Shown here in pieces: positions 1 to 64,000 of a stretch of 64,000 nt of DNA. The notes under the pieces are model-generated. The model was not told where the DNA came from, ran no database searches, and saw only the letters and a list, made by a program, of their open reading frames with translations. The first letter of the stretch is position 1. Every line of letters begins with the position of its first letter. Source of the stretch: Saprospirales bacterium. GTDB lineage: Bacteria > Bacteroidota > Bacteroidia > Chitinophagales > Saprospiraceae. The stretch lies in NCBI GenBank assembly GCA_007693915.1, contig RECS01000163.1, forward strand, positions 1 to 64,000, written 5' to 3'. Both the position numbers and the translations under genes were made by a program.

Positions 1-10
1 TTAATTTTTG

Positions 11-3000
11 TTAATCCAGTCGGACAAAGCGTTCAGACGTAATAATAGTTTCACCAACAATAGAGAGCTGATACATTCCTACAGGAAAATCATACACTCC
101 GATAGTTTCCATTTGTTTATCAGCGGAAACAAAAACAGCTTTGGAATACAATTGCTTTCCTCTCAGGTCTGTTATGACAAGCTCAACTAATTGATTCCCC
201 ATGCCCTCAAGTAATACATTCAAGCGATCATTTGTGGGATTCGGAAAAAGTTTCAGACCAGGTTGCGATGCACTTAATTCTTCAGTCGTCACTCCTAATT
301 GTGGCTCTACTATCGTGCCCCTTCCGGAAGCAAAGGCAGATGCAACCACCTCTTGGTCTGCAACTACTCTTACCTCAGACTGGTAATTTACTGCATCAAA
401 CAGCTCTATATCATCAACAAACCAACCTACAGCACCATTATTATCATCTGAACCAAATCGCAATTCAAGGAAAATATCATCACCTAAAAAATCAGTCATA
501 TCAATGTAGGTCTTTTTCCACCCATCACTACTTCCGGAAAATGCATCGAGATTCCCCTGAGAGAAGGTATTCCCTGCAATTCGGTTGGGATATTCATTTC
601 TAAACATAGCATAACCAAGGTCTATATAGGATTCTAGTCCGTCATTACTTATGGTTATCAACCCACCATCCGTTCCGGGCTCTGTATCATAATTGTGTGC
701 AACTCTCATTACAGGAAAAGAACCCCTTATTTCAAGAGGAGTTAAATAGGTGAGGGTTTGATCATTGGAAGATGCCGTATTGGGGACAAACCAAGCTTTT
801 TCCCCTGAAAAAGTATTGTTCTCAATCAGTGTAAATTCATCAGAACCAACTGTATTACTCTGTAACCATTTAAAAATGGCATCCTGCTCATTGTCTTCAA
901 TTAAATGCAAACTGGAAATCATAGTAGGGTCTGAATTTAATTGATAACTAAATACCAGTTCTTGATTAAAAGCCAATTCCTCTATTTGGATAACAACTTC
1001 ACCTCCATCAACTATTGCTCCGTCAGGAAGAGATGAGATGACAACAGTTGCTCCTGTCGGTATTCTATCTCTGATTTCCAGATTGGTTTCCAAAGGTGAT
1101 CTGTGCTGATTAATAATAAGTTCAACATCTATAATATCTCCGGCTTCAATCAGCGGAGTCATCTCTTTGGCAACTTTTACGGTTGGTAAGCAACTGGGAG
1201 GTACTTCATAGGACTCCTTTGCATCTCTGACTCTAAAAGGACTGCCTTGTTCAGCACCCCATCCCAGACCTCTTCTTGCAAATGAATTCCAGATTAGACA
1301 TTGATTCTCACCATCATATAACAATTGATCCGCAGCAAGTATGGCATCTCTTCCATCCACAAACCCCGGATTACAAGGTTGTAGTTTCATACCGTCCATG
1401 ACCAGTTGTATAGCCATATTGTTTCCACCTGTACCCCTGTAAAAATCGGGATCAAAACCGTGTTCATCCACCATATCCCAGAACAAATCCCAAATCATAG
1501 AGCCCCATACGTGACCCACACCATGTGGTACCGAGGCATCATAGGAGTCGTAAAAAGTAACTGGATTGACGTTCATGTTGTAGTTATAGGGATATGACCT
1601 GATACCTCTTGCTTCAGTTCCTGCGCGGATAACATAGTTTCCGACACCGCGATTGGTGTTTTTGGAATCTCCTTCACGAATACCTGTAATCAAACTGAAG
1701 TAGTCACTCCAGCCCTCACCCATTTGCTGGCCATCGGATCTGGTGCCATTATTGGCATTGACCAAACAACCTGAATTTGAGGGACCACCGGTAAACCTGA
1801 TAGAAACTCCATGAGCAAATTCATGAGCTATAATTCCATTATCAAATGAGGCATCATATTCAGCAGGACCAGGAATATCTTCAAGCTGTAAACGCACCTT
1901 CAATTCTTCTCCGGCATATTGTCTTATGATATTACAATCCTCCTGCGAGATAAAAATAGAGGGTATGGACACCTGATCACCAACTGCACCACCTCCCATT
2001 GACACAATACCTCCTGCTCGGTTGTTACAAATAATTACTGCTATGGCACCAGCCATTTCAGCATTCAATACCTTTACACCGAACTCACAAATACCTCGGT
2101 CAATAATTGCGATATTACCCGCAATTTCATCAATATTCTGAATGGATTGACAACCATCGGTAACTACACCTACTCCATCATTTACCAAATGGGCTTCGCC
2201 AATGATAGGATCTAGCGTTATAGGAGCACCAAAATTCGCTGTTCCGGTTTCATATTGACCAGCAATCTCAATAGGTTCTTCAACATTCAATAGGCTTCCT
2301 GAAGCACTATTGGATGTCCATACAAACATTCTCATTGTCCCTGATCCTCCATCAGGTGGCGTGGAGAAGGTTGCATTATTAATACTTTGGCCTGTATTGG
2401 CAGCTGATTGGGCTATGGCTCTTACAGGGTCGTTGCTCGCACCTGAACCGCTCAGATTGACTTGCTGAAAATTACCACTCGCCTCATCAAAACCATATGC
2501 ATAACTAAAGTCATGAAGTATATTGTTCCAGTAAAAAAGATTGGTTACAGCGGCTTCCTGATAATCCTGAGGCTCTAAATCCTGATCAAATGGAAAATCA
2601 AATATCAAATCCGCTCCACCATCAACAAGAAAGTCCGGACTACCGCTACCCATTCTATCAACAAAAGTTATGGTATTGTTGCCATGCGTGTGAGTGAAAT
2701 CAGTACTTCCGTCAGTTGATATGCTATGCCAACCCAATGGAGAAAACTCTTCGTCATAAGGGCTTTCTACCAGTTCAAAATCTCCGTGAATGGGACTTTC
2801 AAGAGGAAATGGTATCACGCGGTAGGCACTTTCTTCATTAACCATACCTAATCTTTTCGCACCGAAAAATGGTTGGCTTGCAACATGGCCATCTTGGGTT
2901 TTGCCACTAACAGATTGAGAATGTGAATGAAAACAACGATGATCATGTCTATGTTGAGGAATAGCGCTTAAATTACACTTAACTGTCCAACTGATCTGAT

Positions 3001-3610
3001 CGAGAATTTCACCAGTCAACGCACTAACGCGTACACTCCAATAATCAATCTGATCAGTTGGTTCAAATGAAAGATCCCATGCCAACTCTAAGGTTCCATC
3101 TTCTTTGGCCATATACACAAGTCGAACAGGTATTTCAGTGGATGAGAATTTTTCAGAAGAAAAAATCAATTCATCGGATCTTGAGGCAACCGGCTTAATA
3201 TCTGTAAGACTTGCTTCAATACCAACATTACTAAAGGCATTTAGAATAGCTGTCTCCGGTTCAAGAGCCGGACTCTCCCCTATTACCTTTTCCTTAATCT
3301 CAGGGATAAATCTAGTAAAAGCGGTCAAAATCTCTCCATTGGGTCTAAAAGTGACTGTTTTCAATGCATTATATACATCAATTCCCTGATACTGCTGCAC
3401 GAGGTATAAGTGTCTTGCGCCTGAATGCCTGCTGATATAATCATCACTAATACCCATTTCGGAGAAATCTTCAGTATTTAATGACCACTCTTCTGCCCTG
3501 TCTTCAATGTATTGCATTAAGCCGGGAATTTCGGCTACTTGTTGTTGCCCATAGATTAAGTTTACACTCAATCCGGCAAAGAAAATAATAAAAAGGTAAA
3601 AGTTTTTCAT
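11..3610 (-). CDS. Secreted M36 (fungalysin)-like zinc metallopeptidase with PA domain insert and T9SS type A C-terminal sorting domain
   Basis: HEFAHGVSIRFTGG (HExxH) motif with downstream GEGWSDYF, PA-like segment (VTDGCQSIQNIDEIAGNIAIIDRGICEFGVKVLNAEMAGA), C-terminal LFPNPTNDRLNV...GMYQLSI sorting signal, N-terminal signal peptide. Start set at MKNFYLF. Confidence 0.88.
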   Translation of the reverse strand: MKNFYLFIIFFAGLSVNLIYGQQQVAEIPGLMQYIEDRAEEWSLNTEDFSEMGISDDYISRHSGARHLYLVQQYQGIDVYNALKTVTFRPNGEILTAFTRFIPEIKEKVIGESPALEPETAILNAFSNVGIEASLTDIKPVASRSDELIFSSEKFSSTEIPVRLVYMAKEDGTLELAWDLSFEPTDQIDYWSVRVSALTGEILDQISWTVKCNLSAIPQHRHDHRCFHSHSQSVSGKTQDGHVASQPFFGAKRLGMVNEESAYRVIPFPLESPIHGDFELVESPYDEEFSPLGWHSISTDGSTDFTHTHGNNTITFVDRMGSGSPDFLVDGGADLIFDFPFDQDLEPQDYQEAAVTNLFYWNNILHDFSYAYGFDEASGNFQQVNLSGSGASNDPVRAIAQSAANTGQSINNATFSTPPDGGSGTMRMFVWTSNSASGSLLNVEEPIEIAGQYETGTANFGAPITLDPIIGEAHLVNDGVGVVTDGCQSIQNIDEIAGNIAIIDRGICEFGVKVLNAEMAGAIAVIICNNRAGGIVSMGGGAVGDQVSIPSIFISQEDCNIIRQYAGEELKVRLQLEDIPGPAEYDASFDNGIIAHEFAHGVSIRFTGGPSNSGCLVNANNGTRSDGQQMGEGWSDYFSLITGIREGDSKNTNRGVGNYVIRAGTEARGIRSYPYNYNMNVNPVTFYDSYDASVPHGVGHVWGSMIWDLFWDMVDEHGFDPDFYRGTGGNNMAIQLVMDGMKLQPCNPGFVDGRDAILAADQLLYDGENQCLIWNSFARRGLGWGAEQGSPFRVRDAKESYEVPPSCLPTVKVAKEMTPLIEAGDIIDVELIINQHRSPLETNLEIRDRIPTGATVVISSLPDGAIVDGGEVVIQIEELAFNQELVFSYQLNSDPTMISSLHLIEDNEQDAIFKWLQSNTVGSDEFTLIENNTFSGEKAWFVPNTASSNDQTLTYLTPLEIRGSFPVMRVAHNYDTEPGTDGGLITISNDGLESYIDLGYAMFRNEYPNRIAGNTFSQGNLDAFSGSSDGWKKTYIDMTDFLGDDIFLELRFGSDDNNGAVGWFVDDIELFDAVNYQSEVRVVADQEVVASAFASGRGTIVEPQLGVTTEELSASQPGLKLFPNPTNDRLNVLLEGMGNQLVELVITDLRGKQLYSKAVFVSADKQMETIGVYDFPVGMYQLSIVGETIITSERFVRLD

Positions 3611-3717
3611 ATTCCGATTGGTTAAGATTTGCACTAATATAGAGCAATTCTTTTCAATCAGTTGCCCAAAGTCTAGAATTTTAAAGGTCTGTTAACTTTT
3701 TTTCTATTGAAACAGCT

Positions 3718-4380
3718 TTAAGGGAGGTGACGAGGCTTTAAGTCTTCTAATCTGCTTCGAAGCCTTTTCATAAAACGATCACCCGGATCCACCTTATAAG
3801 TCAAATAGTCAGGGTCAGTTTCCATCCACAGCTCACTATCTCGAAAAACATAGTATTCGTGATGACCAATTACCCACTCTATAGGATGTCTTTTATATAA
3901 ATATCTAACCAACTGCTCATTGGCTAAGAGCTGTGCTCTTGTTAGGGGTGCATCCGAGCCTCCAATGTTTTCTATCCCGATAGCCATATAATTAAGCCCT
4001 ATGGTATGTCTGGCAAAAGTCGTATCCGGCAACAACCTAAATATTGTCCCATCCCTATCCACTAAGAAATGAGCTGAAACATTCAAAGCACTTGCTGCCA
4101 ATATATCAGGTCTCGCATCTAGATGGGGTGAATTAAAAAAATCCCAGGTATCTTCCAGTGTAGGTATCTCAGTCCAGTGGACAACTATCATTCGAGGCTC
4201 AATACTTGACTGCTCTGTTTCTATCCCATGTCTTTTTTGCAAATATTCCACAGAAAGGCGATTTCTTTCTTCATTAAAAATCACCGGTTTTTCAAATATC
4301 CGAAAAGTAGGCGCATTACATGATAAAAGAAAAATGATCGTAAAACAAAGAAATGTTGAAAGTAAATGCAAAGGATTCAT
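3718..4380 (-). CDS. N-acetylmuramoyl-L-alanine amidase (AmpD/amidase_2-like), probable lipoprotein
   Basis: VVHWTE, SAHFLVDRDGTIFRLLPD, ARHTIGLNYMAIGIENIG and IGHHEY motifs; LLSCN lipobox. Confidence 0.85.
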   Translation of the reverse strand: MNPLHLLSTFLCFTIIFLLSCNAPTFRIFEKPVIFNEERNRLSVEYLQKRHGIETEQSSIEPRMIVVHWTEIPTLEDTWDFFNSPHLDARPDILAASALNVSAHFLVDRDGTIFRLLPDTTFARHTIGLNYMAIGIENIGGSDAPLTRAQLLANEQLVRYLYKRHPIEWVIGHHEYYVFRDSELWMETDPDYLTYKVDPGDRFMKRLRSRLEDLKPRHLP

Positions 4381-4531
4381 AAAGCTGTATTATATTGAGG
4401 TTCAAATTTATTCCCTTTTCTCGAAAAACCGAAAAAAATAAGTAGTTGTTTTTTTAATCTTTGAAAAAGACCTTTACCTTGATTTTGACCCCTAAGAAAC
4501 CGGCAATAAAGATACAACAAGGATAAATTGC

Positions 4532-4539
4532 TATTTTTG
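4532..4539 (+). promoter_or_regulatory. Putative Bacteroidota -7 box (TATTTTTG) upstream of nif3-like gene
   Basis: TAnnTTTG match ~27 nt upstream of ATG at 4566. Confidence 0.4.
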
Positions 4540-4565
4540 TACCTGATAATATTTAAATAGAAAAC

Positions 4566-5582
4566 ATGACACAGATAAAAGAGGTTTTAGAAGTATTGGA
4601 AAACATTGCACCAGCGGAATATCAGGAATCTTACGACAATTCTGGTTTATTGGTGGGGAATAAAAATATAGAGTTAAAGGGAGTTTTGGTGTGTCTCGAT
4701 ACTACTGAAGAAATTGTTGACGAAGCCGTTGAAAAGGACTGCAATCTGATCATTGCTCATCACCCATTAATTTTTAAAGGTTTAAAAAAAATCGATCCGA
4801 ATCATTGGGTGGGTCGAGTGGTCATAAAAGCCATCAAAAGCGATATTGCCATTTATGCTATCCATACCAATCTGGATAATGTCCTAAAAAATGGGGTAAA
4901 CGCCAAGATTGCTGAAAAACTGGGACTAACAAAAACTAAGGTGCTTATGCCTTCAAAAAGCACTTTGAGTTTTTCGATAAAAAGTCCAATCTTACTTAAA
5001 AAAGAAGTCCTGCAAGCCACAGATAAGATCAGCCCGCTCAATTACAGTTATTCAGAATCTACAAATGGCAATGATGGTAAAAAAATTGTTGAAGTTATTG
5101 GAGAAATAGCTCCACATCAGAAAAGTCAACTGAGTAATTCACTTAAAGGGCTGGGTGTCATTGCGTCATTTAATGAACTAACAGATCGACATCCTGATCT
5201 GGGCGCCGGTCTGATAGGCGAGCTAGAGATGCCTGTACCCGAAAAGGACTTCCTCAGTATACTAAAAAAGCAATTTAAAACAGCAGTGATCCGGCACACT
5301 GAACTCCTTGGAAAATCAGTATTAAAAGTAGCTATCTGCGGGGGATCGGGATCATTCCTATTGCCGTTTGCCATAGGAGCTGGAGCAGATGTCTTTGTAA
5401 CTGGAGATTTTAAATATCATGACTTTTTTGAGGCGGATAGAAAAATACTAGTTGCTGATATCGGCCATTTTGAAAGCGAACAATATACAATTGAATTAAT
5501 TATTGACATTATAAAGGATAAATTTAGTACCTTTGCGCTCCATTATACTCAAGTGGATACGAATCCTGTAAAATATTTTTAA
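4566..5582 (+). CDS. Nif3-like dinuclear metal center hexameric protein
   Basis: ESYDNSGLLVGN, IIAHHPLIFKGLKKI, YAIHTNLDNV, CGGSGSFL, TGDFKYHDF motifs. Confidence 0.92.
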   Translation: MTQIKEVLEVLENIAPAEYQESYDNSGLLVGNKNIELKGVLVCLDTTEEIVDEAVEKDCNLIIAHHPLIFKGLKKIDPNHWVGRVVIKAIKSDIAIYAIHTNLDNVLKNGVNAKIAEKLGLTKTKVLMPSKSTLSFSIKSPILLKKEVLQATDKISPLNYSYSESTNGNDGKKIVEVIGEIAPHQKSQLSNSLKGLGVIASFNELTDRHPDLGAGLIGELEMPVPEKDFLSILKKQFKTAVIRHTELLGKSVLKVAICGGSGSFLLPFAIGAGADVFVTGDFKYHDFFEADRKILVADIGHFESEQYTIELIIDIIKDKFSTFALHYTQVDTNPVKYF

Positions 5583-5583
5583 T

Positions 5584-6333
5584 ATGGCAGCTACAAAAAA
5601 GGAAATCAGCGTCGGAGACAGGTTAAAAAGCCTATATCATCTTCAGCTAATTGACAGCGAGATAGATCAATTACATGTGTTAAAAGGAGAGCTTCCCATT
5701 GAGGTTAGCGACCTGGAGGATGAGGTTGAAGGTTTGCAAACCCGAATCGGTAAATTCAATGGTGCAATTGAAGATTTTGAAGAGCAAATCTCAAAGCACA
5801 ATGGCAACATTGCTGATTCTAATGCACTAATAGAAAGGTATATGGTGCAATTGAAGGAAGTGAAAAACAACCGTGAATTTGATGCCCTGAATAAAGAGAT
5901 TGAATATCAGAAACTGGAAATCCAATTATCAGAAAAGAGAATCCGAGAGGCCAATCAGGAAATTGAGAAAAGAAAAGAGGTTCTCGATGAGGCTGAAACT
6001 AAGCTAAAGCAACGCAATAAAAATCTTGATGAGAAGAAAAAGGAACTTGAAGCGATCATCAAGAAAACTGAGAAAGAAGAAGCAAAGCTTTTAAAGGAAA
6101 CGGAAAAAGCAAGAAAACAAATTGATGAGCGTTTGCTCAAAGCTTATGACAAAATCAGGAAAAGCTATCGCAACGGACTTGCCGTTGTATCCATCAAAAG
6201 AGATGCTTGCGGTGGATGCTACAATATGGTCCCCCCCCAACTTCAGATTGAGGTTGGCTTGGCCAAAAGAGTAGTTGTCTGCGAAAATTGCGGCAGGATA
6301 CTTGTAGATGAGGATTTGCTAACATCTGAATAA
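5584..6333 (+). CDS. C4-type zinc ribbon protein with N-terminal coiled coil
   Basis: Long heptad region then CGGCYNMVPPQ...VVVCENCGRIL; starts directly after the nif3-like gene. Confidence 0.88.
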   Translation: MAATKKEISVGDRLKSLYHLQLIDSEIDQLHVLKGELPIEVSDLEDEVEGLQTRIGKFNGAIEDFEEQISKHNGNIADSNALIERYMVQLKEVKNNREFDALNKEIEYQKLEIQLSEKRIREANQEIEKRKEVLDEAETKLKQRNKNLDEKKKELEAIIKKTEKEEAKLLKETEKARKQIDERLLKAYDKIRKSYRNGLAVVSIKRDACGGCYNMVPPQLQIEVGLAKRVVVCENCGRILVDEDLLTSE

Positions 6334-6366
6334 AAATTTAGACTGTTTTTTTTTAGATCATTTAAA

Positions 6367-6394
6367 TTGCAATTACGAAAATGATTTATCTTTG
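6367..6394 (+). promoter_or_regulatory. Putative sigma-A promoter for tRNA-Met (-33 TTG, -7 TATCTTTG)
   Basis: TTG at 6367-6369 and TATCTTTG at 6387-6394, 17 bp spacing, 12 bp before the mature tRNA 5' end. Confidence 0.55.
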
Positions 6395-6406
6395 CGGTCC
6401 CAATTT

Positions 6407-6480
6407 GGCGTGGTAGCTCAGCAGGTTAGAGCGCAGGATTCATAATCCTGAGGTCGGGAGTTCAAGTCTCCCCCACGCTA
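6407..6480 (+). tRNA. tRNA-Met (anticodon CAT)
   Basis: Cloverleaf read by eye: acceptor GGCGTGG/CCACGCT (terminal G-U), D stem GCTC/GAGC, anticodon stem CAGGA/TCCTG with loop TTCATAA, T stem GGGAG/CTCCC with TTCAAGT loop. Confidence 0.95.
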
Positions 6481-6491
6481 CAAAAACATAC

Positions 6492-6523
6492 AAAAAGCCC
6501 GGTGCAATGCATTGGGCTTTTTT
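6492..6523 (+). terminator. Rho-independent terminator after tRNA-Met
   Basis: AAAAAGCCC GG TGCA A TGCA TT GGGCTTTTTT hairpin with T tract. Confidence 0.75.
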
Positions 6524-6709
6524 CTTTAAGTCTGATAACTACTTTGCAATCACTATAGCATACAACCACTTCTCATTCACCTTCGTATTTTTTAATTGCC
6601 TGAATCACACCCATTGTTTTGGTTGGTGGATTATGTCCAATTTGTGTAAATGAAAAGTCCGGGTTAAATTGGTTAAAATCAATATTCATCGTTTTTTTAT
6701 ACAACTTTT

Positions 6710-6717
6710 TATCTTTG
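6710..6717 (+). promoter_or_regulatory. Putative -7 box (TATCTTTG) for trmB
   Basis: TATCTTTG ends 9 nt upstream of ATG at 6727. Confidence 0.45.
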
Positions 6718-6726
6718 CCGAAAAAA

Positions 6727-7425
6727 ATGTCCAGGAGAAACAAACTCGAAAAATTTACTGACTTACTACAGTATTCCCACGTTTACGAATCCTTCGAATT
6801 TAGAGATGAGAAATTGACCCGTACAATTCAGGAAAAACTCATAATGAGGGGTAAATGGAATTTACTACAATTCGAGAATAACAATCCTATTGTACTGGAA
6901 TTGGCATGTGGTCGCGGCGAGTACTCTTTGGATTTGGCGAGAAGATACCCTGATAAGAACTTTATTGGGGTGGACGTCAAGGGAGCAAGAATCTGGAAAG
7001 GTGCAACGATAGCTTTGCAGGAAAACCTCAATAATGTAGCTTTTCTAAGAACCAGAATTGAACAACTGGAACTCTTTTTTAAAAAAGAAGAAATCGATGA
7101 GATATGGATTACCTTCCCTGACCCCTTTAAGCGAGACAGTCAGGAAAACAGGAGGCTCACTGCAGCAGTCTTTTTGGAGAAATACCAACTCCTTCTCAAA
7201 AATGGCGGAGTGTTGCACCTAAAAACTGATTCAAATTTACTTTTTAATTATAGCAAACAGTCCATTGAAAATTACCCAGCTACCAGATTATTAAAAGTCA
7301 GTGATAATATTTATAAAGATGAATTACCACATCCGGATTTAGACATTCTTACCTATTACGAGAAACAACATCTTGCAGAAAATAAGTCCATAAAGTACCT
7401 TTGCTTTGGTTATGAGAATACCTGA
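6727..7425 (+). CDS. trmB: tRNA (guanosine(46)-N7)-methyltransferase
   Basis: LELACGRGEYSLDLAR, FIGVDVKGARIWKGA, WITFPDPF motifs. ORF track starts at 6619, but MSRRNKLEKF at 6727 is the likely start. Confidence 0.92.
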   Translation: MSRRNKLEKFTDLLQYSHVYESFEFRDEKLTRTIQEKLIMRGKWNLLQFENNNPIVLELACGRGEYSLDLARRYPDKNFIGVDVKGARIWKGATIALQENLNNVAFLRTRIEQLELFFKKEEIDEIWITFPDPFKRDSQENRRLTAAVFLEKYQLLLKNGGVLHLKTDSNLLFNYSKQSIENYPATRLLKVSDNIYKDELPHPDLDILTYYEKQHLAENKSIKYLCFGYENT

Positions 7426-7485
7426 CCTTTCATCTCCATCTAGAGTAAATAATGGGTAATGTCTTAGGGCAATAGTCAAAAAAAT

Positions 7486-9222
7486 CTATTTTTCACCAGC
7501 TCTTTTCTCTTCCTGAGCTTCAATGCGTGCTAGTTCAGCCTGTCTGGCTAATTCCTCGTATTCCTCTCTGAGTTTCTCCATCCACTCAGCATTCTTTTGG
7601 AGATAAGCCATCATTTCATTATCAACCTCTTCCTTAGGCTTAGTATATTCTGGAATAAGCGATTTCTTCTCTGGGAATTGTTCAATATACATCGTAGAGG
7701 ACGGGAAAGCGAACCTTACCCCTACGGATACTGCCAAACGCATAGCCGAAAGGAAGAACTCCTCTTTTACTCTTAATTCTGTAGCATAATCCGGTACATC
7801 AATAAAGGACCTGATGAAGATATTCAGAGAGTAATCTGCCATTTCAAAAAAGTTAACTACGTATCGTTCATTCACAAACTTAGGGTGGTCCAGAATGAGT
7901 TGTTTCAAACCTTTTATAAACAGTTCTATACGAGCCGGTGGGGTGTCGTAAGTAAGGGCAAGTTTAGTTTCCAGCATTCGGAACTGTCTTTTGCCCAGGT
8001 TAGTTACATCCATATCTGCAAGACGACCATTGGGGATCGTTACAATTGAAGTATTGATCAACATCAAGCGCGTGGACCTGAATCCCACTTCTACCACAGA
8101 TCCAAAGTATGCCCCAACACCAATGAAGTCTCCTACTTCGAATGGCTTATCTATAAAAATCATTAATGATCCAATAAAGTTTTTTACTGTTTCCTGAGCA
8201 GCTAATGCTAAAGCAAGACCACCGATTGATATACCTGCCAGTAATGCAGTAACATTGATGTTCAGAATCGATAAGACATGGAACAATACTGCAATAATTA
8301 CAAAAAACTTCAGAATTTTATCAATAATAGGAAGTGCCTGCCGGTCTAACTTACTATCTGTTCTTTCAGAAAGCATTTTAAGGTAGGCCATAAAAATCTC
8401 AACAATCCTGTAAATTAAAACACCTACAAAAACAGTATGGGCAATTCCCACTCCTTTTATCAGAAGCTCACCCACCGTAATGGGAAGCAAGAGAGAGGGT
8501 AATAAAATCCTTAACACATAAAGGACAATTAATAAACTGATTACCCTGGAAATTTTTCTGATTAACAGCGGATCAATTTGTAGTATGTGTATCCTTTTTA
8601 TCAGGAAGTTGCTTACCAAAGGCCTGAAGAAACGACTCAGAATAAAGTGGAGAATAATGATAATTATTAGTAAAAGGAATACAGCAATAATCTGCCACAA
8701 TTCAAGACCTAAAATTTCTCCTTCCAACCCAAATGGTAGTAAATTGATCCAAATATCTGCTCCAAATGGATACAACCTGCTGTGTTCAATTCTGATCTCC
8801 GGAACAGATTCATGAGAATAATACCACAGACTATCTATACGCTCTAAAAAGATACCAGGTAATTGATTGGGAAATGGATAAAAAATATGATTCCCAAGAC
8901 TGTCTCTATAATCTGCTTCCATTGGAATTTTATCAACAAATACATAGAGTCCCCGTCCATCATAAACCTGAAAAAGTTGTCTTGCAAGCACTACTCTTTC
9001 TTCCTGAGACAATCCGGGAGGCATGGATGATGCGGCTAATTCCGGATCATAGGAGTCTCTTTGCAGGTAAAAGAGATGAGTGTAAATGGAGTTGTGGGGG
9101 CTTTCCAAAGTAATTTCAGGCCATTCGTCATTGTTCTGTGCATCAATAGAATTTGTGCTAATTAACAATATAAGATTTACCAAAAAAAGAAACCCAGTAA
9201 CTCTTTTCCATTTGAAATCCAT
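7486..9222 (-). CDS. MscS-family mechanosensitive ion channel
   Basis: ALLAGISIGGLALALAAQETVKNFIGSLMIFIDKPFEVGDFI...VEVGFRSTRLMLINTSIVTIPNGRLA; multiple TM helices and a signal peptide. Confidence 0.93.
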   Translation of the reverse strand: MDFKWKRVTGFLFLVNLILLISTNSIDAQNNDEWPEITLESPHNSIYTHLFYLQRDSYDPELAASSMPPGLSQEERVVLARQLFQVYDGRGLYVFVDKIPMEADYRDSLGNHIFYPFPNQLPGIFLERIDSLWYYSHESVPEIRIEHSRLYPFGADIWINLLPFGLEGEILGLELWQIIAVFLLLIIIIILHFILSRFFRPLVSNFLIKRIHILQIDPLLIRKISRVISLLIVLYVLRILLPSLLLPITVGELLIKGVGIAHTVFVGVLIYRIVEIFMAYLKMLSERTDSKLDRQALPIIDKILKFFVIIAVLFHVLSILNINVTALLAGISIGGLALALAAQETVKNFIGSLMIFIDKPFEVGDFIGVGAYFGSVVEVGFRSTRLMLINTSIVTIPNGRLADMDVTNLGKRQFRMLETKLALTYDTPPARIELFIKGLKQLILDHPKFVNERYVVNFFEMADYSLNIFIRSFIDVPDYATELRVKEEFFLSAMRLAVSVGVRFAFPSSTMYIEQFPEKKSLIPEYTKPKEEVDNEMMAYLQKNAEWMEKLREEYEELARQAELARIEAQEEKRAGEK

Positions 9223-9593
9223 ATGAACCCTTTAAACATTAAATAATTGCGCGAAGATAGCAAAAATTATCCATGAGATAATATGGAATAGGAGTCTATA
9301 AGTATCAAAGATATAGCTGCTTTATAGAATAGTTATTGGTAGGTCAGTTTTGAGTTGAAAGTTTAGGAGTTGAAGGTTGAATCCTCCTTTTTAAATAAAT
9401 GTGGAAAATTCAGGCTAAGCTAAAGCAAAAATTACTATTTTTGATTTCAGTCTAAAAACAGTATTATCTGTAAGTGAGTGCTTTTTTATGGTGATTAAGT
9501 AGCGTATTTGTAGGGTGGACTTTCCACTGATTATGAAAACTTTACTACAAGCCTTATAGAATAACCTGTTTAATAACCGTAAGACCACTAATA

Positions 9594-10121
9594 ATGGAAA
9601 AGACGATAAAAAAGGAAAACAAGGCGGGGTTACGACCTAGGTTTAGAATTGAATTGGATAAAGAGCCTGAGGAGGTTTATCAATTGATTGCAGCAGGATT
9701 AAAAAAAGAGAGTTGTCCGGTTTTAGGGCATGCAATGCCCGGATATGCAAGTATGAAATTGCCTGCGAAAGACAGACAAATATGGTCTCCAATTTTGACA
9801 CTGACCATAGAAGAAAACGAAAGTGGAGGTAGTTTGATTCGCGGAATGTATAGTCCCGCTCCCGGTATCTGGACATTGGTTATGTTCCTCTATGTAATTC
9901 TTGGCTTTAGTTTGTTTATCATATTGATGTGGCAGTTTTCCAATTACTCCCTTGGCCAGGAAATGTCAGAACTTTGGTGGGGTGCTGTTATACTAATTGC
10001 AATGGTGGCACTATGGGTTTTTGCCAGAATTGGTCAACAACTGTCCGCTCACCAAATGCAAATAATGCAGGATGTTTTAGATGATTCCTTAAACCTCTCA
10101 GAGGGTAAACAAAAAGAATAA
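9594..10121 (+). CDS. Hypothetical membrane protein with two predicted TM helices
   Basis: Intact ORF, hydrophobic segments IWTLVMFLYVILGFSLFIILMW and WWGAVILIAMVALWVF. Confidence 0.65.
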   Translation: MEKTIKKENKAGLRPRFRIELDKEPEEVYQLIAAGLKKESCPVLGHAMPGYASMKLPAKDRQIWSPILTLTIEENESGGSLIRGMYSPAPGIWTLVMFLYVILGFSLFIILMWQFSNYSLGQEMSELWWGAVILIAMVALWVFARIGQQLSAHQMQIMQDVLDDSLNLSEGKQKE

Positions 10122-10232
10122 TTTTTGATTTAGCTCTGCATATGCAAACGATTGTTATATTTCAGACGTTATACTTTCGTATTTCAGAAGCACTCACAGG
10201 TGCCCTGTTCAAAATATAAATCCCATACATTC

Positions 10233-10697
10233 ATGTTTTTTATCCGTGTAAATAATAAAAAAAGCGATCCCATTAATACCATTATTAGTCTGATAATGCT
10301 GGTAGTAGTTTTTATGTTGATATTTTTTGTTGCCAGGGGTGTTTTCAGACTACTAACCTGGATGGCTCCCTTCCTTTTTATCGCAACTTTAATTCTCGAT
10401 TACAGAGTTATTCTTAGCTATGGGAAATACCTTCTGCGCACTCTGGAAAGAAATGTAATCTGGGGTATTGTTATGACTGTACTTACAGTGATTGGTTTTC
10501 CACTTGTAATAGCTTTCCTTTTTGGAAAAGCCCTTTTATTCCGAAGAGTAAAGAATGTTGAAAAGGAAATGGAGGAAGAGAAAATCGGTGAATTTATCCC
10601 CTATGAAGAAGTCGATGAAGAGGATGAGTTCCTAGATTTACCCGAGTTTAAGGATAAGGAAAAAGACAGAGATCGCTACGGACGATTTTTTGATTGA
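10233..10697 (+). CDS. Hypothetical membrane protein with acidic C-terminus
   Basis: Start chosen at MFFIRVN; two hydrophobic segments and EEVDEEDEFLDLPEF tail. Confidence 0.6.
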   Translation: MFFIRVNNKKSDPINTIISLIMLVVVFMLIFFVARGVFRLLTWMAPFLFIATLILDYRVILSYGKYLLRTLERNVIWGIVMTVLTVIGFPLVIAFLFGKALLFRRVKNVEKEMEEEKIGEFIPYEEVDEEDEFLDLPEFKDKEKDRDRYGRFFD

Positions 10698-10709
10698 ATT
10701 GAATAGGGA

Positions 10710-10814
10710 GTAGGCCTGTCTCGTAAGAACACGGAATAAAATGAAGTGGACTGACGAGAAAGTAGGCTTGTCTCGTAGAAGGCACGGAATGCAATGAAGT
10801 GGGATGACGAGAAA
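10710..10814 (+). repeat. Imperfect tandem duplication of a ~52 bp intergenic unit with inverted ends
   Basis: Unit 1 10710-10761 and unit 2 10762-10814, each gtaggc(c/t)tgtctcgta...cacggaat..aatgaagtgg..tgacgagaaa; TCTCGT/ACGAGA arms. Confidence 0.8.
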
Positions 10815-10874
10815 GTGGGAAGTGTTTGATTAAAACTCTAAGGACTTCTAAACATACCCATTGAGAGGTTTAAA

Positions 10875-11330
10875 TTACCTCAATGCTTTGAAAAAGTCTT
10901 TTATCAAGCTGCTACACTCCTCTTCCATTACACCATAAGCCAGCTCTGTTGAGGGATGTAGAATTTCGCGCCCCTGTACCATAAAACCATTTTTATCATC
11001 TGCAGCACCGTATACCAATTTACCCAATTGCGCCCACTTTAATGCTGTCGCACACATCAGGCAGGGCTCAAGGGTGACATACATCGTGCAATCCCAAAGA
11101 TACTTATTGCCTATCGCATCGGAGGCAGCTGTTAATGCAAGAATTTCAGCATGGGCAGTCACATCTTTCAAGCGCTCCACCTGATTGTAAGCTCTGGCTA
11201 TTATCTGGTTACCCATGACTACAACAGCACCGACTGGCACCTCACCCTCCTCCGAAGCTAATTTGGCTTGATAATAAGCTTGTTTCATGAAGTTCTCATC
11301 CGAAAAAACACTAAACCGTGGTTTACTCAT
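10875..11330 (-). CDS. tadA: tRNA-specific adenosine deaminase (CMP/dCMP deaminase family)
   Basis: EVPVGAVVV, AHAEILAL, TLEPCLMCATAL zinc motifs. Confidence 0.92.
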   Translation of the reverse strand: MSKPRFSVFSDENFMKQAYYQAKLASEEGEVPVGAVVVMGNQIIARAYNQVERLKDVTAHAEILALTAASDAIGNKYLWDCTMYVTLEPCLMCATALKWAQLGKLVYGAADDKNGFMVQGREILHPSTELAYGVMEEECSSLIKDFFKALR

Positions 11331-11407
11331 TTTTGTTAATTTTCATCAAAAATAGGCATTAAGAAAAAAATGTCCCCGACTTCAAAACCTTTTTTTAAAA
11401 GAATGCG

Positions 11408-11415
11408 TAACTTTG
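11408..11415 (+). promoter_or_regulatory. Putative -7 box (TAACTTTG) immediately upstream of guaB
   Basis: TAACTTTG ends 3 nt before ATG at 11419. Confidence 0.45.
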
Positions 11416-11418
11416 CAT

Positions 11419-12906
11419 ATGGAATTAAATACGAACAATACCGACAAATTTTCAGAAAGAGGGGTAACCTTCGACGACGTTCTCCTCGTTCCTGCTTACT
11501 CTGAAGTCCTTCCTAGAGATGTAAATATTTCAACCCAGCTTACCCGTAAGCTCAGAATCAATGTTCCTATAGTTTCTGCTGCAATGGATACTGTAACCGA
11601 AAAGCATCTGGCAATTGCCATTGCACGGCAAGGAGGAATTGGCGTTGTACATAAAAATATGTCTGTTGCAGAACAAGCTGAACACGTAAGATCTGTCAAG
11701 CGATCGGAAAGCGGGATGATCATTGATCCCGTCACGCTTACAAAAGATGCTTTGATTGGAGATGCTTTTAACTTAATGCAACAATATAAGATCGGTGGTA
11801 TTCCAATCATCGATAACAATAATTTGCTTGTCGGAATACTGACCAATCGCGATCTGAGATTCGAGGAAAATATGAACCGACCTGTTAGCGAATTGATGTC
11901 AGCTGACCATCTCATTACAGCTCCTGTAGGTACCGACCTCGATAAAGCGAGAGAAATTTTACAGAAAAATAAAATTGAAAAGCTTCCGGTAGTCGATGGA
12001 ACCGGCAAACTCGTAGGCTTGATTACCTATAGAGACATTATAAAAGTCAAAGATTTTCCCCTTTCCTGTAAGGATGAATTTGGAAGACTGATGGTAGGAG
12101 CCGCAGTGGGTGTTTCAAGGGACACTTTTGAAAGAATAGAAGCTTTGGTAAAAGTTCAGGTAGATATGGTATGTGTGGATACTGCTCATGGGCATTCCAA
12201 AGGTGTACTTGATGTGATCAGAGAGATCAAAAACACCTTTCCGGATTTGCAGATCGTCGGTGGAAATATAGCAACAGGCGAGGCAGCAAAAGCGCTGATT
12301 GATGTAGGTGTGGATGGGGTCAAGGTCGGAGTAGGTCCCGGCAGCATTTGTACTACCCGCGTAGTGGCCGGCGTTGGAGTGCCTCAATTGAGTGCTATTC
12401 ACAATACCTACAAAGCCATAAAAGGAAGTGGGGTGCCAATTATTGCTGACGGCGGCATCAGATATACAGGAGATATTGTAAAAGCCATAGCTGCAGGTGC
12501 TGACTCAATCATGGGCGGTTCGCTGTTTGCCGGAGTAGAAGAAGCCCCGGGAGAAACCATCATTTTCGAAGGTAGAAAATTCAAGATCTATCGTGGGATG
12601 GGCTCACTCGGTGCTATGAGGCAGGGATCCAAGGACCGTTATTTCCAGGATGTAGAGGACGATGTAAAAAAATTAGTTCCCGAAGGCATTGAAGGTCGAG
12701 TTCCCTACAAAGGTACACTTGCGGAAGTAATGGTGCAATACATAGGGGGGCTTAGAGCGGGAATGGGTTATTGTGGTGCAGCAACTACTGAAAAACTAAA
12801 AGATGCTCAATTTGTGCGTATTTCCTCGGCCGGTGTCACAGAAAGTCATCCACACAATGTAACGATCACAAAAGAGGCTCCAAACTACAGCAGTAAGCGA
12901 TTTTAG
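11419..12906 (+). CDS. guaB: IMP dehydrogenase with CBS domains
   Basis: [59 protein letters not shown] motifs. Confidence 0.98.
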
Positions 12907-12935
12907 GTGAATTTAGCCGAATTGAAAATGCAAAA

Positions 12936-13544
12936 ATGGGTGACTCAATATTAAAGCCTTCCTTTTTCCAGAAAAAAGATGCACTTCAATGTGCAAAAGC
13001 ACTTTTGGGAAAAAAACTGGTTACCCGCATCAATGGAAATTACTGTTCAGCACTAATTACTGAAACTGAAGCCTACTGCGCTCCGGAAGACAAAGCAAGC
13101 CATGCTTACAAATATCGTAAAACAGCTCGGACTCAAACCATGTATAAAAAAGGAGGTACTGCTTATGTCTATCTATGTTATGGAATTCACCGATTATTCA
13201 ATGTAGTTTGTGGTCCTGAAGGCATGCCACATGCTGTACTCATCAGAGCACTCCAACCAATAAGTGGGATTGAATTAATGATGAAGAGACGAAAAATGGA
13301 AAAAGCAGGTCTTCGTCTGAGTTCAGGACCGGGTACACTGAGTCAGGCGATGGGTATAGACCTTTCCTTAAATGGTCACCTCCTCAGTCCTGAGAATGGT
13401 ATCTGGATTGAAGACGCCTCAGCCAATATTGAAGAAGAAGAAATCGTTTCCACTACCAGAATTGGTATTGACTATGCCGGTGAATGGGCTTTGAAACCCT
13501 GGCGCTTTTACATAGCCAATAATCAATGGATATCCAAAAATTAG
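12936..13544 (+). CDS. DNA-3-methyladenine glycosylase (AAG/MPG type)
   Basis: ITETEAYCAPEDKASHAY, GTAYVYLCYGIHRLFNVV, SSGPGTLSQAMGI, RIGIDYAGEWALKPWRFYI. Confidence 0.95.
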   Translation: MGDSILKPSFFQKKDALQCAKALLGKKLVTRINGNYCSALITETEAYCAPEDKASHAYKYRKTARTQTMYKKGGTAYVYLCYGIHRLFNVVCGPEGMPHAVLIRALQPISGIELMMKRRKMEKAGLRLSSGPGTLSQAMGIDLSLNGHLLSPENGIWIEDASANIEEEEIVSTTRIGIDYAGEWALKPWRFYIANNQWISKN

Positions 13545-13548
13545 CAGT

Positions 13549-14823
13549 ATGAATCCAATCCAGCTACGCTTTTTTATAACAGCAATACTGATGCTGATTG
13601 TTGCATCTTTTAAAGCACAGGATGCGCAGGTTTTTGAAAATGGCATTTTTCAAGACAATATTAAAACCGTACTTTTCCATGCTTCGCGTGATCAGCTAGC
13701 CGACCCCATAATCAGACTAAATAGCTCTGACCGACTAGTTTTGCGATTTGATGATTTGGATGCAGATGTAAAGAGATATTTTTATACAGTAGTCCATTGC
13801 GATGCTGACTGGAGACCATCAGGATTGGAAAAGCACGAATTCATAGATGGTTTTGATATGGAGGAGATCTACGACATGGAATTTTCACGTGGTACGATTA
13901 TTCCTTATACGCATTATCATCTGCGACTTCCCAATCGCAACTTTGGGTTTACAAAAACGGGAAATTACGTATTGCAGGTATTTGATCCTGAGCTGAGAGA
14001 TCCTCTGGTGCTGAGTCGAAGGTTTGTCGTTTATGAACCAAAATTAACTGTGGCGGGTGAGATTGTCACACCTCCAAATGTTGCACAATCCAGAACTCAT
14101 CAGGAAATCAATTTTTTTGTCTCACAAAAAAACTATCCACTATCAAATCCAACCGAGGACCTGCGGGCATGCATTCTTCAAAATGGCTGGTGGGACAATG
14201 CCATGTGTAATATCAGTCCCCGTTATGTTTCCGGAGATATTCTCAATTTTGATTACAGAGGTAGATTGGTCTTTCCCGGCCTCCGGAACTTCCGGCCTAT
14301 GGATTTAAGAACTACACGATTCAGATCCGAGCGAGTGCATTCCATTGAACACTATCAGGATGGAACCGAAATTATTATGCGAACTGATGACAAAAGGACA
14401 CATCGATCTCACAGTCTGATCCATGATTTTAATGGAAAGTTCATCATAGAAAATCGGGAATTTTCCAATCCCCATATTACTTCAGACTATATTTTCCCTT
14501 TTTTGACTCTTCGCTCACCCACACCAATTTATGATCGTGAGGTTTATGTGGTAGGGGGTTTTTCTGACATGCGCCCTCGGGAGGAGAATCGCATGAACTT
14601 CGATGATGAGAAAGGACTGTATTACAAAGATTTATTTGTGAAGCAGGGCTATTATGACTATCTCTATGGTGTAGGTGTTCAGGGAAGTTCACATCTCGAT
14701 TTTGATGAAACTGAAGGCAGCCTTTTTGAAACCAATAACGAATACACCATCCTGCTTTACTACCGTCCTTTTGGAGGAAGATATGATCAGGTAATTGGGT
14801 ATGGGAGAGTTGCGCAAAAGTAA
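13549..14823 (+). CDS. DUF5103 / type IX secretion system plug-like protein
   Basis: LRFDDLDADVKRYFYTVVHCDADWRPSGLEKHEFIDGFD and VYVVGGFSDMRP resemble the DUF5103 (T9SS plug) family. Confidence 0.8.
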   Translation: MNPIQLRFFITAILMLIVASFKAQDAQVFENGIFQDNIKTVLFHASRDQLADPIIRLNSSDRLVLRFDDLDADVKRYFYTVVHCDADWRPSGLEKHEFIDGFDMEEIYDMEFSRGTIIPYTHYHLRLPNRNFGFTKTGNYVLQVFDPELRDPLVLSRRFVVYEPKLTVAGEIVTPPNVAQSRTHQEINFFVSQKNYPLSNPTEDLRACILQNGWWDNAMCNISPRYVSGDILNFDYRGRLVFPGLRNFRPMDLRTTRFRSERVHSIEHYQDGTEIIMRTDDKRTHRSHSLIHDFNGKFIIENREFSNPHITSDYIFPFLTLRSPTPIYDREVYVVGGFSDMRPREENRMNFDDEKGLYYKDLFVKQGYYDYLYGVGVQGSSHLDFDETEGSLFETNNEYTILLYYRPFGGRYDQVIGYGRVAQK

Positions 14824-14892
14824 GCTTGTAGGGATGAAAAAAGGGGACAGAAACAAAAAAAATATCTGATTTAAAAAAAATCTAGCTCTTTT

Positions 14893-14935
14893 GCCACGAA
14901 TTCCTTATTTTTAGGTTTTGAATAATAGTTGCCAA
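14893..14935 (+). repeat. Upstream element shared with the 16674-16720 region
   Basis: gccacgaattccttatttttaggttttgaataatagttgcc against gccacgaatttagttctttagggtttaaagtaatagttgac. Confidence 0.6.
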
Positions 14936-14972
14936 GAATGAAGTATTATTTTTAAACCGAAAGTCCTTGCAC

Positions 14973-16514
14973 ATGAAGTCAGTTTTTACACTACTATTTA
15001 TTCACTTTTTTATATTTCAGCCACTCTTTTCTCAAAGCGATTGGTGGGAAGATATTGATCTTCCTCGAGACACCATTTTTGTAACTAATTGTCAGGATAT
15101 CGAAATATTGAAGACAGCCGAGAGTATTTGGCAAATAGGTTCAAATTGGATATTTCCAAATGGCATAGAAGATCAGAATATAGTTGGATCTTATAAATTT
15201 GAAAAGGCATTTGACGCTGATAGTCAATGTATTGGAGGCGTAGTGAGTATAACTCTTATGAACTGGTTAAATTTTGAAACCTATGAATACGAGAGAGTAA
15301 TAACCTTCAACCCCCAACTCTCGGGACCTTGTGGTGAGTTTTATTCATTTGACAAAAGGGAATTGGAGGAGGGTCTTTTAATAAGTGATTTGGGTTTCAT
15401 TGCGCTTGATATTTCATTTTTTATTGATGGATCAGAAGATAGACTGTTTTTGCAAGCTAATATCGGTGACACCATTACTGTACCGATATTTCAATCTGAC
15501 GGACCTTCAGTTTGTTTTCTAAAAATTGAGGCTATTCCACCTTGTCCGAGGGAGTTTCAGTTAGAGCTAATAGATGATTTAAGTATCCATTTTGGAACTC
15601 ACCTATGTCAAAAAATCTTCATAGAGGATGTAGTATTAAATGCAGAATACCTTTGTTCAGCATTCGATTTGGGATTTTTAAACGCTGAAAATTTACTTGA
15701 AGATTACGTTTATTTCATTTTTGATCACAAAAATCCAAATAAAAAAGAAGACCTAATCATTACAATTAGGACTGAAGATGGTGAGGAGTTTAGCACTACT
15801 TTGGAAGTTTCTTTAACTACTGATGAATTATTTCACCAATTCTATTTGTATTCAGACAACCCCTATTTACTTGAAGGAGAAATAACTTACGTAGGAATAG
15901 GTGGAGATTTTGAAAAAATATTGACTCTTGAAGGTTCTCTGGGGTTAAGCGGAACTAAAATTTTAGAAGTACAAAATATCCATCCTAAGCTATCTGTAAA
16001 TGAAGTTTTATATTATCTCATTGAGGAAGATTTTTTCTTTTTCCTACTTTATCAGCCTGATCAAATCTTTAGTACTCTTGAGGGGGTTCCTTGGTTTGTT
16101 TTAAAAATTCAGGCCTTGAAGGAGGGTTATCTTTCTGAACTGATAGACATAAATCGCCTTCAAAATTCCAATGGTTCGACCCTACTTCAGTTGGACTCCA
16201 TTGACTGTGGCTCAAGAGTTGTCCTCAATTTTCCGTTCATCTTTTCTGAAGATTTGCTATTTTCCAACCTACTCGATATTTCTAAAAATAGCTATATTCA
16301 AACATTCCCCAATCCCACATCAGAAAAAATCTATTTTGATCACGAATTCGATAAAATTCAGGAGGTTAAGGTGTTTGACATGAGTGGCAGACTTGTCCTC
16401 TCAAAAGAAAATTTGAATAAATATCTAGATGTTTCACAGCTAGGTCCCGGATTCTATAAGCTGATATTAACTACTAATAAGGGGATAACTTCAGGTGGGT
16501 TTATTAAGCAATAA
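14973..16514 (+). CDS. Secreted protein of unknown function with T9SS type A sorting domain (paralog A)
   Basis: Signal peptide, WWEDIDLPRDTIFVTNCQD unit, C-terminal FPNPTSEKIYFDHEFDKIQEVKVFDMSGRLVLSKEN...FIKQ. Confidence 0.85.
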   Translation: MKSVFTLLFIHFFIFQPLFSQSDWWEDIDLPRDTIFVTNCQDIEILKTAESIWQIGSNWIFPNGIEDQNIVGSYKFEKAFDADSQCIGGVVSITLMNWLNFETYEYERVITFNPQLSGPCGEFYSFDKRELEEGLLISDLGFIALDISFFIDGSEDRLFLQANIGDTITVPIFQSDGPSVCFLKIEAIPPCPREFQLELIDDLSIHFGTHLCQKIFIEDVVLNAEYLCSAFDLGFLNAENLLEDYVYFIFDHKNPNKKEDLIITIRTEDGEEFSTTLEVSLTTDELFHQFYLYSDNPYLLEGEITYVGIGGDFEKILTLEGSLGLSGTKILEVQNIHPKLSVNEVLYYLIEEDFFFFLLYQPDQIFSTLEGVPWFVLKIQALKEGYLSELIDINRLQNSNGSTLLQLDSIDCGSRVVLNFPFIFSEDLLFSNLLDISKNSYIQTFPNPTSEKIYFDHEFDKIQEVKVFDMSGRLVLSKENLNKYLDVSQLGPGFYKLILTTNKGITSGGFIKQ

Positions 16515-16673
16515 AATTTTATCCGACTGATTTCCCTTCATTGCTATTACATGATGGTATAGGCTGGATTAATAAAAAGTCATTTTTGCAATCAAAATGC
16601 CTCCTGTTTTGTAGTAATTTATAGTTTTAAGTAAAAGAAATCTTTGTTTTTTTTTTAAAAAACTCAATCCCAA

Positions 16674-16720
16674 TGCCACGAATTTAGTTCTTTAGGGTTT
16701 AAAGTAATAGTTGACAAATT
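16674..16720 (+). repeat. Upstream element shared with the 14893-14935 region
   Basis: See 14893-14935; both lie at similar distance before the start codons of paralogs A and B. Confidence 0.6.
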
Positions 16721-16752
16721 AGAAATTTTTTAAAAAACAAAATCCATTACAC

Positions 16753-18792
16753 ATGAAAGCTATTTCTACACTACTTTTATTGCTATTTTTTTTCAATCAC
16801 TCGCTGCACTCACAGAGTAATTGGTGGGATGATATAGATCTGCCGAAGGATACCATTTTTATTTCCGGATGTCAGGATGTTGAAATCTTAATCAATGAAC
16901 ATCAGCATCCAATTCTTGTTCCTGAATACATTTTTCCATCCGGGATCGATGATCCTAATATTGTTGGAAATTATCAAATTAAAAAGACATACGATGCAGA
17001 CAGCATATGTGATGGAGGTGTGATATTTGTAAGCCTATTGAATTGGAATAACCTTGAGGTTTATGAATACTCCAGAATATTGAGTATTGATCCTGATTTA
17101 GCAGGTCCCTGCGGACAGTTTTATTCATTTGATAAAGAAAAAGTCGAGGATGGCTTGGTGATAAGTGATTTGGATTCCAACGCTAGTGACATTTCCTTCT
17201 TTAATTATAGTACAGGGGATACGCTTTTTCTTCCTATTCCTGCCTATACAAAAACCTACCCTGTGGCAATAACTCAAAACCCGGGTCCTTCACTTTGTTT
17301 TGTCACTGTAGAGGTGCAAGTTGAGGGATGGTATGAGGCCATTTTTCATACCGATACGGTATATATATCTGATTGTTCAGACATTGAACCCCTACTAGAA
17401 AATCCTCTAAAACAAGAAATAGTTAAAGAATGGATCTGCCCAAACTGTCATGAATTAACTGATATCGTTGGAGCCTACTATATAGAAAAGAGCTACGACA
17501 CTGACAGTAACTGCAATGGAGGGATAATGCATATTACCTTATTAAATTGGTCTAATTTAGCCATTTATGAATATGAAAGAGTTATAAAAATAAATCCCGA
17601 GCTCGAAGGTCCTTGTGGGGATCATTTTCTTTTTGAATATGAAGAAATTGAAGAGGGATTACAGTTTAGTGATTTAGGTGTACACAATAGTGATTTATCC
17701 TTTTTCCCAAATGGGGCTGACGATCCACTTGTTTTGAATCTTACGGAGTCAGGCATTTTCAACATACCTGTATTTCAAGCTCCGGGACCATCTGTTTGCT
17801 TCTTTAAATTTGAGGTAGATGTCAAACCGGCTTGTCTTGATACATTTTTATTGCAAGTCAATGAAGATTTTGTCATGACAGTTGGTGATGAGTTTTGTGG
17901 CAGACTTACATTAGGAGACCTTGGGCTGGAAGCCGAATACTATTGTGAAGGCTTTGAAGTTGGATTTTTAAACTCTGAAAACCTTCTAACTGATCAGATT
18001 GATTTAAATCTAAACTTAGATTATCATGAAAAAATGGAAGAACTTATGATCGTAATGAGAACCTGGGACAACCAGGAGTTTTCTATCAATTTTGATATAA
18101 AGGTGGTTATCGATAGTTCTCATCTCAATAGTGTTTTCATGTTTACTGATGACCCTTATCTGCTGGAGGGAGAAACAACTTACATCGGCATAGGGGCTAA
18201 TTTAAGAAACACACCAGCCATTCAAGGTGAGATTTTATTTCCGGGAGCGAAAATACTTAATGTGGAAGTGAGTCATCCTTATTTAAAGCCGGAAAATTAC
18301 GGTTTCAATAATGATTATGGTTTTTTTAGGTTTTTATTTGCTGATCCATGGAATGTACTTACATTTGAGGATGGGACACCCTGGTTCGTATTGCAGGTTC
18401 AGGCTAAGCAGGAGGGTTATCTCTCTGATCTGCTTGACCTCTCTGATCCAAATAATTTTAATAGACTATGGGTAGAAACAGATAAATGCTCACCATTAAG
18501 GTTTTATTTTACCTTTAACTTTTCACAAGAACTTCTGTTTAGTTCAACAGATGAAATTATTGCTCAAGATCCATTGAGGATATTCCCCAACCCCACATCA
18601 GAAAAAATCTATTTTGATCACGAATTCGATAAAATTCAGGAGGTTAAGGTGTTTGACATGAGTGGCAGACTTGTCCTCTCAAAAGAAAATTTGAATAAAT
18701 ATCTAGATGTTTCACAGCTAAATCCCGGATTCTATAAGCTGAAATTAACCACTAATAAGGGGAGAACTACCGGCGGATTTATTAAGCAATAA
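16753..18792 (+). CDS. Secreted protein of unknown function with duplicated N-terminal unit and T9SS type A sorting domain (paralog B)
   Basis: Two copies of the W[WY]...DT[IV][FY]IS.C.D.E unit; same C-terminal tail as paralog A. Confidence 0.85.
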   Translation: MKAISTLLLLLFFFNHSLHSQSNWWDDIDLPKDTIFISGCQDVEILINEHQHPILVPEYIFPSGIDDPNIVGNYQIKKTYDADSICDGGVIFVSLLNWNNLEVYEYSRILSIDPDLAGPCGQFYSFDKEKVEDGLVISDLDSNASDISFFNYSTGDTLFLPIPAYTKTYPVAITQNPGPSLCFVTVEVQVEGWYEAIFHTDTVYISDCSDIEPLLENPLKQEIVKEWICPNCHELTDIVGAYYIEKSYDTDSNCNGGIMHITLLNWSNLAIYEYERVIKINPELEGPCGDHFLFEYEEIEEGLQFSDLGVHNSDLSFFPNGADDPLVLNLTESGIFNIPVFQAPGPSVCFFKFEVDVKPACLDTFLLQVNEDFVMTVGDEFCGRLTLGDLGLEAEYYCEGFEVGFLNSENLLTDQIDLNLNLDYHEKMEELMIVMRTWDNQEFSINFDIKVVIDSSHLNSVFMFTDDPYLLEGETTYIGIGANLRNTPAIQGEILFPGAKILNVEVSHPYLKPENYGFNNDYGFFRFLFADPWNVLTFEDGTPWFVLQVQAKQEGYLSDLLDLSDPNNFNRLWVETDKCSPLRFYFTFNFSQELLFSSTDEIIAQDPLRIFPNPTSEKIYFDHEFDKIQEVKVFDMSGRLVLSKENLNKYLDVSQLNPGFYKLKLTTNKGRTTGGFIKQ

Positions 18793-18963
18793 ATTTTACC
18801 CGACTGATTGTTTTTCATTGCTATAGGATGTCATGAAGGCTGGATTAAATGGCATTAATTCAGCCTTCAAATCTCTTTCAGTCCGGAATGGTAATCTTGG
18901 TTATAAGTATGCTATAAAAAAGTTGAAAAAAATGAGTGATGAGGAACTTGCAGTACTCAGGAC

Positions 18964-19452
18964 TTAGCGTTGTGGCCTTACAGCAAATCTCAGCCTTCCC
19001 GACCAGTATGGCGAGCTGTAAACGTCCTCAATAATTACCCCCCTGCTTGAGCTTGCATGTATCATTTGCAAACTACTACCATTGTTACTGACTACTATTC
19101 CAACATGTTGCATTTTCCTACCCTTTCCAAAAAATAAAAGATCTCCGGGTACTGCCTGATTGGGTCGAATTCTGGTACCTGATTGTGATTGAGCTGAAGT
19201 AGTTCGCCCCGGATTCATGTTGTGCTGCTGGTGCACATAATACACAAATCCCGAACAATCAAATTGCCTGGGACCAGCCGCACCAAACCGATAGCGACTC
19301 CCAATATAGTTTTTTGCAGTGGATACAATCGGAGATTCAATTCCACTATCAGAAGGCAACTGCTGGGTCATTCGCCCCGTAGAACTACAAGATGAGATCA
19401 ATGAGCTGAAAAATAGCAACCCCAAAGCAAAAAGCAGATAATGAACACGCAT
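18964..19452 (-). CDS. NlpC/P60 (C40) cell-wall peptidase, lipoprotein
   Basis: FDCSGFVYYVHQQHN, RPNQAVPGDLLFFGKG, HVGIVV motifs; lipobox SSCSS. Confidence 0.92.
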   Translation of the reverse strand: MRVHYLLFALGLLFFSSLISSCSSTGRMTQQLPSDSGIESPIVSTAKNYIGSRYRFGAAGPRQFDCSGFVYYVHQQHNMNPGRTTSAQSQSGTRIRPNQAVPGDLLFFGKGRKMQHVGIVVSNNGSSLQMIHASSSRGVIIEDVYSSPYWSGRLRFAVRPQR

Positions 19453-19520
19453 ACATTCAAGTATTTTGGTCTATATACCACAAAGTTAATGCTTTTTACA
19501 TTAAAAAAGTTTTTAATGTG

Positions 19521-20297
19521 TTAAATTTCTATGCTAAATTTATCTCTGTCATTGAGAAATGGGAAACGTTTGCGGAATGCTGTCAATTCTGAACGATCGA
19601 GTGTTACATTAATAATACCTTCTTTGTCTTCCAGGCTTGCCATGACTTTTCCGGAAAAATCAATCATTTGGGTATCTCCCTGATAGGGGATCTCGTTGCT
19701 GTCGGTTCCGATTCTATTCACCGCTGCGACATAGCACAAATTTTCAATAGCTCTTGACCTAAGTAATTGATTCCATGCGTAGGCGCGCACTTTCGGCCAA
19801 TTCGCCACATAAATCAGTACATCCGTATCATCCGTGTTTCTGCTCCAAACGGGAAATCGCAAGTCATAACAAATTAATATCTTGATCTTCCACTCTTTGT
19901 ACTTTATAGTCAGTAGATTGTTCCCGGGAGAAAATACGCGATCTTCACCTGCATATGAAAACAAATGCCTCTTGTCATAATAATCAAGATTTCCATCCGG
20001 ATAAGCAATTACAGCGCGATTAAAAAATGAGTTCTTTTCCTTAATAATGAGACTGCCGGTGAGTACTACATTATGAATACGGGCTTGGTTTTGCATCCAA
20101 TTGATGGCAGTTCCCGTCATTTCCTCTGCTACTGACTTCGCATTCATGGTGAATCCTGTGGTAAACATTTCAGGAAGTACAACTACATCGGTAGGGATCA
20201 TTTTACCAAGTAGTTTGTTAGCCATGAGGAGATTCTGTTCGGGGTTTTCCCATGCTAAATCCCATTGAAGGAGAGATACTCTTAAATTTTGCATCAT
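19521..20297 (-). CDS. Nitrilase-family amidohydrolase (omega-amidase-like)
   Basis: VVLPEMFTTGFTM, YDKRHLFSYAGE, ICYDLRFPVWSRN catalytic E/K/C motifs. Confidence 0.92.
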   Translation of the reverse strand: MMQNLRVSLLQWDLAWENPEQNLLMANKLLGKMIPTDVVVLPEMFTTGFTMNAKSVAEEMTGTAINWMQNQARIHNVVLTGSLIIKEKNSFFNRAVIAYPDGNLDYYDKRHLFSYAGEDRVFSPGNNLLTIKYKEWKIKILICYDLRFPVWSRNTDDTDVLIYVANWPKVRAYAWNQLLRSRAIENLCYVAAVNRIGTDSNEIPYQGDTQMIDFSGKVMASLEDKEGIINVTLDRSELTAFRKRFPFLNDRDKFSIEI

Positions 20298-20377
20298 GCC
20301 GGCTTTTTATGGTAGATAAAGGTTTTTGTGCCCAATTTTAAAAAATAAATATAGTCAATAATCAGGACAATCAAAAC

Positions 20378-20420
20378 AAAAAAAAGGAGTAGAACCATCT
20401 CAGATTCCACTCCTTTTTTT
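20378..20420 (-). terminator. Hairpin terminator downstream of rplY
   Basis: AAAAAAAGGAGTaGAA...TTCcACTCCTTTTTTT inverted repeat. Confidence 0.7.
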
Positions 20421-20450
20421 ATTTCAGTTATAAAGACTTAACTTATTTAT

Positions 20451-21062
20451 TTAAACTGCGGCAGGTTTAGGTGCTGCACCTGCTTCTTTAGCTTGTTTAG
20501 CTGATGCAGATTTAAGGGCTCTTGGTATTTCTACTGATACTACAGGAATACTCTGTGAATTCATAATTTCAATTCCCTCTGGAATCTTTATATCACTGAT
20601 TCTTTTTGACTGACCAAGACCTAGACCGGTAATATCGACAAATAGTTCATTAACCAGATTTTCCGGTGAGGCTTTTATTTTTACCTTTCTGATCAGTTTC
20701 TGAAGCTTACCACCTGCTTTGACACCGTCGGAAGTACCCTTAACTCGTAAAGGAATACTCGTTTTAATGGGAGTACCTTCTATCAATTTTTGAAAATCCG
20801 CATGAAGAATTTCTTCGGTTACCGGATGAAATTGAATATCTTTAAGTATACACTTATGGGTATCTCCGTTTACTGAAATCTCTGCTAATCTAAAATCTGA
20901 GGTATATACCAGATTCTTAAAACTTGCAGGATCACATTTTATATGAATGTTACCTTTTTCAGAATAGATAACTGAAGGCACCATACCGTTTCTTCTTGCT
21001 GTATTGGAAGATTGTTTTCCAAGATTTTCTCTTACTTCAGCTTGTATTGCTACACTTTCCAT
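20451..21062 (-). CDS. rplY: 50S ribosomal protein L25/general stress protein Ctc
   Basis: REN-LGKQSSNTARRNGMVPSVIYS, HADFQKLIEGTPIKTSIPLRVKGTSDGVKAGGKL, adjacent to prs. Confidence 0.95.
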   Translation of the reverse strand: MESVAIQAEVRENLGKQSSNTARRNGMVPSVIYSEKGNIHIKCDPASFKNLVYTSDFRLAEISVNGDTHKCILKDIQFHPVTEEILHADFQKLIEGTPIKTSIPLRVKGTSDGVKAGGKLQKLIRKVKIKASPENLVNELFVDITGLGLGQSKRISDIKIPEGIEIMNSQSIPVVSVEIPRALKSASAKQAKEAGAAPKPAAV

Positions 21063-21211
21063 GATAATAAAAATTTAAGCTATTTCAAAAGGACTGCAAA
21101 GATAAGTAAAGTCCTGAATACAAGAGTTGTATTTTAACTAAAAAAATCAGCTTTTATCAAAAAAACATTTGAGTTAATTGAAAAACCTATTTAATTTTAG
21201 ATACTACATGT

Positions 21212-22138
21212 TTACTCAATATACAAGGCAGAAATAGATCTGTGCTCATGAGTGTTTCTAATGGCTTTGGCAAAGAGTGGGGCGACACTGATCACAGAAA
21301 TTTTTGATGATTCTTTCTTGAGGGGAATAGTATTGGTTACAATAAGCTCATCTATTTTGGAGTTTTCAATGTTTTCATATGCATTACCGGAGAGCACTGG
21401 GTGAGTGCATATTGCTTTGACTGAAGCGGCACCTTTTTCCATCAATGCATCTGCTGCTTTGCATAGAGTTCCTGCTGTATCCACAATGTCGTCAACTAAA
21501 ATAACCTCTGCATCTTTGACGTCACCGATGACGATAATTTCAGCTACCTTATTAGCGGTTTCTCTTCGTTTATCACATATGACCAGGTCATTACCAAAAT
21601 ACTTAGCGTATTGGCGAGCTCTTTTTACACCACCTACATCCGGCGAGGCAAACTTTACCTTGCTCAGGTCTTTGTTTTTCAAATAAGGGATAAATATAGC
21701 ATTGCCCTTTAAGTGGTCAACCGGAATATCAAAAAAGCCTTGGATCTGATCTGCATGAAAATCCAATGTCATCACTCTGTGTGCACCTGCTGCCTGCAAT
21801 AAATTAGCAATCATTTTAGCTGAAATAGGCACTCTCGCTTTGTCTTTTCTATCCTGGCGTGCATATCCAAAATATGGAATAACAGCAGTAATATAATCAG
21901 CTGATGCCCTTTTGGCTGTATCGATCATCAGTAATAATTCCAACAAATTTTCAGCGGGAGCAAAGGTGCTTTGTATGAGAAAAGTAAACCCTCCGCGAAC
22001 GGATTCGCATATTTCTGTTTGTATTTCACCGTCACTAAATTGATGAAACTTGATTTTGCCCGGTTCGGCACCATAGCGCTCAATAATCTCATTAGCAAGG
22101 TATTGCGTTTGAGAACCTGAAAATAGTTTAACTTCCAT
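21212..22138 (-). CDS. prs: Ribose-phosphate pyrophosphokinase
   Basis: FSDGEIQ, IPYFGYARQDRKDKARVPISAKM, ILVDDIVDTAGTL motifs. Confidence 0.97.
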   Translation of the reverse strand: MEVKLFSGSQTQYLANEIIERYGAEPGKIKFHQFSDGEIQTEICESVRGGFTFLIQSTFAPAENLLELLLMIDTAKRASADYITAVIPYFGYARQDRKDKARVPISAKMIANLLQAAGAHRVMTLDFHADQIQGFFDIPVDHLKGNAIFIPYLKNKDLSKVKFASPDVGGVKRARQYAKYFGNDLVICDKRRETANKVAEIIVIGDVKDAEVILVDDIVDTAGTLCKAADALMEKGAASVKAICTHPVLSGNAYENIENSKIDELIVTNTIPLKKESSKISVISVAPLFAKAIRNTHEHRSISALYIE

Positions 22139-22339
22139 AATTTGGGGATAATTGGGATGAATTTACAAAAAGCAAAGTTAAGAACTTTTGAATAAAGTGG
22201 CCAAGCTGTGAATATATAATTGCATTCTGTACAAAAATAACGATTTTGTTCAAGCTTCTCAGGCTATTTTTCCATTCTACTCCAGTCCAGTTTAAACTTA
22301 TTTAACTACCTTTAGTTTTGAATCTCTACAGATAGTTTA

Positions 22340-23287
22340 ATGACAGATCAGATAGCAAAAAAATACTCTTTTTCATTACCTCAAAAATTATATCCTGCCA
22401 AGTTATTACTGACAGGAGAATACTCCGTGCTTAATGGGAGTTCTGCCGTACTTATCCCCTTGCCTATCTTTGGAGCACGCTGGAAGAAAATGGATAATTT
22501 AAGGTCAGATTGGAGAGATTTACTTTCCGGATTCCTTAGCTATTTAAGAAAAGATACTTCCGAATCACCGTTTTTGAAAATGAAATCTATGGAAGGAGCT
22601 TTTGAAGCAGGGTACTTTCTGGATTCCAATGTACCTCAAGGATGTGGCTTGGGTAGTTCCGGTGTTTTTTGTGCTGCAATATACGATGCTTTTGGGATAA
22701 AAAATCAGAATGAAACTCCCATGCAAGTCCGAGAGCGTCTGAGGTTGATGGAAAATTTTTTTCATGGAAAAAGTTCAGGTCTCGATCCCCTTGTGAGCTA
22801 TTACAACAAAGCCGTGCACTTGAGATCAGAGGAGATCAACTTCTTTCAAACTGAAGAAGGAGGAGCCAATAATTATATACCCAATGTATGGCTTTTTGAC
22901 AGTGGAAAAAAAAGGTCAACCGCTACTCTGGTAAATTCTTTTAATAAACATCTCGAAGACCCTGACAACAGAAAATGCTTTTTTAATGAGTATATGCCTA
23001 TAATAGAAAAAGTAACTCATCATTATTTGAAAGGAGAGTGGGAGGAGTGGTATTCCGGCATTAAGGAAATAAGTCGTCACCAAACGAAAATTTTTAAACC
23101 GATGATACCTGACGACATCTATGAGCTGTGGATCAAAGGTCTTCAATCCGAAAGCTATTACATGAAATTGTGCGGAGCCGGAGGTGGAGGTTTTTTCTAC
23201 CTTTTTTCCAAAGAGCAAGAGGTCTATCTCCCCAAATTCAAGGGGATTTTAATCACAGAATATTTATCAAGTCTTATTGCTGATTAA
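22340..23287 (+). CDS. GHMP kinase (mevalonate kinase-like)
   Basis: LLTGEYSVLNGS, SNVPQGCGLGSSGVFCAAI, GKSSGLDPL, KLCGAGGGGFFYLF. Confidence 0.88.
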   Translation: MTDQIAKKYSFSLPQKLYPAKLLLTGEYSVLNGSSAVLIPLPIFGARWKKMDNLRSDWRDLLSGFLSYLRKDTSESPFLKMKSMEGAFEAGYFLDSNVPQGCGLGSSGVFCAAIYDAFGIKNQNETPMQVRERLRLMENFFHGKSSGLDPLVSYYNKAVHLRSEEINFFQTEEGGANNYIPNVWLFDSGKKRSTATLVNSFNKHLEDPDNRKCFFNEYMPIIEKVTHHYLKGEWEEWYSGIKEISRHQTKIFKPMIPDDIYELWIKGLQSESYYMKLCGAGGGGFFYLFSKEQEVYLPKFKGILITEYLSSLIAD

Positions 23288-23821
23288 CAAAAAAGCGGGT
23301 GGCAAATTTTTGAGAACAAAATTGACCTTTACATTGCCGAATTTACTTTTGTAGAGCCCTTTTTTTACTAATGAATAATGAACCTGAATAAATTTTCCAC
23401 CTGTGCGGATAGCATCACAGCATTGAGTAACAATATCGTCTGCTACAGCATCAGGCATTACCGAAAAAGGCAAAGCTGAAACTACATAATCTACCTGCTC
23501 AATTCCCTGCTCTTTCAGGATGTTTTTTAAATCCTCAGCAGTCCTTTTATAAAAAAGTAGTCTTTCATCATCGAACTTTTCCAAATCTCCAGAGAATGCC
23601 TCATTGATTTCAAAAGCAATCAGCTTCGCATCCGGAGCCATACGTTTGAGTAGTTCACGACTTATCACACCATCCCCGGCGCCAAGTTCAACAATTACAG
23701 GAGCCTTGGAAAAGTCAATCTGGTCAGCTATGTTCCTGCATAAATACCTCGAACTTCTTGTGACGGTACCTACCTCTTTGAGGTTTTTTAGACTCTCTGA
23801 AAAAAAATCCAATCTCTTCAT
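23267..23821 (-). CDS. Class I SAM-dependent methyltransferase (rRNA adenine dimethylase/phospholipid methyltransferase-like)
   Basis: VIVELGAGDGVISRELL, DYVVSALPFSVMPD; 3' end overlaps the GHMP kinase convergently. Confidence 0.82.
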   Translation of the reverse strand: MKRLDFFSESLKNLKEVGTVTRSSRYLCRNIADQIDFSKAPVIVELGAGDGVISRELLKRMAPDAKLIAFEINEAFSGDLEKFDDERLLFYKRTAEDLKNILKEQGIEQVDYVVSALPFSVMPDAVADDIVTQCCDAIRTGGKFIQVHYSLVKKGLYKSKFGNVKVNFVLKNLPPAFLLISNKT

Positions 23822-23941
23822 ATTCCTTTGTTATTATTAGGTCTTGAATCAAAATTAAGTATCCCTAACTCTTAAGAACACTTTCAATCTTTATCAATTA
23901 AAAGAGATTGAGAGATGCTTTTATCGATTCAAAATTTAAAT

Positions 23942-26239
23942 TTAGTTAAAGTTTTTTAATTCCGGGTAGTTTTCCTTCAATTGATTGATTTCCGCCCGCT
24001 CTAGTCTCCTGCCATCAAGATACACTACCAAAAAGGCATTCTGAAATCCTCGGGTATGGACACTTTCCAATAAAGCTGAGGCTGAAGAAAAAGTTCTTTC
24101 AGAACCCAATAAATAACGATAAAAGTCATTACCCATTTGTCTTTCCACAACTGCCGGGATTTGCTCTCTTAGTATTTCATGATCGAAAAGTGATCTGGAA
24201 GCGGCTATCTGCACCCTGAATAATAGCCCATTATCTACGTTCAGATCTCTAAGTTTTGATAAGTTGCCGTCCAAGCCCAAATCTCTTTCAGCCCTTACGG
24301 GACCCTCTATTTTCTCTCCTTTTTCAAACCACATAATATCCACTCTACGATTCAATTGATCATAATGCCATTCATGATTTTCTGTCTGCTCAATAGGAAA
24401 TTGGTTGCCATAGGCTCTCAATTTAATTCTTGAATCATCTGCACCTTTATCTATCAATTCGTTGGCAATTTCTTCTGCTCTTTTTATCGAAAAAAACAAC
24501 TGTCTCGAAAGTGGGTCACTATTATTGGAAAAACTATTTAAAATGATTTTCAAATCTGGATTTTTGGATAAAATGCGTGCCAATTTTGCGGCTTCATTGA
24601 GGTTACTTTCATATAGTATATTGCCTTCTCCATCGTAGAAAAATGAAGCCAGGATAGAGTCCGGTACAATTTCTGTTTTGGCTATGCTATCTATCACTTC
24701 TGTTTCAAAGATTTCGTTCGAATCAATTTCAGTCAAGGCAATCACTCTTTCCTGAATTACTGTATCGGTTTTTGGAATTTCCACATCTGTAATAAGTGTA
24801 TCCGGTTTTAGGGTATCGCTTATGACAATGGGAGGGGAAAAATAAGTGTAAATCATTTCTTTGGAAAGTTCTTTTGAGTGGTCTTCCCATTCAGTTCTAA
24901 AATAGGCAAGATACAGATCGAAACCCCCCAAACCTTCTTTTCGGTCCGAGGAAAAAGCACAGGTTTTTCCATCTAATCCAATCCTGAAATGTCTGTCATT
25001 GCCGGCGGAACTAATCGGCAAACCAATATTTTCAGGATCACCCCACCTATCGACAGATTCAAAAAAATGACTGTGATAAATATCAAATCCTCCAATACTG
25101 CTCAATCGGTTGGAAGAGAAAAATAATTCTTTACCGCCTTTTGTCATAAAGGGATCGATTTCATCCCATTCGCTATTGATATCCGAACCCATATTCACAG
25201 CAGGCAGCCATTTGCCATCGCGAAATAATGAAATATAAAGATCATAGCCACCGAAGCCCCCCGGTCTCGCACTGGAAAAGATCATCAGGGAATCATTCAC
25301 CATGGTTAAACCCTTGTCACCCAATTCCGGCACAAATGGTGATTGAAATCTGTTATCTCTAAAAGACCCGGCACTTGAAATGCCAAAAGTATCGGAAAAA
25401 ACTCGACCAATTTCTCTGGAAAACCCTTTGAAATGGAAAAGTACCCTTCCACCATCTGAAAAATCCATGATAATGTTGTTGAGCGAAGAGTTAATCTCTT
25501 CACTCAGGGATCTTACCTCTTTGAATTGGCCCGAAATAAGGCTTGCTTGAAAAATGTCTAAAGGATAGTGTCCATATACTGAATCCTTTTTCCATTCATT
25601 ATCAATCCTGTCACCAGTGGCTCCTACTCTATTAGACGAGAAATATAACCGTTCAAGTGAGTTGGGTGAAAAAATTGGCTTGATCTCATCTGCCTCTGTA
25701 TTTACCCCGGGACCCATGTTTTCTACCAGCACATCAATTCTTCTTCCCGGGATACGGAGTCCACTTGCTGCCCTGAGGATTTTCTCTGCTACGAGCTCTC
25801 TTTTGGGGTCATCAGGTGCAAGGCCTCTTAAATAGGTTTTATAGTAATGTATGGCATCATCAAACTGAAAAGTATGTTGTAAGAGGCTTGCTTTCAGCCA
25901 AATTAATTCAGGCTCATCTCTGTTCAGACTATCCATTAAATACGATAGATTGTCTTCAAGATCGAAAAACTTACCTCTTTCAAATTGAATGCGGGCTTTT
26001 TGTATTTTCAAATCTATTCTGTTGGTATCCAGTTGCAAAGCTTGGTTTAGCAAAGAGTCTGCTTTCCTGAGGTGCCCAAAAATAAAAAAACTATCTGCTC
26101 TGGATGAAAAGTAGGAGATACTATCTGTCTCTTGCCCGGTCATTTTTAATGGGCTAAAAACAAAAATTAGGATTGAAAAAAGAGTAAACTTTTTACAAAA
26201 ATAAAAAAAGCAATTTTTAAAAATCATTCTCCAAATCAT
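23942..26239 (-). CDS. OmpA-family protein with TPR-like and PD40 repeats
   Basis: LYFSSNR, IFSSARPGGFGGYDLYIS, LFFSSNRLSSIGGFDIYHS repeats; C-terminal RAEEIANELIDKGADDSRIKLRAYG OmpA motif; SPOR-like tail. Confidence 0.88.
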   Translation of the reverse strand: MIWRMIFKNCFFYFCKKFTLFSILIFVFSPLKMTGQETDSISYFSSRADSFFIFGHLRKADSLLNQALQLDTNRIDLKIQKARIQFERGKFFDLEDNLSYLMDSLNRDEPELIWLKASLLQHTFQFDDAIHYYKTYLRGLAPDDPKRELVAEKILRAASGLRIPGRRIDVLVENMGPGVNTEADEIKPIFSPNSLERLYFSSNRVGATGDRIDNEWKKDSVYGHYPLDIFQASLISGQFKEVRSLSEEINSSLNNIIMDFSDGGRVLFHFKGFSREIGRVFSDTFGISSAGSFRDNRFQSPFVPELGDKGLTMVNDSLMIFSSARPGGFGGYDLYISLFRDGKWLPAVNMGSDINSEWDEIDPFMTKGGKELFFSSNRLSSIGGFDIYHSHFFESVDRWGDPENIGLPISSAGNDRHFRIGLDGKTCAFSSDRKEGLGGFDLYLAYFRTEWEDHSKELSKEMIYTYFSPPIVISDTLKPDTLITDVEIPKTDTVIQERVIALTEIDSNEIFETEVIDSIAKTEIVPDSILASFFYDGEGNILYESNLNEAAKLARILSKNPDLKIILNSFSNNSDPLSRQLFFSIKRAEEIANELIDKGADDSRIKLRAYGNQFPIEQTENHEWHYDQLNRRVDIMWFEKGEKIEGPVRAERDLGLDGNLSKLRDLNVDNGLLFRVQIAASRSLFDHEILREQIPAVVERQMGNDFYRYLLGSERTFSSASALLESVHTRGFQNAFLVVYLDGRRLERAEINQLKENYPELKNFN

Positions 26240-27597
26240 TAGATCTGGCGTTTGGGATCGAAAGCCTCCAGATAATCAGCTATTTTTCTAAGGAAGGCTC
26301 CACCCAAGGCACCATCTACTACTCTGTGATCATAGGATAACGACAAAAACATCATTTGGCGTACAGCGATGAGATCACCAAATTCAGTTTCAATTACCGC
26401 AGGTTTCTTCTTGATGGCACCGGTAGCGAGAATAGCCACCTGCGGTTGAGGTATAATTGGCGTTCCCATAAGGTTTCCAAAGGTACCTACATTAGTGATC
26501 GTAAAGGTTGCGCCATCTATTTCATCCGGTTTCAATTGATTGTTTCTGGCTTTAGCAGCCAAGCCATTGACCTCACCGGCAAGTCCTGCCAGGTTTAGTC
26601 TATCTGCATTTTTAATGACTGGAACTATCAGATTTCCACTTGGTAATGCCGTAGCCATTCCTATGTTGATAAAATTCTTTTTAATGATTTGATCTCCCTT
26701 GACAGAGATATTGACCATTGGAAAATCCCTTATTGCTTTACATATAGCCTCTATAAAAATTGGAGTAAACGTAAGTTTTTCTCCGTATGAGCTCTGGAAA
26801 CTATTTTTATTTTGGCTTCTCCAGTTGAACAAATTGGTAACATCTGCTTCTACAAAGGAGGTCACGTGAGGAGATGTCTTTTTTGATTCCACCATATGAT
26901 GGGCGATCATCTTCCTCATTCTGTCCATTTCGATAATTTCCTCATTTTGACCTGCCTTAACCGGAGCAGTTTGAATTTTTCCAACTTTTTCTGTGACCGG
27001 CGGCTGTGGTGAAGGAGCAGTACGCTGAGTAGCAGGTTGCGGTGGTGTTGCAGCAGGACTTGTTCTGTCTTCAATATAGCTGAGGATATCATTTTTTGTT
27101 ACCCTTCCCGACATTCCACTTCCCTGTATTTGCTCTAACTCCTCAAGACTAACACCTTCAGTTGCAGCAATATTTCTGACCAAGGGACTGTAGAATCGAC
27201 TTGAGGATCCCAATTTACCCGGGCGCATGGCTTTTTCATCGGTTGTTTGCTGAACTGATTCAGAAGCGGCTGCAGAAACCGGCACTTCCTTTTCTTCTTC
27301 TTTTTGCGAAGGACTTTCAGCTACGGCAGGAGTTGCCTGAACTTCCTGGTCTTCTCCTTCAGTTTCTATCTGAGCAATTACTGTTCCTATCTCTACCGTC
27401 TCATTTTCAGGAAAAAGAATTTTAGAAATGATCCCGTCTACAGGAGAAGGTATTTCACTATCAACCTTATCTGTAGCAATTTCAAGAATGGTCTCATCCA
27501 TTTCCACTTTGTCTCCCTCCTGCTTCAACCATTTCAGAATAGTTGCCTCCATAATACTTTCACCCATTTTGGGCATAATCAAATCTACCTTAGCCAT
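26239..27597 (-). CDS. 2-oxo acid dehydrogenase E2 component (dihydrolipoamide acyltransferase)
   Basis: Lipoyl domain EIATDKVDSEIPSPVDG, E3-binding SPLVRNIAATEGVSLEELEQIQGSGMSGRVTKNDI, catalytic SYDHRVVDGA. Confidence 0.95.
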   Translation of the reverse strand: MAKVDLIMPKMGESIMEATILKWLKQEGDKVEMDETILEIATDKVDSEIPSPVDGIISKILFPENETVEIGTVIAQIETEGEDQEVQATPAVAESPSQKEEEKEVPVSAAASESVQQTTDEKAMRPGKLGSSSRFYSPLVRNIAATEGVSLEELEQIQGSGMSGRVTKNDILSYIEDRTSPAATPPQPATQRTAPSPQPPVTEKVGKIQTAPVKAGQNEEIIEMDRMRKMIAHHMVESKKTSPHVTSFVEADVTNLFNWRSQNKNSFQSSYGEKLTFTPIFIEAICKAIRDFPMVNISVKGDQIIKKNFINIGMATALPSGNLIVPVIKNADRLNLAGLAGEVNGLAAKARNNQLKPDEIDGATFTITNVGTFGNLMGTPIIPQPQVAILATGAIKKKPAVIETEFGDLIAVRQMMFLSLSYDHRVVDGALGGAFLRKIADYLEAFDPKRQI

Positions 27598-27631
27598 ATC
27601 GTTTTCAAAATTTTGTGCAAAAATAAGATTT

Positions 27632-28909
27632 TTAAGGTCGCTGTAAAAATAATCGGAGCATATTGAGTGCTAAAAATGCAGATTTCTCAATATTCAATTT
27701 TCGATTGTGATTCAAATACACGGTGTCAACAACCTGATTTTCAACATTGCCAACGGCTAAACATACCATTCCTATAGGTTTTTCAGGGCTTCCTCCCTGC
27801 GGACCCGCAATACCTGAAACAGCAATAGCATTTTCCACTTTTAATCTTCTGCAAATCCCTTTAACCATTTCAACGACGGTTTCCTCGCTTACCGCTCCAT
27901 GATTTATCAGAGTAGTTTTTTTAACACCTAGTAAATCCATCTTTACTTCATTACTGTATGCCACAACCGATCCATTAAAATATTGGGAGGCACCCGGGAC
28001 AGATGTAATCATCTGTGCAATATACCCACCTGTACAACTTTCTGCAGTTCCCAAAAATTGCTTTTTCTCCATTAAAAGCCTGCCTACAACCCCCTCCAGT
28101 GAATCCTCATTTTCGCCATAAATCATATCGCCGAGTAGCTCTCTGATTTTGCTTTCTGCCTTGGTAAGTGCTGCTTTAGCTTCTTCTTCGGTAACAGCCC
28201 TGGAGTTAATTCTGATCTTTACTCTAGCAAGGGAGGGAAGATAAGCGAGACTCAGGCCATCGGCTAAATTATCTTCAAAATCGCTCAAAATGGAAGCTAT
28301 TTCACTTTCCGGTACAGCAGCAGTATGAAGTGTTTTTGTCAGGAATATTTTTCTACTAATTTTTTTATTAATCCATGGAAAAACGTACTCATTCATCAGT
28401 GACTTCATCTCATAAGGTACTCCGGGCAAAGAGACAAAAATCGTTCCATTGTCTCTGTAAACCATGGCCGGTGCAGTACCTGCCAAGTTTCTAAAATAAA
28501 TAAAATCTTCCGGAAGATAAGCCTGTTTACGATGGAGTTCATTTACGGGCTTTTTTTGCGCCATTTTGAATGCTTTTATCCAGGAAAACACCTCTTCATT
28601 GAATACCATATTTTTTTGAAAATACTCACCGAGAACCAATGCTGTCAAATCGTCCCGGGTTGGACCGAGACCACCTGTGACAATCACTAATTCTGCCCGT
28701 TGGTGAGATTCATGAAGTACTCTTAGCATATGACTTTTATTGTCGCCAACGGTTATCATCTCTACGACTTCGATACCAAAAGCAAGGAGTTTTTCTCCCA
28801 GCCATGCCGCATTGGAATTAATCGTTTGACCGATTAATAATTCATCACCGACACTGATCAGTATGGCGCTTTTTTTATTGTTCTGTTCCATCAACTTATA
28901 ATTTTCCAA
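27632..28909 (-). CDS. cinA: CinA-family nicotinamide-nucleotide amidohydrolase
   Basis: VGDELLIGQTINSNAAWL, VTGGLGPTRDDLT, GTAESCTGGYIAQMITSVPGAS, VSGIAGPQGG. Confidence 0.94.
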   Translation of the reverse strand: MENYKLMEQNNKKSAILISVGDELLIGQTINSNAAWLGEKLLAFGIEVVEMITVGDNKSHMLRVLHESHQRAELVIVTGGLGPTRDDLTALVLGEYFQKNMVFNEEVFSWIKAFKMAQKKPVNELHRKQAYLPEDFIYFRNLAGTAPAMVYRDNGTIFVSLPGVPYEMKSLMNEYVFPWINKKISRKIFLTKTLHTAAVPESEIASILSDFEDNLADGLSLAYLPSLARVKIRINSRAVTEEEAKAALTKAESKIRELLGDMIYGENEDSLEGVVGRLLMEKKQFLGTAESCTGGYIAQMITSVPGASQYFNGSVVAYSNEVKMDLLGVKKTTLINHGAVSEETVVEMVKGICRRLKVENAIAVSGIAGPQGGSPEKPIGMVCLAVGNVENQVVDTVYLNHNRKLNIEKSAFLALNMLRLFLQRP

Positions 28910-29646
28910 TCCGTCATTTCAATGTGCATGATATTTCCATCTTCATCGCGGATTTTTATTCTGCCTGTTATCTCAATTCTAAGCACCATACAGGAAATAG
29001 TTTCTCCTGATTTTTTGTTTTGAATTTTAATCATTTCATTGTTTCCCAACATTAGGGACTTAGCTAAGTCTGCCAGCATATTTGGATTTAATTGCAGCAT
29101 TTTATAGTAAGCAGACAATTCTAAAAAGAAGGCGGACTGCAAGTCATTTAGTTCATTTTTTATTCCGCTAAGGAGATAAAGTGAGCTTGCCGGTCTTCCA
29201 TTTTCGATTGTCGAGAAGTCGAGTTGATTCACATTGATTCCAAAACCACAAACAGATGAAACAATTTTTTTTGACTGTATCTGATTTCTGATCAATATTC
29301 CAGCAATTTTCCTATCTTTGACAAGGATATCATTTGGCCACTTAATCAAAGGGCGAAGGTCAGGGTATTTTTTTTTGATGAGGGAAGCAACAGAAAGTGC
29401 GCCCAGCAGGTTTAGTGAAAAACTATTTTTTACAACTAAGTTTTTGGGTCTCAGGATAACTGACAACAATAGGTTCTTTTCAGCCTGACTCTGCCATTTA
29501 TTTGCTCCTTGGCCTCTACCGGTGCTTTGGAAATCTGTCGAAATGACAGTTCCTTCGATTGGCTCACTTTTTGCCAATAAGTCAGTAGCATAGTCGTTAG
29601 TTGAATCAATGGAACTAAAATGAATCAGAACTCTTCCAATTTTCAC
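28891..29646 (-). CDS. birA: Biotin--[acetyl-CoA-carboxylase] ligase
   Basis: SIDSTNDYA, TGRGQGANKWQS, IKWPNDILVKDRKIAGILI, FGINVNQ. Confidence 0.93.
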   Translation of the reverse strand: MKIGRVLIHFSSIDSTNDYATDLLAKSEPIEGTVISTDFQSTGRGQGANKWQSQAEKNLLLSVILRPKNLVVKNSFSLNLLGALSVASLIKKKYPDLRPLIKWPNDILVKDRKIAGILIRNQIQSKKIVSSVCGFGINVNQLDFSTIENGRPASSLYLLSGIKNELNDLQSAFFLELSAYYKMLQLNPNMLADLAKSLMLGNNEMIKIQNKKSGETISCMVLRIEITGRIKIRDEDGNIMHIEMTDWKIIS

Positions 29647-29694
29647 AGGGTTCTATTTAAAAAGTTAAAAATAAATATAAAAACAAAGTAAAAC

Positions 29695-30090
29695 TTGACG
29701 CAATTACAAAAGAAACCAGTAAAACAATCTCAGTCCTATATTGATTCTGAGCTTAATGATTTAATAATAGAATCAATAAGAGAGATCAAAGGTAAAGAAA
29801 TCGTAAAAATTGATTTGAGGAGTTTGCATGATGCTTCGACAGATTATTTCATCATTTGCTCCGGAGAGTCAACTACTCAAATAAAAGCCATATCTGACAA
29901 CATAGTAAAAAACGTAAAGGAAAGTCTGGCAGAAAGGCCTTCGCATGTCGAAGGTAAAACAGAATCAAGGTGGATTTTGTTAGATTTTTTCAATACTGTT
30001 GTTCACGTTTTTCATCCTGAAACCAGACTTTACTATGAGCTTGAAGAATTGTGGTCGGATGGAAAAATTACTGAATACGAAGATATTTAA
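29695..30090 (+). CDS. rsfS: Ribosome silencing factor (TTG start)
   Basis: LIIESIREIKGKEIVKIDLRSLHDASTDYFIICSGESTTQIKAI...RWILLDFFNTVVHVFHPETRLYYELEELW. Confidence 0.94.
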   Translation: MTQLQKKPVKQSQSYIDSELNDLIIESIREIKGKEIVKIDLRSLHDASTDYFIICSGESTTQIKAISDNIVKNVKESLAERPSHVEGKTESRWILLDFFNTVVHVFHPETRLYYELEELWSDGKITEYEDI

Positions 30091-30168
30091 GGTAAATTAA
30101 ACTCAAATACAAAACTGTTTTTCGATGCTAATATCTGTTGCAATGAGAATACAGTAAAACAACTTGAA

Positions 30169-32355
30169 ATGAATATAAATCAAAATAAAAACCCAAATAA
30201 GCCATCCGAAGGAAAAGATGGGGGACAGGGACCAAATAAGCCGGGTATCAGCTCCTATTGGATTTATGCCTTGATTGCCATTTTTCTTATTGCGCTAAAT
30301 GTAATGAGCTACAGTGGTGGTGGTAACGACCCTATCACTATGGGTAGATTTGAAAAAATGGTTTTGGCCGGTGATGTAGAAAAACTGGAAATCATCAATG
30401 AGCGAACAGCTCACGTTTTTATCAGGGCTTCAAGTCTTAGTAATACTGAATACCATGATGCTAATCAAACCTCCTTGTTTAGTGAGCGTCCACATTATCA
30501 CTTCAACATTGGGCCTGCGGAGTCATTTGCCAAGAGATTAGATGAACTGAATGCGCAATTACACACATCAGATCAGATCGATCCAATTTACATAGAGAGA
30601 CAAAACTGGTTAGGTCCCATATTGAGCTGGGTAATCCCATTTGCAATACTTATCGCAATATGGATTTTCATTATGCGAAGAGTAGCTGGTGGAGCTGGTG
30701 GAGCTGGTGGTCAGATATTCAATATAGGTAAAAGCAAGGCTACACTTTTTGATAAAAACACCAAGGTATCAGTAACTTTCGAAGATGTGGCAGGTCTGGA
30801 TGAAGCGAAAGAGGAGGTTATGGAAGTAGTTGATTTTCTAAAAAATCCGAATAAATACACTTCTCTTGGTGGAAAAATTCCTAAGGGTGTGTTGTTAGTA
30901 GGTCCTCCGGGAACCGGAAAAACCCTTCTTGCAAAAGCAGTTGCAGGTGAAGCAGGGGTTCCCTTCTTTTCTATATCCGGTTCTGATTTCGTTGAGATGT
31001 TCGTAGGAGTCGGAGCCTCTAGAGTTAGGGATCTTTTCAAACAAGCAAGGGAAAAGGCTCCATGTATTGTTTTTATAGACGAAATTGATGCCATTGGTCG
31101 AGCCAGAGGTAAGGGTGCAGTCCAAGGTGGAAATGATGAGCGAGAAAACACTCTAAACCAATTACTTGTTGAAATGGATGGTTTCAGCACAGACAAAGGT
31201 GTCATCCTTATGGCAGCTACGAACAGACCGGATGTCTTGGATTCAGCACTTTTGAGACCCGGAAGATTCGATCGCCAAATTGGAATTGATAGACCTGATC
31301 TAAAAGGTCGTGAAGATATTTTCAAAGTTCATTTACGCTCCATTAAAATTGGTCCGGATGTTAAGGCCAGTACATTGTCTGAAATGACACCCGGTTTCGC
31401 CGGTGCAGATATTGCAAATGTTTGTAACGAAGCTGCTCTGATTGCCGCTAGAAGAAATAAAAAGGCAGTAGATTTGGATGACTTTAACTATGCCCTCGAT
31501 AGGGTTATAGGAGGTCTTGAAAAGAAAAGTAAGATTATCAGTCCCGCGGAGAAGGAGATAATTGCCTACCATGAAGCAGGTCACGCCATTTGTGGGTGGT
31601 TTCTGGAGCATGCCTCTCCACTGGTGAAAGTAACCATAGTTCCACGGGGTATAGGGACACTCGGTTATGCCCAATATCTACCCAAGGAGGAGCACATCGT
31701 TAGAACTGAACAACTTTTGGACAGAATGTGTATGACTCTTGGGGGTCGTGCTGCCGAAAAGGTTATATTTGATAAAATTTCAACCGGCGCTCAAAGTGAC
31801 TTAGATCAAATCACCAAACAAGCCTACAGTATGATTATGGTGTATGGATTGAACGATAAAATTGGAAATGTTTCTTATCACGGAATGTCTCAAGATCAAT
31901 TCCAAAAACCATATTCAGACTTAACCGCTAAGGAAATAGATGAAGAGGTCAGAACCCTAATAGAAGGGCAATACAAAAGGGCAATCGAACTTCTCAATGA
32001 AAGGAGAGATGAATTGGAAATATTGGCACGGGCACTACTTGAAAGAGAGGTTCTTTTAAAGTCCGATTTAGAAAAACTTATTGGCAGGAGACCTCATGAC
32101 CCTCAGCCCATAGAAAAACCTGAGCAGAATGAGAAGGTGCAAAAGGTGGATTCAGAGCTTGAATCCACTACCAACGGCGCCGCCAAAAATGAACCTGTGG
32201 ATCTAAGTACGGAAGAAGATCAAGCTACTGAAACTGCAGATGTTATTGTGCCACCACCACTTCCTGGCAAATCCAAGATCGAAAAAAAAGAAAGCAAAGG
32301 TGATGATAGCAGCGTTTCATCAGAAAAAAATGACGATTCTGATGAAAAAGTTTAG
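30169..32355 (+). CDS. ftsH: ATP-dependent zinc metalloprotease FtsH
   Basis: [62 protein letters not shown]. Confidence 0.98.
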
Positions 32356-32772
32356 TATTTAGTCCTTATTTTTTGATTGTCGGTTGTAGGGTTGGATTTT
32401 TAGCGATTAGCTATTTGACAGTAGGTTCAATGTGCAGCAGTTATCCCGAGTGTTTCACAAAATTTCTGCTGCAAAGCCAAACTGTCGGCTATAATTGAAA
32501 ATGCTTGAAATTTGTTGTCTTCAAAATTGGGCTATAATTCCTTTGGATAAAATCTTCTGCGCTTCCCAATTCTAGTGACATTTTTGCTTTTCGTAACAAA
32601 ATCTCATGAACAATCCTGAATAGCAAATTTAGTAAAGAAGTGCTCAATTCATAATATTGAGTAAATCAAGGATATACTTACATCCTAAAATCCTTTTTCC
32701 TGTACAAACTACCAATGGCTTTAGACCAAAAGTTACCGATTACAACACTTCGGTTTATCTCCAATATTTTGG

Positions 32773-32780
32773 TATTTTTG
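32773..32780 (+). promoter_or_regulatory. Putative -7 box (TATTTTTG) upstream of purB
   Basis: TAnnTTTG match ~95 nt upstream of the GTG start. Confidence 0.35.
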
Positions 32781-32874
32781 CAAAAATTCAAAAACTACTT
32801 AATCTAGTCCACCTATGTCAGGGTGGTTTTATTAAAAGTTGTTTCAAACATAGTCCAAAAAAACCAAAAATACC

Positions 32875-34224
32875 GTGAGCAAAATTAATTTTAATTTAGA
32901 AAGTATTTCGCCCATTGACGGAAGATATGCATCAAAAACCAGTGATTTGTCCAAATATTTCTCCGAATCTGCGCTTATTTTCTACAGGCTTAAAGTAGAG
33001 GTGGAATATTTTAAGGCATTGGTAGCAAAACCACTCCCTCAATTAAAGCAGATAAATCCCAAGGACCTTCAAATACTGGATGAAGTGCTGGAAACCTACT
33101 CTATCCAATCTGCCAAGCGAATCAAAGAGATAGAATTCGTTACTAACCACGATGTAAAAGCAGTGGAATACTTTTTAAAGGAAAAGATAAAAGGTACAAA
33201 AATTGAGGAACAACAGGAATTCATTCATTTTGGTTTGACCTCACAAGACATTAATAATACAGCTGTACCAATGAGTCATAAGGAGGCGCTTGATGAGGTG
33301 GTCATTCCTGCTATTTTAAAAGTAAAAAACAAAATTAGTGAGTTAGCAGAAGCCTGGAGTGATGTCCCTATGCTTGCTAAAACACATGGGCAGCCGGCCT
33401 CCCCAACAAGACTGGGTAAGGAGATGCAGGTTTTCGCGGAAAGGCTGGAACTACAATTCAATTTGCTTGACAAAATACCCCATAGTGGTAAATTTGGTGG
33501 AGCAACTGGTAATTTCAACGCTCACAAAGTAGCTTATCCGGAAATGGACTGGAAAGTGTTTGCAGATAAGCTACTCAATGAAAGACTTGGTCTTCAGAGA
33601 CAACAGACTACTACACAGATTGAACATTACGATAATCTCGCAGCTTTTTTTCAGACTTTTGTAAGAATAAATAACATTTTGACGGATTTTGCCAGAGATA
33701 TGTGGACTTATATCTCTATGGATTATTTTCAGCAAAAAACCATTGCTTCAGAGGTTGGTTCGTCTGCAATGCCTCATAAAGTAAATCCCATAGATTTCGA
33801 AAATGCAGAGGGAAATCTCGGTCTTGCGAATGCCCTGTTTAATTATCTCGCTAATAAATTACCCATATCGCGATTGCAGAGAGATCTGACGGATAGCACT
33901 GTGCTCAGGAATATCGGAGTCCCTTACGGACATATGCTAATCTCACTCAAATCACTGGAAAAGGGAATTAGCAAATTAAAACTCAATCAACAGCAATTAA
34001 ATGCAGATCTGGAAAGAAATTACATGGTGGTAGCTGAAGGAATTCAAAACATATTGCGAAGGGAAGGCATCGCCAATCCCTACGAACAGTTAAAATCATT
34101 AACCAGGGGAAGTCAAAAAATCGGAAAAGCTGAATTTGATAAGTTTATCGATTCACTGGAAATAGGGGATGAGTTGAAAGCAGAGCTAAAACAAATTACC
34201 CCTTTTAATTATCATGGATATTAA
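32875..34224 (+). CDS. purB: Adenylosuccinate lyase (GTG start)
   Basis: SPIDGRYASKTSDLSKYFSE, HFGLTSQDINNTA, KTHGQPASPTRLGKE, SSAMPHKVNPIDFENAEGN. Confidence 0.97.
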   Translation: MSKINFNLESISPIDGRYASKTSDLSKYFSESALIFYRLKVEVEYFKALVAKPLPQLKQINPKDLQILDEVLETYSIQSAKRIKEIEFVTNHDVKAVEYFLKEKIKGTKIEEQQEFIHFGLTSQDINNTAVPMSHKEALDEVVIPAILKVKNKISELAEAWSDVPMLAKTHGQPASPTRLGKEMQVFAERLELQFNLLDKIPHSGKFGGATGNFNAHKVAYPEMDWKVFADKLLNERLGLQRQQTTTQIEHYDNLAAFFQTFVRINNILTDFARDMWTYISMDYFQQKTIASEVGSSAMPHKVNPIDFENAEGNLGLANALFNYLANKLPISRLQRDLTDSTVLRNIGVPYGHMLISLKSLEKGISKLKLNQQQLNADLERNYMVVAEGIQNILRREGIANPYEQLKSLTRGSQKIGKAEFDKFIDSLEIGDELKAELKQITPFNYHGY

Positions 34225-34255
34225 TTTTGGTCTATACAGAAATTAAAACAGAGTG

Positions 34256-34849
34256 ATGTCAAATTTTAAGGCAAAATATATTAATAAGGACAGGTTTTAT
34301 GAGCTCCGTAAATTTAATTTTCTGGTACAGATACCTCCGGGTATTTCTATAGGCTTTATAGTTGGTGGTATGTTTGGAGAAACCAATTGGACGCTTATTG
34401 CCATCGGAGGTATTATTTATATTATTGCTGCATATTACTCCTATACCAGGCTGCAGGAATTCAAAAAACTTTATGAATCGTTTCCCAAGTTGAGGCTAAA
34501 TGAAACTGAATTGTTGCTGGATAGTGATGGGAAAAAGGAAAAAAGAGTAGGTATAAAGTCAGGGGAAAGAATACATCTTCAGGTCAGAACTACAAGCATT
34601 AGAGAACGTGTATTTGATTACTTTAAAAAGGATTATGCTGAGCTGTCAGCTAACTTCATCATCGTGAAGGGGAATAGATACGACTTTGTACTTGATTCGG
34701 ATTTTGCCCTAAGGAAATTACTGAAACTTCTCCCCATCTGGGAAGAAAAGGGTATTTTAGTTAGTTGGGACTTCGAAAAAGCATTTGGAAAGGAAATGAA
34801 ACGTCTGGGTCTAAAAACAAAAAAGTCAACAGATCAAACAAGACAATAA
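34256..34849 (+). CDS. Hypothetical protein with two N-terminal TM helices
   Basis: Intact ORF, hydrophobic FLVQIPPGISIGFIVGGMFG and LIAIGGIIYIIAAYYSY. Confidence 0.65.
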   Translation: MSNFKAKYINKDRFYELRKFNFLVQIPPGISIGFIVGGMFGETNWTLIAIGGIIYIIAAYYSYTRLQEFKKLYESFPKLRLNETELLLDSDGKKEKRVGIKSGERIHLQVRTTSIRERVFDYFKKDYAELSANFIIVKGNRYDFVLDSDFALRKLLKLLPIWEEKGILVSWDFEKAFGKEMKRLGLKTKKSTDQTRQ

Positions 34850-34858
34850 CAGAAGTAA

Positions 34859-35926
34859 TCAAGCCTTAAATTCCAGTAGCTTATTCTTAACAAAATCATC
34901 GAAAACTTTCCCTTCAAATGAGTGAAATTTCACTTGAATCGGTTGGATAAAAATGGGGATTTTTTGTTCTGCGAAGAATTTACTGTGCGGTTGTAATCTA
35001 ACGGCATCTTTCTCTGTAGTAACTATGAAGTGGATTTTCATTTCCAGTTGATCATACGTTTTTTTCAATTGCCCCATGTCGTAACTACTGAATTTGTGGT
35101 GATCGGGAAAAGCAAGTGAGTGTATTTTATCTACCCTATCCTGATAGTGATCAATTAATGGTTCAGGATTAGCTATGCCGGTCAACACAATGATTTCACC
35201 TCCGGGTTGTTCAACTAACTTTTTTCTTGCATCAAAAAAGTAATATGCAGGACCATATTCGAGGTAAGAGAAAAATAGCAGTTGATGGGATTTGAGTTTC
35301 AATTTTCTTTCAATGGCTTTTGCCTCCTCAAGAGTCAGATCGACCGGACTTTTGGTCACGACTACCGCATCTGCTCTTTTGGCTGCTGCAGGCCATTCTC
35401 TAAGACGACCCACCGGCAGAATAAAATCATCAACATACAGATCATTGTATTCCGAGAGTAAAATATTCAGATAGGGATTGACTTCTCTATGCTGGAAACC
35501 GTCATCCATGATGATCCCTTTTATATCGGGATATTTGCCGATCAGTTTAGGGATACCCGTACCCCTGCTTTCGGAAACAGCTACGGGTATATCGGGATTC
35601 TTTCTTTTTATCTGAAGAGGTTCGTCACCTGTGTTTTCAGCTTTATCCATTCTGTTGACCATTCTGAAACCACGGGATCTTCTTCCATAGCCTCTACTAA
35701 TTACACCAATTTTTATATACGGACTCAGCAGTTGAATCAAATATTCTACATGAGGACTTTTTCCTGACCCACCTACGGATAAATTTCCAATACTAACCAC
35801 CGGCACACTAAAGGTAATTGATCTGAGCACCTTTTTAGAATACAAATAATCATTGAGGCTCGCCCCCAAACCATACAACAGGGCAACTGGAAAAAGTAAA
35901 ATCTTGAGTAACCAATTATCCGTCAT
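34859..35926 (-). CDS. lpxK: Tetraacyldisaccharide 4'-kinase
   Basis: SIGNLSVGGSGKSPHVEYL, ISRGYGRRSRGF, MDDGFQHREVNPYLNILL. Confidence 0.95.
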   Translation of the reverse strand: MTDNWLLKILLFPVALLYGLGASLNDYLYSKKVLRSITFSVPVVSIGNLSVGGSGKSPHVEYLIQLLSPYIKIGVISRGYGRRSRGFRMVNRMDKAENTGDEPLQIKRKNPDIPVAVSESRGTGIPKLIGKYPDIKGIIMDDGFQHREVNPYLNILLSEYNDLYVDDFILPVGRLREWPAAAKRADAVVVTKSPVDLTLEEAKAIERKLKLKSHQLLFFSYLEYGPAYYFFDARKKLVEQPGGEIIVLTGIANPEPLIDHYQDRVDKIHSLAFPDHHKFSSYDMGQLKKTYDQLEMKIHFIVTTEKDAVRLQPHSKFFAEQKIPIFIQPIQVKFHSFEGKVFDDFVKNKLLEFKA

Positions 35927-35937
35927 AGATCAGTTTA

Positions 35938-36849
35938 TCAAAATGCAAACCCCAAGGAGAACATCAATGAAAAATTTCTTCTCTCACCCTCTCGTGCGAT
36001 AAACTCACGTTGTCCATCGAGACTTACTTTAGACACATAGTAGGGATCTCTAACCACATCTGCCAAACCGTATTTCACCTGCGCATTAAAATACAAGCCC
36101 TGATTAAAGAAATAAGTCAAACCACCGGTGAGGCCGTAATCAAAGCGGTGAAAATAGTCACCGTCCTTTTCTTCAAATTCAAAGTACGCCCCGGCTTCAG
36201 TTGGAGCAATTCTGGTGCGCCCGTCTATAACTATTTCTCCGGTTTCCTTATAAGACCCCAATCCCGAGCGATCTCTGAATGGTCTGAATTCATATACTAC
36301 ATCAAGAGGTTCAATTGCGGTATTGGTCTGAAGGGAGCGGCCTACAAAATTCATATCTCCTGATCCTCGACTTCCCACCATGAAGCCTGCATACACCCCC
36401 AGTGAAATCTCCACTTTATTAGCAATAAAAACCATTCCCTCAATCGGTATATCCAGGAAAACATTTGACCACCTCAGGTCTTCATCACGCGTACCTGTTG
36501 CATACCTGATGTTATCCTCATCCAAAAATATAAAATAGGAAGGTCCATTATAATCTATCCTTCCACCTCTTTGGTTGTAAATCAAACCAAATCTGGCTCC
36601 AAATAAATCGTCATAGAATCGGTATCTGCCCAAAATACCAATGTGAAAACCGGACTGAGAACCAAAAGACTCCAATTTGTTTCCATCCATATCCAATTCA
36701 GAGTCGTCCAGAAAACTTGAAAAGCTCATTCCCGCTTTAAAGCCAAGACTTAAGCCCTGAGCGGATGTATGGTTCAGAGAAACACAGAGGAAAAATACCA
36801 ATGGTAGAAAAAGAAGATTATTCATTAGTTTTTGTTTTTTATCGTCCAT
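35938..36849 (-). CDS. Outer membrane beta-barrel protein (PorT-like)
   Basis: Signal peptide, GLSLGFKAGMSFSSF and alternating beta-strand pattern ending in FSLMFSLGFAF. Confidence 0.72.
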   Translation of the reverse strand: MDDKKQKLMNNLLFLPLVFFLCVSLNHTSAQGLSLGFKAGMSFSSFLDDSELDMDGNKLESFGSQSGFHIGILGRYRFYDDLFGARFGLIYNQRGGRIDYNGPSYFIFLDEDNIRYATGTRDEDLRWSNVFLDIPIEGMVFIANKVEISLGVYAGFMVGSRGSGDMNFVGRSLQTNTAIEPLDVVYEFRPFRDRSGLGSYKETGEIVIDGRTRIAPTEAGAYFEFEEKDGDYFHRFDYGLTGGLTYFFNQGLYFNAQVKYGLADVVRDPYYVSKVSLDGQREFIAREGERRNFSLMFSLGFAF

Positions 36850-36954
36850 CTGTAAAGATGTCGGCTGTTAATTTTCTTGGGTCCAATAAAATCAAGATCA
36901 AATTTACAACAAAAAAATTAGTGCTATATATCAAGGTGGTAGGAAGATGTAAAT

Positions 36955-37003
36955 AAAAAAAGTGGTAGCCAAAAGTCGATTCGGGCTACCACTGTAGTTT
37001 TTT
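36955..37003 (-). terminator. Hairpin terminator for the thioredoxin-family gene
   Basis: AAAAAAAGTGGTAGCC...GGCTACCACT; T tract on the minus strand. Confidence 0.75.
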
Positions 37004-37034
37004 GTATAATTTTTATTGTTCTAAATTAGACGAA

Positions 37035-37514
37035 TCAATTGAGTAATTCTTCAATTGTACTAGTAAATTGATCATAAGACCCAACGAATCCTGTTCTACC
37101 AAGAGGGTCTATCTCAAATTGCCCGTTTGATTCATTCATATTTAGGTTAAAAACCCATATGGTAGGCACTCCTGTAACGTTAAAGGCTTCCCTCATGGAT
37201 TGATTCTGCTGACGGATCTGATCCGGAACTTGTTTTCTTCGAGGATTATCCAATTCTAATAACACGACATTTTCTTTTGCCCAGTCATTGAATTGGGGCT
37301 GGTTTATCACCGCTGCTGAAAACCTCCTACAAGGGGGGCACCAGTCACTACCTGTAAAATAAGCCATAATTGGCTTCCCGGTATTTTGAGATTCTTGGTA
37401 AGCTTCCTCAACAGTTACCAACCATCCTTCATGTGCAGGTTCATAATTTTCCACTTGAGCCAATATTGGCATTGAAAAAAGTGTCAATGTTAGAAAAGAT
37501 ATAAAGTACTTCAT
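37035..37514 (-). CDS. Secreted thioredoxin-family protein
   Basis: FTGSDWCPPCRRF active site, VTGVPTIWVF; start at MKYFISFL gives a signal peptide. Confidence 0.88.
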   Translation of the reverse strand: MKYFISFLTLTLFSMPILAQVENYEPAHEGWLVTVEEAYQESQNTGKPIMAYFTGSDWCPPCRRFSAAVINQPQFNDWAKENVVLLELDNPRRKQVPDQIRQQNQSMREAFNVTGVPTIWVFNLNMNESNGQFEIDPLGRTGFVGSYDQFTSTIEELLN

Positions 37515-37954
37515 TCTTATAATAATTTTTGATACTAAAGAAAATCGAAACTGAAATAGCTCGATATAAATGCAAATATAAGACATTCAGTCAAAATAGG
37601 AAAGAACTGAAACCTTAATAACGTAAAGTTAAACGAACGAAAGATTTTTAAATTCCTTACAATTTTTAATTTTTGTTAGTAGGTTGTTAATAAGCTGGGT
37701 TCAATTTTTCTTTTTATCACCATCTAAAATAATGGAACGCGATTAGAAACTATTTTTTACAAAAATTAACCCCCTAATTTTATTTTTTCTGCCCCAAATT
37801 TAGTTTTACTTTAAAAAAGAGATGTATTATTCATCCATCCATTTGGGTACTGCACGCTAAATCGATAGGTTTATTGAGGACAAGTAGAATCGATAATAAA
37901 TTCAGATTCGAGATAAATATCTAAGCTAGTTTGCCACCAATACAATCGTAAAGT

Positions 37955-38527
37955 CTAATTGGGGTCCATGGACTTTTTCCACTTGATATTGCAGCCACCA
38001 CCAGGTTTCTGATTTTCACTAACGTAGTCCCCTTGAAGCAAAGCATCTAAAGCAGCTGTTAAGTCAGAACCAGTTACAGGTATATCATTTCCAGGTCTTG
38101 AATCATCCATTTGACCTCTATAAACCAGATGAAGGTCGCGATCAAAGATGTAAAATTCGGGAGTACAAGCAGCATGATAAGCTCTAGCCACAGTCTGCGA
38201 TTCATCGTAAAGATAGGGGAAGGTATACCCCTCTTTTTTAGCAACTTCCTTCATTTTTTCCGGACTGTCATCTGGGTAATTTTCAACATCATTAGAACTG
38301 ATACCAATAAAACCAATTCCCTCATTTTTATAATGTGCTGTTATCTCAGCTAATTTGGAGTTAATGTACTTAACAAATGGACAATGGTTACAGAGGAACA
38401 TTATAACTGTTGCCATTTCACCAGTTATATCTCTCAAGTGCAAATCTTTACCGCTTACGGTATCGGGAAGTATGAAATCCGGTGCTTCTACACCTAATGC
38501 TAACATGTTACTCTCTGTATATGCCAT
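37955..38527 (-). CDS. Thioredoxin-like/AhpC-TSA family protein
   Basis: APDFILPDTVSGKDLHLRDI, MFLCNHCPFVKYINSKL, ACTPEFYIFD. Confidence 0.88.
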   Translation of the reverse strand: MAYTESNMLALGVEAPDFILPDTVSGKDLHLRDITGEMATVIMFLCNHCPFVKYINSKLAEITAHYKNEGIGFIGISSNDVENYPDDSPEKMKEVAKKEGYTFPYLYDESQTVARAYHAACTPEFYIFDRDLHLVYRGQMDDSRPGNDIPVTGSDLTAALDALLQGDYVSENQKPGGGCNIKWKKSMDPN

Positions 38528-38791
38528 TTGTTATTTTATTGTGGGTAAATGAATTCTTTACGATACAACTGTGATATTAATTTCTTCAGCTGCACCTTAA
38601 ATGCAAAGTTATTTAAAAAAATAAAAATTGAGGAAAAGAATTTTTACTCAAAGTTAAAAAATCACATTTCTAACACCTAGTAATTCAAATAGTTGTTAAC
38701 CAGAATAGTAGCAAAACATTTAGGTTACACATAATCTAATCAAATATAGCTATGATTTGAAATTGGTTCCACATTATTAAAGGATCCAGAC

Positions 38792-40228
38792 TCAATATTT
38801 AATTCTAAGCAATCTCAGTCTTGAACTGCTTTCACTTGGGATGATAATTTCATTTGTTGATATTTGATATGCGTTCCTAAATCGAAGTTTTACATTTTGA
38901 TGTTCGGTATTCATTACATTTTTTCTTTCCGAAAATCCATTTGCTGCCAGCAAAAACTCACTAACTGTGCTGTTGCCGGATATTTCATCATTGTATATCA
39001 GTCTCAAAAAATTAGGGCTTTCAACAATGAAATAAGAAGAAAACAAAGCACCATCATCATGGGAAATTTGCTTTTTATACAGGACTTCAAACCAATCTAA
39101 CTCGCCAATTCCGTCAAAAGAGCTAATAAGGACATCTTCGAGATGGTGGTCGGTCCAAATAGATCTGCCCATAGTCCTGCTCAACCCTCGTTGGGAATAA
39201 GTTGGGCGTCTTTCAAAGGTTTTATTGATCTCTGAAAAAATTATCACCCCTCCATCCTGTCGCAACATTATGTCCTGAACTTGTAATTCAATGACTGCGG
39301 CTCGGTTGATATTTCTTTCAGAAAAAGCAGCCAAAATATCAACCGAAAAAGGATGATAATTAAAAGTATAACTTAGACTATTATCCATTTTAAGAAATAG
39401 GGTAAACTGCCCTTCTGCTCTCCCGGCATTTCTTTCGTAATAAACCCCTCCTCCACTTATCTTTCTGTTCTTATGGTCAATAACAAATCTTTCGGAACCG
39501 GGAAGCCTGGTTTCCATTTCTATGGATTGATTATTGAGTTTTCCGTCCGGGTGAAGGTGTATAAACTCATAAAGAATGCCCCCTCTTCTAAAACCCCTTT
39601 CCTTTTGCTTTAACACCAAAACCATTTCACCCATATTTGAAACCAACATCTGTCTGAAGTCCTGCCTAAGGTTCCCTTCTAATTGCAAGTTTTGAGTCCA
39701 AATAACTTCTTTTTCCTGTATATCGTAACAGACTACTTGAAGGTTGGTATTATTATCCGAACGAAAAAAAAGTATCTTGGAAAAGTCATCGCTAATAGTG
39801 GCATAAAATACACTATATCCCATTAAATGGGATGCGCTAACAATAGAGGAGGAATCAATCAACTTTAAATTTTCATCAAATTCCCAATAGTAGATATCGA
39901 TGTCCTGACCATCTCTTTTTTGTGAAAAAAGGAAAAATGAATTTTCCCCCTGAGTGGATGCAATTATTCGACTGTTCCTTCGAATGATATCCACTTCAAC
40001 TGAGGACTTTAACCTTAGGTTTCTATCGAATGCATGGAGTTCTAACTGCTGATTTTTTATTGTGAGCAGGGCAGTGGTTTGATTCACATTTCCAATTATA
40101 CGAAAATGGTCATCAGAGCGAATTCCAATACCATCTGATACCGTCACCATTTGCGAAGAAGCAGAGAAGTATCCGAGAAACACCAACAAAAAAAGCGTTA
40201 AGATTTTTAAGTTTTTCGTCATCATCAA
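38792..40228 (-). CDS. Secreted hypothetical protein, propeller-like
   Basis: Intact 478 aa ORF with signal peptide and a repetitive beta-strand pattern; no family recognised. Confidence 0.65.
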   Translation of the reverse strand: MMMTKNLKILTLFLLVFLGYFSASSQMVTVSDGIGIRSDDHFRIIGNVNQTTALLTIKNQQLELHAFDRNLRLKSSVEVDIIRRNSRIIASTQGENSFFLFSQKRDGQDIDIYYWEFDENLKLIDSSSIVSASHLMGYSVFYATISDDFSKILFFRSDNNTNLQVVCYDIQEKEVIWTQNLQLEGNLRQDFRQMLVSNMGEMVLVLKQKERGFRRGGILYEFIHLHPDGKLNNQSIEMETRLPGSERFVIDHKNRKISGGGVYYERNAGRAEGQFTLFLKMDNSLSYTFNYHPFSVDILAAFSERNINRAAVIELQVQDIMLRQDGGVIIFSEINKTFERRPTYSQRGLSRTMGRSIWTDHHLEDVLISSFDGIGELDWFEVLYKKQISHDDGALFSSYFIVESPNFLRLIYNDEISGNSTVSEFLLAANGFSERKNVMNTEHQNVKLRFRNAYQISTNEIIIPSESSSRLRLLRIKY

Positions 40229-40380
40229 TATCTATAACGCAACAGACTATAAAAGGTGCTACAAGGCTTATGAAAATCTTTTAAAATTGTAGTACATGAT
40301 TTTAAAAAATGGTATACTTTTTGCTATTTTCGCGTTCGATTAATTTTTAAAAATATTGACAATCAAATAATTATCATCCG

Positions 40381-42072
40381 ATGACTAAGAATCCAATTAT
40401 TGAGTGCGTCCCAAATTTCAGCGAGGGAAGAGATGAGGCTGTAATCAGGAAAATTACAAATGAGATAGAAAAAATAGACGGGGTTAAGCTACTGGATGTT
40501 GACCCGGGAAAAGCAACTAACCGAACTGTTGTCACTTTTGTAGGTCATCCTGATGCGGTTATTGAAGCCGCATTCGTAGCTATACAAAAGGCATCAGAAT
40601 TAATAGATATGTCAAAACACAAAGGTGAACATCCCCGCATGGGAGCTACTGATGTGTGTCCACTTATTCCAATCAGTGATATTACAATGGAGGAAACAGC
40701 TGAGTATGCCGCTAAGTTAGGTAAAAGGGTTGGAGATGAATTGGGAATACCAGTCTATATGTATGAAAATGCAGCTACAAAACCTGAAAGGCAAAATCTT
40801 GCAACTGTACGTTCCGGAGAATATGAGGGGCTTGCAGATAAGCTAGCAGATCCAAATTGGAAACCGGATTTTGGTCCTGCTCAGTTTAACCCTAAAGCCG
40901 GAGCTACTGCCATAGCTGCACGTGATTTTTTGATCGCCTACAATGTGAACCTGAATACTACAAGTGTTAGAAGGGCCAATTCCGTGGCTTTTGATATTAG
41001 AGAAAAAGGTAGAGTAAAAAGAGAGGGTGATCCGATAAGCGGAAAAATACTCAGAGATTCCAATGGAGAACCATTGCGCGAAGCGGGAAAGTGTAAAGGC
41101 GTAAAGGCCATTGGGTGGTACATAGAGGAGTACGGGATGGCTCAAATTTCAATGAATATTACCAATACCAAGCAGACACCTTTGCATATCGCTTTTGAGG
41201 CTTGCAGGGAGAGTGCAACTTCTAGAGGTCTAAGGGTTACAGGCTCTGAACTCGTCGGACTGGTGCCCAAACAAGTTATGCTGGATGCAGGAAAATTTTA
41301 TCTGACTCGACAAAATCGCTCCCACGGTATTCCTGAGGAGGAGATTATCCATATTGCTGTAAAATCAATGGGTCTGGATGAGCTATACCCCTTTGAGCCT
41401 GCAAAAAAAATCATTGAATATCAATTGGAAAGACCTAAATCCGGACCATTAGCTTCTAAAAACTTGTATGAATTTGCCGACGAAACGGCATCTGAATCCG
41501 TGGCTCCAGGTGGTGGATCCATAGCTGCCTATGTGGGTGCCTTAGGTGCTTCATTGGCAACAATGGTGGCCAATCTTTCCAGCCATAAAAGGGGTTGGGA
41601 TGACAAGTGGGAATTTTTCTCAGAGTGGGCAGTAAAAGGCGAAAAACTAAAAGAAGATCTTATCCATTTGGTAGATGAAGATACAGCAGCCTTTAATAAG
41701 ATCATATCTGCCATTCGACTGCCGAAAGGCTCGGAGGAAGAAAAGTCTTTGCGCAAGAAAGCCATTGAAGATGCCACCAAATATGCCATTGAAGTTCCAT
41801 TCAGAACCATGCAGTTGGCTGATCAGGTTTTTGAAGTAGCGGAGGCCATGATAGAAAACGGCAATCCAACTTCAGTCACTGATGCCGGAGTAGGTGCCCT
41901 CTGTGCAAGAGCTGCATCCTTGGCCGCCTACATGAATGTTTTAGTGAATTGCAAAGATCTGGAGGATGAAGATTATGTTAAAGATATTACTAAAAGGGCC
42001 ACTAAGTTGAAAACTCAAGCTGAAGAAAAAGAAAAATCTTTAAGTAATGTGGTGATTGGAAAGCTTACTTGA
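40381..42072 (+). CDS. ftcD: Bifunctional glutamate formimidoyltransferase / formimidoyltetrahydrofolate cyclodeaminase
   Basis: ECVPNFSEGRDEAVI, HKGEHPRMGATDVCPLIP in the N-half; SVAPGGGSIAAYVGALGASLATMVANLSS cyclodeaminase in the C-half. Confidence 0.94.
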   Translation: MTKNPIIECVPNFSEGRDEAVIRKITNEIEKIDGVKLLDVDPGKATNRTVVTFVGHPDAVIEAAFVAIQKASELIDMSKHKGEHPRMGATDVCPLIPISDITMEETAEYAAKLGKRVGDELGIPVYMYENAATKPERQNLATVRSGEYEGLADKLADPNWKPDFGPAQFNPKAGATAIAARDFLIAYNVNLNTTSVRRANSVAFDIREKGRVKREGDPISGKILRDSNGEPLREAGKCKGVKAIGWYIEEYGMAQISMNITNTKQTPLHIAFEACRESATSRGLRVTGSELVGLVPKQVMLDAGKFYLTRQNRSHGIPEEEIIHIAVKSMGLDELYPFEPAKKIIEYQLERPKSGPLASKNLYEFADETASESVAPGGGSIAAYVGALGASLATMVANLSSHKRGWDDKWEFFSEWAVKGEKLKEDLIHLVDEDTAAFNKIISAIRLPKGSEEEKSLRKKAIEDATKYAIEVPFRTMQLADQVFEVAEAMIENGNPTSVTDAGVGALCARAASLAAYMNVLVNCKDLEDEDYVKDITKRATKLKTQAEEKEKSLSNVVIGKLT

Positions 42073-42097
42073 TTTTATGGAAATGTAAACTTTTTAA

Positions 42098-42345
42098 TTA
42101 CCAAGCATCCTTCGGTTGTTCACCTGTCCCTGAAGAGCGCTGTATTAAGGCCTGAATGGAGACCATTTCAGCCTGTAGTTCCGTGCCCAGAAAATAATAA
42201 AGGTGTATGTTGTCTCTAAGCAATCTATTCAGGTGATTCAGACCGGATTCGTTATTCCCGGCTGCAAACAGTGCGAGGACATGATACCACTCTGCATCCT
42301 CTCTATAAATATTTCCCCTGTCATTCAGCATGGGTCTGAGAAGTA
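42098..42345 (-). pseudogene. Truncated C-terminal fragment paralogous to 44458-45183
   Basis: MLNDRGNIYREDAEWYHVLALFAAGNNESGLNHLNRLLRDNIHLYYFLGTELQAEMVSIQALIQRS..PKDAW nearly matches the C-terminus of the intact gene; the 5' part is absent. Confidence 0.8.
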
Positions 42346-42468
42346 TGGAGCTATTTAAATAAAAGTTAATTTAAGTTAATTTAAAGTTAAATATAGTCTT
42401 TTATTTTTTTTGTCAAACTATAAATTTTATTTGCGTTTAAATAATTAAATGATTTAAATTTATACAAT

Positions 42469-42840
42469 ATGAAATATTTAGTTTGTCTACTTTTTATTCT
42501 GTCCATAACTATGTCTGATGAGTTTCCATATTATGATATTATATCAAATAATCAAATCGAAAAGGTTTTTCCGGTAGTTGAATTCGACGAGGAAAATCTT
42601 TTGGCTCCTGGGAGATTTCATCTTGTGTCATTTGGTTGCGCTCCTGTAGATGAGCAAATTTGTTGTTGCTTCTGCGTTGGTGCGCCTTGCGGAATCATGT
42701 CCGCAGTTTGCGAAATTCCTGCAATACAGTTTGCTTGTTATTTTGGAGGACCATTTGAATGTACTGGTGATTTAGGGTGTGACAGCGTTGCTGAGGGTGC
42801 TGATTGCTATACATGCTGTAGTTTAGCATGTGGAGCATAA
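42469..42840 (+). CDS. Small Cys-rich secreted protein
   Basis: Hydrophobic N-terminus, then FGCAPVDEQICCCFCVGAPCGIMSAVCEIPAIQFACYFGGPFECTGDLGCDSVAEGADCYTCCSLACGA with 14 Cys. Confidence 0.75.
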   Translation: MKYLVCLLFILSITMSDEFPYYDIISNNQIEKVFPVVEFDEENLLAPGRFHLVSFGCAPVDEQICCCFCVGAPCGIMSAVCEIPAIQFACYFGGPFECTGDLGCDSVAEGADCYTCCSLACGA

Positions 42841-42866
42841 TCATATTTACTTTTTAATCCTATATT

Positions 42867-44363
42867 ATGAAAACCTTTTTAACAGCTTTTATTTTAGTAT
42901 CTAGTTTCTCATTTTTATATTTATATAATTATCAAACACAAAGTTTTGATGAGATAAATTATGACAATTCAGTACTTTTTGATGGGTATAATTCAACTAA
43001 TTTTAATGATTTTTTTGAGGAATTATATTATATTAGACTAGACTCAAACCCTTACAGTCCTTTGGATGCAGTAGATAAAATTCGATTTATTAATGACACA
43101 TTTTATGTAACTGATGTAAATTTTAGAGGGAAAGTATTTTTATATTCCGCTTTGGGAGAATTTATAAATAAAATAGGATTTAATCCCTCTTTGAATCTCT
43201 CTGGTAATACGTTTTTTGAAAAATGTATTGATTCAGGTCATCTAATTATAGGTTATCCTGATGAACAAAAATTACTTATATTTTCTAATGATGGTGATTT
43301 AGTTTCGCAAGATTCAGTTGGATTCTATTTTGACAATTTTGTTTATAATTCTATGCTAAAAAGGTATATTTTCCATACCCATATGCCTAATCCGGGTTTT
43401 TATGATAATCTAAATCATCAGCTGGTTTTAACAGACTCTAATTTTACCATTATTAGAAAGCATTTTCCAAAGCAATATAATATAACCAAAGAATTCAATG
43501 CTACGTACGCCATTCAAAAACCAATTGACAGCGGTGATTTTGTATATTTTGCTGATTTTTTTAATGGCAAAATTTATGAGTTAGATTTTAAAGGTAACGA
43601 AAAGTTGATCTTTAAAATCGAGGATGGAATTGAAAACAGGCAGGATTCTTTAATTATGATGGATGCAGAATTTCCATCCTATGAGGTAGTCATGCACAAT
43701 AAAAAGTTTTATCCATTCACTGAATATTATATTAATGAAGATTTTTTACTTCTATCTAATTACTTTGAGCAAAGAGTAAGAACACATGTGGTATTCAGTA
43801 GGGAAACTTTAAATGGCTATAGGTTCGCAAATAATATTCCCATAAATCTTGAAAGCGGGCATCAATTTAATTTTCATTTTGAAACTCCAACAAGTGTAAT
43901 TGGTAGTTATTTCGTTAGATTTCGATCTCCGAGAACTTGGAATCAAATAATTAGTTTTTTACCGGACTCTATAGACATTAGTCATTTGCCTGATTCAATA
44001 GCAAGTGGCCCAATAATGAAACTTTTCAAGTATAACAGGACTTTGATAGGAATAGATGATAGTGCTGATAGAAGACTTAATCCTGATTTTCAAAATAAGA
44101 GTCAAAATGTAAAAATAACCTGCTATCCAAACCCAACCTCAGGCATACTAACTGTTGAATCAACACCAAGTGTATCTTCTGATCATTTTATAGTCAAAAT
44201 TTTTAGTTTGGATGGCATAAAATTGGGAGTAATAAAAGGTGAAAAAACTATAGACTTTCCGTCTTTAGGTTTAAATTACGGGACATATATCCTTCAATTT
44301 AGTACATCAGAGGATGGAGAGACTATTAAAAATTTAGGTTCAGAACTGATTTTTTATCAATAA
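42867..44363 (+). CDS. 6-bladed beta-propeller-like secreted protein with T9SS type A sorting domain
   Basis: ELYYIRLDSNPYSPLDAVDKIRFINDTFYVTDVNFRGKVFLYSALGEFINKIG propeller pattern; C-terminal CYPNPTSGILTVEST...YGTYILQF. Confidence 0.78.
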   Translation: MKTFLTAFILVSSFSFLYLYNYQTQSFDEINYDNSVLFDGYNSTNFNDFFEELYYIRLDSNPYSPLDAVDKIRFINDTFYVTDVNFRGKVFLYSALGEFINKIGFNPSLNLSGNTFFEKCIDSGHLIIGYPDEQKLLIFSNDGDLVSQDSVGFYFDNFVYNSMLKRYIFHTHMPNPGFYDNLNHQLVLTDSNFTIIRKHFPKQYNITKEFNATYAIQKPIDSGDFVYFADFFNGKIYELDFKGNEKLIFKIEDGIENRQDSLIMMDAEFPSYEVVMHNKKFYPFTEYYINEDFLLLSNYFEQRVRTHVVFSRETLNGYRFANNIPINLESGHQFNFHFETPTSVIGSYFVRFRSPRTWNQIISFLPDSIDISHLPDSIASGPIMKLFKYNRTLIGIDDSADRRLNPDFQNKSQNVKITCYPNPTSGILTVESTPSVSSDHFIVKIFSLDGIKLGVIKGEKTIDFPSLGLNYGTYILQFSTSEDGETIKNLGSELIFYQ

Positions 44364-44457
44364 ATATTTCCATTAATCTATTAACCAGAAATAATTCTTT
44401 TACCCACTACTTTTAATAGGTTTCTTAAGTAATTTAGTAGTTTAGGATTCAAAAATC

Positions 44458-45183
44458 CTACCAGGCATCTTTTGGCTGCGTTCCGCTTTTGCCGGCTGAT
44501 TGCTGGATTAGGGCTTGAATAGAGACCATTTCTGCCTGTAGTTCGGTTCCCAGAAAATAAAAGAGGTGGATGTTATCCCTGAGCAATCTATTGAGTTGAT
44601 TAAAGCCGGATTCGTTATTCCCGGCTGCAAACAGTGCAAGAATATGATACCACTCTGCATCCTCTCTGTAAATATTTCCCCTATCATTCAGCATGGGTCT
44701 GATGAGTTGGAGTGCTTCATCTGCCTTTTCTTGAAGTAAAAGTTGCTGCACTCTTTCTAGGTCTCTTACCACATGGGCATATTGCCTTCTGATATTTTCA
44801 GAGGCTTCAGTACCGGATTCAAAAGTTAGGGGAATGGATCTATTGACCCAGGTACGTATATTGAATTCTCTTACATGAGTTCCTGTCCTTGGAGTCGTTT
44901 GGCTTTGGTTACTTTCTGCTGGAGTTCTTGTCCTGATTTCAGCTTGTCCACCGGATTGAGGTTGAGTTGTCTGTTGTCTTTGATTGTTCACCGCTGCATT
45001 TTCTTCTGTAAGCGATTCGTTCTGATATTCCGTTGTTTCATCAGGAGGAATTAACTCACCATCAATTTTCTCAGATATTTCCTCACCCGACTGCTTGTTG
45101 ATAAAATACAAATTGGCTATTCCAACCAATATCAGGACAGTGGTCAGTCCAATCAGCAAATACATTAATTGCTTATTTCCCAT
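44458..45183 (-). CDS. Hypothetical single-TM protein with C-terminal helical/TPR-like region
   Basis: N-terminal TM LMYLLIGLTTVLILVGIANLYF, low-complexity linker, helical C-term; the 3' third is duplicated at 42098-42345. Confidence 0.75.
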   Translation of the reverse strand: MGNKQLMYLLIGLTTVLILVGIANLYFINKQSGEEISEKIDGELIPPDETTEYQNESLTEENAAVNNQRQQTTQPQSGGQAEIRTRTPAESNQSQTTPRTGTHVREFNIRTWVNRSIPLTFESGTEASENIRRQYAHVVRDLERVQQLLLQEKADEALQLIRPMLNDRGNIYREDAEWYHILALFAAGNNESGFNQLNRLLRDNIHLFYFLGTELQAEMVSIQALIQQSAGKSGTQPKDAW

Positions 45184-45214
45184 AACTAGATAAATATGAT
45201 AATGTAGTCAGAAA

Positions 45215-48200
45215 TTAATGACCTATGATCATTTTTCTACTACTTTCCCAATTAACGGTGCTCAGTCTGTAATAGTGCGTACCACTCCATGTTTTGTCCA
45301 TTTGTAAGAGGTAAAAGTTCATTCCTTCCTGTCCGTCGAGTTCCGTAGATTTCAACAACCTTCCTGAACTGTCAAAAATCTCCAGCACAACCCGTTGGGC
45401 ATATGGTAGATGGAAAGGAATCTCAGTTTCAGTCGAAAAGGGATTGGGTCTGTTTTGATAAAGAGCATAATTGTCTTTTTCTATATCATCTTTGCTCTTG
45501 TCCCTTACCACAGGTCTGAATGTAGTTCCGTTTTTTCCATAGAATTCAGTAGAGAAACGCGTTTTGCTTTCCGGTAGCTGAATAGTACTATTTTGACTAT
45601 TATTACTTTCCTGATTGGAAAATACCAAAGAAAACAATGGAGTGTTTTGTTGGAATAAAATTTCTTCTGAAGTATACCAGATTAGCCTTAATATATTCAT
45701 TTCGGAATCCCAATGCCAGTTATCTGAAGTAAAGTCAGGTAAGCCGGATTTTAGGAGAAAGTCGTCGGCATCCCAATTTTCTGGAATTTCCAGTTCAATT
45801 TGAAATCCATTGAGCAACAGTTCATTGCCTATAGATAGCGTCCATTCCACCCCCATTGAGCTTGTGGTTGCAGTTTGGCTATACAATTCCAGTGCCGGTC
45901 TTATCCACCTTTGTCCTGAGGGGAAGTAATCTCCGTTTACGTCCCCTATTCTAATTGCAGACCAATTTTCATCATTGAAATCCTGGGATAAATTGTTGTA
46001 TTCGGCTTCTTCAGGCCAGCCTTCAGTCAGTGCATTTTGGGGATTACTAAAAACATGACCTTCAGGAATAAATCGCCAGAAATTACCGTGGGGAAAGTCA
46101 TTCCGTAACCCTAGAATGTATTGTTGCAAAAGAATGAGGTCAATAGTGTTGATTTTTCCATCCATGTTGACATCTGCTGCAATCAATCCATATGGAGCAT
46201 CGAGTAGCTCCTGATTTACGAGATGTTTTTGAATTTTTATCAGATCAAGGGTACTTAGTCCCTGAATATCTGACTCTTCTCTCTGCAATGATTTCAAATT
46301 GTCGGTTCCTGCCTCTAGTCCAAAAGAATAAGTGCCGTTACCATTACTTTCAAACTCCAATTCCTCCCCATCAGATAGGACAATGATTGCTACCTGTTCC
46401 AGAGGTTCGTTAAAAATTGACCCCAGAAAGCCGGATATTTCATAAATATTCTCAATAAGACAAAATTCAGTGTTATCCTGACTGCCAAAATCATCACCAA
46501 AAGCAAGTGTATCACCAGTAGCGGGATAAGTCAATAAATAAAACCCTTCATTCCCCTCCTGCCAGGTATTGCCTGCAAGTCCATCCCCAAAATCATCATA
46601 AATGATAAATTCAAAACAATTTCCATCGACACATAGAGGAATTTCAATAGTTTGGTTCCCAAGACCACCATAGTCTCCTCCATCAAAAAGAATTTGACCG
46701 TTTTCATCAAGCAGTTCCCAACTGATATCCTCCGGCCAAGGATCAAATTTAATGGTAAGCAAAAGCTCATGTTCAGCTGTTGCTACTTCAAATTCATATT
46801 CAAAGTCATCATTTAAAGGATTGGAGTCGTCCTCACCATTGGGTTGGTCAGTATAAACATAGAAGTCGATTGGACCAATGGGGAAGGTTGTTAGAGGTAA
46901 GGTAACAGTCTCCGATTGTCCTGAAGGTAAATTTCCTGTCCAGGAATAAGTACTTTCAGCACCTCCATTGAATGAATATACGATATCCACAGAATTAAGA
47001 GAATTGGTGCCAAAATTTTGAAGTACAACTACAGCTTCAATGTCTGTATCACAGGAAACAATGGCAGGATGGATGACACCGCTGATTCCGGCATCGTGTT
47101 CTTCAGGGCATTCTGTCAAACATCCGGCTCCATATACATGATCTCTCATGTGATCTCCGGGTTGTGGTCCAAATCCTTCGTTGAGGTTAATCCCTACACC
47201 TCCAATCAAATGACAGTAACTCATAACTGTTCCGCCCTGGGCCGGGATAGGCCCATCGCAGCCCTCTGAGTAGCCGGCTTGATGCCCACAACCATCAATT
47301 GCATCGTTTCCATTTCCATTCCACCAACAACTATGGGTATGTCGAGAACCCAGATTGTGACCCATTTCATGAGCGATTACCATTACAGTCCAGCTGTAAG
47401 TAGGTACATTTTGATAGGAAGAACTAATGCTGCTGAAAGCGATATTCCAATATTTGTCGTTACAAATATTTTGTATTAAATAAGCGACACCTCCACTTGC
47501 AGCATATGCTACCAAATGCGCAATGTCTCCGTTATAATTACCATCGAGTTCATTCCTGAACTGTGATAAATAATCACCTGAGGAAGGACCATCATAAGGA
47601 CTTGGCGTGTCCCAAATAAGGATTTCGCTAACCCTTGAATTGATATTTTCATTTGCGTAAAGGATAAAGACCTGACTAAAGGCACCCAAAACATATTCAG
47701 TAGCTGCACTGACAGACCCTTTGTCATCATGTATATCTTTTTCTACTTCTACGTAAACATTTACGCAATTTAGGCTGTCTGCGGATCTTGATCGCACAGT
47801 TTCCTCAGAATCAATAGCATGAAATTCAGCATTGAAATGGCATTTAAAATCATTGAGAACTTTTAAGTCCTTGTCCTCATAAATGATATGGTTATTTTTC
47901 GAATCATTTTCGAGAGCACCCAATGTATAATTTTTTCCATCGAAAGAAATAAATCCCATGATTTCATTTTCCAGCACACTTAAGCTGACCATGGAATTGG
48001 GGTGCCCCTTGACAACGCCCCAGAAAAATCTGGCGTTGAGGTTCCGTATTGGCCTATCCGGATTTGACGAACTAAACACCCTAACCTCTCTGGAGAATAA
48101 GTTCACCTCTTTTAGCTGTAAAGTTACCAATTGGTGGGAGTTTATCGGAATTCTGACTTGAATGATATTTCCATTGGATTCTAGCATTTTCTTGTGTATA

Positions 48201-48415
48201 TCCATTCTTAGGGAAAGGAGACTTCCTTGCATCAAAACTTCTGTTAACTGATTTGGAGATGCTGTGATTTCTGCTTGCAAATTAAATGGACTGAACATCA
48301 ACTCCCTATTGAATTGAGATTCATCCGGAGCAAAATCTATTATCCTTAAAAAATTCTGACCACTAAGATTCAGTGTAACAAGTGTAAAAATAAAAATAGA
48401 GAATATGTATTTCAT
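45215..48415 (-). CDS. Reprolysin-like zinc metallopeptidase with dockerin-like, cohesin-like and T9SS C-terminal segments
   Basis: VIAHEMGHNLGSRHTHSC metzincin motif; STLDLIKIQKHLVN...AADVNMDGKINTIDLILLQQYILG and GDVNGD dockerin-like; YQNRPNPFSTETEIPFHLP...sorting tail. Confidence 0.88.
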   Translation of the reverse strand: MKYIFSIFIFTLVTLNLSGQNFLRIIDFAPDESQFNRELMFSPFNLQAEITASPNQLTEVLMQGSLLSLRMDIHKKMLESNGNIIQVRIPINSHQLVTLQLKEVNLFSREVRVFSSSNPDRPIRNLNARFFWGVVKGHPNSMVSLSVLENEIMGFISFDGKNYTLGALENDSKNNHIIYEDKDLKVLNDFKCHFNAEFHAIDSEETVRSRSADSLNCVNVYVEVEKDIHDDKGSVSAATEYVLGAFSQVFILYANENINSRVSEILIWDTPSPYDGPSSGDYLSQFRNELDGNYNGDIAHLVAYAASGGVAYLIQNICNDKYWNIAFSSISSSYQNVPTYSWTVMVIAHEMGHNLGSRHTHSCWWNGNGNDAIDGCGHQAGYSEGCDGPIPAQGGTVMSYCHLIGGVGINLNEGFGPQPGDHMRDHVYGAGCLTECPEEHDAGISGVIHPAIVSCDTDIEAVVVLQNFGTNSLNSVDIVYSFNGGAESTYSWTGNLPSGQSETVTLPLTTFPIGPIDFYVYTDQPNGEDDSNPLNDDFEYEFEVATAEHELLLTIKFDPWPEDISWELLDENGQILFDGGDYGGLGNQTIEIPLCVDGNCFEFIIYDDFGDGLAGNTWQEGNEGFYLLTYPATGDTLAFGDDFGSQDNTEFCLIENIYEISGFLGSIFNEPLEQVAIIVLSDGEELEFESNGNGTYSFGLEAGTDNLKSLQREESDIQGLSTLDLIKIQKHLVNQELLDAPYGLIAADVNMDGKINTIDLILLQQYILGLRNDFPHGNFWRFIPEGHVFSNPQNALTEGWPEEAEYNNLSQDFNDENWSAIRIGDVNGDYFPSGQRWIRPALELYSQTATTSSMGVEWTLSIGNELLLNGFQIELEIPENWDADDFLLKSGLPDFTSDNWHWDSEMNILRLIWYTSEEILFQQNTPLFSLVFSNQESNNSQNSTIQLPESKTRFSTEFYGKNGTTFRPVVRDKSKDDIEKDNYALYQNRPNPFSTETEIPFHLPYAQRVVLEIFDSSGRLLKSTELDGQEGMNFYLLQMDKTWSGTHYYRLSTVNWESSRKMIIGH

Positions 48416-48587
48416 TACATTCAACTTATTTGTTAGGTAAGTACTTTCAGCATTTTCTTTATACTAAGGTACAAAAATAAAGCCATTTTTTATCGAAATA
48501 GTTGTAAATGAGTTTTTAAAAAAAAGATGAATCTTTAGGTTTTTAGTTTTTACTTGGCTAAATTTGCTTCCTTCAAATGGGAAGTCA

Positions 48588-51500
48588 ATGATTTTGAGGC
48601 TGGTTTTCCTCTTCGTAATTTTTTGCTGTACTAGCTCGTATTCAATTGCAGGTAATAATCCCTGTAGTGCTACGACTCTAAGTACGGATATGCTTGTTTT
48701 TGAAACAGTCAGCATTGGGATAAGCTCTTCTCCGGTTGAGGATCCTTCTTGTGGCGATTATCATGGGGGAGATGAATGGTTCTCTTTTATTGTCCCGGCA
48801 GGGGGTGATGTTGCCATTCAATTGCTTGAAGGTAGTATAACCAATGCTGCATTCGCATTATATTCCGGCAATTGTAATGATCTTGAGGAAATCCAATGCG
48901 TCGATGATTATTTATGTGGATCAGAGCCCATGCCGGCATGGTATTTTGAAAATTTGACGCCCGGAGCTACTTATTACTTGAGAATTTGGAATGAGGATGG
49001 TCCTGTACCCGGGAATGTGCAGATTAGGATATCTCATCCATCGGGTAATCCATATGAAACTATCGGATCAGCTACCAATATTTCTTTCGAGGGCTATAGT
49101 AATTGCATTCAACTTACTGCAGCAGTTCCCGGACAAGCAGGTTGTGCCTGGTATCCGGTGCAAGTAGATTTTTCCCAACCCTTTGAGCACCATTTTAACA
49201 TGTATTTTGGAACTATTCAGGGACAGGCTGGAGCAGACGGAATGGCAATAATCTATCAGATCAATGGAATATCGGTTTGCGGACAACCCGGAGCTGGTAT
49301 TGGCTATCAGGGCATAGGAAGCTCCTGGGGTATTGAATTTGATACTTATCAAAATGGTCCACCCTATATAGATCCGGTTGAAGATCATACAGCCATCAGC
49401 ATCAACGGTGATCTTAGCTTTCATCCATCAGGTCCGGTGACCCTAGGCTATATCAGTGATGGTGAATTCCACGATGTTGTTGTCAGTTGGGAACCAACAA
49501 CACAGCTTTTTAGAGTTTGGTTTGATGGTGTACTGGTTCACGATTTGAATTACGATATTGTCAATCAGGTGTTTGGTGGACAAACAATGGCATGGTGGGG
49601 CGTTTCAGCCTCGACAGGAGGAGCTGTCAATCAACATGTTTTGTGTTTTGATGATGTGGAGATAGAAAACCTGGCAAATGTTTATACTCAAGTGGAATTG
49701 ACAGTTTGCGAGGAAGAGCCAGTATTTTTGGAAGGAGATTTTCAAACTGAAACTGGGGTTTATGTAGATTATTTTACGGCTTTTAATGGCTGTGACAGCA
49801 TTGTAACCACCAATTTAATGCATTTTCCCTCTTCAGATCCGATTACTCTGCAGGAAGTGATCTGTCCCGGAGAGGTTTATTTTTTTAATGGAATTCAGGT
49901 TACAGAAGAGGGACTCTATGAAGCTTTTCTTACTGATCAATACGGTTGCGATAGTTTGGTTCTGCTACAAGCTGTTGTTCCCCATTTTGAAGTATATCTT
50001 GAACAGAATGGTCCCTTGAACTGCAATCTGGAATCAGTCACTATCGAAGCTTTCATTGAAACAGATGCTGATGAGGTAATAATTGATTGGGTCAGTTTTG
50101 GAGGGAACATAACTTCCGGACAATCCACCCAGCAAATTCAAGTAAATCAGGCCGGGGTTTATATTGCTGAAATATTTTTAGAAAAAAATGGTACTCTCTG
50201 TGGTCCTTATTTCGCTGAAATACAAGTGGATGAGTTTTATATTCATCCCTTTGGTGAAATTCAGATAATCGGTGATTTAGGTTGCAATGATGAAACAGTA
50301 ATCCTAAATGCTGGGAACATCTTTAATGCAGATGAATACAATTGGACAACTGTTGAAGGAAATATAATTGACCAACCCAATCTCTGGAGTATTGAGGTGA
50401 ATTCTTCGGGTTTGTACGTGCTTGAGTTAATTAACTCATTTTCAGGTTGCATAACTATTTTGGAAGTAGAAGTTGATCCACCACCGGGAGCACCCGAGGC
50501 TGGAATTGTTGTTGTAGATACTGCAGCATGCGGAAATCCGATTTCAATTTTGAGCGCAGTAGGCTCGTCAATGGGTGAACATATTGTCTATCATTGGTCG
50601 GTTGAGCAGGGTGAGATTATTGGAGATTCATCTGGATTTAATATTGAGTTGTTTAATGGGGAGCATGCATTTCTTACTGTAACAGATACCTCAAATAATT
50701 GTCGGTCAATTTTAACTCTCAGCCTTCCATTTATAGAAAATTTTCCAGATTTCAACCTCAATATATCCGGTGAATTCAATTGCCTGACAGATGAAGTAGA
50801 AATCACTGTTAATTCTAATGGTCTAATAGCAGGTGATCTATTTTTTACCTGGACTTTTGAAAATGAAGGGATCAAAACAGATACTGGAGCAACAATTTTA
50901 CTTGTAGAAGAACCCGGATGGTATCTTCTTGAAGTTTCTGAGATTACCGGCAGATGTCTTTTTATAGATTCTATTCAGGTTTTTGATAATTTTGAAAGAT
51001 CTGAAGTTGAAATTAATCATCCGGGTGATATAGATTGTCTGACAGATTCACTTCTTTTGACTGCAACTCTTTCACTGCCGGACTCAATTCTCAATTTTCA
51101 ATGGTCAGGTCCGGATGGAAACCCAATTCAAGAACAAGCGAATGAGCTTTTTATTTCTGAACCCGGACTGTATATACTGGAAGTTATTCACAAAAATAGT
51201 GGATGCTTAAGTAAGGATTCCATTCAAATAACTGACAATAGGGAATTACCTGAATGGGAAATGGCGAATTCTATTACTTTGAATTGCAATGAACAAAGTA
51301 TTGAAATTGTCCCAGAAATTCTTTTTCCAATAAACGAGGATGATCTTTCCTATGGATGGTTCTTAGATGGAGATGATGATCCTTTTTCAGATCAGAAATC
51401 TCAAGTATTTGACACGCCCGGTAATTATTTTTTGATAGTAAAAAATGAGCGTAATAATTGCGAGTCAGTTCAGCACCTGAATATTGAGTTGGATACTATA

Positions 51501-53303
51501 CCCCCGATTTTTGAAGTCCATTCACCTCTATTGCTGAATTGCGAAAATCAAGAAGCAATAATTGAAATAACTGATTTGTCATCTTCAGAAGGAATCATTT
51601 ACAGTTGGTCTAATGCCGATGGAGAAGAGCTTCAATCAGGGGTCCGGAAACAATTGGAGATTTCTGAAGCCGGTTGGTATTTTATCTTGGCAGAAAATCC
51701 GGAAAATCATTGCACAAGTCAGGATTCAGTTTGGGTGGATGAGGATTTCAGTGTACCTTCAGGGATTTTGACGACAGAGCCGGAATTGATTAATTGTATC
51801 AATAGGGAGGTGGCTCTGATTTTTATGCCTGATCAGGAAAATGATTCCTTGAAGCTGAACTGGACCCTAGCAGATGGATCCAATATCACCCAAACTGCTT
51901 TCCCTTATGTAATAACCACAGATATGGGGGGCTGGATTCAAATAGAAGTGATAAATCCTGTTAGTAAGTGTACTTTTAATACAGCAATAGAAATCCAGGC
52001 TTTTTTAAATCAACCACTAATACAACTTGATCTGTCAGGAGAAACGATTAACTGTGAGATTGAGGAAATTCAAGCTTTTTTTAATATCAACGGAATTCAT
52101 GAAAACTTACAAGTTACTTTGAATAATTCAGAAGGAGAGGAGACAGTTTTTTTTACTGCTCAAGGTGAGTTCCAAATATTCCAATCGGGAGATTTTCAAT
52201 TATTGGTTATTGATACTCTCTCACTTTGTGAGGATTATATCCAATTTGAGGTTGGCGAGGATAGAACTTATCCGGAATTAAATTTTTTACCATTCGATCA
52301 TTTGAGTTGTAGTAATCCGGAAATGACTCTTGAGGTTGAGGGAGATTTTGACCAATCTGAAGACTATAGAATAGACTGGTTTAGAGACGGGCAACAGTTA
52401 AATGGAATATCCGACTTGTTATACATTACTGATTTGCCGGGGCTTTATACTGTTTCTGTTAAAAACATGAAGAATGGTTGCGAGGCAGTTACTAATATGG
52501 AATTGTTGTATTTGGGCACACCGATAACATCCGTTGAATTATCCAAAAGAGAGGTAGACTGCAATGGGAAGAATGGGGCAATTTTTGTTGAAAAGATTGA
52601 AGGAGGGACTCAACCGATAAATTGGTTTGTGAACAATGAGCAAGTAGAGGACGGTGCTATCATAGAACCATTATCCTATGGAGAATACGAGCTACTTTGG
52701 GTGGACAGCCTCGGATGCCAATGGACGGAAAAGTTACTTTTGCCAGAGCCTTTGCAACTCAAAGCCCAAATACCGCCTTTGTATCAAATTGAGGAAGGAA
52801 GTGCTGTTGAGCTGAGACCTGAAATCAATAAAGATGAAAGTAATTTGGTTTCAATAGTCTGGGAACCCGAGTTATTTTTGGATTGCAGTTGGTGTTTATA
52901 TCCGGTCTCCAAACCTGACTATAGTATTGATTATCAGTTATGGTTGTTTGATAATATTGGATGCGAGCAATTGATCACTACACGAGTTGAAGTCAAAATC
53001 TCCAGGGATGTTTACATTCCAAATGCATTTTCTCCGGGGAATCGGGATGGAGTTAATGATTACTTTTTCCCCTTGAGTCGTGAAGGCAGGATTGCAGAGA
53101 TCACATTATTTCAGGTTTTTGATCGCTGGGGAGAAAAGGTTTTTTCTGTTGCAAATATTCCATCTGATAAGGAGGAAAATGGATGGGACGGTACTTTTTC
53201 CGGTGAGTTGCTAAACCCGGGGATTTTTATTTATCTCCTAAAAATAGAATGGGCTGATGGAGAGACCACTATTCACAGTGGTGAAGTCAATTTGATACAT
53301 TAA
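48588..53303 (+). CDS. Giant secreted protein: L-type (legume-like) lectin domain, ~10 Cys-paired Ig/PKD-like repeats, CHU_C gliding-motility C-terminal domain
   Basis: Lectin segment GADGMAIIYQINGIS...GIEFDTYQNGP...HDVVVSWEPTTQLFRVWFDGVLV; C-term NAFSPGNRDGVNDYFFPLS...FQVFDRWGEKVF. Start set at MILRLVF. Confidence 0.85.
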   Translation: MILRLVFLFVIFCCTSSYSIAGNNPCSATTLSTDMLVFETVSIGISSSPVEDPSCGDYHGGDEWFSFIVPAGGDVAIQLLEGSITNAAFALYSGNCNDLEEIQCVDDYLCGSEPMPAWYFENLTPGATYYLRIWNEDGPVPGNVQIRISHPSGNPYETIGSATNISFEGYSNCIQLTAAVPGQAGCAWYPVQVDFSQPFEHHFNMYFGTIQGQAGADGMAIIYQINGISVCGQPGAGIGYQGIGSSWGIEFDTYQNGPPYIDPVEDHTAISINGDLSFHPSGPVTLGYISDGEFHDVVVSWEPTTQLFRVWFDGVLVHDLNYDIVNQVFGGQTMAWWGVSASTGGAVNQHVLCFDDVEIENLANVYTQVELTVCEEEPVFLEGDFQTETGVYVDYFTAFNGCDSIVTTNLMHFPSSDPITLQEVICPGEVYFFNGIQVTEEGLYEAFLTDQYGCDSLVLLQAVVPHFEVYLEQNGPLNCNLESVTIEAFIETDADEVIIDWVSFGGNITSGQSTQQIQVNQAGVYIAEIFLEKNGTLCGPYFAEIQVDEFYIHPFGEIQIIGDLGCNDETVILNAGNIFNADEYNWTTVEGNIIDQPNLWSIEVNSSGLYVLELINSFSGCITILEVEVDPPPGAPEAGIVVVDTAACGNPISILSAVGSSMGEHIVYHWSVEQGEIIGDSSGFNIELFNGEHAFLTVTDTSNNCRSILTLSLPFIENFPDFNLNISGEFNCLTDEVEITVNSNGLIAGDLFFTWTFENEGIKTDTGATILLVEEPGWYLLEVSEITGRCLFIDSIQVFDNFERSEVEINHPGDIDCLTDSLLLTATLSLPDSILNFQWSGPDGNPIQEQANELFISEPGLYILEVIHKNSGCLSKDSIQITDNRELPEWEMANSITLNCNEQSIEIVPEILFPINEDDLSYGWFLDGDDDPFSDQKSQVFDTPGNYFLIVKNERNNCESVQHLNIELDTIPPIFEVHSPLLLNCENQEAIIEITDLSSSEGIIYSWSNADGEELQSGVRKQLEISEAGWYFILAENPENHCTSQDSVWVDEDFSVPSGILTTEPELINCINREVALIFMPDQENDSLKLNWTLADGSNITQTAFPYVITTDMGGWIQIEVINPVSKCTFNTAIEIQAFLNQPLIQLDLSGETINCEIEEIQAFFNINGIHENLQVTLNNSEGEETVFFTAQGEFQIFQSGDFQLLVIDTLSLCEDYIQFEVGEDRTYPELNFLPFDHLSCSNPEMTLEVEGDFDQSEDYRIDWFRDGQQLNGISDLLYITDLPGLYTVSVKNMKNGCEAVTNMELLYLGTPITSVELSKREVDCNGKNGAIFVEKIEGGTQPINWFVNNEQVEDGAIIEPLSYGEYELLWVDSLGCQWTEKLLLPEPLQLKAQIPPLYQIEEGSAVELRPEINKDESNLVSIVWEPELFLDCSWCLYPVSKPDYSIDYQLWLFDNIGCEQLITTRVEVKISRDVYIPNAFSPGNRDGVNDYFFPLSREGRIAEITLFQVFDRWGEKVFSVANIPSDKEENGWDGTFSGELLNPGIFIYLLKIEWADGETTIHSGEVNLIH

Positions 53304-53349
53304 GATATTTCTTTTGAAATTTCGAGTTGGATTTTCATTTTCCTTTGAT

Positions 53350-53357
53350 TATCTTTG
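53350..53357 (+). promoter_or_regulatory. Putative -7 box (TATCTTTG) upstream of the 53390 gene
   Basis: TAnnTTTG match ~33 nt before ATG. Confidence 0.4.
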
Positions 53358-53389
53358 CAGGAAACATTTATTAATTAAAAATCTTAACA

Positions 53390-54550
53390 ATGAAATTCAA
53401 CAAACTACTTTTACTCTTATTTCTTCCTCTATTTTTCGCTGCTTGTGACAAGGATGACGATAACGGAGGAGATGATCCCAATCTCGAGCCCATTGTATTG
53501 AGTGGCACGGAGAATGCACCACTTACTCTTGAGAACCTTTTTAATAATCCGGACCGTGTAGATTATATTATTCGAGGAACTTGGAATATTGAGTCTCCTG
53601 TTATTGTAGAACCAGGGGTACGTTTCATGATGGAATCCTCTTCTAGGATAAGGGTGAGAGCATCAGGGTCATTTAATGCTGTTGGTACGGAGGAGAATCC
53701 TATATACTTTGAAGGTGAGCAATCTGCTCAAGGATTCTGGGAATACATTGCTTTCGAAAGCAATAATCCCAACAATAGACTTGAACATACTATCATAAGA
53801 CATGGCGGGGGAAGCAATCTCAATAGTTATCCTGCGGCAGTGGTGGTAAGAAATAATGCTCAGGTAGGTATTGTAAATACGCAGATTTCGAATTCTCAAA
53901 GAAATGGTTTTTTGATCGGGGACGACAATTCAGTTTTATCTGAGTTCAGAGATAATATTTTTTCTGATTGTGCACTATACCCGATATCTTTGAGAGCTAC
54001 ACAAGCTCGATTTATGGATGCATCCACCGAATTTACTTCCGGAAATGGTTTTAATCAAATTCGTGTCTCAGGAAATACTATTAACTCACCAATGGTTATT
54101 CAGCCAGTAGCTGGTCCATATGTCTTTACAGAAAACACTAGAATTGACGCTCCTGTTGAAATTCTTCCCGGAACATATATTGAGATGGGTCCAGGGGCAA
54201 GAATTGATATGCGTTCCACTGGAAGTTTATCTGCTGTGGGTACGCCAACAGAAAGAATAACCTTCACAGGCGAACAAACTGCTAAAGGGTATTGGGATTA
54301 TATTTATTTCAATGGATCAAACTCTCCTAATAATCAATTTAAATATGTGGATGTTTCCTACGCGGGAGGGTCTAACCTAAATTGCTGTGGAGGTGCAATT
54401 TCATTAGCTAGTGGAGCCTTTTTCAGCATGGAAAATTCCTCTGTAACCAACAGTCAAAGATGGGGTATAAGAATACGTGGTAATTCTACCTTTGAGGATT
54501 TGAGTGGTAATGTGTTTTCTGGGAATGAAGTTGGTGATATTGATGATTAA
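53390..54550 (+). CDS. Lipoprotein with right-handed beta-helix-like duplicated halves
   Basis: Lipobox FFAACDKDDD; two copies of ...SGSFNAVGTEENPIYFEGEQSAQGFWEYIAFESNNPNNRLEHTIIRHGGGSNLN / SGSLSAVGTPTERITFTGEQTAKGYWDYIYFNGSNSPNNQFKYVDVSYAGGSNLN. Confidence 0.8.
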   Translation: MKFNKLLLLLFLPLFFAACDKDDDNGGDDPNLEPIVLSGTENAPLTLENLFNNPDRVDYIIRGTWNIESPVIVEPGVRFMMESSSRIRVRASGSFNAVGTEENPIYFEGEQSAQGFWEYIAFESNNPNNRLEHTIIRHGGGSNLNSYPAAVVVRNNAQVGIVNTQISNSQRNGFLIGDDNSVLSEFRDNIFSDCALYPISLRATQARFMDASTEFTSGNGFNQIRVSGNTINSPMVIQPVAGPYVFTENTRIDAPVEILPGTYIEMGPGARIDMRSTGSLSAVGTPTERITFTGEQTAKGYWDYIYFNGSNSPNNQFKYVDVSYAGGSNLNCCGGAISLASGAFFSMENSSVTNSQRWGIRIRGNSTFEDLSGNVFSGNEVGDIDD

Positions 54551-54572
54551 TACTTAAAATTTACAGCATTAT

Positions 54573-54602
54573 AAAAAAGGGACCAATGCGTCCCTTTTTT
54601 TG
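54573..54602 (+). terminator. Rho-independent terminator
   Basis: AAAAAAGGGACcaatgcGTCCCTTTTTT. Confidence 0.8.
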
Positions 54603-54667
54603 TTTTTAGAGTTTAGAAAAATATCCCTATCTTGCTCTAATAATTATAATGATTAAAATCCAACTTT

Positions 54668-56338
54668 ATGGAATGGTTAAGTACTTTAGCACAGGAACCT
54701 TTTTTTGAATTTGCCATAATTCTTGCTTTGGCAGCAATCCTCGGTGGTATTGGGCAATTGCTAAAACAACCCCTGATTGTAATGTTTATAGCTTTGGGGA
54801 TTATAGTCGGACCAGGAGTCTTGGATGTGGTTCAATCAGAGGAGAATATTCACCTCTTAGCTGAGATTGGAATAGCCATTCTGCTTTTTATTGTTGGTCT
54901 TAAGCTGGATTTGCGATTGATAAAATCGACGGGAAAGATTGCCCTTTTCACAGGTCTGGGTCAAGTGCTTTTTACCTCTGTAGTAGGTTATGCTATTGGA
55001 ATATTGCTGGGATTTAGCCCCCTTCATAGTTTTTACATAGCAGTTGCCCTTACCTTTTCAAGTACCATTATTATCGTAAAGTTACTTTCCGATAAGAAAG
55101 AGATAGATTCCCTTCATGGACAAATTGCCATAGGCTTTTTAATCGTCCAGGATATTGTAGTTATTCTGGTGATGATTGTGCTTTCAGCCATGGGCACCGG
55201 GGCTGAAACCTCAGTAACAGAAGATGTAATCAGGACAATTCTATACAGTATTTTACTGGTTGTTTTGACCATTGTCAGCATGCGATTTATCCTTCCAAAA
55301 GTTAGTTTTTTCCTTGCTAGATCAACTGAGCTTCTATCTCTATTTGCTATTGCATGGGCCATCGCCCTTGCAGCATTAAGTGACTATATAGGATTTAGTG
55401 CGGAAGTAGGCGCATTTCTTGCCGGCGTCAGTTTGGCATCATCACCTTTTAGAGATTCAATTGGAACGAGGTTGGTCAGCTTAAGAGATTTTCTATTGCT
55501 ATTTTTCTTTGTGCATCTCGGATCCAATTTGGATTTAAGTATTATAGGTCAACAAATACCAGCTGCACTTCTTTTCTCTGTATTTGTATTGGTTGGGAAT
55601 CCCATCATTGTATTGGTGATTATGGGAAGAATGGGGTACAGAAAAAGAACTGCCTTTCTTGCTGGTTTGACGGTTGCTCAAATCAGTGAGTTTTCTCTGA
55701 TTTTTGCCGGTCTCGGCCTTCAAATCGGTCATATCAATGAAGAGATAGTTGGACTCATTACTCTGGTGGGTTTGATTACCATAGCCCTCTCGACCTACTT
55801 GATTTTGTATTCGCATCAGATTTATAATTACATTCATCCGCTGTTGAGTATTTTTGAAAAAAAGGATCCATTTCAGGATGCGAAGGCAAAATTGAAAGAA
55901 AAGCGAAATTACGATGTTGTCATTATTGGGCTTGGTAGATTCGGGAGTAAAGTTGCAAGTTCCCTTGACCATCACCCGGAAATTTCTTACATGGGGGTAG
56001 ATTTTGATCCTGAGACTATCAAAAAATATCAGAAAAAAGGAAAAACAATTCTTTATGGTGATATTGATGACCCGGATATTCTTGAAATTATTCCGTATGA
56101 AAATGCCAAGCTCATTCTAAGCACTATTCCTAATATTGATGAATCCATGCGCTTTGTCAGATCTTTAAAAAGAGAAGGATACAATGGGCGAGTTTATCTT
56201 ACTGCTATGCAAGAAAAGGAAGTTGCACTACTACAAAAATGTGGAGCGGATGAGGTTTTGTATCCTCATAAAATGGCTGCAGAAAACTTTTACAATTACT
56301 ACATCAAAAAAATGGATGATTTGGATACCTCCTACTGA
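54668..56338 (+). CDS. Cation:proton antiporter (CPA2/KefB-like) with TrkA-N domain
   Basis: LAEIGIALLLFIVGLKLDLR-like, LTFSSTIIIVKLLSDK, TrkA-N VVIIGLGRFGSKVASSLD. Confidence 0.93.
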   Translation: MEWLSTLAQEPFFEFAIILALAAILGGIGQLLKQPLIVMFIALGIIVGPGVLDVVQSEENIHLLAEIGIAILLFIVGLKLDLRLIKSTGKIALFTGLGQVLFTSVVGYAIGILLGFSPLHSFYIAVALTFSSTIIIVKLLSDKKEIDSLHGQIAIGFLIVQDIVVILVMIVLSAMGTGAETSVTEDVIRTILYSILLVVLTIVSMRFILPKVSFFLARSTELLSLFAIAWAIALAALSDYIGFSAEVGAFLAGVSLASSPFRDSIGTRLVSLRDFLLLFFFVHLGSNLDLSIIGQQIPAALLFSVFVLVGNPIIVLVIMGRMGYRKRTAFLAGLTVAQISEFSLIFAGLGLQIGHINEEIVGLITLVGLITIALSTYLILYSHQIYNYIHPLLSIFEKKDPFQDAKAKLKEKRNYDVVIIGLGRFGSKVASSLDHHPEISYMGVDFDPETIKKYQKKGKTILYGDIDDPDILEIIPYENAKLILSTIPNIDESMRFVRSLKREGYNGRVYLTAMQEKEVALLQKCGADEVLYPHKMAAENFYNYYIKKMDDLDTSY

Positions 56339-56365
56339 TGTCTTTTTTAACTAAGTTTTATTTCT

Positions 56366-56881
56366 ATGAAAACCATTTATATTTTTTCTTTTTGCCTCCT
56401 TTACCTATTTTCATGCATAAACCTATCTGCACAATATTTGAACGAGGTGATAACAAAATGGGAAAATGCCACTTCATACACTTTGGATATAGCCGATTTG
56501 ATGCCTGCTGAGCATTATGAGTATCGACCAACCCCTGAAATAATGAGTTTCGCAGAACAATTGCTACACATGACTGCCAATATGAATTGGTTGGGCAATA
56601 GCTACCTCAATGCCAATTCTCATTCTGTGAGTGAACTAGATTCTGTTAGCGGGAAAGAAGATATTCTGACTGTTCTGAATGAGGGCTTTGAAAATGCAGT
56701 GATGGCCTTTAAAAATATTTCCATAGAGGAGCTTGATGATGAAGTCGAGTTCTTTGCCGGTCCTATGACAAAAAGACAAATAATCCATTTGATGAACGAT
56801 CATTTAACTCATCATAGAGGGCAGCTGATAATTTATTTGAGAATGAAAGGAATTAAGCCACCGCGGTATGTTGGTTGGTAA
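56366..56881 (+). CDS. DinB-family protein with signal peptide
   Basis: MSFAEQLLHMTANMNWLG, LMNDHLTHHRGQLIIYLRMKGIKPP (DinB His pattern); N-terminal hydrophobic leader with SCINLSAQ. Confidence 0.85.
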   Translation: MKTIYIFSFCLLYLFSCINLSAQYLNEVITKWENATSYTLDIADLMPAEHYEYRPTPEIMSFAEQLLHMTANMNWLGNSYLNANSHSVSELDSVSGKEDILTVLNEGFENAVMAFKNISIEELDDEVEFFAGPMTKRQIIHLMNDHLTHHRGQLIIYLRMKGIKPPRYVGW

Positions 56882-56892
56882 GTTCAATATGT

Positions 56893-57825
56893 CTAGGCAT
56901 GCATTTGTCTATACTCCCGGAAGCCCTTATTCTGCTTTTTTTTTAATGCATCTAAAAACTCCATTAAGTCTATCATACTAGAAAGAACTTTAGTGTTATC
57001 CGGTATATCGTAATTTTGAATAGCAGCCTGATATCCTGAAAGTAAGATTTGTGACTGAGGAAACAATTTATTCTTTTCAGCTAGATAAGTGTGAAGATCA
57101 ATTTTAGTAGCAGCTTCATTCAGCATAGTAAAAATATAGGTAGGTTTATGGATCTTCCAAGCATCCTGTACATCAAAAAGCGTAATATTATTTCCAAGGT
57201 TTATTACGCGGAAGCCCCGCGATAGTATCATATAATGGATAAAAAGAAAACTTAGCTCTTGTGATTCTCCTTCCGGCATATAAATGAGAAACTTTTCTGA
57301 GTTTTTGTAAGTGCTCGGGTTGATTTTGTCAATAGCAGAAATCAGTTTTTGCCTGATCAAAAGTGTAATAAAATTTTCCATAGCCGGTTTGATGGTACCC
57401 GCAAGCCAAAGAACCCCAATTTTATCCAATAACGGAAATAGCAATTGAATGGTAGTATTCTCCATGCCTTTCTCACGAATACTTTTATCAACAAGACTAT
57501 TAAACTTTACCTCATCCAGATCAATCATAGCAAGTGTAAGGGCATCGATAATATTGTCCCTCCTACCTTCCTTTGATGCAGTAAGTTGGCTGACTATAAT
57601 TTCCATTTCATCGCGATCCATTTCTGCTATTCGGGAAATTTTATACCCATTTTTATTGAGCAGGACGACATTCATAAGTAGTCTCAAATCTTCGTCACTG
57701 TAGTAGCGTATATTAGTTGGAGTCCGCTGAGGTTCAATTAGATTGTACCTTTTTTCCCATATCCTGATAGTATGAGTTTTTATACCGGTAAGTCGTTCTA
57801 GATCGCTAATTGAATATACTGCCAT
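56893..57825 (-). CDS. MerR-family transcriptional regulator with B12-binding-like C-terminal domain
   Basis: YSISDLERLTGIKTHTIRIWEKRYNLIEPQRTPTNIRYYSDEDLRLL; C-term Rossmann-like region ...GFRVINLGNNI. Confidence 0.9.
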   Translation of the reverse strand: MAVYSISDLERLTGIKTHTIRIWEKRYNLIEPQRTPTNIRYYSDEDLRLLMNVVLLNKNGYKISRIAEMDRDEMEIIVSQLTASKEGRRDNIIDALTLAMIDLDEVKFNSLVDKSIREKGMENTTIQLLFPLLDKIGVLWLAGTIKPAMENFITLLIRQKLISAIDKINPSTYKNSEKFLIYMPEGESQELSFLFIHYMILSRGFRVINLGNNITLFDVQDAWKIHKPTYIFTMLNEAATKIDLHTYLAEKNKLFPQSQILLSGYQAAIQNYDIPDNTKVLSSMIDLMEFLDALKKKQNKGFREYRQMHA

Positions 57826-58029
57826 TAAATTTTAATACCTGTCCATTTAGTTAAAGGTCATAAACAAATAATTGTTCATTATGTTTTAAAGCAAAGTTTC
57901 AGAAGTGTTGACAATGCTTCGAATTAATTAGTAGCTTATTTTTGCTACTTGCTTTTTGGATTAAAATAAAAAAACTATCATTGATAAGGGTTCTGACTAT
58001 CAACTTTCAGGCTTTTAAAAAAATATAAG

Positions 58030-59175
58030 ATGAAAATAGGAATTGTTTGCTACCCAACCTACGGAGGAAGTGGAGTTGTTGCTACAGAATTAGGTATTCA
58101 GCTCGCTCATAAAGGTTTCGAAGTTCATTTTATTACCTATAGAAGACCTGCACGATTGACCGGTTTTCAAAAAAATATTTTCTATCACGAAGTCAATCCT
58201 GTTGACTACCCATTATTTGAATACCCACCTTATGATTCTGCACTAGCCAGCAAACTGGTAGATGTAGTTACTTATGAAAAACTGGATTTGCTCCATGTTC
58301 ATTATGCCATCCCACATGCCACCGTCGGATACCTGGCAAAAATGATATTGAAGTCGCGTGGAATGCATATTCCTGTAATTACAACCTTGCACGGCACTGA
58401 CATCACCCTGGTAGGAAATGATCCTTCATATGCCCCTGCTGTCGAGTTTGGAATCAATGAATCTGATGGGGTTACAGCAGTTTCAGAACATTTAAAACAA
58501 AGTACTCTGGATCAATTTTCCGTAAAAACAGAAATTAAGGTTATTCCAAACTTCATCGATTTGAAGAGATTTAACCGAAAAAATAAGTCTCACTTCAAAA
58601 AGGCCATATCTCCGGACGGTGAATTCATCATCATGCATACTTCTAATTTTAGGAAAGTTAAAAGAGTAGATAATGTAGTAAGGGTATTTCATGGAATTCA
58701 AAAAATTTACCCTTCTAAGCTTTTACTCGTGGGTGATGGTCCCGAAAGAATCAATATGGAAAACTTGTGCAGAGAGTTGAAAATCTGCCAGGATGTCCGC
58801 TTCCTTGGAAAACAGGATGCCATTGAAGAGTTGTTGGCTGTTTCTGATTTATTTATTTTGCCCTCAGAATCCGAAAGTTTTGGATTGGCTGCTTTGGAGG
58901 CTCTTGCTTGTGAGGTACCTGTAATATCTTCAGATGTCGGTGGTTTACCTGAAGTAGTTAAAGATGGCTACTGTGGCTTTCTTAAACAACCGGATGATAC
59001 TGATGGCATGATTAAAGCAGGTCTTTCTCTACTGAGCAATCCTGATCAATTGGAAACTTTTCGAAAAAATGCACGTAAACAAGCTGAAGAATTTGAAATC
59101 AGCAAAATCATTCCGGAATATGAAGCTTACTATCATTCGGTTTTAGAAAAAACGAGCTTGGCAAATACTATTTAA
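58030..59175 (+). CDS. bshA: N-acetyl-alpha-D-glucosaminyl L-malate synthase
   Basis: MKIGIVCYPTYGGSGVVATELGIQLAHKGFEVHFITYRRPARL; HVHYAIPHA; GT4 SESESFGLAALEALACEVPVISSDVGGLPE. Confidence 0.93.
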   Translation: MKIGIVCYPTYGGSGVVATELGIQLAHKGFEVHFITYRRPARLTGFQKNIFYHEVNPVDYPLFEYPPYDSALASKLVDVVTYEKLDLLHVHYAIPHATVGYLAKMILKSRGMHIPVITTLHGTDITLVGNDPSYAPAVEFGINESDGVTAVSEHLKQSTLDQFSVKTEIKVIPNFIDLKRFNRKNKSHFKKAISPDGEFIIMHTSNFRKVKRVDNVVRVFHGIQKIYPSKLLLVGDGPERINMENLCRELKICQDVRFLGKQDAIEELLAVSDLFILPSESESFGLAALEALACEVPVISSDVGGLPEVVKDGYCGFLKQPDDTDGMIKAGLSLLSNPDQLETFRKNARKQAEEFEISKIIPEYEAYYHSVLEKTSLANTI

Positions 59176-61495
59176 CTACCATTATCCTACCCACCAAACC
59201 TTCGGGACTACTAAAAGCGGTGCCGCTTGTTGTGGCATAAACCATATAGACTCCAGAAACTACGTTCCTGCCCTCAAGATCTCGACCGTGCCATATGGCT
59301 TGTCCCCCGTTGGCAATTGTTTCAAATACCAAATTACCTTTGATGTCTGTAATTTTCACTCTCGCATCCCTGGCTAAACCTTTTATGGCAATTGGACCAT
59401 CGTAATCCGGTCTTACAGGATTGGGAAAAATATGTGCCTCACTTTCATGAGTAGTTCCTCCTTTTACAGCATCTGTTCTTACAGACATAATTCCGCGTGC
59501 AGTTCCTATAAAAACCTCCCCAGTGCGATCATTTATAGCAATGCTGATGATATTATTATCTATAAGCGGGCTATTGCTCATGTCAAAAAAAGCAACTTGC
59601 TCATCTCCACTTGCAGATTGAACAAAAACTCCATTGGTTGTTCCGAACCATTTTCTGTTGGCACCATCCACAGCTATAGTCTGAACTCTTTCACCCTCTA
59701 AAAGTTCAGCTAAAAAGCCCTCTACCTCAACCCTTCTTCGACTTCCCGGACAGTTGCCATCAAACACCTGACTGGTGCAATCGAATACAACAACTCCATC
59801 CGTGGTTCCCACCCATACACTTCCATTCAGGTCTGTTTTTACACTGAGTACTTGATTGTTAGGCAAGTTACTATTCCCGGAGGTCAAAACAGCAATCCGC
59901 TCATCTCCGGGATTATCTAAATCCCCCTCATCAAAGACCACCAAACCCGCTCCTCCGTCTCTTACGGCTGCCCATTTATAACCATTGAAATCAACATCTA
60001 ATTGAGTAAGCAGCTTAAAATTGGGAATGTCAAAATTATAACAATTTCCCTCATTATCAAACATGACCAGCGGAGTTAAAGCACCGTCATTGGTAACCCA
60101 TAACCTATTGAGTTGATCAAAGGCCATACCGGATATGCGCTCCCTTAGATTTTCAGGGACAAAATAATCGAGACAAGAATTTTCACGATCGTATATGGTA
60201 ATTTTATCTCCATCTACTTCAATCAGCCCTCTCCAGAATGTGCCGATATAAAGTTTTCCATTAGTTGGATGTGCTTTTATCTGAAAAAAGTCAAACATAT
60301 CAGGATTCCGGAACTCAGGCGTATTGAATAAGTTACTGGCAGACCACCTTCCGTCTTTATATGTAAAATACCCATCCCTTCGGAATTGGTATAGATAATT
60401 GTTTCGAACACCTCCAGATGCAACATATAAAACATCCTCAAAGACATCCATATCAGTAACATTTGCTGAATACGGACTGTTGGGATAAAATTTAGAGCAA
60501 TCCCTGTCAATACCCCGTGCATACCTCACATCATTAAATTCATCTGCTACAAACATCCAGCCATCGGATTTTATCTCAATATTATTGATTACATTGATAC
60601 AACCGGATGAAACCTCTGTCAAGTTGCCATCAGGAGTGAAAATCATCGCCCTTCCCTTACTGCAACCTTCCAAACAATTCCATCCCACAACTAGGTGGTT
60701 ATGAGTGACATTGAAAAACCTAGGGCTAAATCCAGGCTCAGTCAAATAAAGTACAATTTCTTCACCATCGTACTGATAAACGTCTTCATCGGCACCAAAA
60801 TACAATGCATTTTGATACACAGTATTGGAAATGGACAAATAGTTGTTGGTTGGAAGACCAAACTGACTGCCAATTTTTTCCCAGGCAGTAAAATTCTGAT
60901 GGTTAAAGTTGTTGACAGGAGCTCTGTAAAGGCCATTGGATGTAGACATGTAGTAATTATCTTTCCATTGTGACAATTGAAACACTTCAGCATTGGTGAT
61001 GATGGTAAAACCAAAAGACATGGATTCCAGATCGAATTGTACCAATCCAAAATTACAACTGAAGTAGATGCTATTACCTTCCCCGAAACTTACTTGATTA
61101 ATGTTTCTCTCTCCGGCAATGATATTGCTGGTCTTAATATCAGAAAGATTAATAATCCTGTCTTTAAATATGAGATCAACATTTGCATTTCGATAAACTA
61201 CCACCAACACCTCCCATTTCTCATTATATCGCAGAATAAAAGGCTCTGCATCGCTTAATCCTTCAACACGCGTGATGAATTCAAATTCCCAAATATTTTC
61301 AGCAGGCACCTTCATTAGTCCATATCGGGCTGCATAATAAACATCGTCACCAATGATAGCCACATCCTTTCCAACATTAAATGGCAGATGAGACTTCCAA
61401 CCCCCAATTGGTATCTCCTGCTGAGCAGTTATTTGCAACTGAATGCCAAACAGGAAAACAATTAAAGCAATAAAATTGATAAAAAATGCGTGCAT
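59168..61495 (-). CDS. PorZ-like two-component-regulator-type beta-propeller protein with T9SS sorting domain
   Basis: IGGWKSHLPFNVGKDVAIIGDDVYYAARYGLMKV; propeller repeats SVWVGTTDGVVVFD; C-term IFPNPVRPDYDGPIAIKGLARDARVKITDIKGNLV. Confidence 0.84.
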   Translation of the reverse strand: MHAFFINFIALIVFLFGIQLQITAQQEIPIGGWKSHLPFNVGKDVAIIGDDVYYAARYGLMKVPAENIWEFEFITRVEGLSDAEPFILRYNEKWEVLVVVYRNANVDLIFKDRIINLSDIKTSNIIAGERNINQVSFGEGNSIYFSCNFGLVQFDLESMSFGFTIITNAEVFQLSQWKDNYYMSTSNGLYRAPVNNFNHQNFTAWEKIGSQFGLPTNNYLSISNTVYQNALYFGADEDVYQYDGEEIVLYLTEPGFSPRFFNVTHNHLVVGWNCLEGCSKGRAMIFTPDGNLTEVSSGCINVINNIEIKSDGWMFVADEFNDVRYARGIDRDCSKFYPNSPYSANVTDMDVFEDVLYVASGGVRNNYLYQFRRDGYFTYKDGRWSASNLFNTPEFRNPDMFDFFQIKAHPTNGKLYIGTFWRGLIEVDGDKITIYDRENSCLDYFVPENLRERISGMAFDQLNRLWVTNDGALTPLVMFDNEGNCYNFDIPNFKLLTQLDVDFNGYKWAAVRDGGAGLVVFDEGDLDNPGDERIAVLTSGNSNLPNNQVLSVKTDLNGSVWVGTTDGVVVFDCTSQVFDGNCPGSRRRVEVEGFLAELLEGERVQTIAVDGANRKWFGTTNGVFVQSASGDEQVAFFDMSNSPLIDNNIISIAINDRTGEVFIGTARGIMSVRTDAVKGGTTHESEAHIFPNPVRPDYDGPIAIKGLARDARVKITDIKGNLVFETIANGGQAIWHGRDLEGRNVVSGVYMVYATTSGTAFSSPEGLVGRIMVVK

Positions 61496-61593
61496 CTAAG
61501 CTGTTTTAAATCCTGAAAGTAAATTTCGGGTGATCTCATAAATAGTTGAATAATGAACGGAAAAATCAGGACAGCATTACGCTTCTTATAAAA

Positions 61594-62535
61594 TTAACGA
61601 TCTCTATTTTTATTACGAATGCGACCTATCCACTTGTTTTGAAACTTCCTTGCTTCTCCTTTCCACCTGATCCAGTATAAACTCAACCATCCATATACCA
61701 GTGTGGTGAAAAAACTAAACAAACTGTACATGACTGCCACTAATGCCATTTCCTGAGAGCCCAAAAGAGACATTGCTACAAAAATTGCTAGGGCGCTATT
61801 TTGTAATCCCACCTCAATTCCTATAGTCACTTTTTCTTTGGAATTCAGACCGAAGAAGTTAGACATAAAAACTCCACCAAAATATCCACCCAAATTCAAG
61901 CTTAAAGCAGCCAGAAAAAGCAAAGGTTCACTGAATATGCTTATTGAGTCATCACCCTCAGAAGCAATAAAAACACCCAAAAAAACAATAAGCAATATAG
62001 CTGTCATTATGTATTTCAAGGCAGATTGAATGCGTTGCATGGCATTTTCAAAAAAATGGTTTAATGCCACACCTATTGCTACAGGCAGAATAACAGTCTT
62101 ACTAATCTCTTCCAATGTATTGTACCAAGGTAGCTCTATTGCTCTTACTTCACTTAAAAAAACTGCTTGTCCAAGGCTTACGAATAATGGTACAGTAAAC
62201 AAAATAAGCAGACTATTAACAGCAGTCATACTAACAGAAAGGGCTACTCTGCCATTGAGTATATAGGTAATGAGGTTGGAGGCGGTCCCTCCCGGACAAG
62301 CCGCCAGAATAATAATTCCCACTTTAAAAACCGGGTCAATGGGCCAAATAAAAGCCATCAAAAAAGCAAATGCCGGGAGAAAAATCATCTGTCCTCCAAG
62401 TCCAACTGAAATAGCCTTCGGTTGTCTGAAAATATTGGTAAAATTCTCCAGCCTCAGGCTGGTGCCAATACCCAGCATGATGAGAAAAATAGCCAACGGC
62501 AATATGTCATCTGAAAACAATTCGGGACTAAACAT
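61594..62535 (-). CDS. Bile acid:sodium symporter (BASS) family transporter
   Basis: VGIIILAACPGGTASNLITYILNGRVALSVSMTAVNSLL; IGIEVGLQNSALAIFVA. Confidence 0.93.
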   Translation of the reverse strand: MFSPELFSDDILPLAIFLIMLGIGTSLRLENFTNIFRQPKAISVGLGGQMIFLPAFAFLMAFIWPIDPVFKVGIIILAACPGGTASNLITYILNGRVALSVSMTAVNSLLILFTVPLFVSLGQAVFLSEVRAIELPWYNTLEEISKTVILPVAIGVALNHFFENAMQRIQSALKYIMTAILLIVFLGVFIASEGDDSISIFSEPLLFLAALSLNLGGYFGGVFMSNFFGLNSKEKVTIGIEVGLQNSALAIFVAMSLLGSQEMALVAVMYSLFSFFTTLVYGWLSLYWIRWKGEARKFQNKWIGRIRNKNRDR

Positions 62536-62700
62536 GGAATATCTAATAAATTCTACTCAGCATTTTCTAATGAGCTGCGAATATACAAACGGTTTTGTTG
62601 TCGAATAGTTATTGAAAAAGCTTAAATGATCAAAAGTTATAAATCAAGCTTCCTTGCAAAAAATTACCAACCAATATAGACCATCTTTGTTAAACAAAAT

Positions 62701-63336
62701 ATGGAAATAAAGATATCCGATTTTGATCAAATGGAGCGGCTGTATCGCACTCAGTTGGTGAATTCACTTTGGGGATTTCGTCCGATTACACTTGTAGGGA
62801 CCACAGACAAATTAAAAAATCCAAACCTGGCAATTGTAAATAATCTACTACACATTGGTGCCAACCCACCTCTAGTGGGTATTTTGTTCCGGCCTCCTGT
62901 GGTAGAAAGACACAGCCTTGAAAATATAATAGAAACAGCTTATTTAAGCCTGAATCACATCACCAAATCCTTTTATCAAAAAGCACATCAGACATCTGCC
63001 AAATACGATCGCAATCAATCTGAATTTGAAGCTGTAGATATAGAAGCTGAATATAAGGAAGGGATTTCTGTACCCTTTGCAAAAGAAAGTCCGGTTAAGG
63101 TTTTGTTGGAGTTGGTGGACAGAAAGGACATTGAACTGAATGGAACTGTATTGATTATCGGTAAGGTAATTGAACTCTTTATTGATGAAAAACTTTTAAG
63201 CAAAGATGGTTTTATTCAGCACGAAAAGGCAGGAATAGTGACTTCTGTCGGTCTCGATGCATATTATGAAACCAAGCTCCTCAGCAGATTGAGTTACGCC
63301 CGACCGAATCAACCACCCCAAAAGTTAAATGTATAA
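62701..63336 (+). CDS. Flavin reductase-family (FMN-binding split barrel) protein
   Basis: SLWGFRPITLVGTTDKLKNPNLAIVN...PPLVGILFRPPVVERHSLENI. Confidence 0.85.
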   Translation: MEIKISDFDQMERLYRTQLVNSLWGFRPITLVGTTDKLKNPNLAIVNNLLHIGANPPLVGILFRPPVVERHSLENIIETAYLSLNHITKSFYQKAHQTSAKYDRNQSEFEAVDIEAEYKEGISVPFAKESPVKVLLELVDRKDIELNGTVLIIGKVIELFIDEKLLSKDGFIQHEKAGIVTSVGLDAYYETKLLSRLSYARPNQPPQKLNV

Positions 63337-63604
63337 TATGCAATTAGACGAAAGAGATACCGACAGGATAATAGAAATGGCATGGGAAGATAGGACACCC
63401 TTTGATGCCATTGAAAGTCAGTTTGGCTTAAGCGAGAAAGAAGTCATAGTAATGATGCGAAGAGAAATGAAGCCTTCATCATTCAGACGTTGGAGGAAAA
63501 GGGTAAGTGGCAGAACTACTAAACACAGAAAAATGAGTCCCAATACCGGACTCAGGTTTAAATGCTCTCGTCAGAAGCATATTTCAGGGAATAAGGTGAC
63601 TTAA
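63329..63604 (+). CDS. TIGR03643/DUF2805-like small protein
   Basis: RDTDRIIEMAWEDRTPFDAIESQFGLSEKEVIVMMRREMKPSSFRRWRKRVSGRTTKH. Confidence 0.85.
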   Translation: MYNMQLDERDTDRIIEMAWEDRTPFDAIESQFGLSEKEVIVMMRREMKPSSFRRWRKRVSGRTTKHRKMSPNTGLRFKCSRQKHISGNKVT

Positions 63605-63742
63605 AATCAAAAGCTTTGTATCGTCATCTTGAGATGTGGATGAGAAGACTTTTTGGGAGGCTTTTTTATAAAAACAGATGATTAGACGAACTACAAAAAC
63701 AAGTAGTATATTACTTAGGTATTACTTTCAAAATATGCCATT

Positions 63743-63986
63743 ATGGCTAAATCAATCTCTCTAAAAATAGATGAAGAAATCCTTAAGGATGCTGAAACCA
63801 AGATATCCCGATTAGGAGTGTCGAGAAATAGATACATCAATGATGCAGGTGGCTGCTTACAATAAAGCCCAGAAGAGGGCAGCGTTGGAAAAGAAAATAA
63901 AAATAGCTTCACATGCTGTTAGGGAATCGAGCATGGAGGTATTAGCTGAATTTGAAGCATTAGAGGATGATTATGAAGCGTTTTGA
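63743..63986 (+). pseudogene. Frameshifted ribbon-helix-helix antitoxin-like gene
   Basis: MAKSISLKIDEEILKDAETKISRLGVSRNRYINDA in frame 1 (stop 63863-63865); continuation VAAYNKAQKRAALEKKIKIASHAVRESSMEVLAEFEALEDDYEAF* in the next frame (63849-63986), consistent with one extra G near 63848. Confidence 0.7.
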
Positions 63987-64000
63987 TATTTGATTGGCAA
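63973..64000 (+). pseudogene. Start of a MazF/PemK-like toxin gene with in-frame TGA (truncated by window edge)
   Basis: ATG AAG CGT TTT GAT ATT TGA TTG GCA = MKRFDI*LA, resembling MKRxDIWL starts of MazF/PemK toxins with W changed to stop. Confidence 0.45.

Follow-up and report, generated by a model that had tools for sequence, protein, structure and literature searches.

Within a 64,000-nucleotide stretch of contig RECS01000163.1 from a Saprospirales bacterium (the window), the gene for a 123-aa Cys-rich peptide is followed, after an intergenic gap of 26 nt, by the gene for a 498-aa propeller-like protein. Both lie on the + strand. The initial annotation had described this pair, and the open reading frames confirm it. 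What it missed was a truncated second copy of the right neighbour's 3' end, and hence the insertion. The features are as follows.

40381..42072, + strand: left neighbour, formiminotransferase-cyclodeaminase (FTCD; PF07837, PF02971, PF04961); in G117 and G852 it lies directly next to the 3' end of the 241-aa gene
42098..~42352, - strand: copy A, stranded 3' end (~82 codons, in frame) of the right-hand neighbour, 25 bp from FTCD, found by alignments to the neighbour gene
42353..44457, no strand assigned: inserted two-gene block, 29.5% GC; the syntenic site is empty in both G117 and G852
42469..42840, + strand: secreted-type peptide, 123 aa, 15 Cys (ORF list; homologue in G849 at 6e-9)
42613..42837, + strand: Cys-rich core of the peptide, residues 49-123, CCCxCVGxAPC ... 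FACxFGGxFEC (sequence inspection, alignment)
42867..44363, + strand: propeller protein, 498 aa, hydrophobic signal-like N-terminus, no lipobox (ORF list, Pfam)
42972..43595, + strand: DUF5128 6-bladed propeller match, residues 36-243 (PF17170, 1.6e-9)
44124..44321, + strand: T9SS type A C-terminal sorting domain, residues 420-485 (PF18962, TIGR04183)
44458..45183, - strand: right neighbour, 241 aa, intact, family unassigned; orthologues in G117, G007, G852, G849 and G848
44458-44712, - strand: copy B, the right neighbour's last ~255 nt, defined by alignment to copy A

The block holds only these two genes; no transporter, protease or maturation enzyme lies within it. The 241-aa gene has no Pfam family match. 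At window positions 45215-48424 there is a gene for a secreted M12 (reprolysin-type) metalloprotease of 1069 aa, with a dockerin-like repeat and a weak T9SS tail.

The whole block had been called AT-rich and opposite in strand to its flank. Its GC content is indeed low compared with the host's 38-39%, and the propeller gene, at 29.1%, has the lowest value of the 45 genes in the window (the other 44 stand at 39.4 +/- 2.4%). The genes on either side of the block have a normal composition. The peptide gene, however, has 39.2% GC, and the bias is that of the propeller and the non-coding DNA. As for strand, the description holds for the right neighbour but not for FTCD, which is on the strand of the pair.

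Evidence that the block was inserted

In the sister genomes G117 and G852 the site is empty: the stop codon of FTCD and that of the 241-aa gene are separated by 2 bp and 8 bp, respectively. These empty sites, together with the two flanking copies of the 3' end, identify the block as an insertion. Copy A has 89% amino acid identity to residues 160-241 of the neighbour gene. Copies A and B are 86% identical (88% over 206 nt; nucleotide identity 0.83 in the comparison between species), and their differences fall 6/4/31 by codon position, so that third positions dominate; dN is 0.06-0.07 and dS 0.58-1.03 (dN/dS ~0.06-0.12). An identity of 0.83 is within the between-species range of the genus (0.83-0.91 among G007, G848 and G849). 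The third-position differences, the low dN/dS and the species-range identity all point to copies that split while functional, either in separate lineages or as an old duplicate. We conclude that one of the two probably originates in another lineage.

Could the copies be a transposon-type target-site duplication? They differ from each other, and with so low a dN/dS, and we rejected this origin. Perhaps, then, the 241-aa gene was doubled long ago, and the block was later inserted between the duplicates, removing the 5' part of the second? This history is rather unlikely. It would fit the observation that A and B are mutually closest relatives and were both under purifying selection, but the other genomes of the genus that were examined show no second copy of the gene (one each in G117 and G007, one seen in G852), and two events are needed where one suffices.

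The element e14, integrated site-specifically in icd, carries a replacement for the 3' end of its target gene. An element of this type, since reduced to its cargo, was considered here, and its classic footprint, a diverged substitute for the 3' end together with an insert placed at the stop codon, is what A and B show. However, its integrase would have to be missing, for there is none in the 2.1-kb block; the relatives within the genus occupy unrelated sites, with no comparable repeats; and queries by protein and by alignment returned no relatives among phages, plasmids or viral contigs. Such an element seems improbable. The same searches of phage, plasmid and viral collections led us to reject a phage or plasmid origin of the block.

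The least probable account, to which we give very little credence, is an assembly chimera that joined contigs of two strains, with the misjoin at 42352. The genome is a multi-contig draft and the divergence of A and B is strain-like. Yet the exact stretches shared by A and B are short (~32 nt, by eye in the alignment), the junction at 42352 offers no homology on which to misjoin, and a homologous pair is intact in G849.

Import from another lineage is the simplest reading, and a likely one. The donor would likely be a related, unsampled species, whose DNA carried its own version of the neighbour gene's 3' end. One side of the import would have joined by homology inside the 241-aa gene; on the other side, an illegitimate join would have fallen within the 3' end of the recipient. 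The recipient's old 3' end would thereby have been left stranded next to FTCD, where it is now copy A. It is copy A that occupies the position on the FTCD side in the window, and the assignment of the native copy is made from position only; a donor species for the block and the 3' end was not found.

The two proteins of the block

The peptide consists of a signal-like N-terminus, an acidic linker and a Cys-rich core that begins at about residue 49; 14 of its 15 Cys fall at residues 57-121. NVEALA peptides (PF14055) occur beside 6-bladed propeller genes in Bacteroidota, and the initial proposal was that the pair may serve in export/maturation or signalling, as a variant of that arrangement. The order of genes is the same. 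However, the PF14055 profile gave no match at E <= 10 with the window peptide, its G849 homologue or eight other peptides, and inspection found no NVEALA-type motif at the end of the window peptide's leader. We rejected the peptide as a PF14055 member on both counts. A bacteroidetocin or PCAT-exported type was likewise rejected, since no GG precedes the core and the block has no C39-PCAT transporter.

The second gene had been described as encoding a propeller-like protein with a T9SS tail, and the profiles bear this out. The PF17170 (DUF5128) score was 37.8 bits against a cut-off of 22.9, which places the protein in that family, and the tail scored 29.1 bits with PF18962 Por_Secre_tail (cut-off 27) and 26.7 bits with TIGR04183 (cut-off 23). 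By these matches the protein combines membership of DUF5128 with an extra T9SS tail, and its C-terminal domain makes it a predicted T9SS type A substrate. A profile of the genus propeller family matched NHL-type 6-bladed propellers in the PDB (e.g., 7qrw, 8e-7). Structure prediction without an alignment gave a pLDDT of 36.6, too low for the model to be used.

Relatives within the genus

Eight genomes of the genus were searched. G849 carries a homologous pair, in which a peptide of 132 aa with 14 Cys (E 6e-9) lies 52 nt before a T9SS-tailed propeller with 33% identity; the site is unrelated to, and not syntenic with, the window locus. Twelve Cys columns and 35/72 core residues are common to the two peptides, compared with only 8/48 residues before the core. 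G852 has an orphan T9SS-tailed propeller, 41% identical, that lacks an upstream peptide. In G007 there is a propeller remnant with internal stops, which was the sole return of a scan of the genome contigs. Like the window block, the relatives are low in GC: 35.6% for the G849 pair in a host of 46.2%, and 36.9% for the G852 propeller in a host of 44.7%.

In G007 (L020:3497-4396 and 4822-5601) the remnant directly follows an epimerase-like gene, making it another insertion at a gene end, and it adjoins ORFs that by eye resemble an Rpn-type transposase/nuclease.

All three full-length propellers of the genus have the T9SS tail. Among the ~85 order propellers from outside the genus, none does (15 of these were also checked with Pfam). 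Across this set the tail is special to the genus. Protein searches of the order and the phylum yielded hardly any close relatives beyond the genus. Two weak peptide hits within the taxonomic family, in G038 and G087, were set aside; one crosses stops and the other lies inside a 3649-aa frame.

Peptide-propeller linkage across the order

An order-wide PF17170 search (35/329 genomes), with the loci of two further genomes, gave ~85 distinct propellers. As an upstream peptide we counted any ATG ORF of 55-190 aa within 700 bp whose N-terminus was hydrophobic and whose product had 4 or more Cys. A Cys-rich, secreted-type small ORF of this kind preceded 32 of the 82 DUF5128 genes that had enough upstream sequence. 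The antisense strand gave 0/82, five dinucleotide shuffles gave 0-2/82, and other large genes at the same loci gave 1/60. Hence the adjacency of peptide and propeller, for which the initial annotation had proposed a neighbourhood check, recurs both in G849 and across the order. Seventy-six of 90 DUF5128 genes were AT-richer than their own locus, and many order propellers had a lipobox-like N-terminus. Propellers without a peptide were common, with eight inside ~12 kb in G743.

One array lies on contig 27 of G312, where each of five peptide-propeller pairs places a different core before a different propeller. The leaders, which end in EALAQG, are 79-97% identical (dN 0.02-0.16), whereas the Cys-rich cores are only 29-51% identical (dN 0.6-1.2). 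Leaders ending in ...V(S/M)EALAQG are NVEALA-like by eye; EALAQG was seen in the G312 peptides only. A glycosyltransferase-2 gene recurs inside the G312 array (L085:8489-9616 and 16213-17340), and for this reason the repeated unit may exceed two genes.

Several other neighbours were observed. In G743, a truncated C39-peptidase ABC transporter (PCAT; PF03412, 1.6e-35) lies between DUF5128 genes at L044:3315-4505, a possible link between some propeller arrays and leader-cleaving peptide export. In G362, an O-antigen-ligase/TPR protein (Wzy_C; L098:10-1710) immediately precedes a Cys-rich peptide and propeller, and in B. thetaiotaomicron BT0662, of the O-antigen ligase family, is found near the 6-bladed propeller BT0664 (PMC10434189). 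These two neighbourhoods raise the possibility of peptide glycosylation. Small CxxC/thioredoxin-like ORFs, and also membrane-anchored ORFs of 190-210 aa, recur beside propellers at L043, L048, L104, L108 and L081:2943-3512; neither kind had a Pfam family in those scanned. In G100 (L082) the whole pair is tandemly duplicated, the peptides being identical and the propellers near-identical.

What might the pair do?

Text searches of the literature on NVEALA and DUF5128 gave no paper, and we found no assigned function for small Cys peptides beside propeller genes. The pair likely consists of a disulfide-rich peptide that is secreted and a partner protein at the cell surface. Our overall reading, for which we would claim a little less than an even chance, is that the two genes of the block form a module that moves horizontally and encodes a disulfide-rich, Sec-exported peptide and a cognate surface propeller. 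The propeller would sit at the cell surface, lipoprotein-like in many relatives and a predicted T9SS substrate in the genus. More tentatively, and with well under even confidence, the peptide would act outside the cell, probably in antagonism, and the propeller at the surface would bind it and protect or load the producer.

Three kinds of observation favor competition or recognition over a housekeeping role: the cargo-like composition and patchy, non-syntenic occurrence of the genes; the conserved leaders with hypervariable cores among comparable paralogues; and the frequency of orphan propellers, of which the cluster in G743 is an example. The peptide may be antagonistic, with the propeller as its immunity or binding partner, a proposal we offer tentatively and with well under even confidence. 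Against arms-race divergence in the window and G849 pair, the core is better conserved than the leader.

Perhaps the propeller is instead a carrier, whose export by the T9SS brings the peptide to the surface as a non-toxic structural, adhesive or signalling ligand? Display or signalling is the main rival to antagonism. The peptide has a Sec-type N-terminus without an outer-membrane export signal and its partner propeller has such a signal; the peptide core is conserved between the window and G849; and in both its lipoprotein-like and its T9SS forms the propeller looks surface- or envelope-directed. All of this would suit a display pair. However, the hypervariable cores behind conserved leaders in G312 resemble competition genes more, as do the many orphan propellers and the patchy occurrence. 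We regard display as somewhat unlikely.

Returning to competition or recognition, a broader proposal can be made, though only as a speculative one: peptide-propeller pairs may constitute an undescribed, widespread polymorphic system of Bacteroidota, in which hypervariable, disulfide-rich peptides would be exported behind conserved secretion leaders, each with a matching surface 6-bladed propeller to recognize or neutralize it; in this genus the propeller would have given up anchoring as a lipoprotein for export by the T9SS. Within the genus there are a two-gene form at its most compact, a homologous pair in a sister species, a propeller without its peptide, a degraded remnant and sites that lack the insert. 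Together with the order-wide set, the locus makes the function of the peptide and its partnership with the propeller testable through two genes.

Comparison with known systems

The closest arrangement is that of NVEALA. In both, a small secreted Cys peptide lies immediately upstream of a DUF5128/6-bladed propeller gene, and some relatives in the order have the EALAQG leader end. The window peptide, however, is longer, has 15 Cys and lacks both the motif and a PF14055 match, and its propeller has a T9SS tail rather than a lipobox. The propeller resembles DUF5128 proteins in scoring above the family cut-off and in its NHL-like PDB relatives; it is unlike them in the C-terminal T9SS sorting domain, which the ~85 order propellers lack.

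Bacteroidetocins and the PCAT-exported RiPPs of Bacteroidales are small peptides with a leader and a core (PMC6671954, PMC10352776). The window peptide, too, is small, comes from Bacteroidota and has a leader and a core, but its signal is of the Sec type, and it has neither a GG leader nor a C39-PCAT transporter.

Homology-facilitated illegitimate recombination leaves orphaned 3' ends at effector/immunity modules in Vibrio and at Rhs loci, and orphan immunity arrays (PMC5361080) offer a parallel for propellers without peptides. The anchor in the window differs in being a family-unassigned, genus-conserved gene and not a secretion locus, and the likeness is one of genomic parallels alone. In those modules as in the window, two linked cargo genes stand behind a conserved gene, with the old 3' end orphaned downstream.
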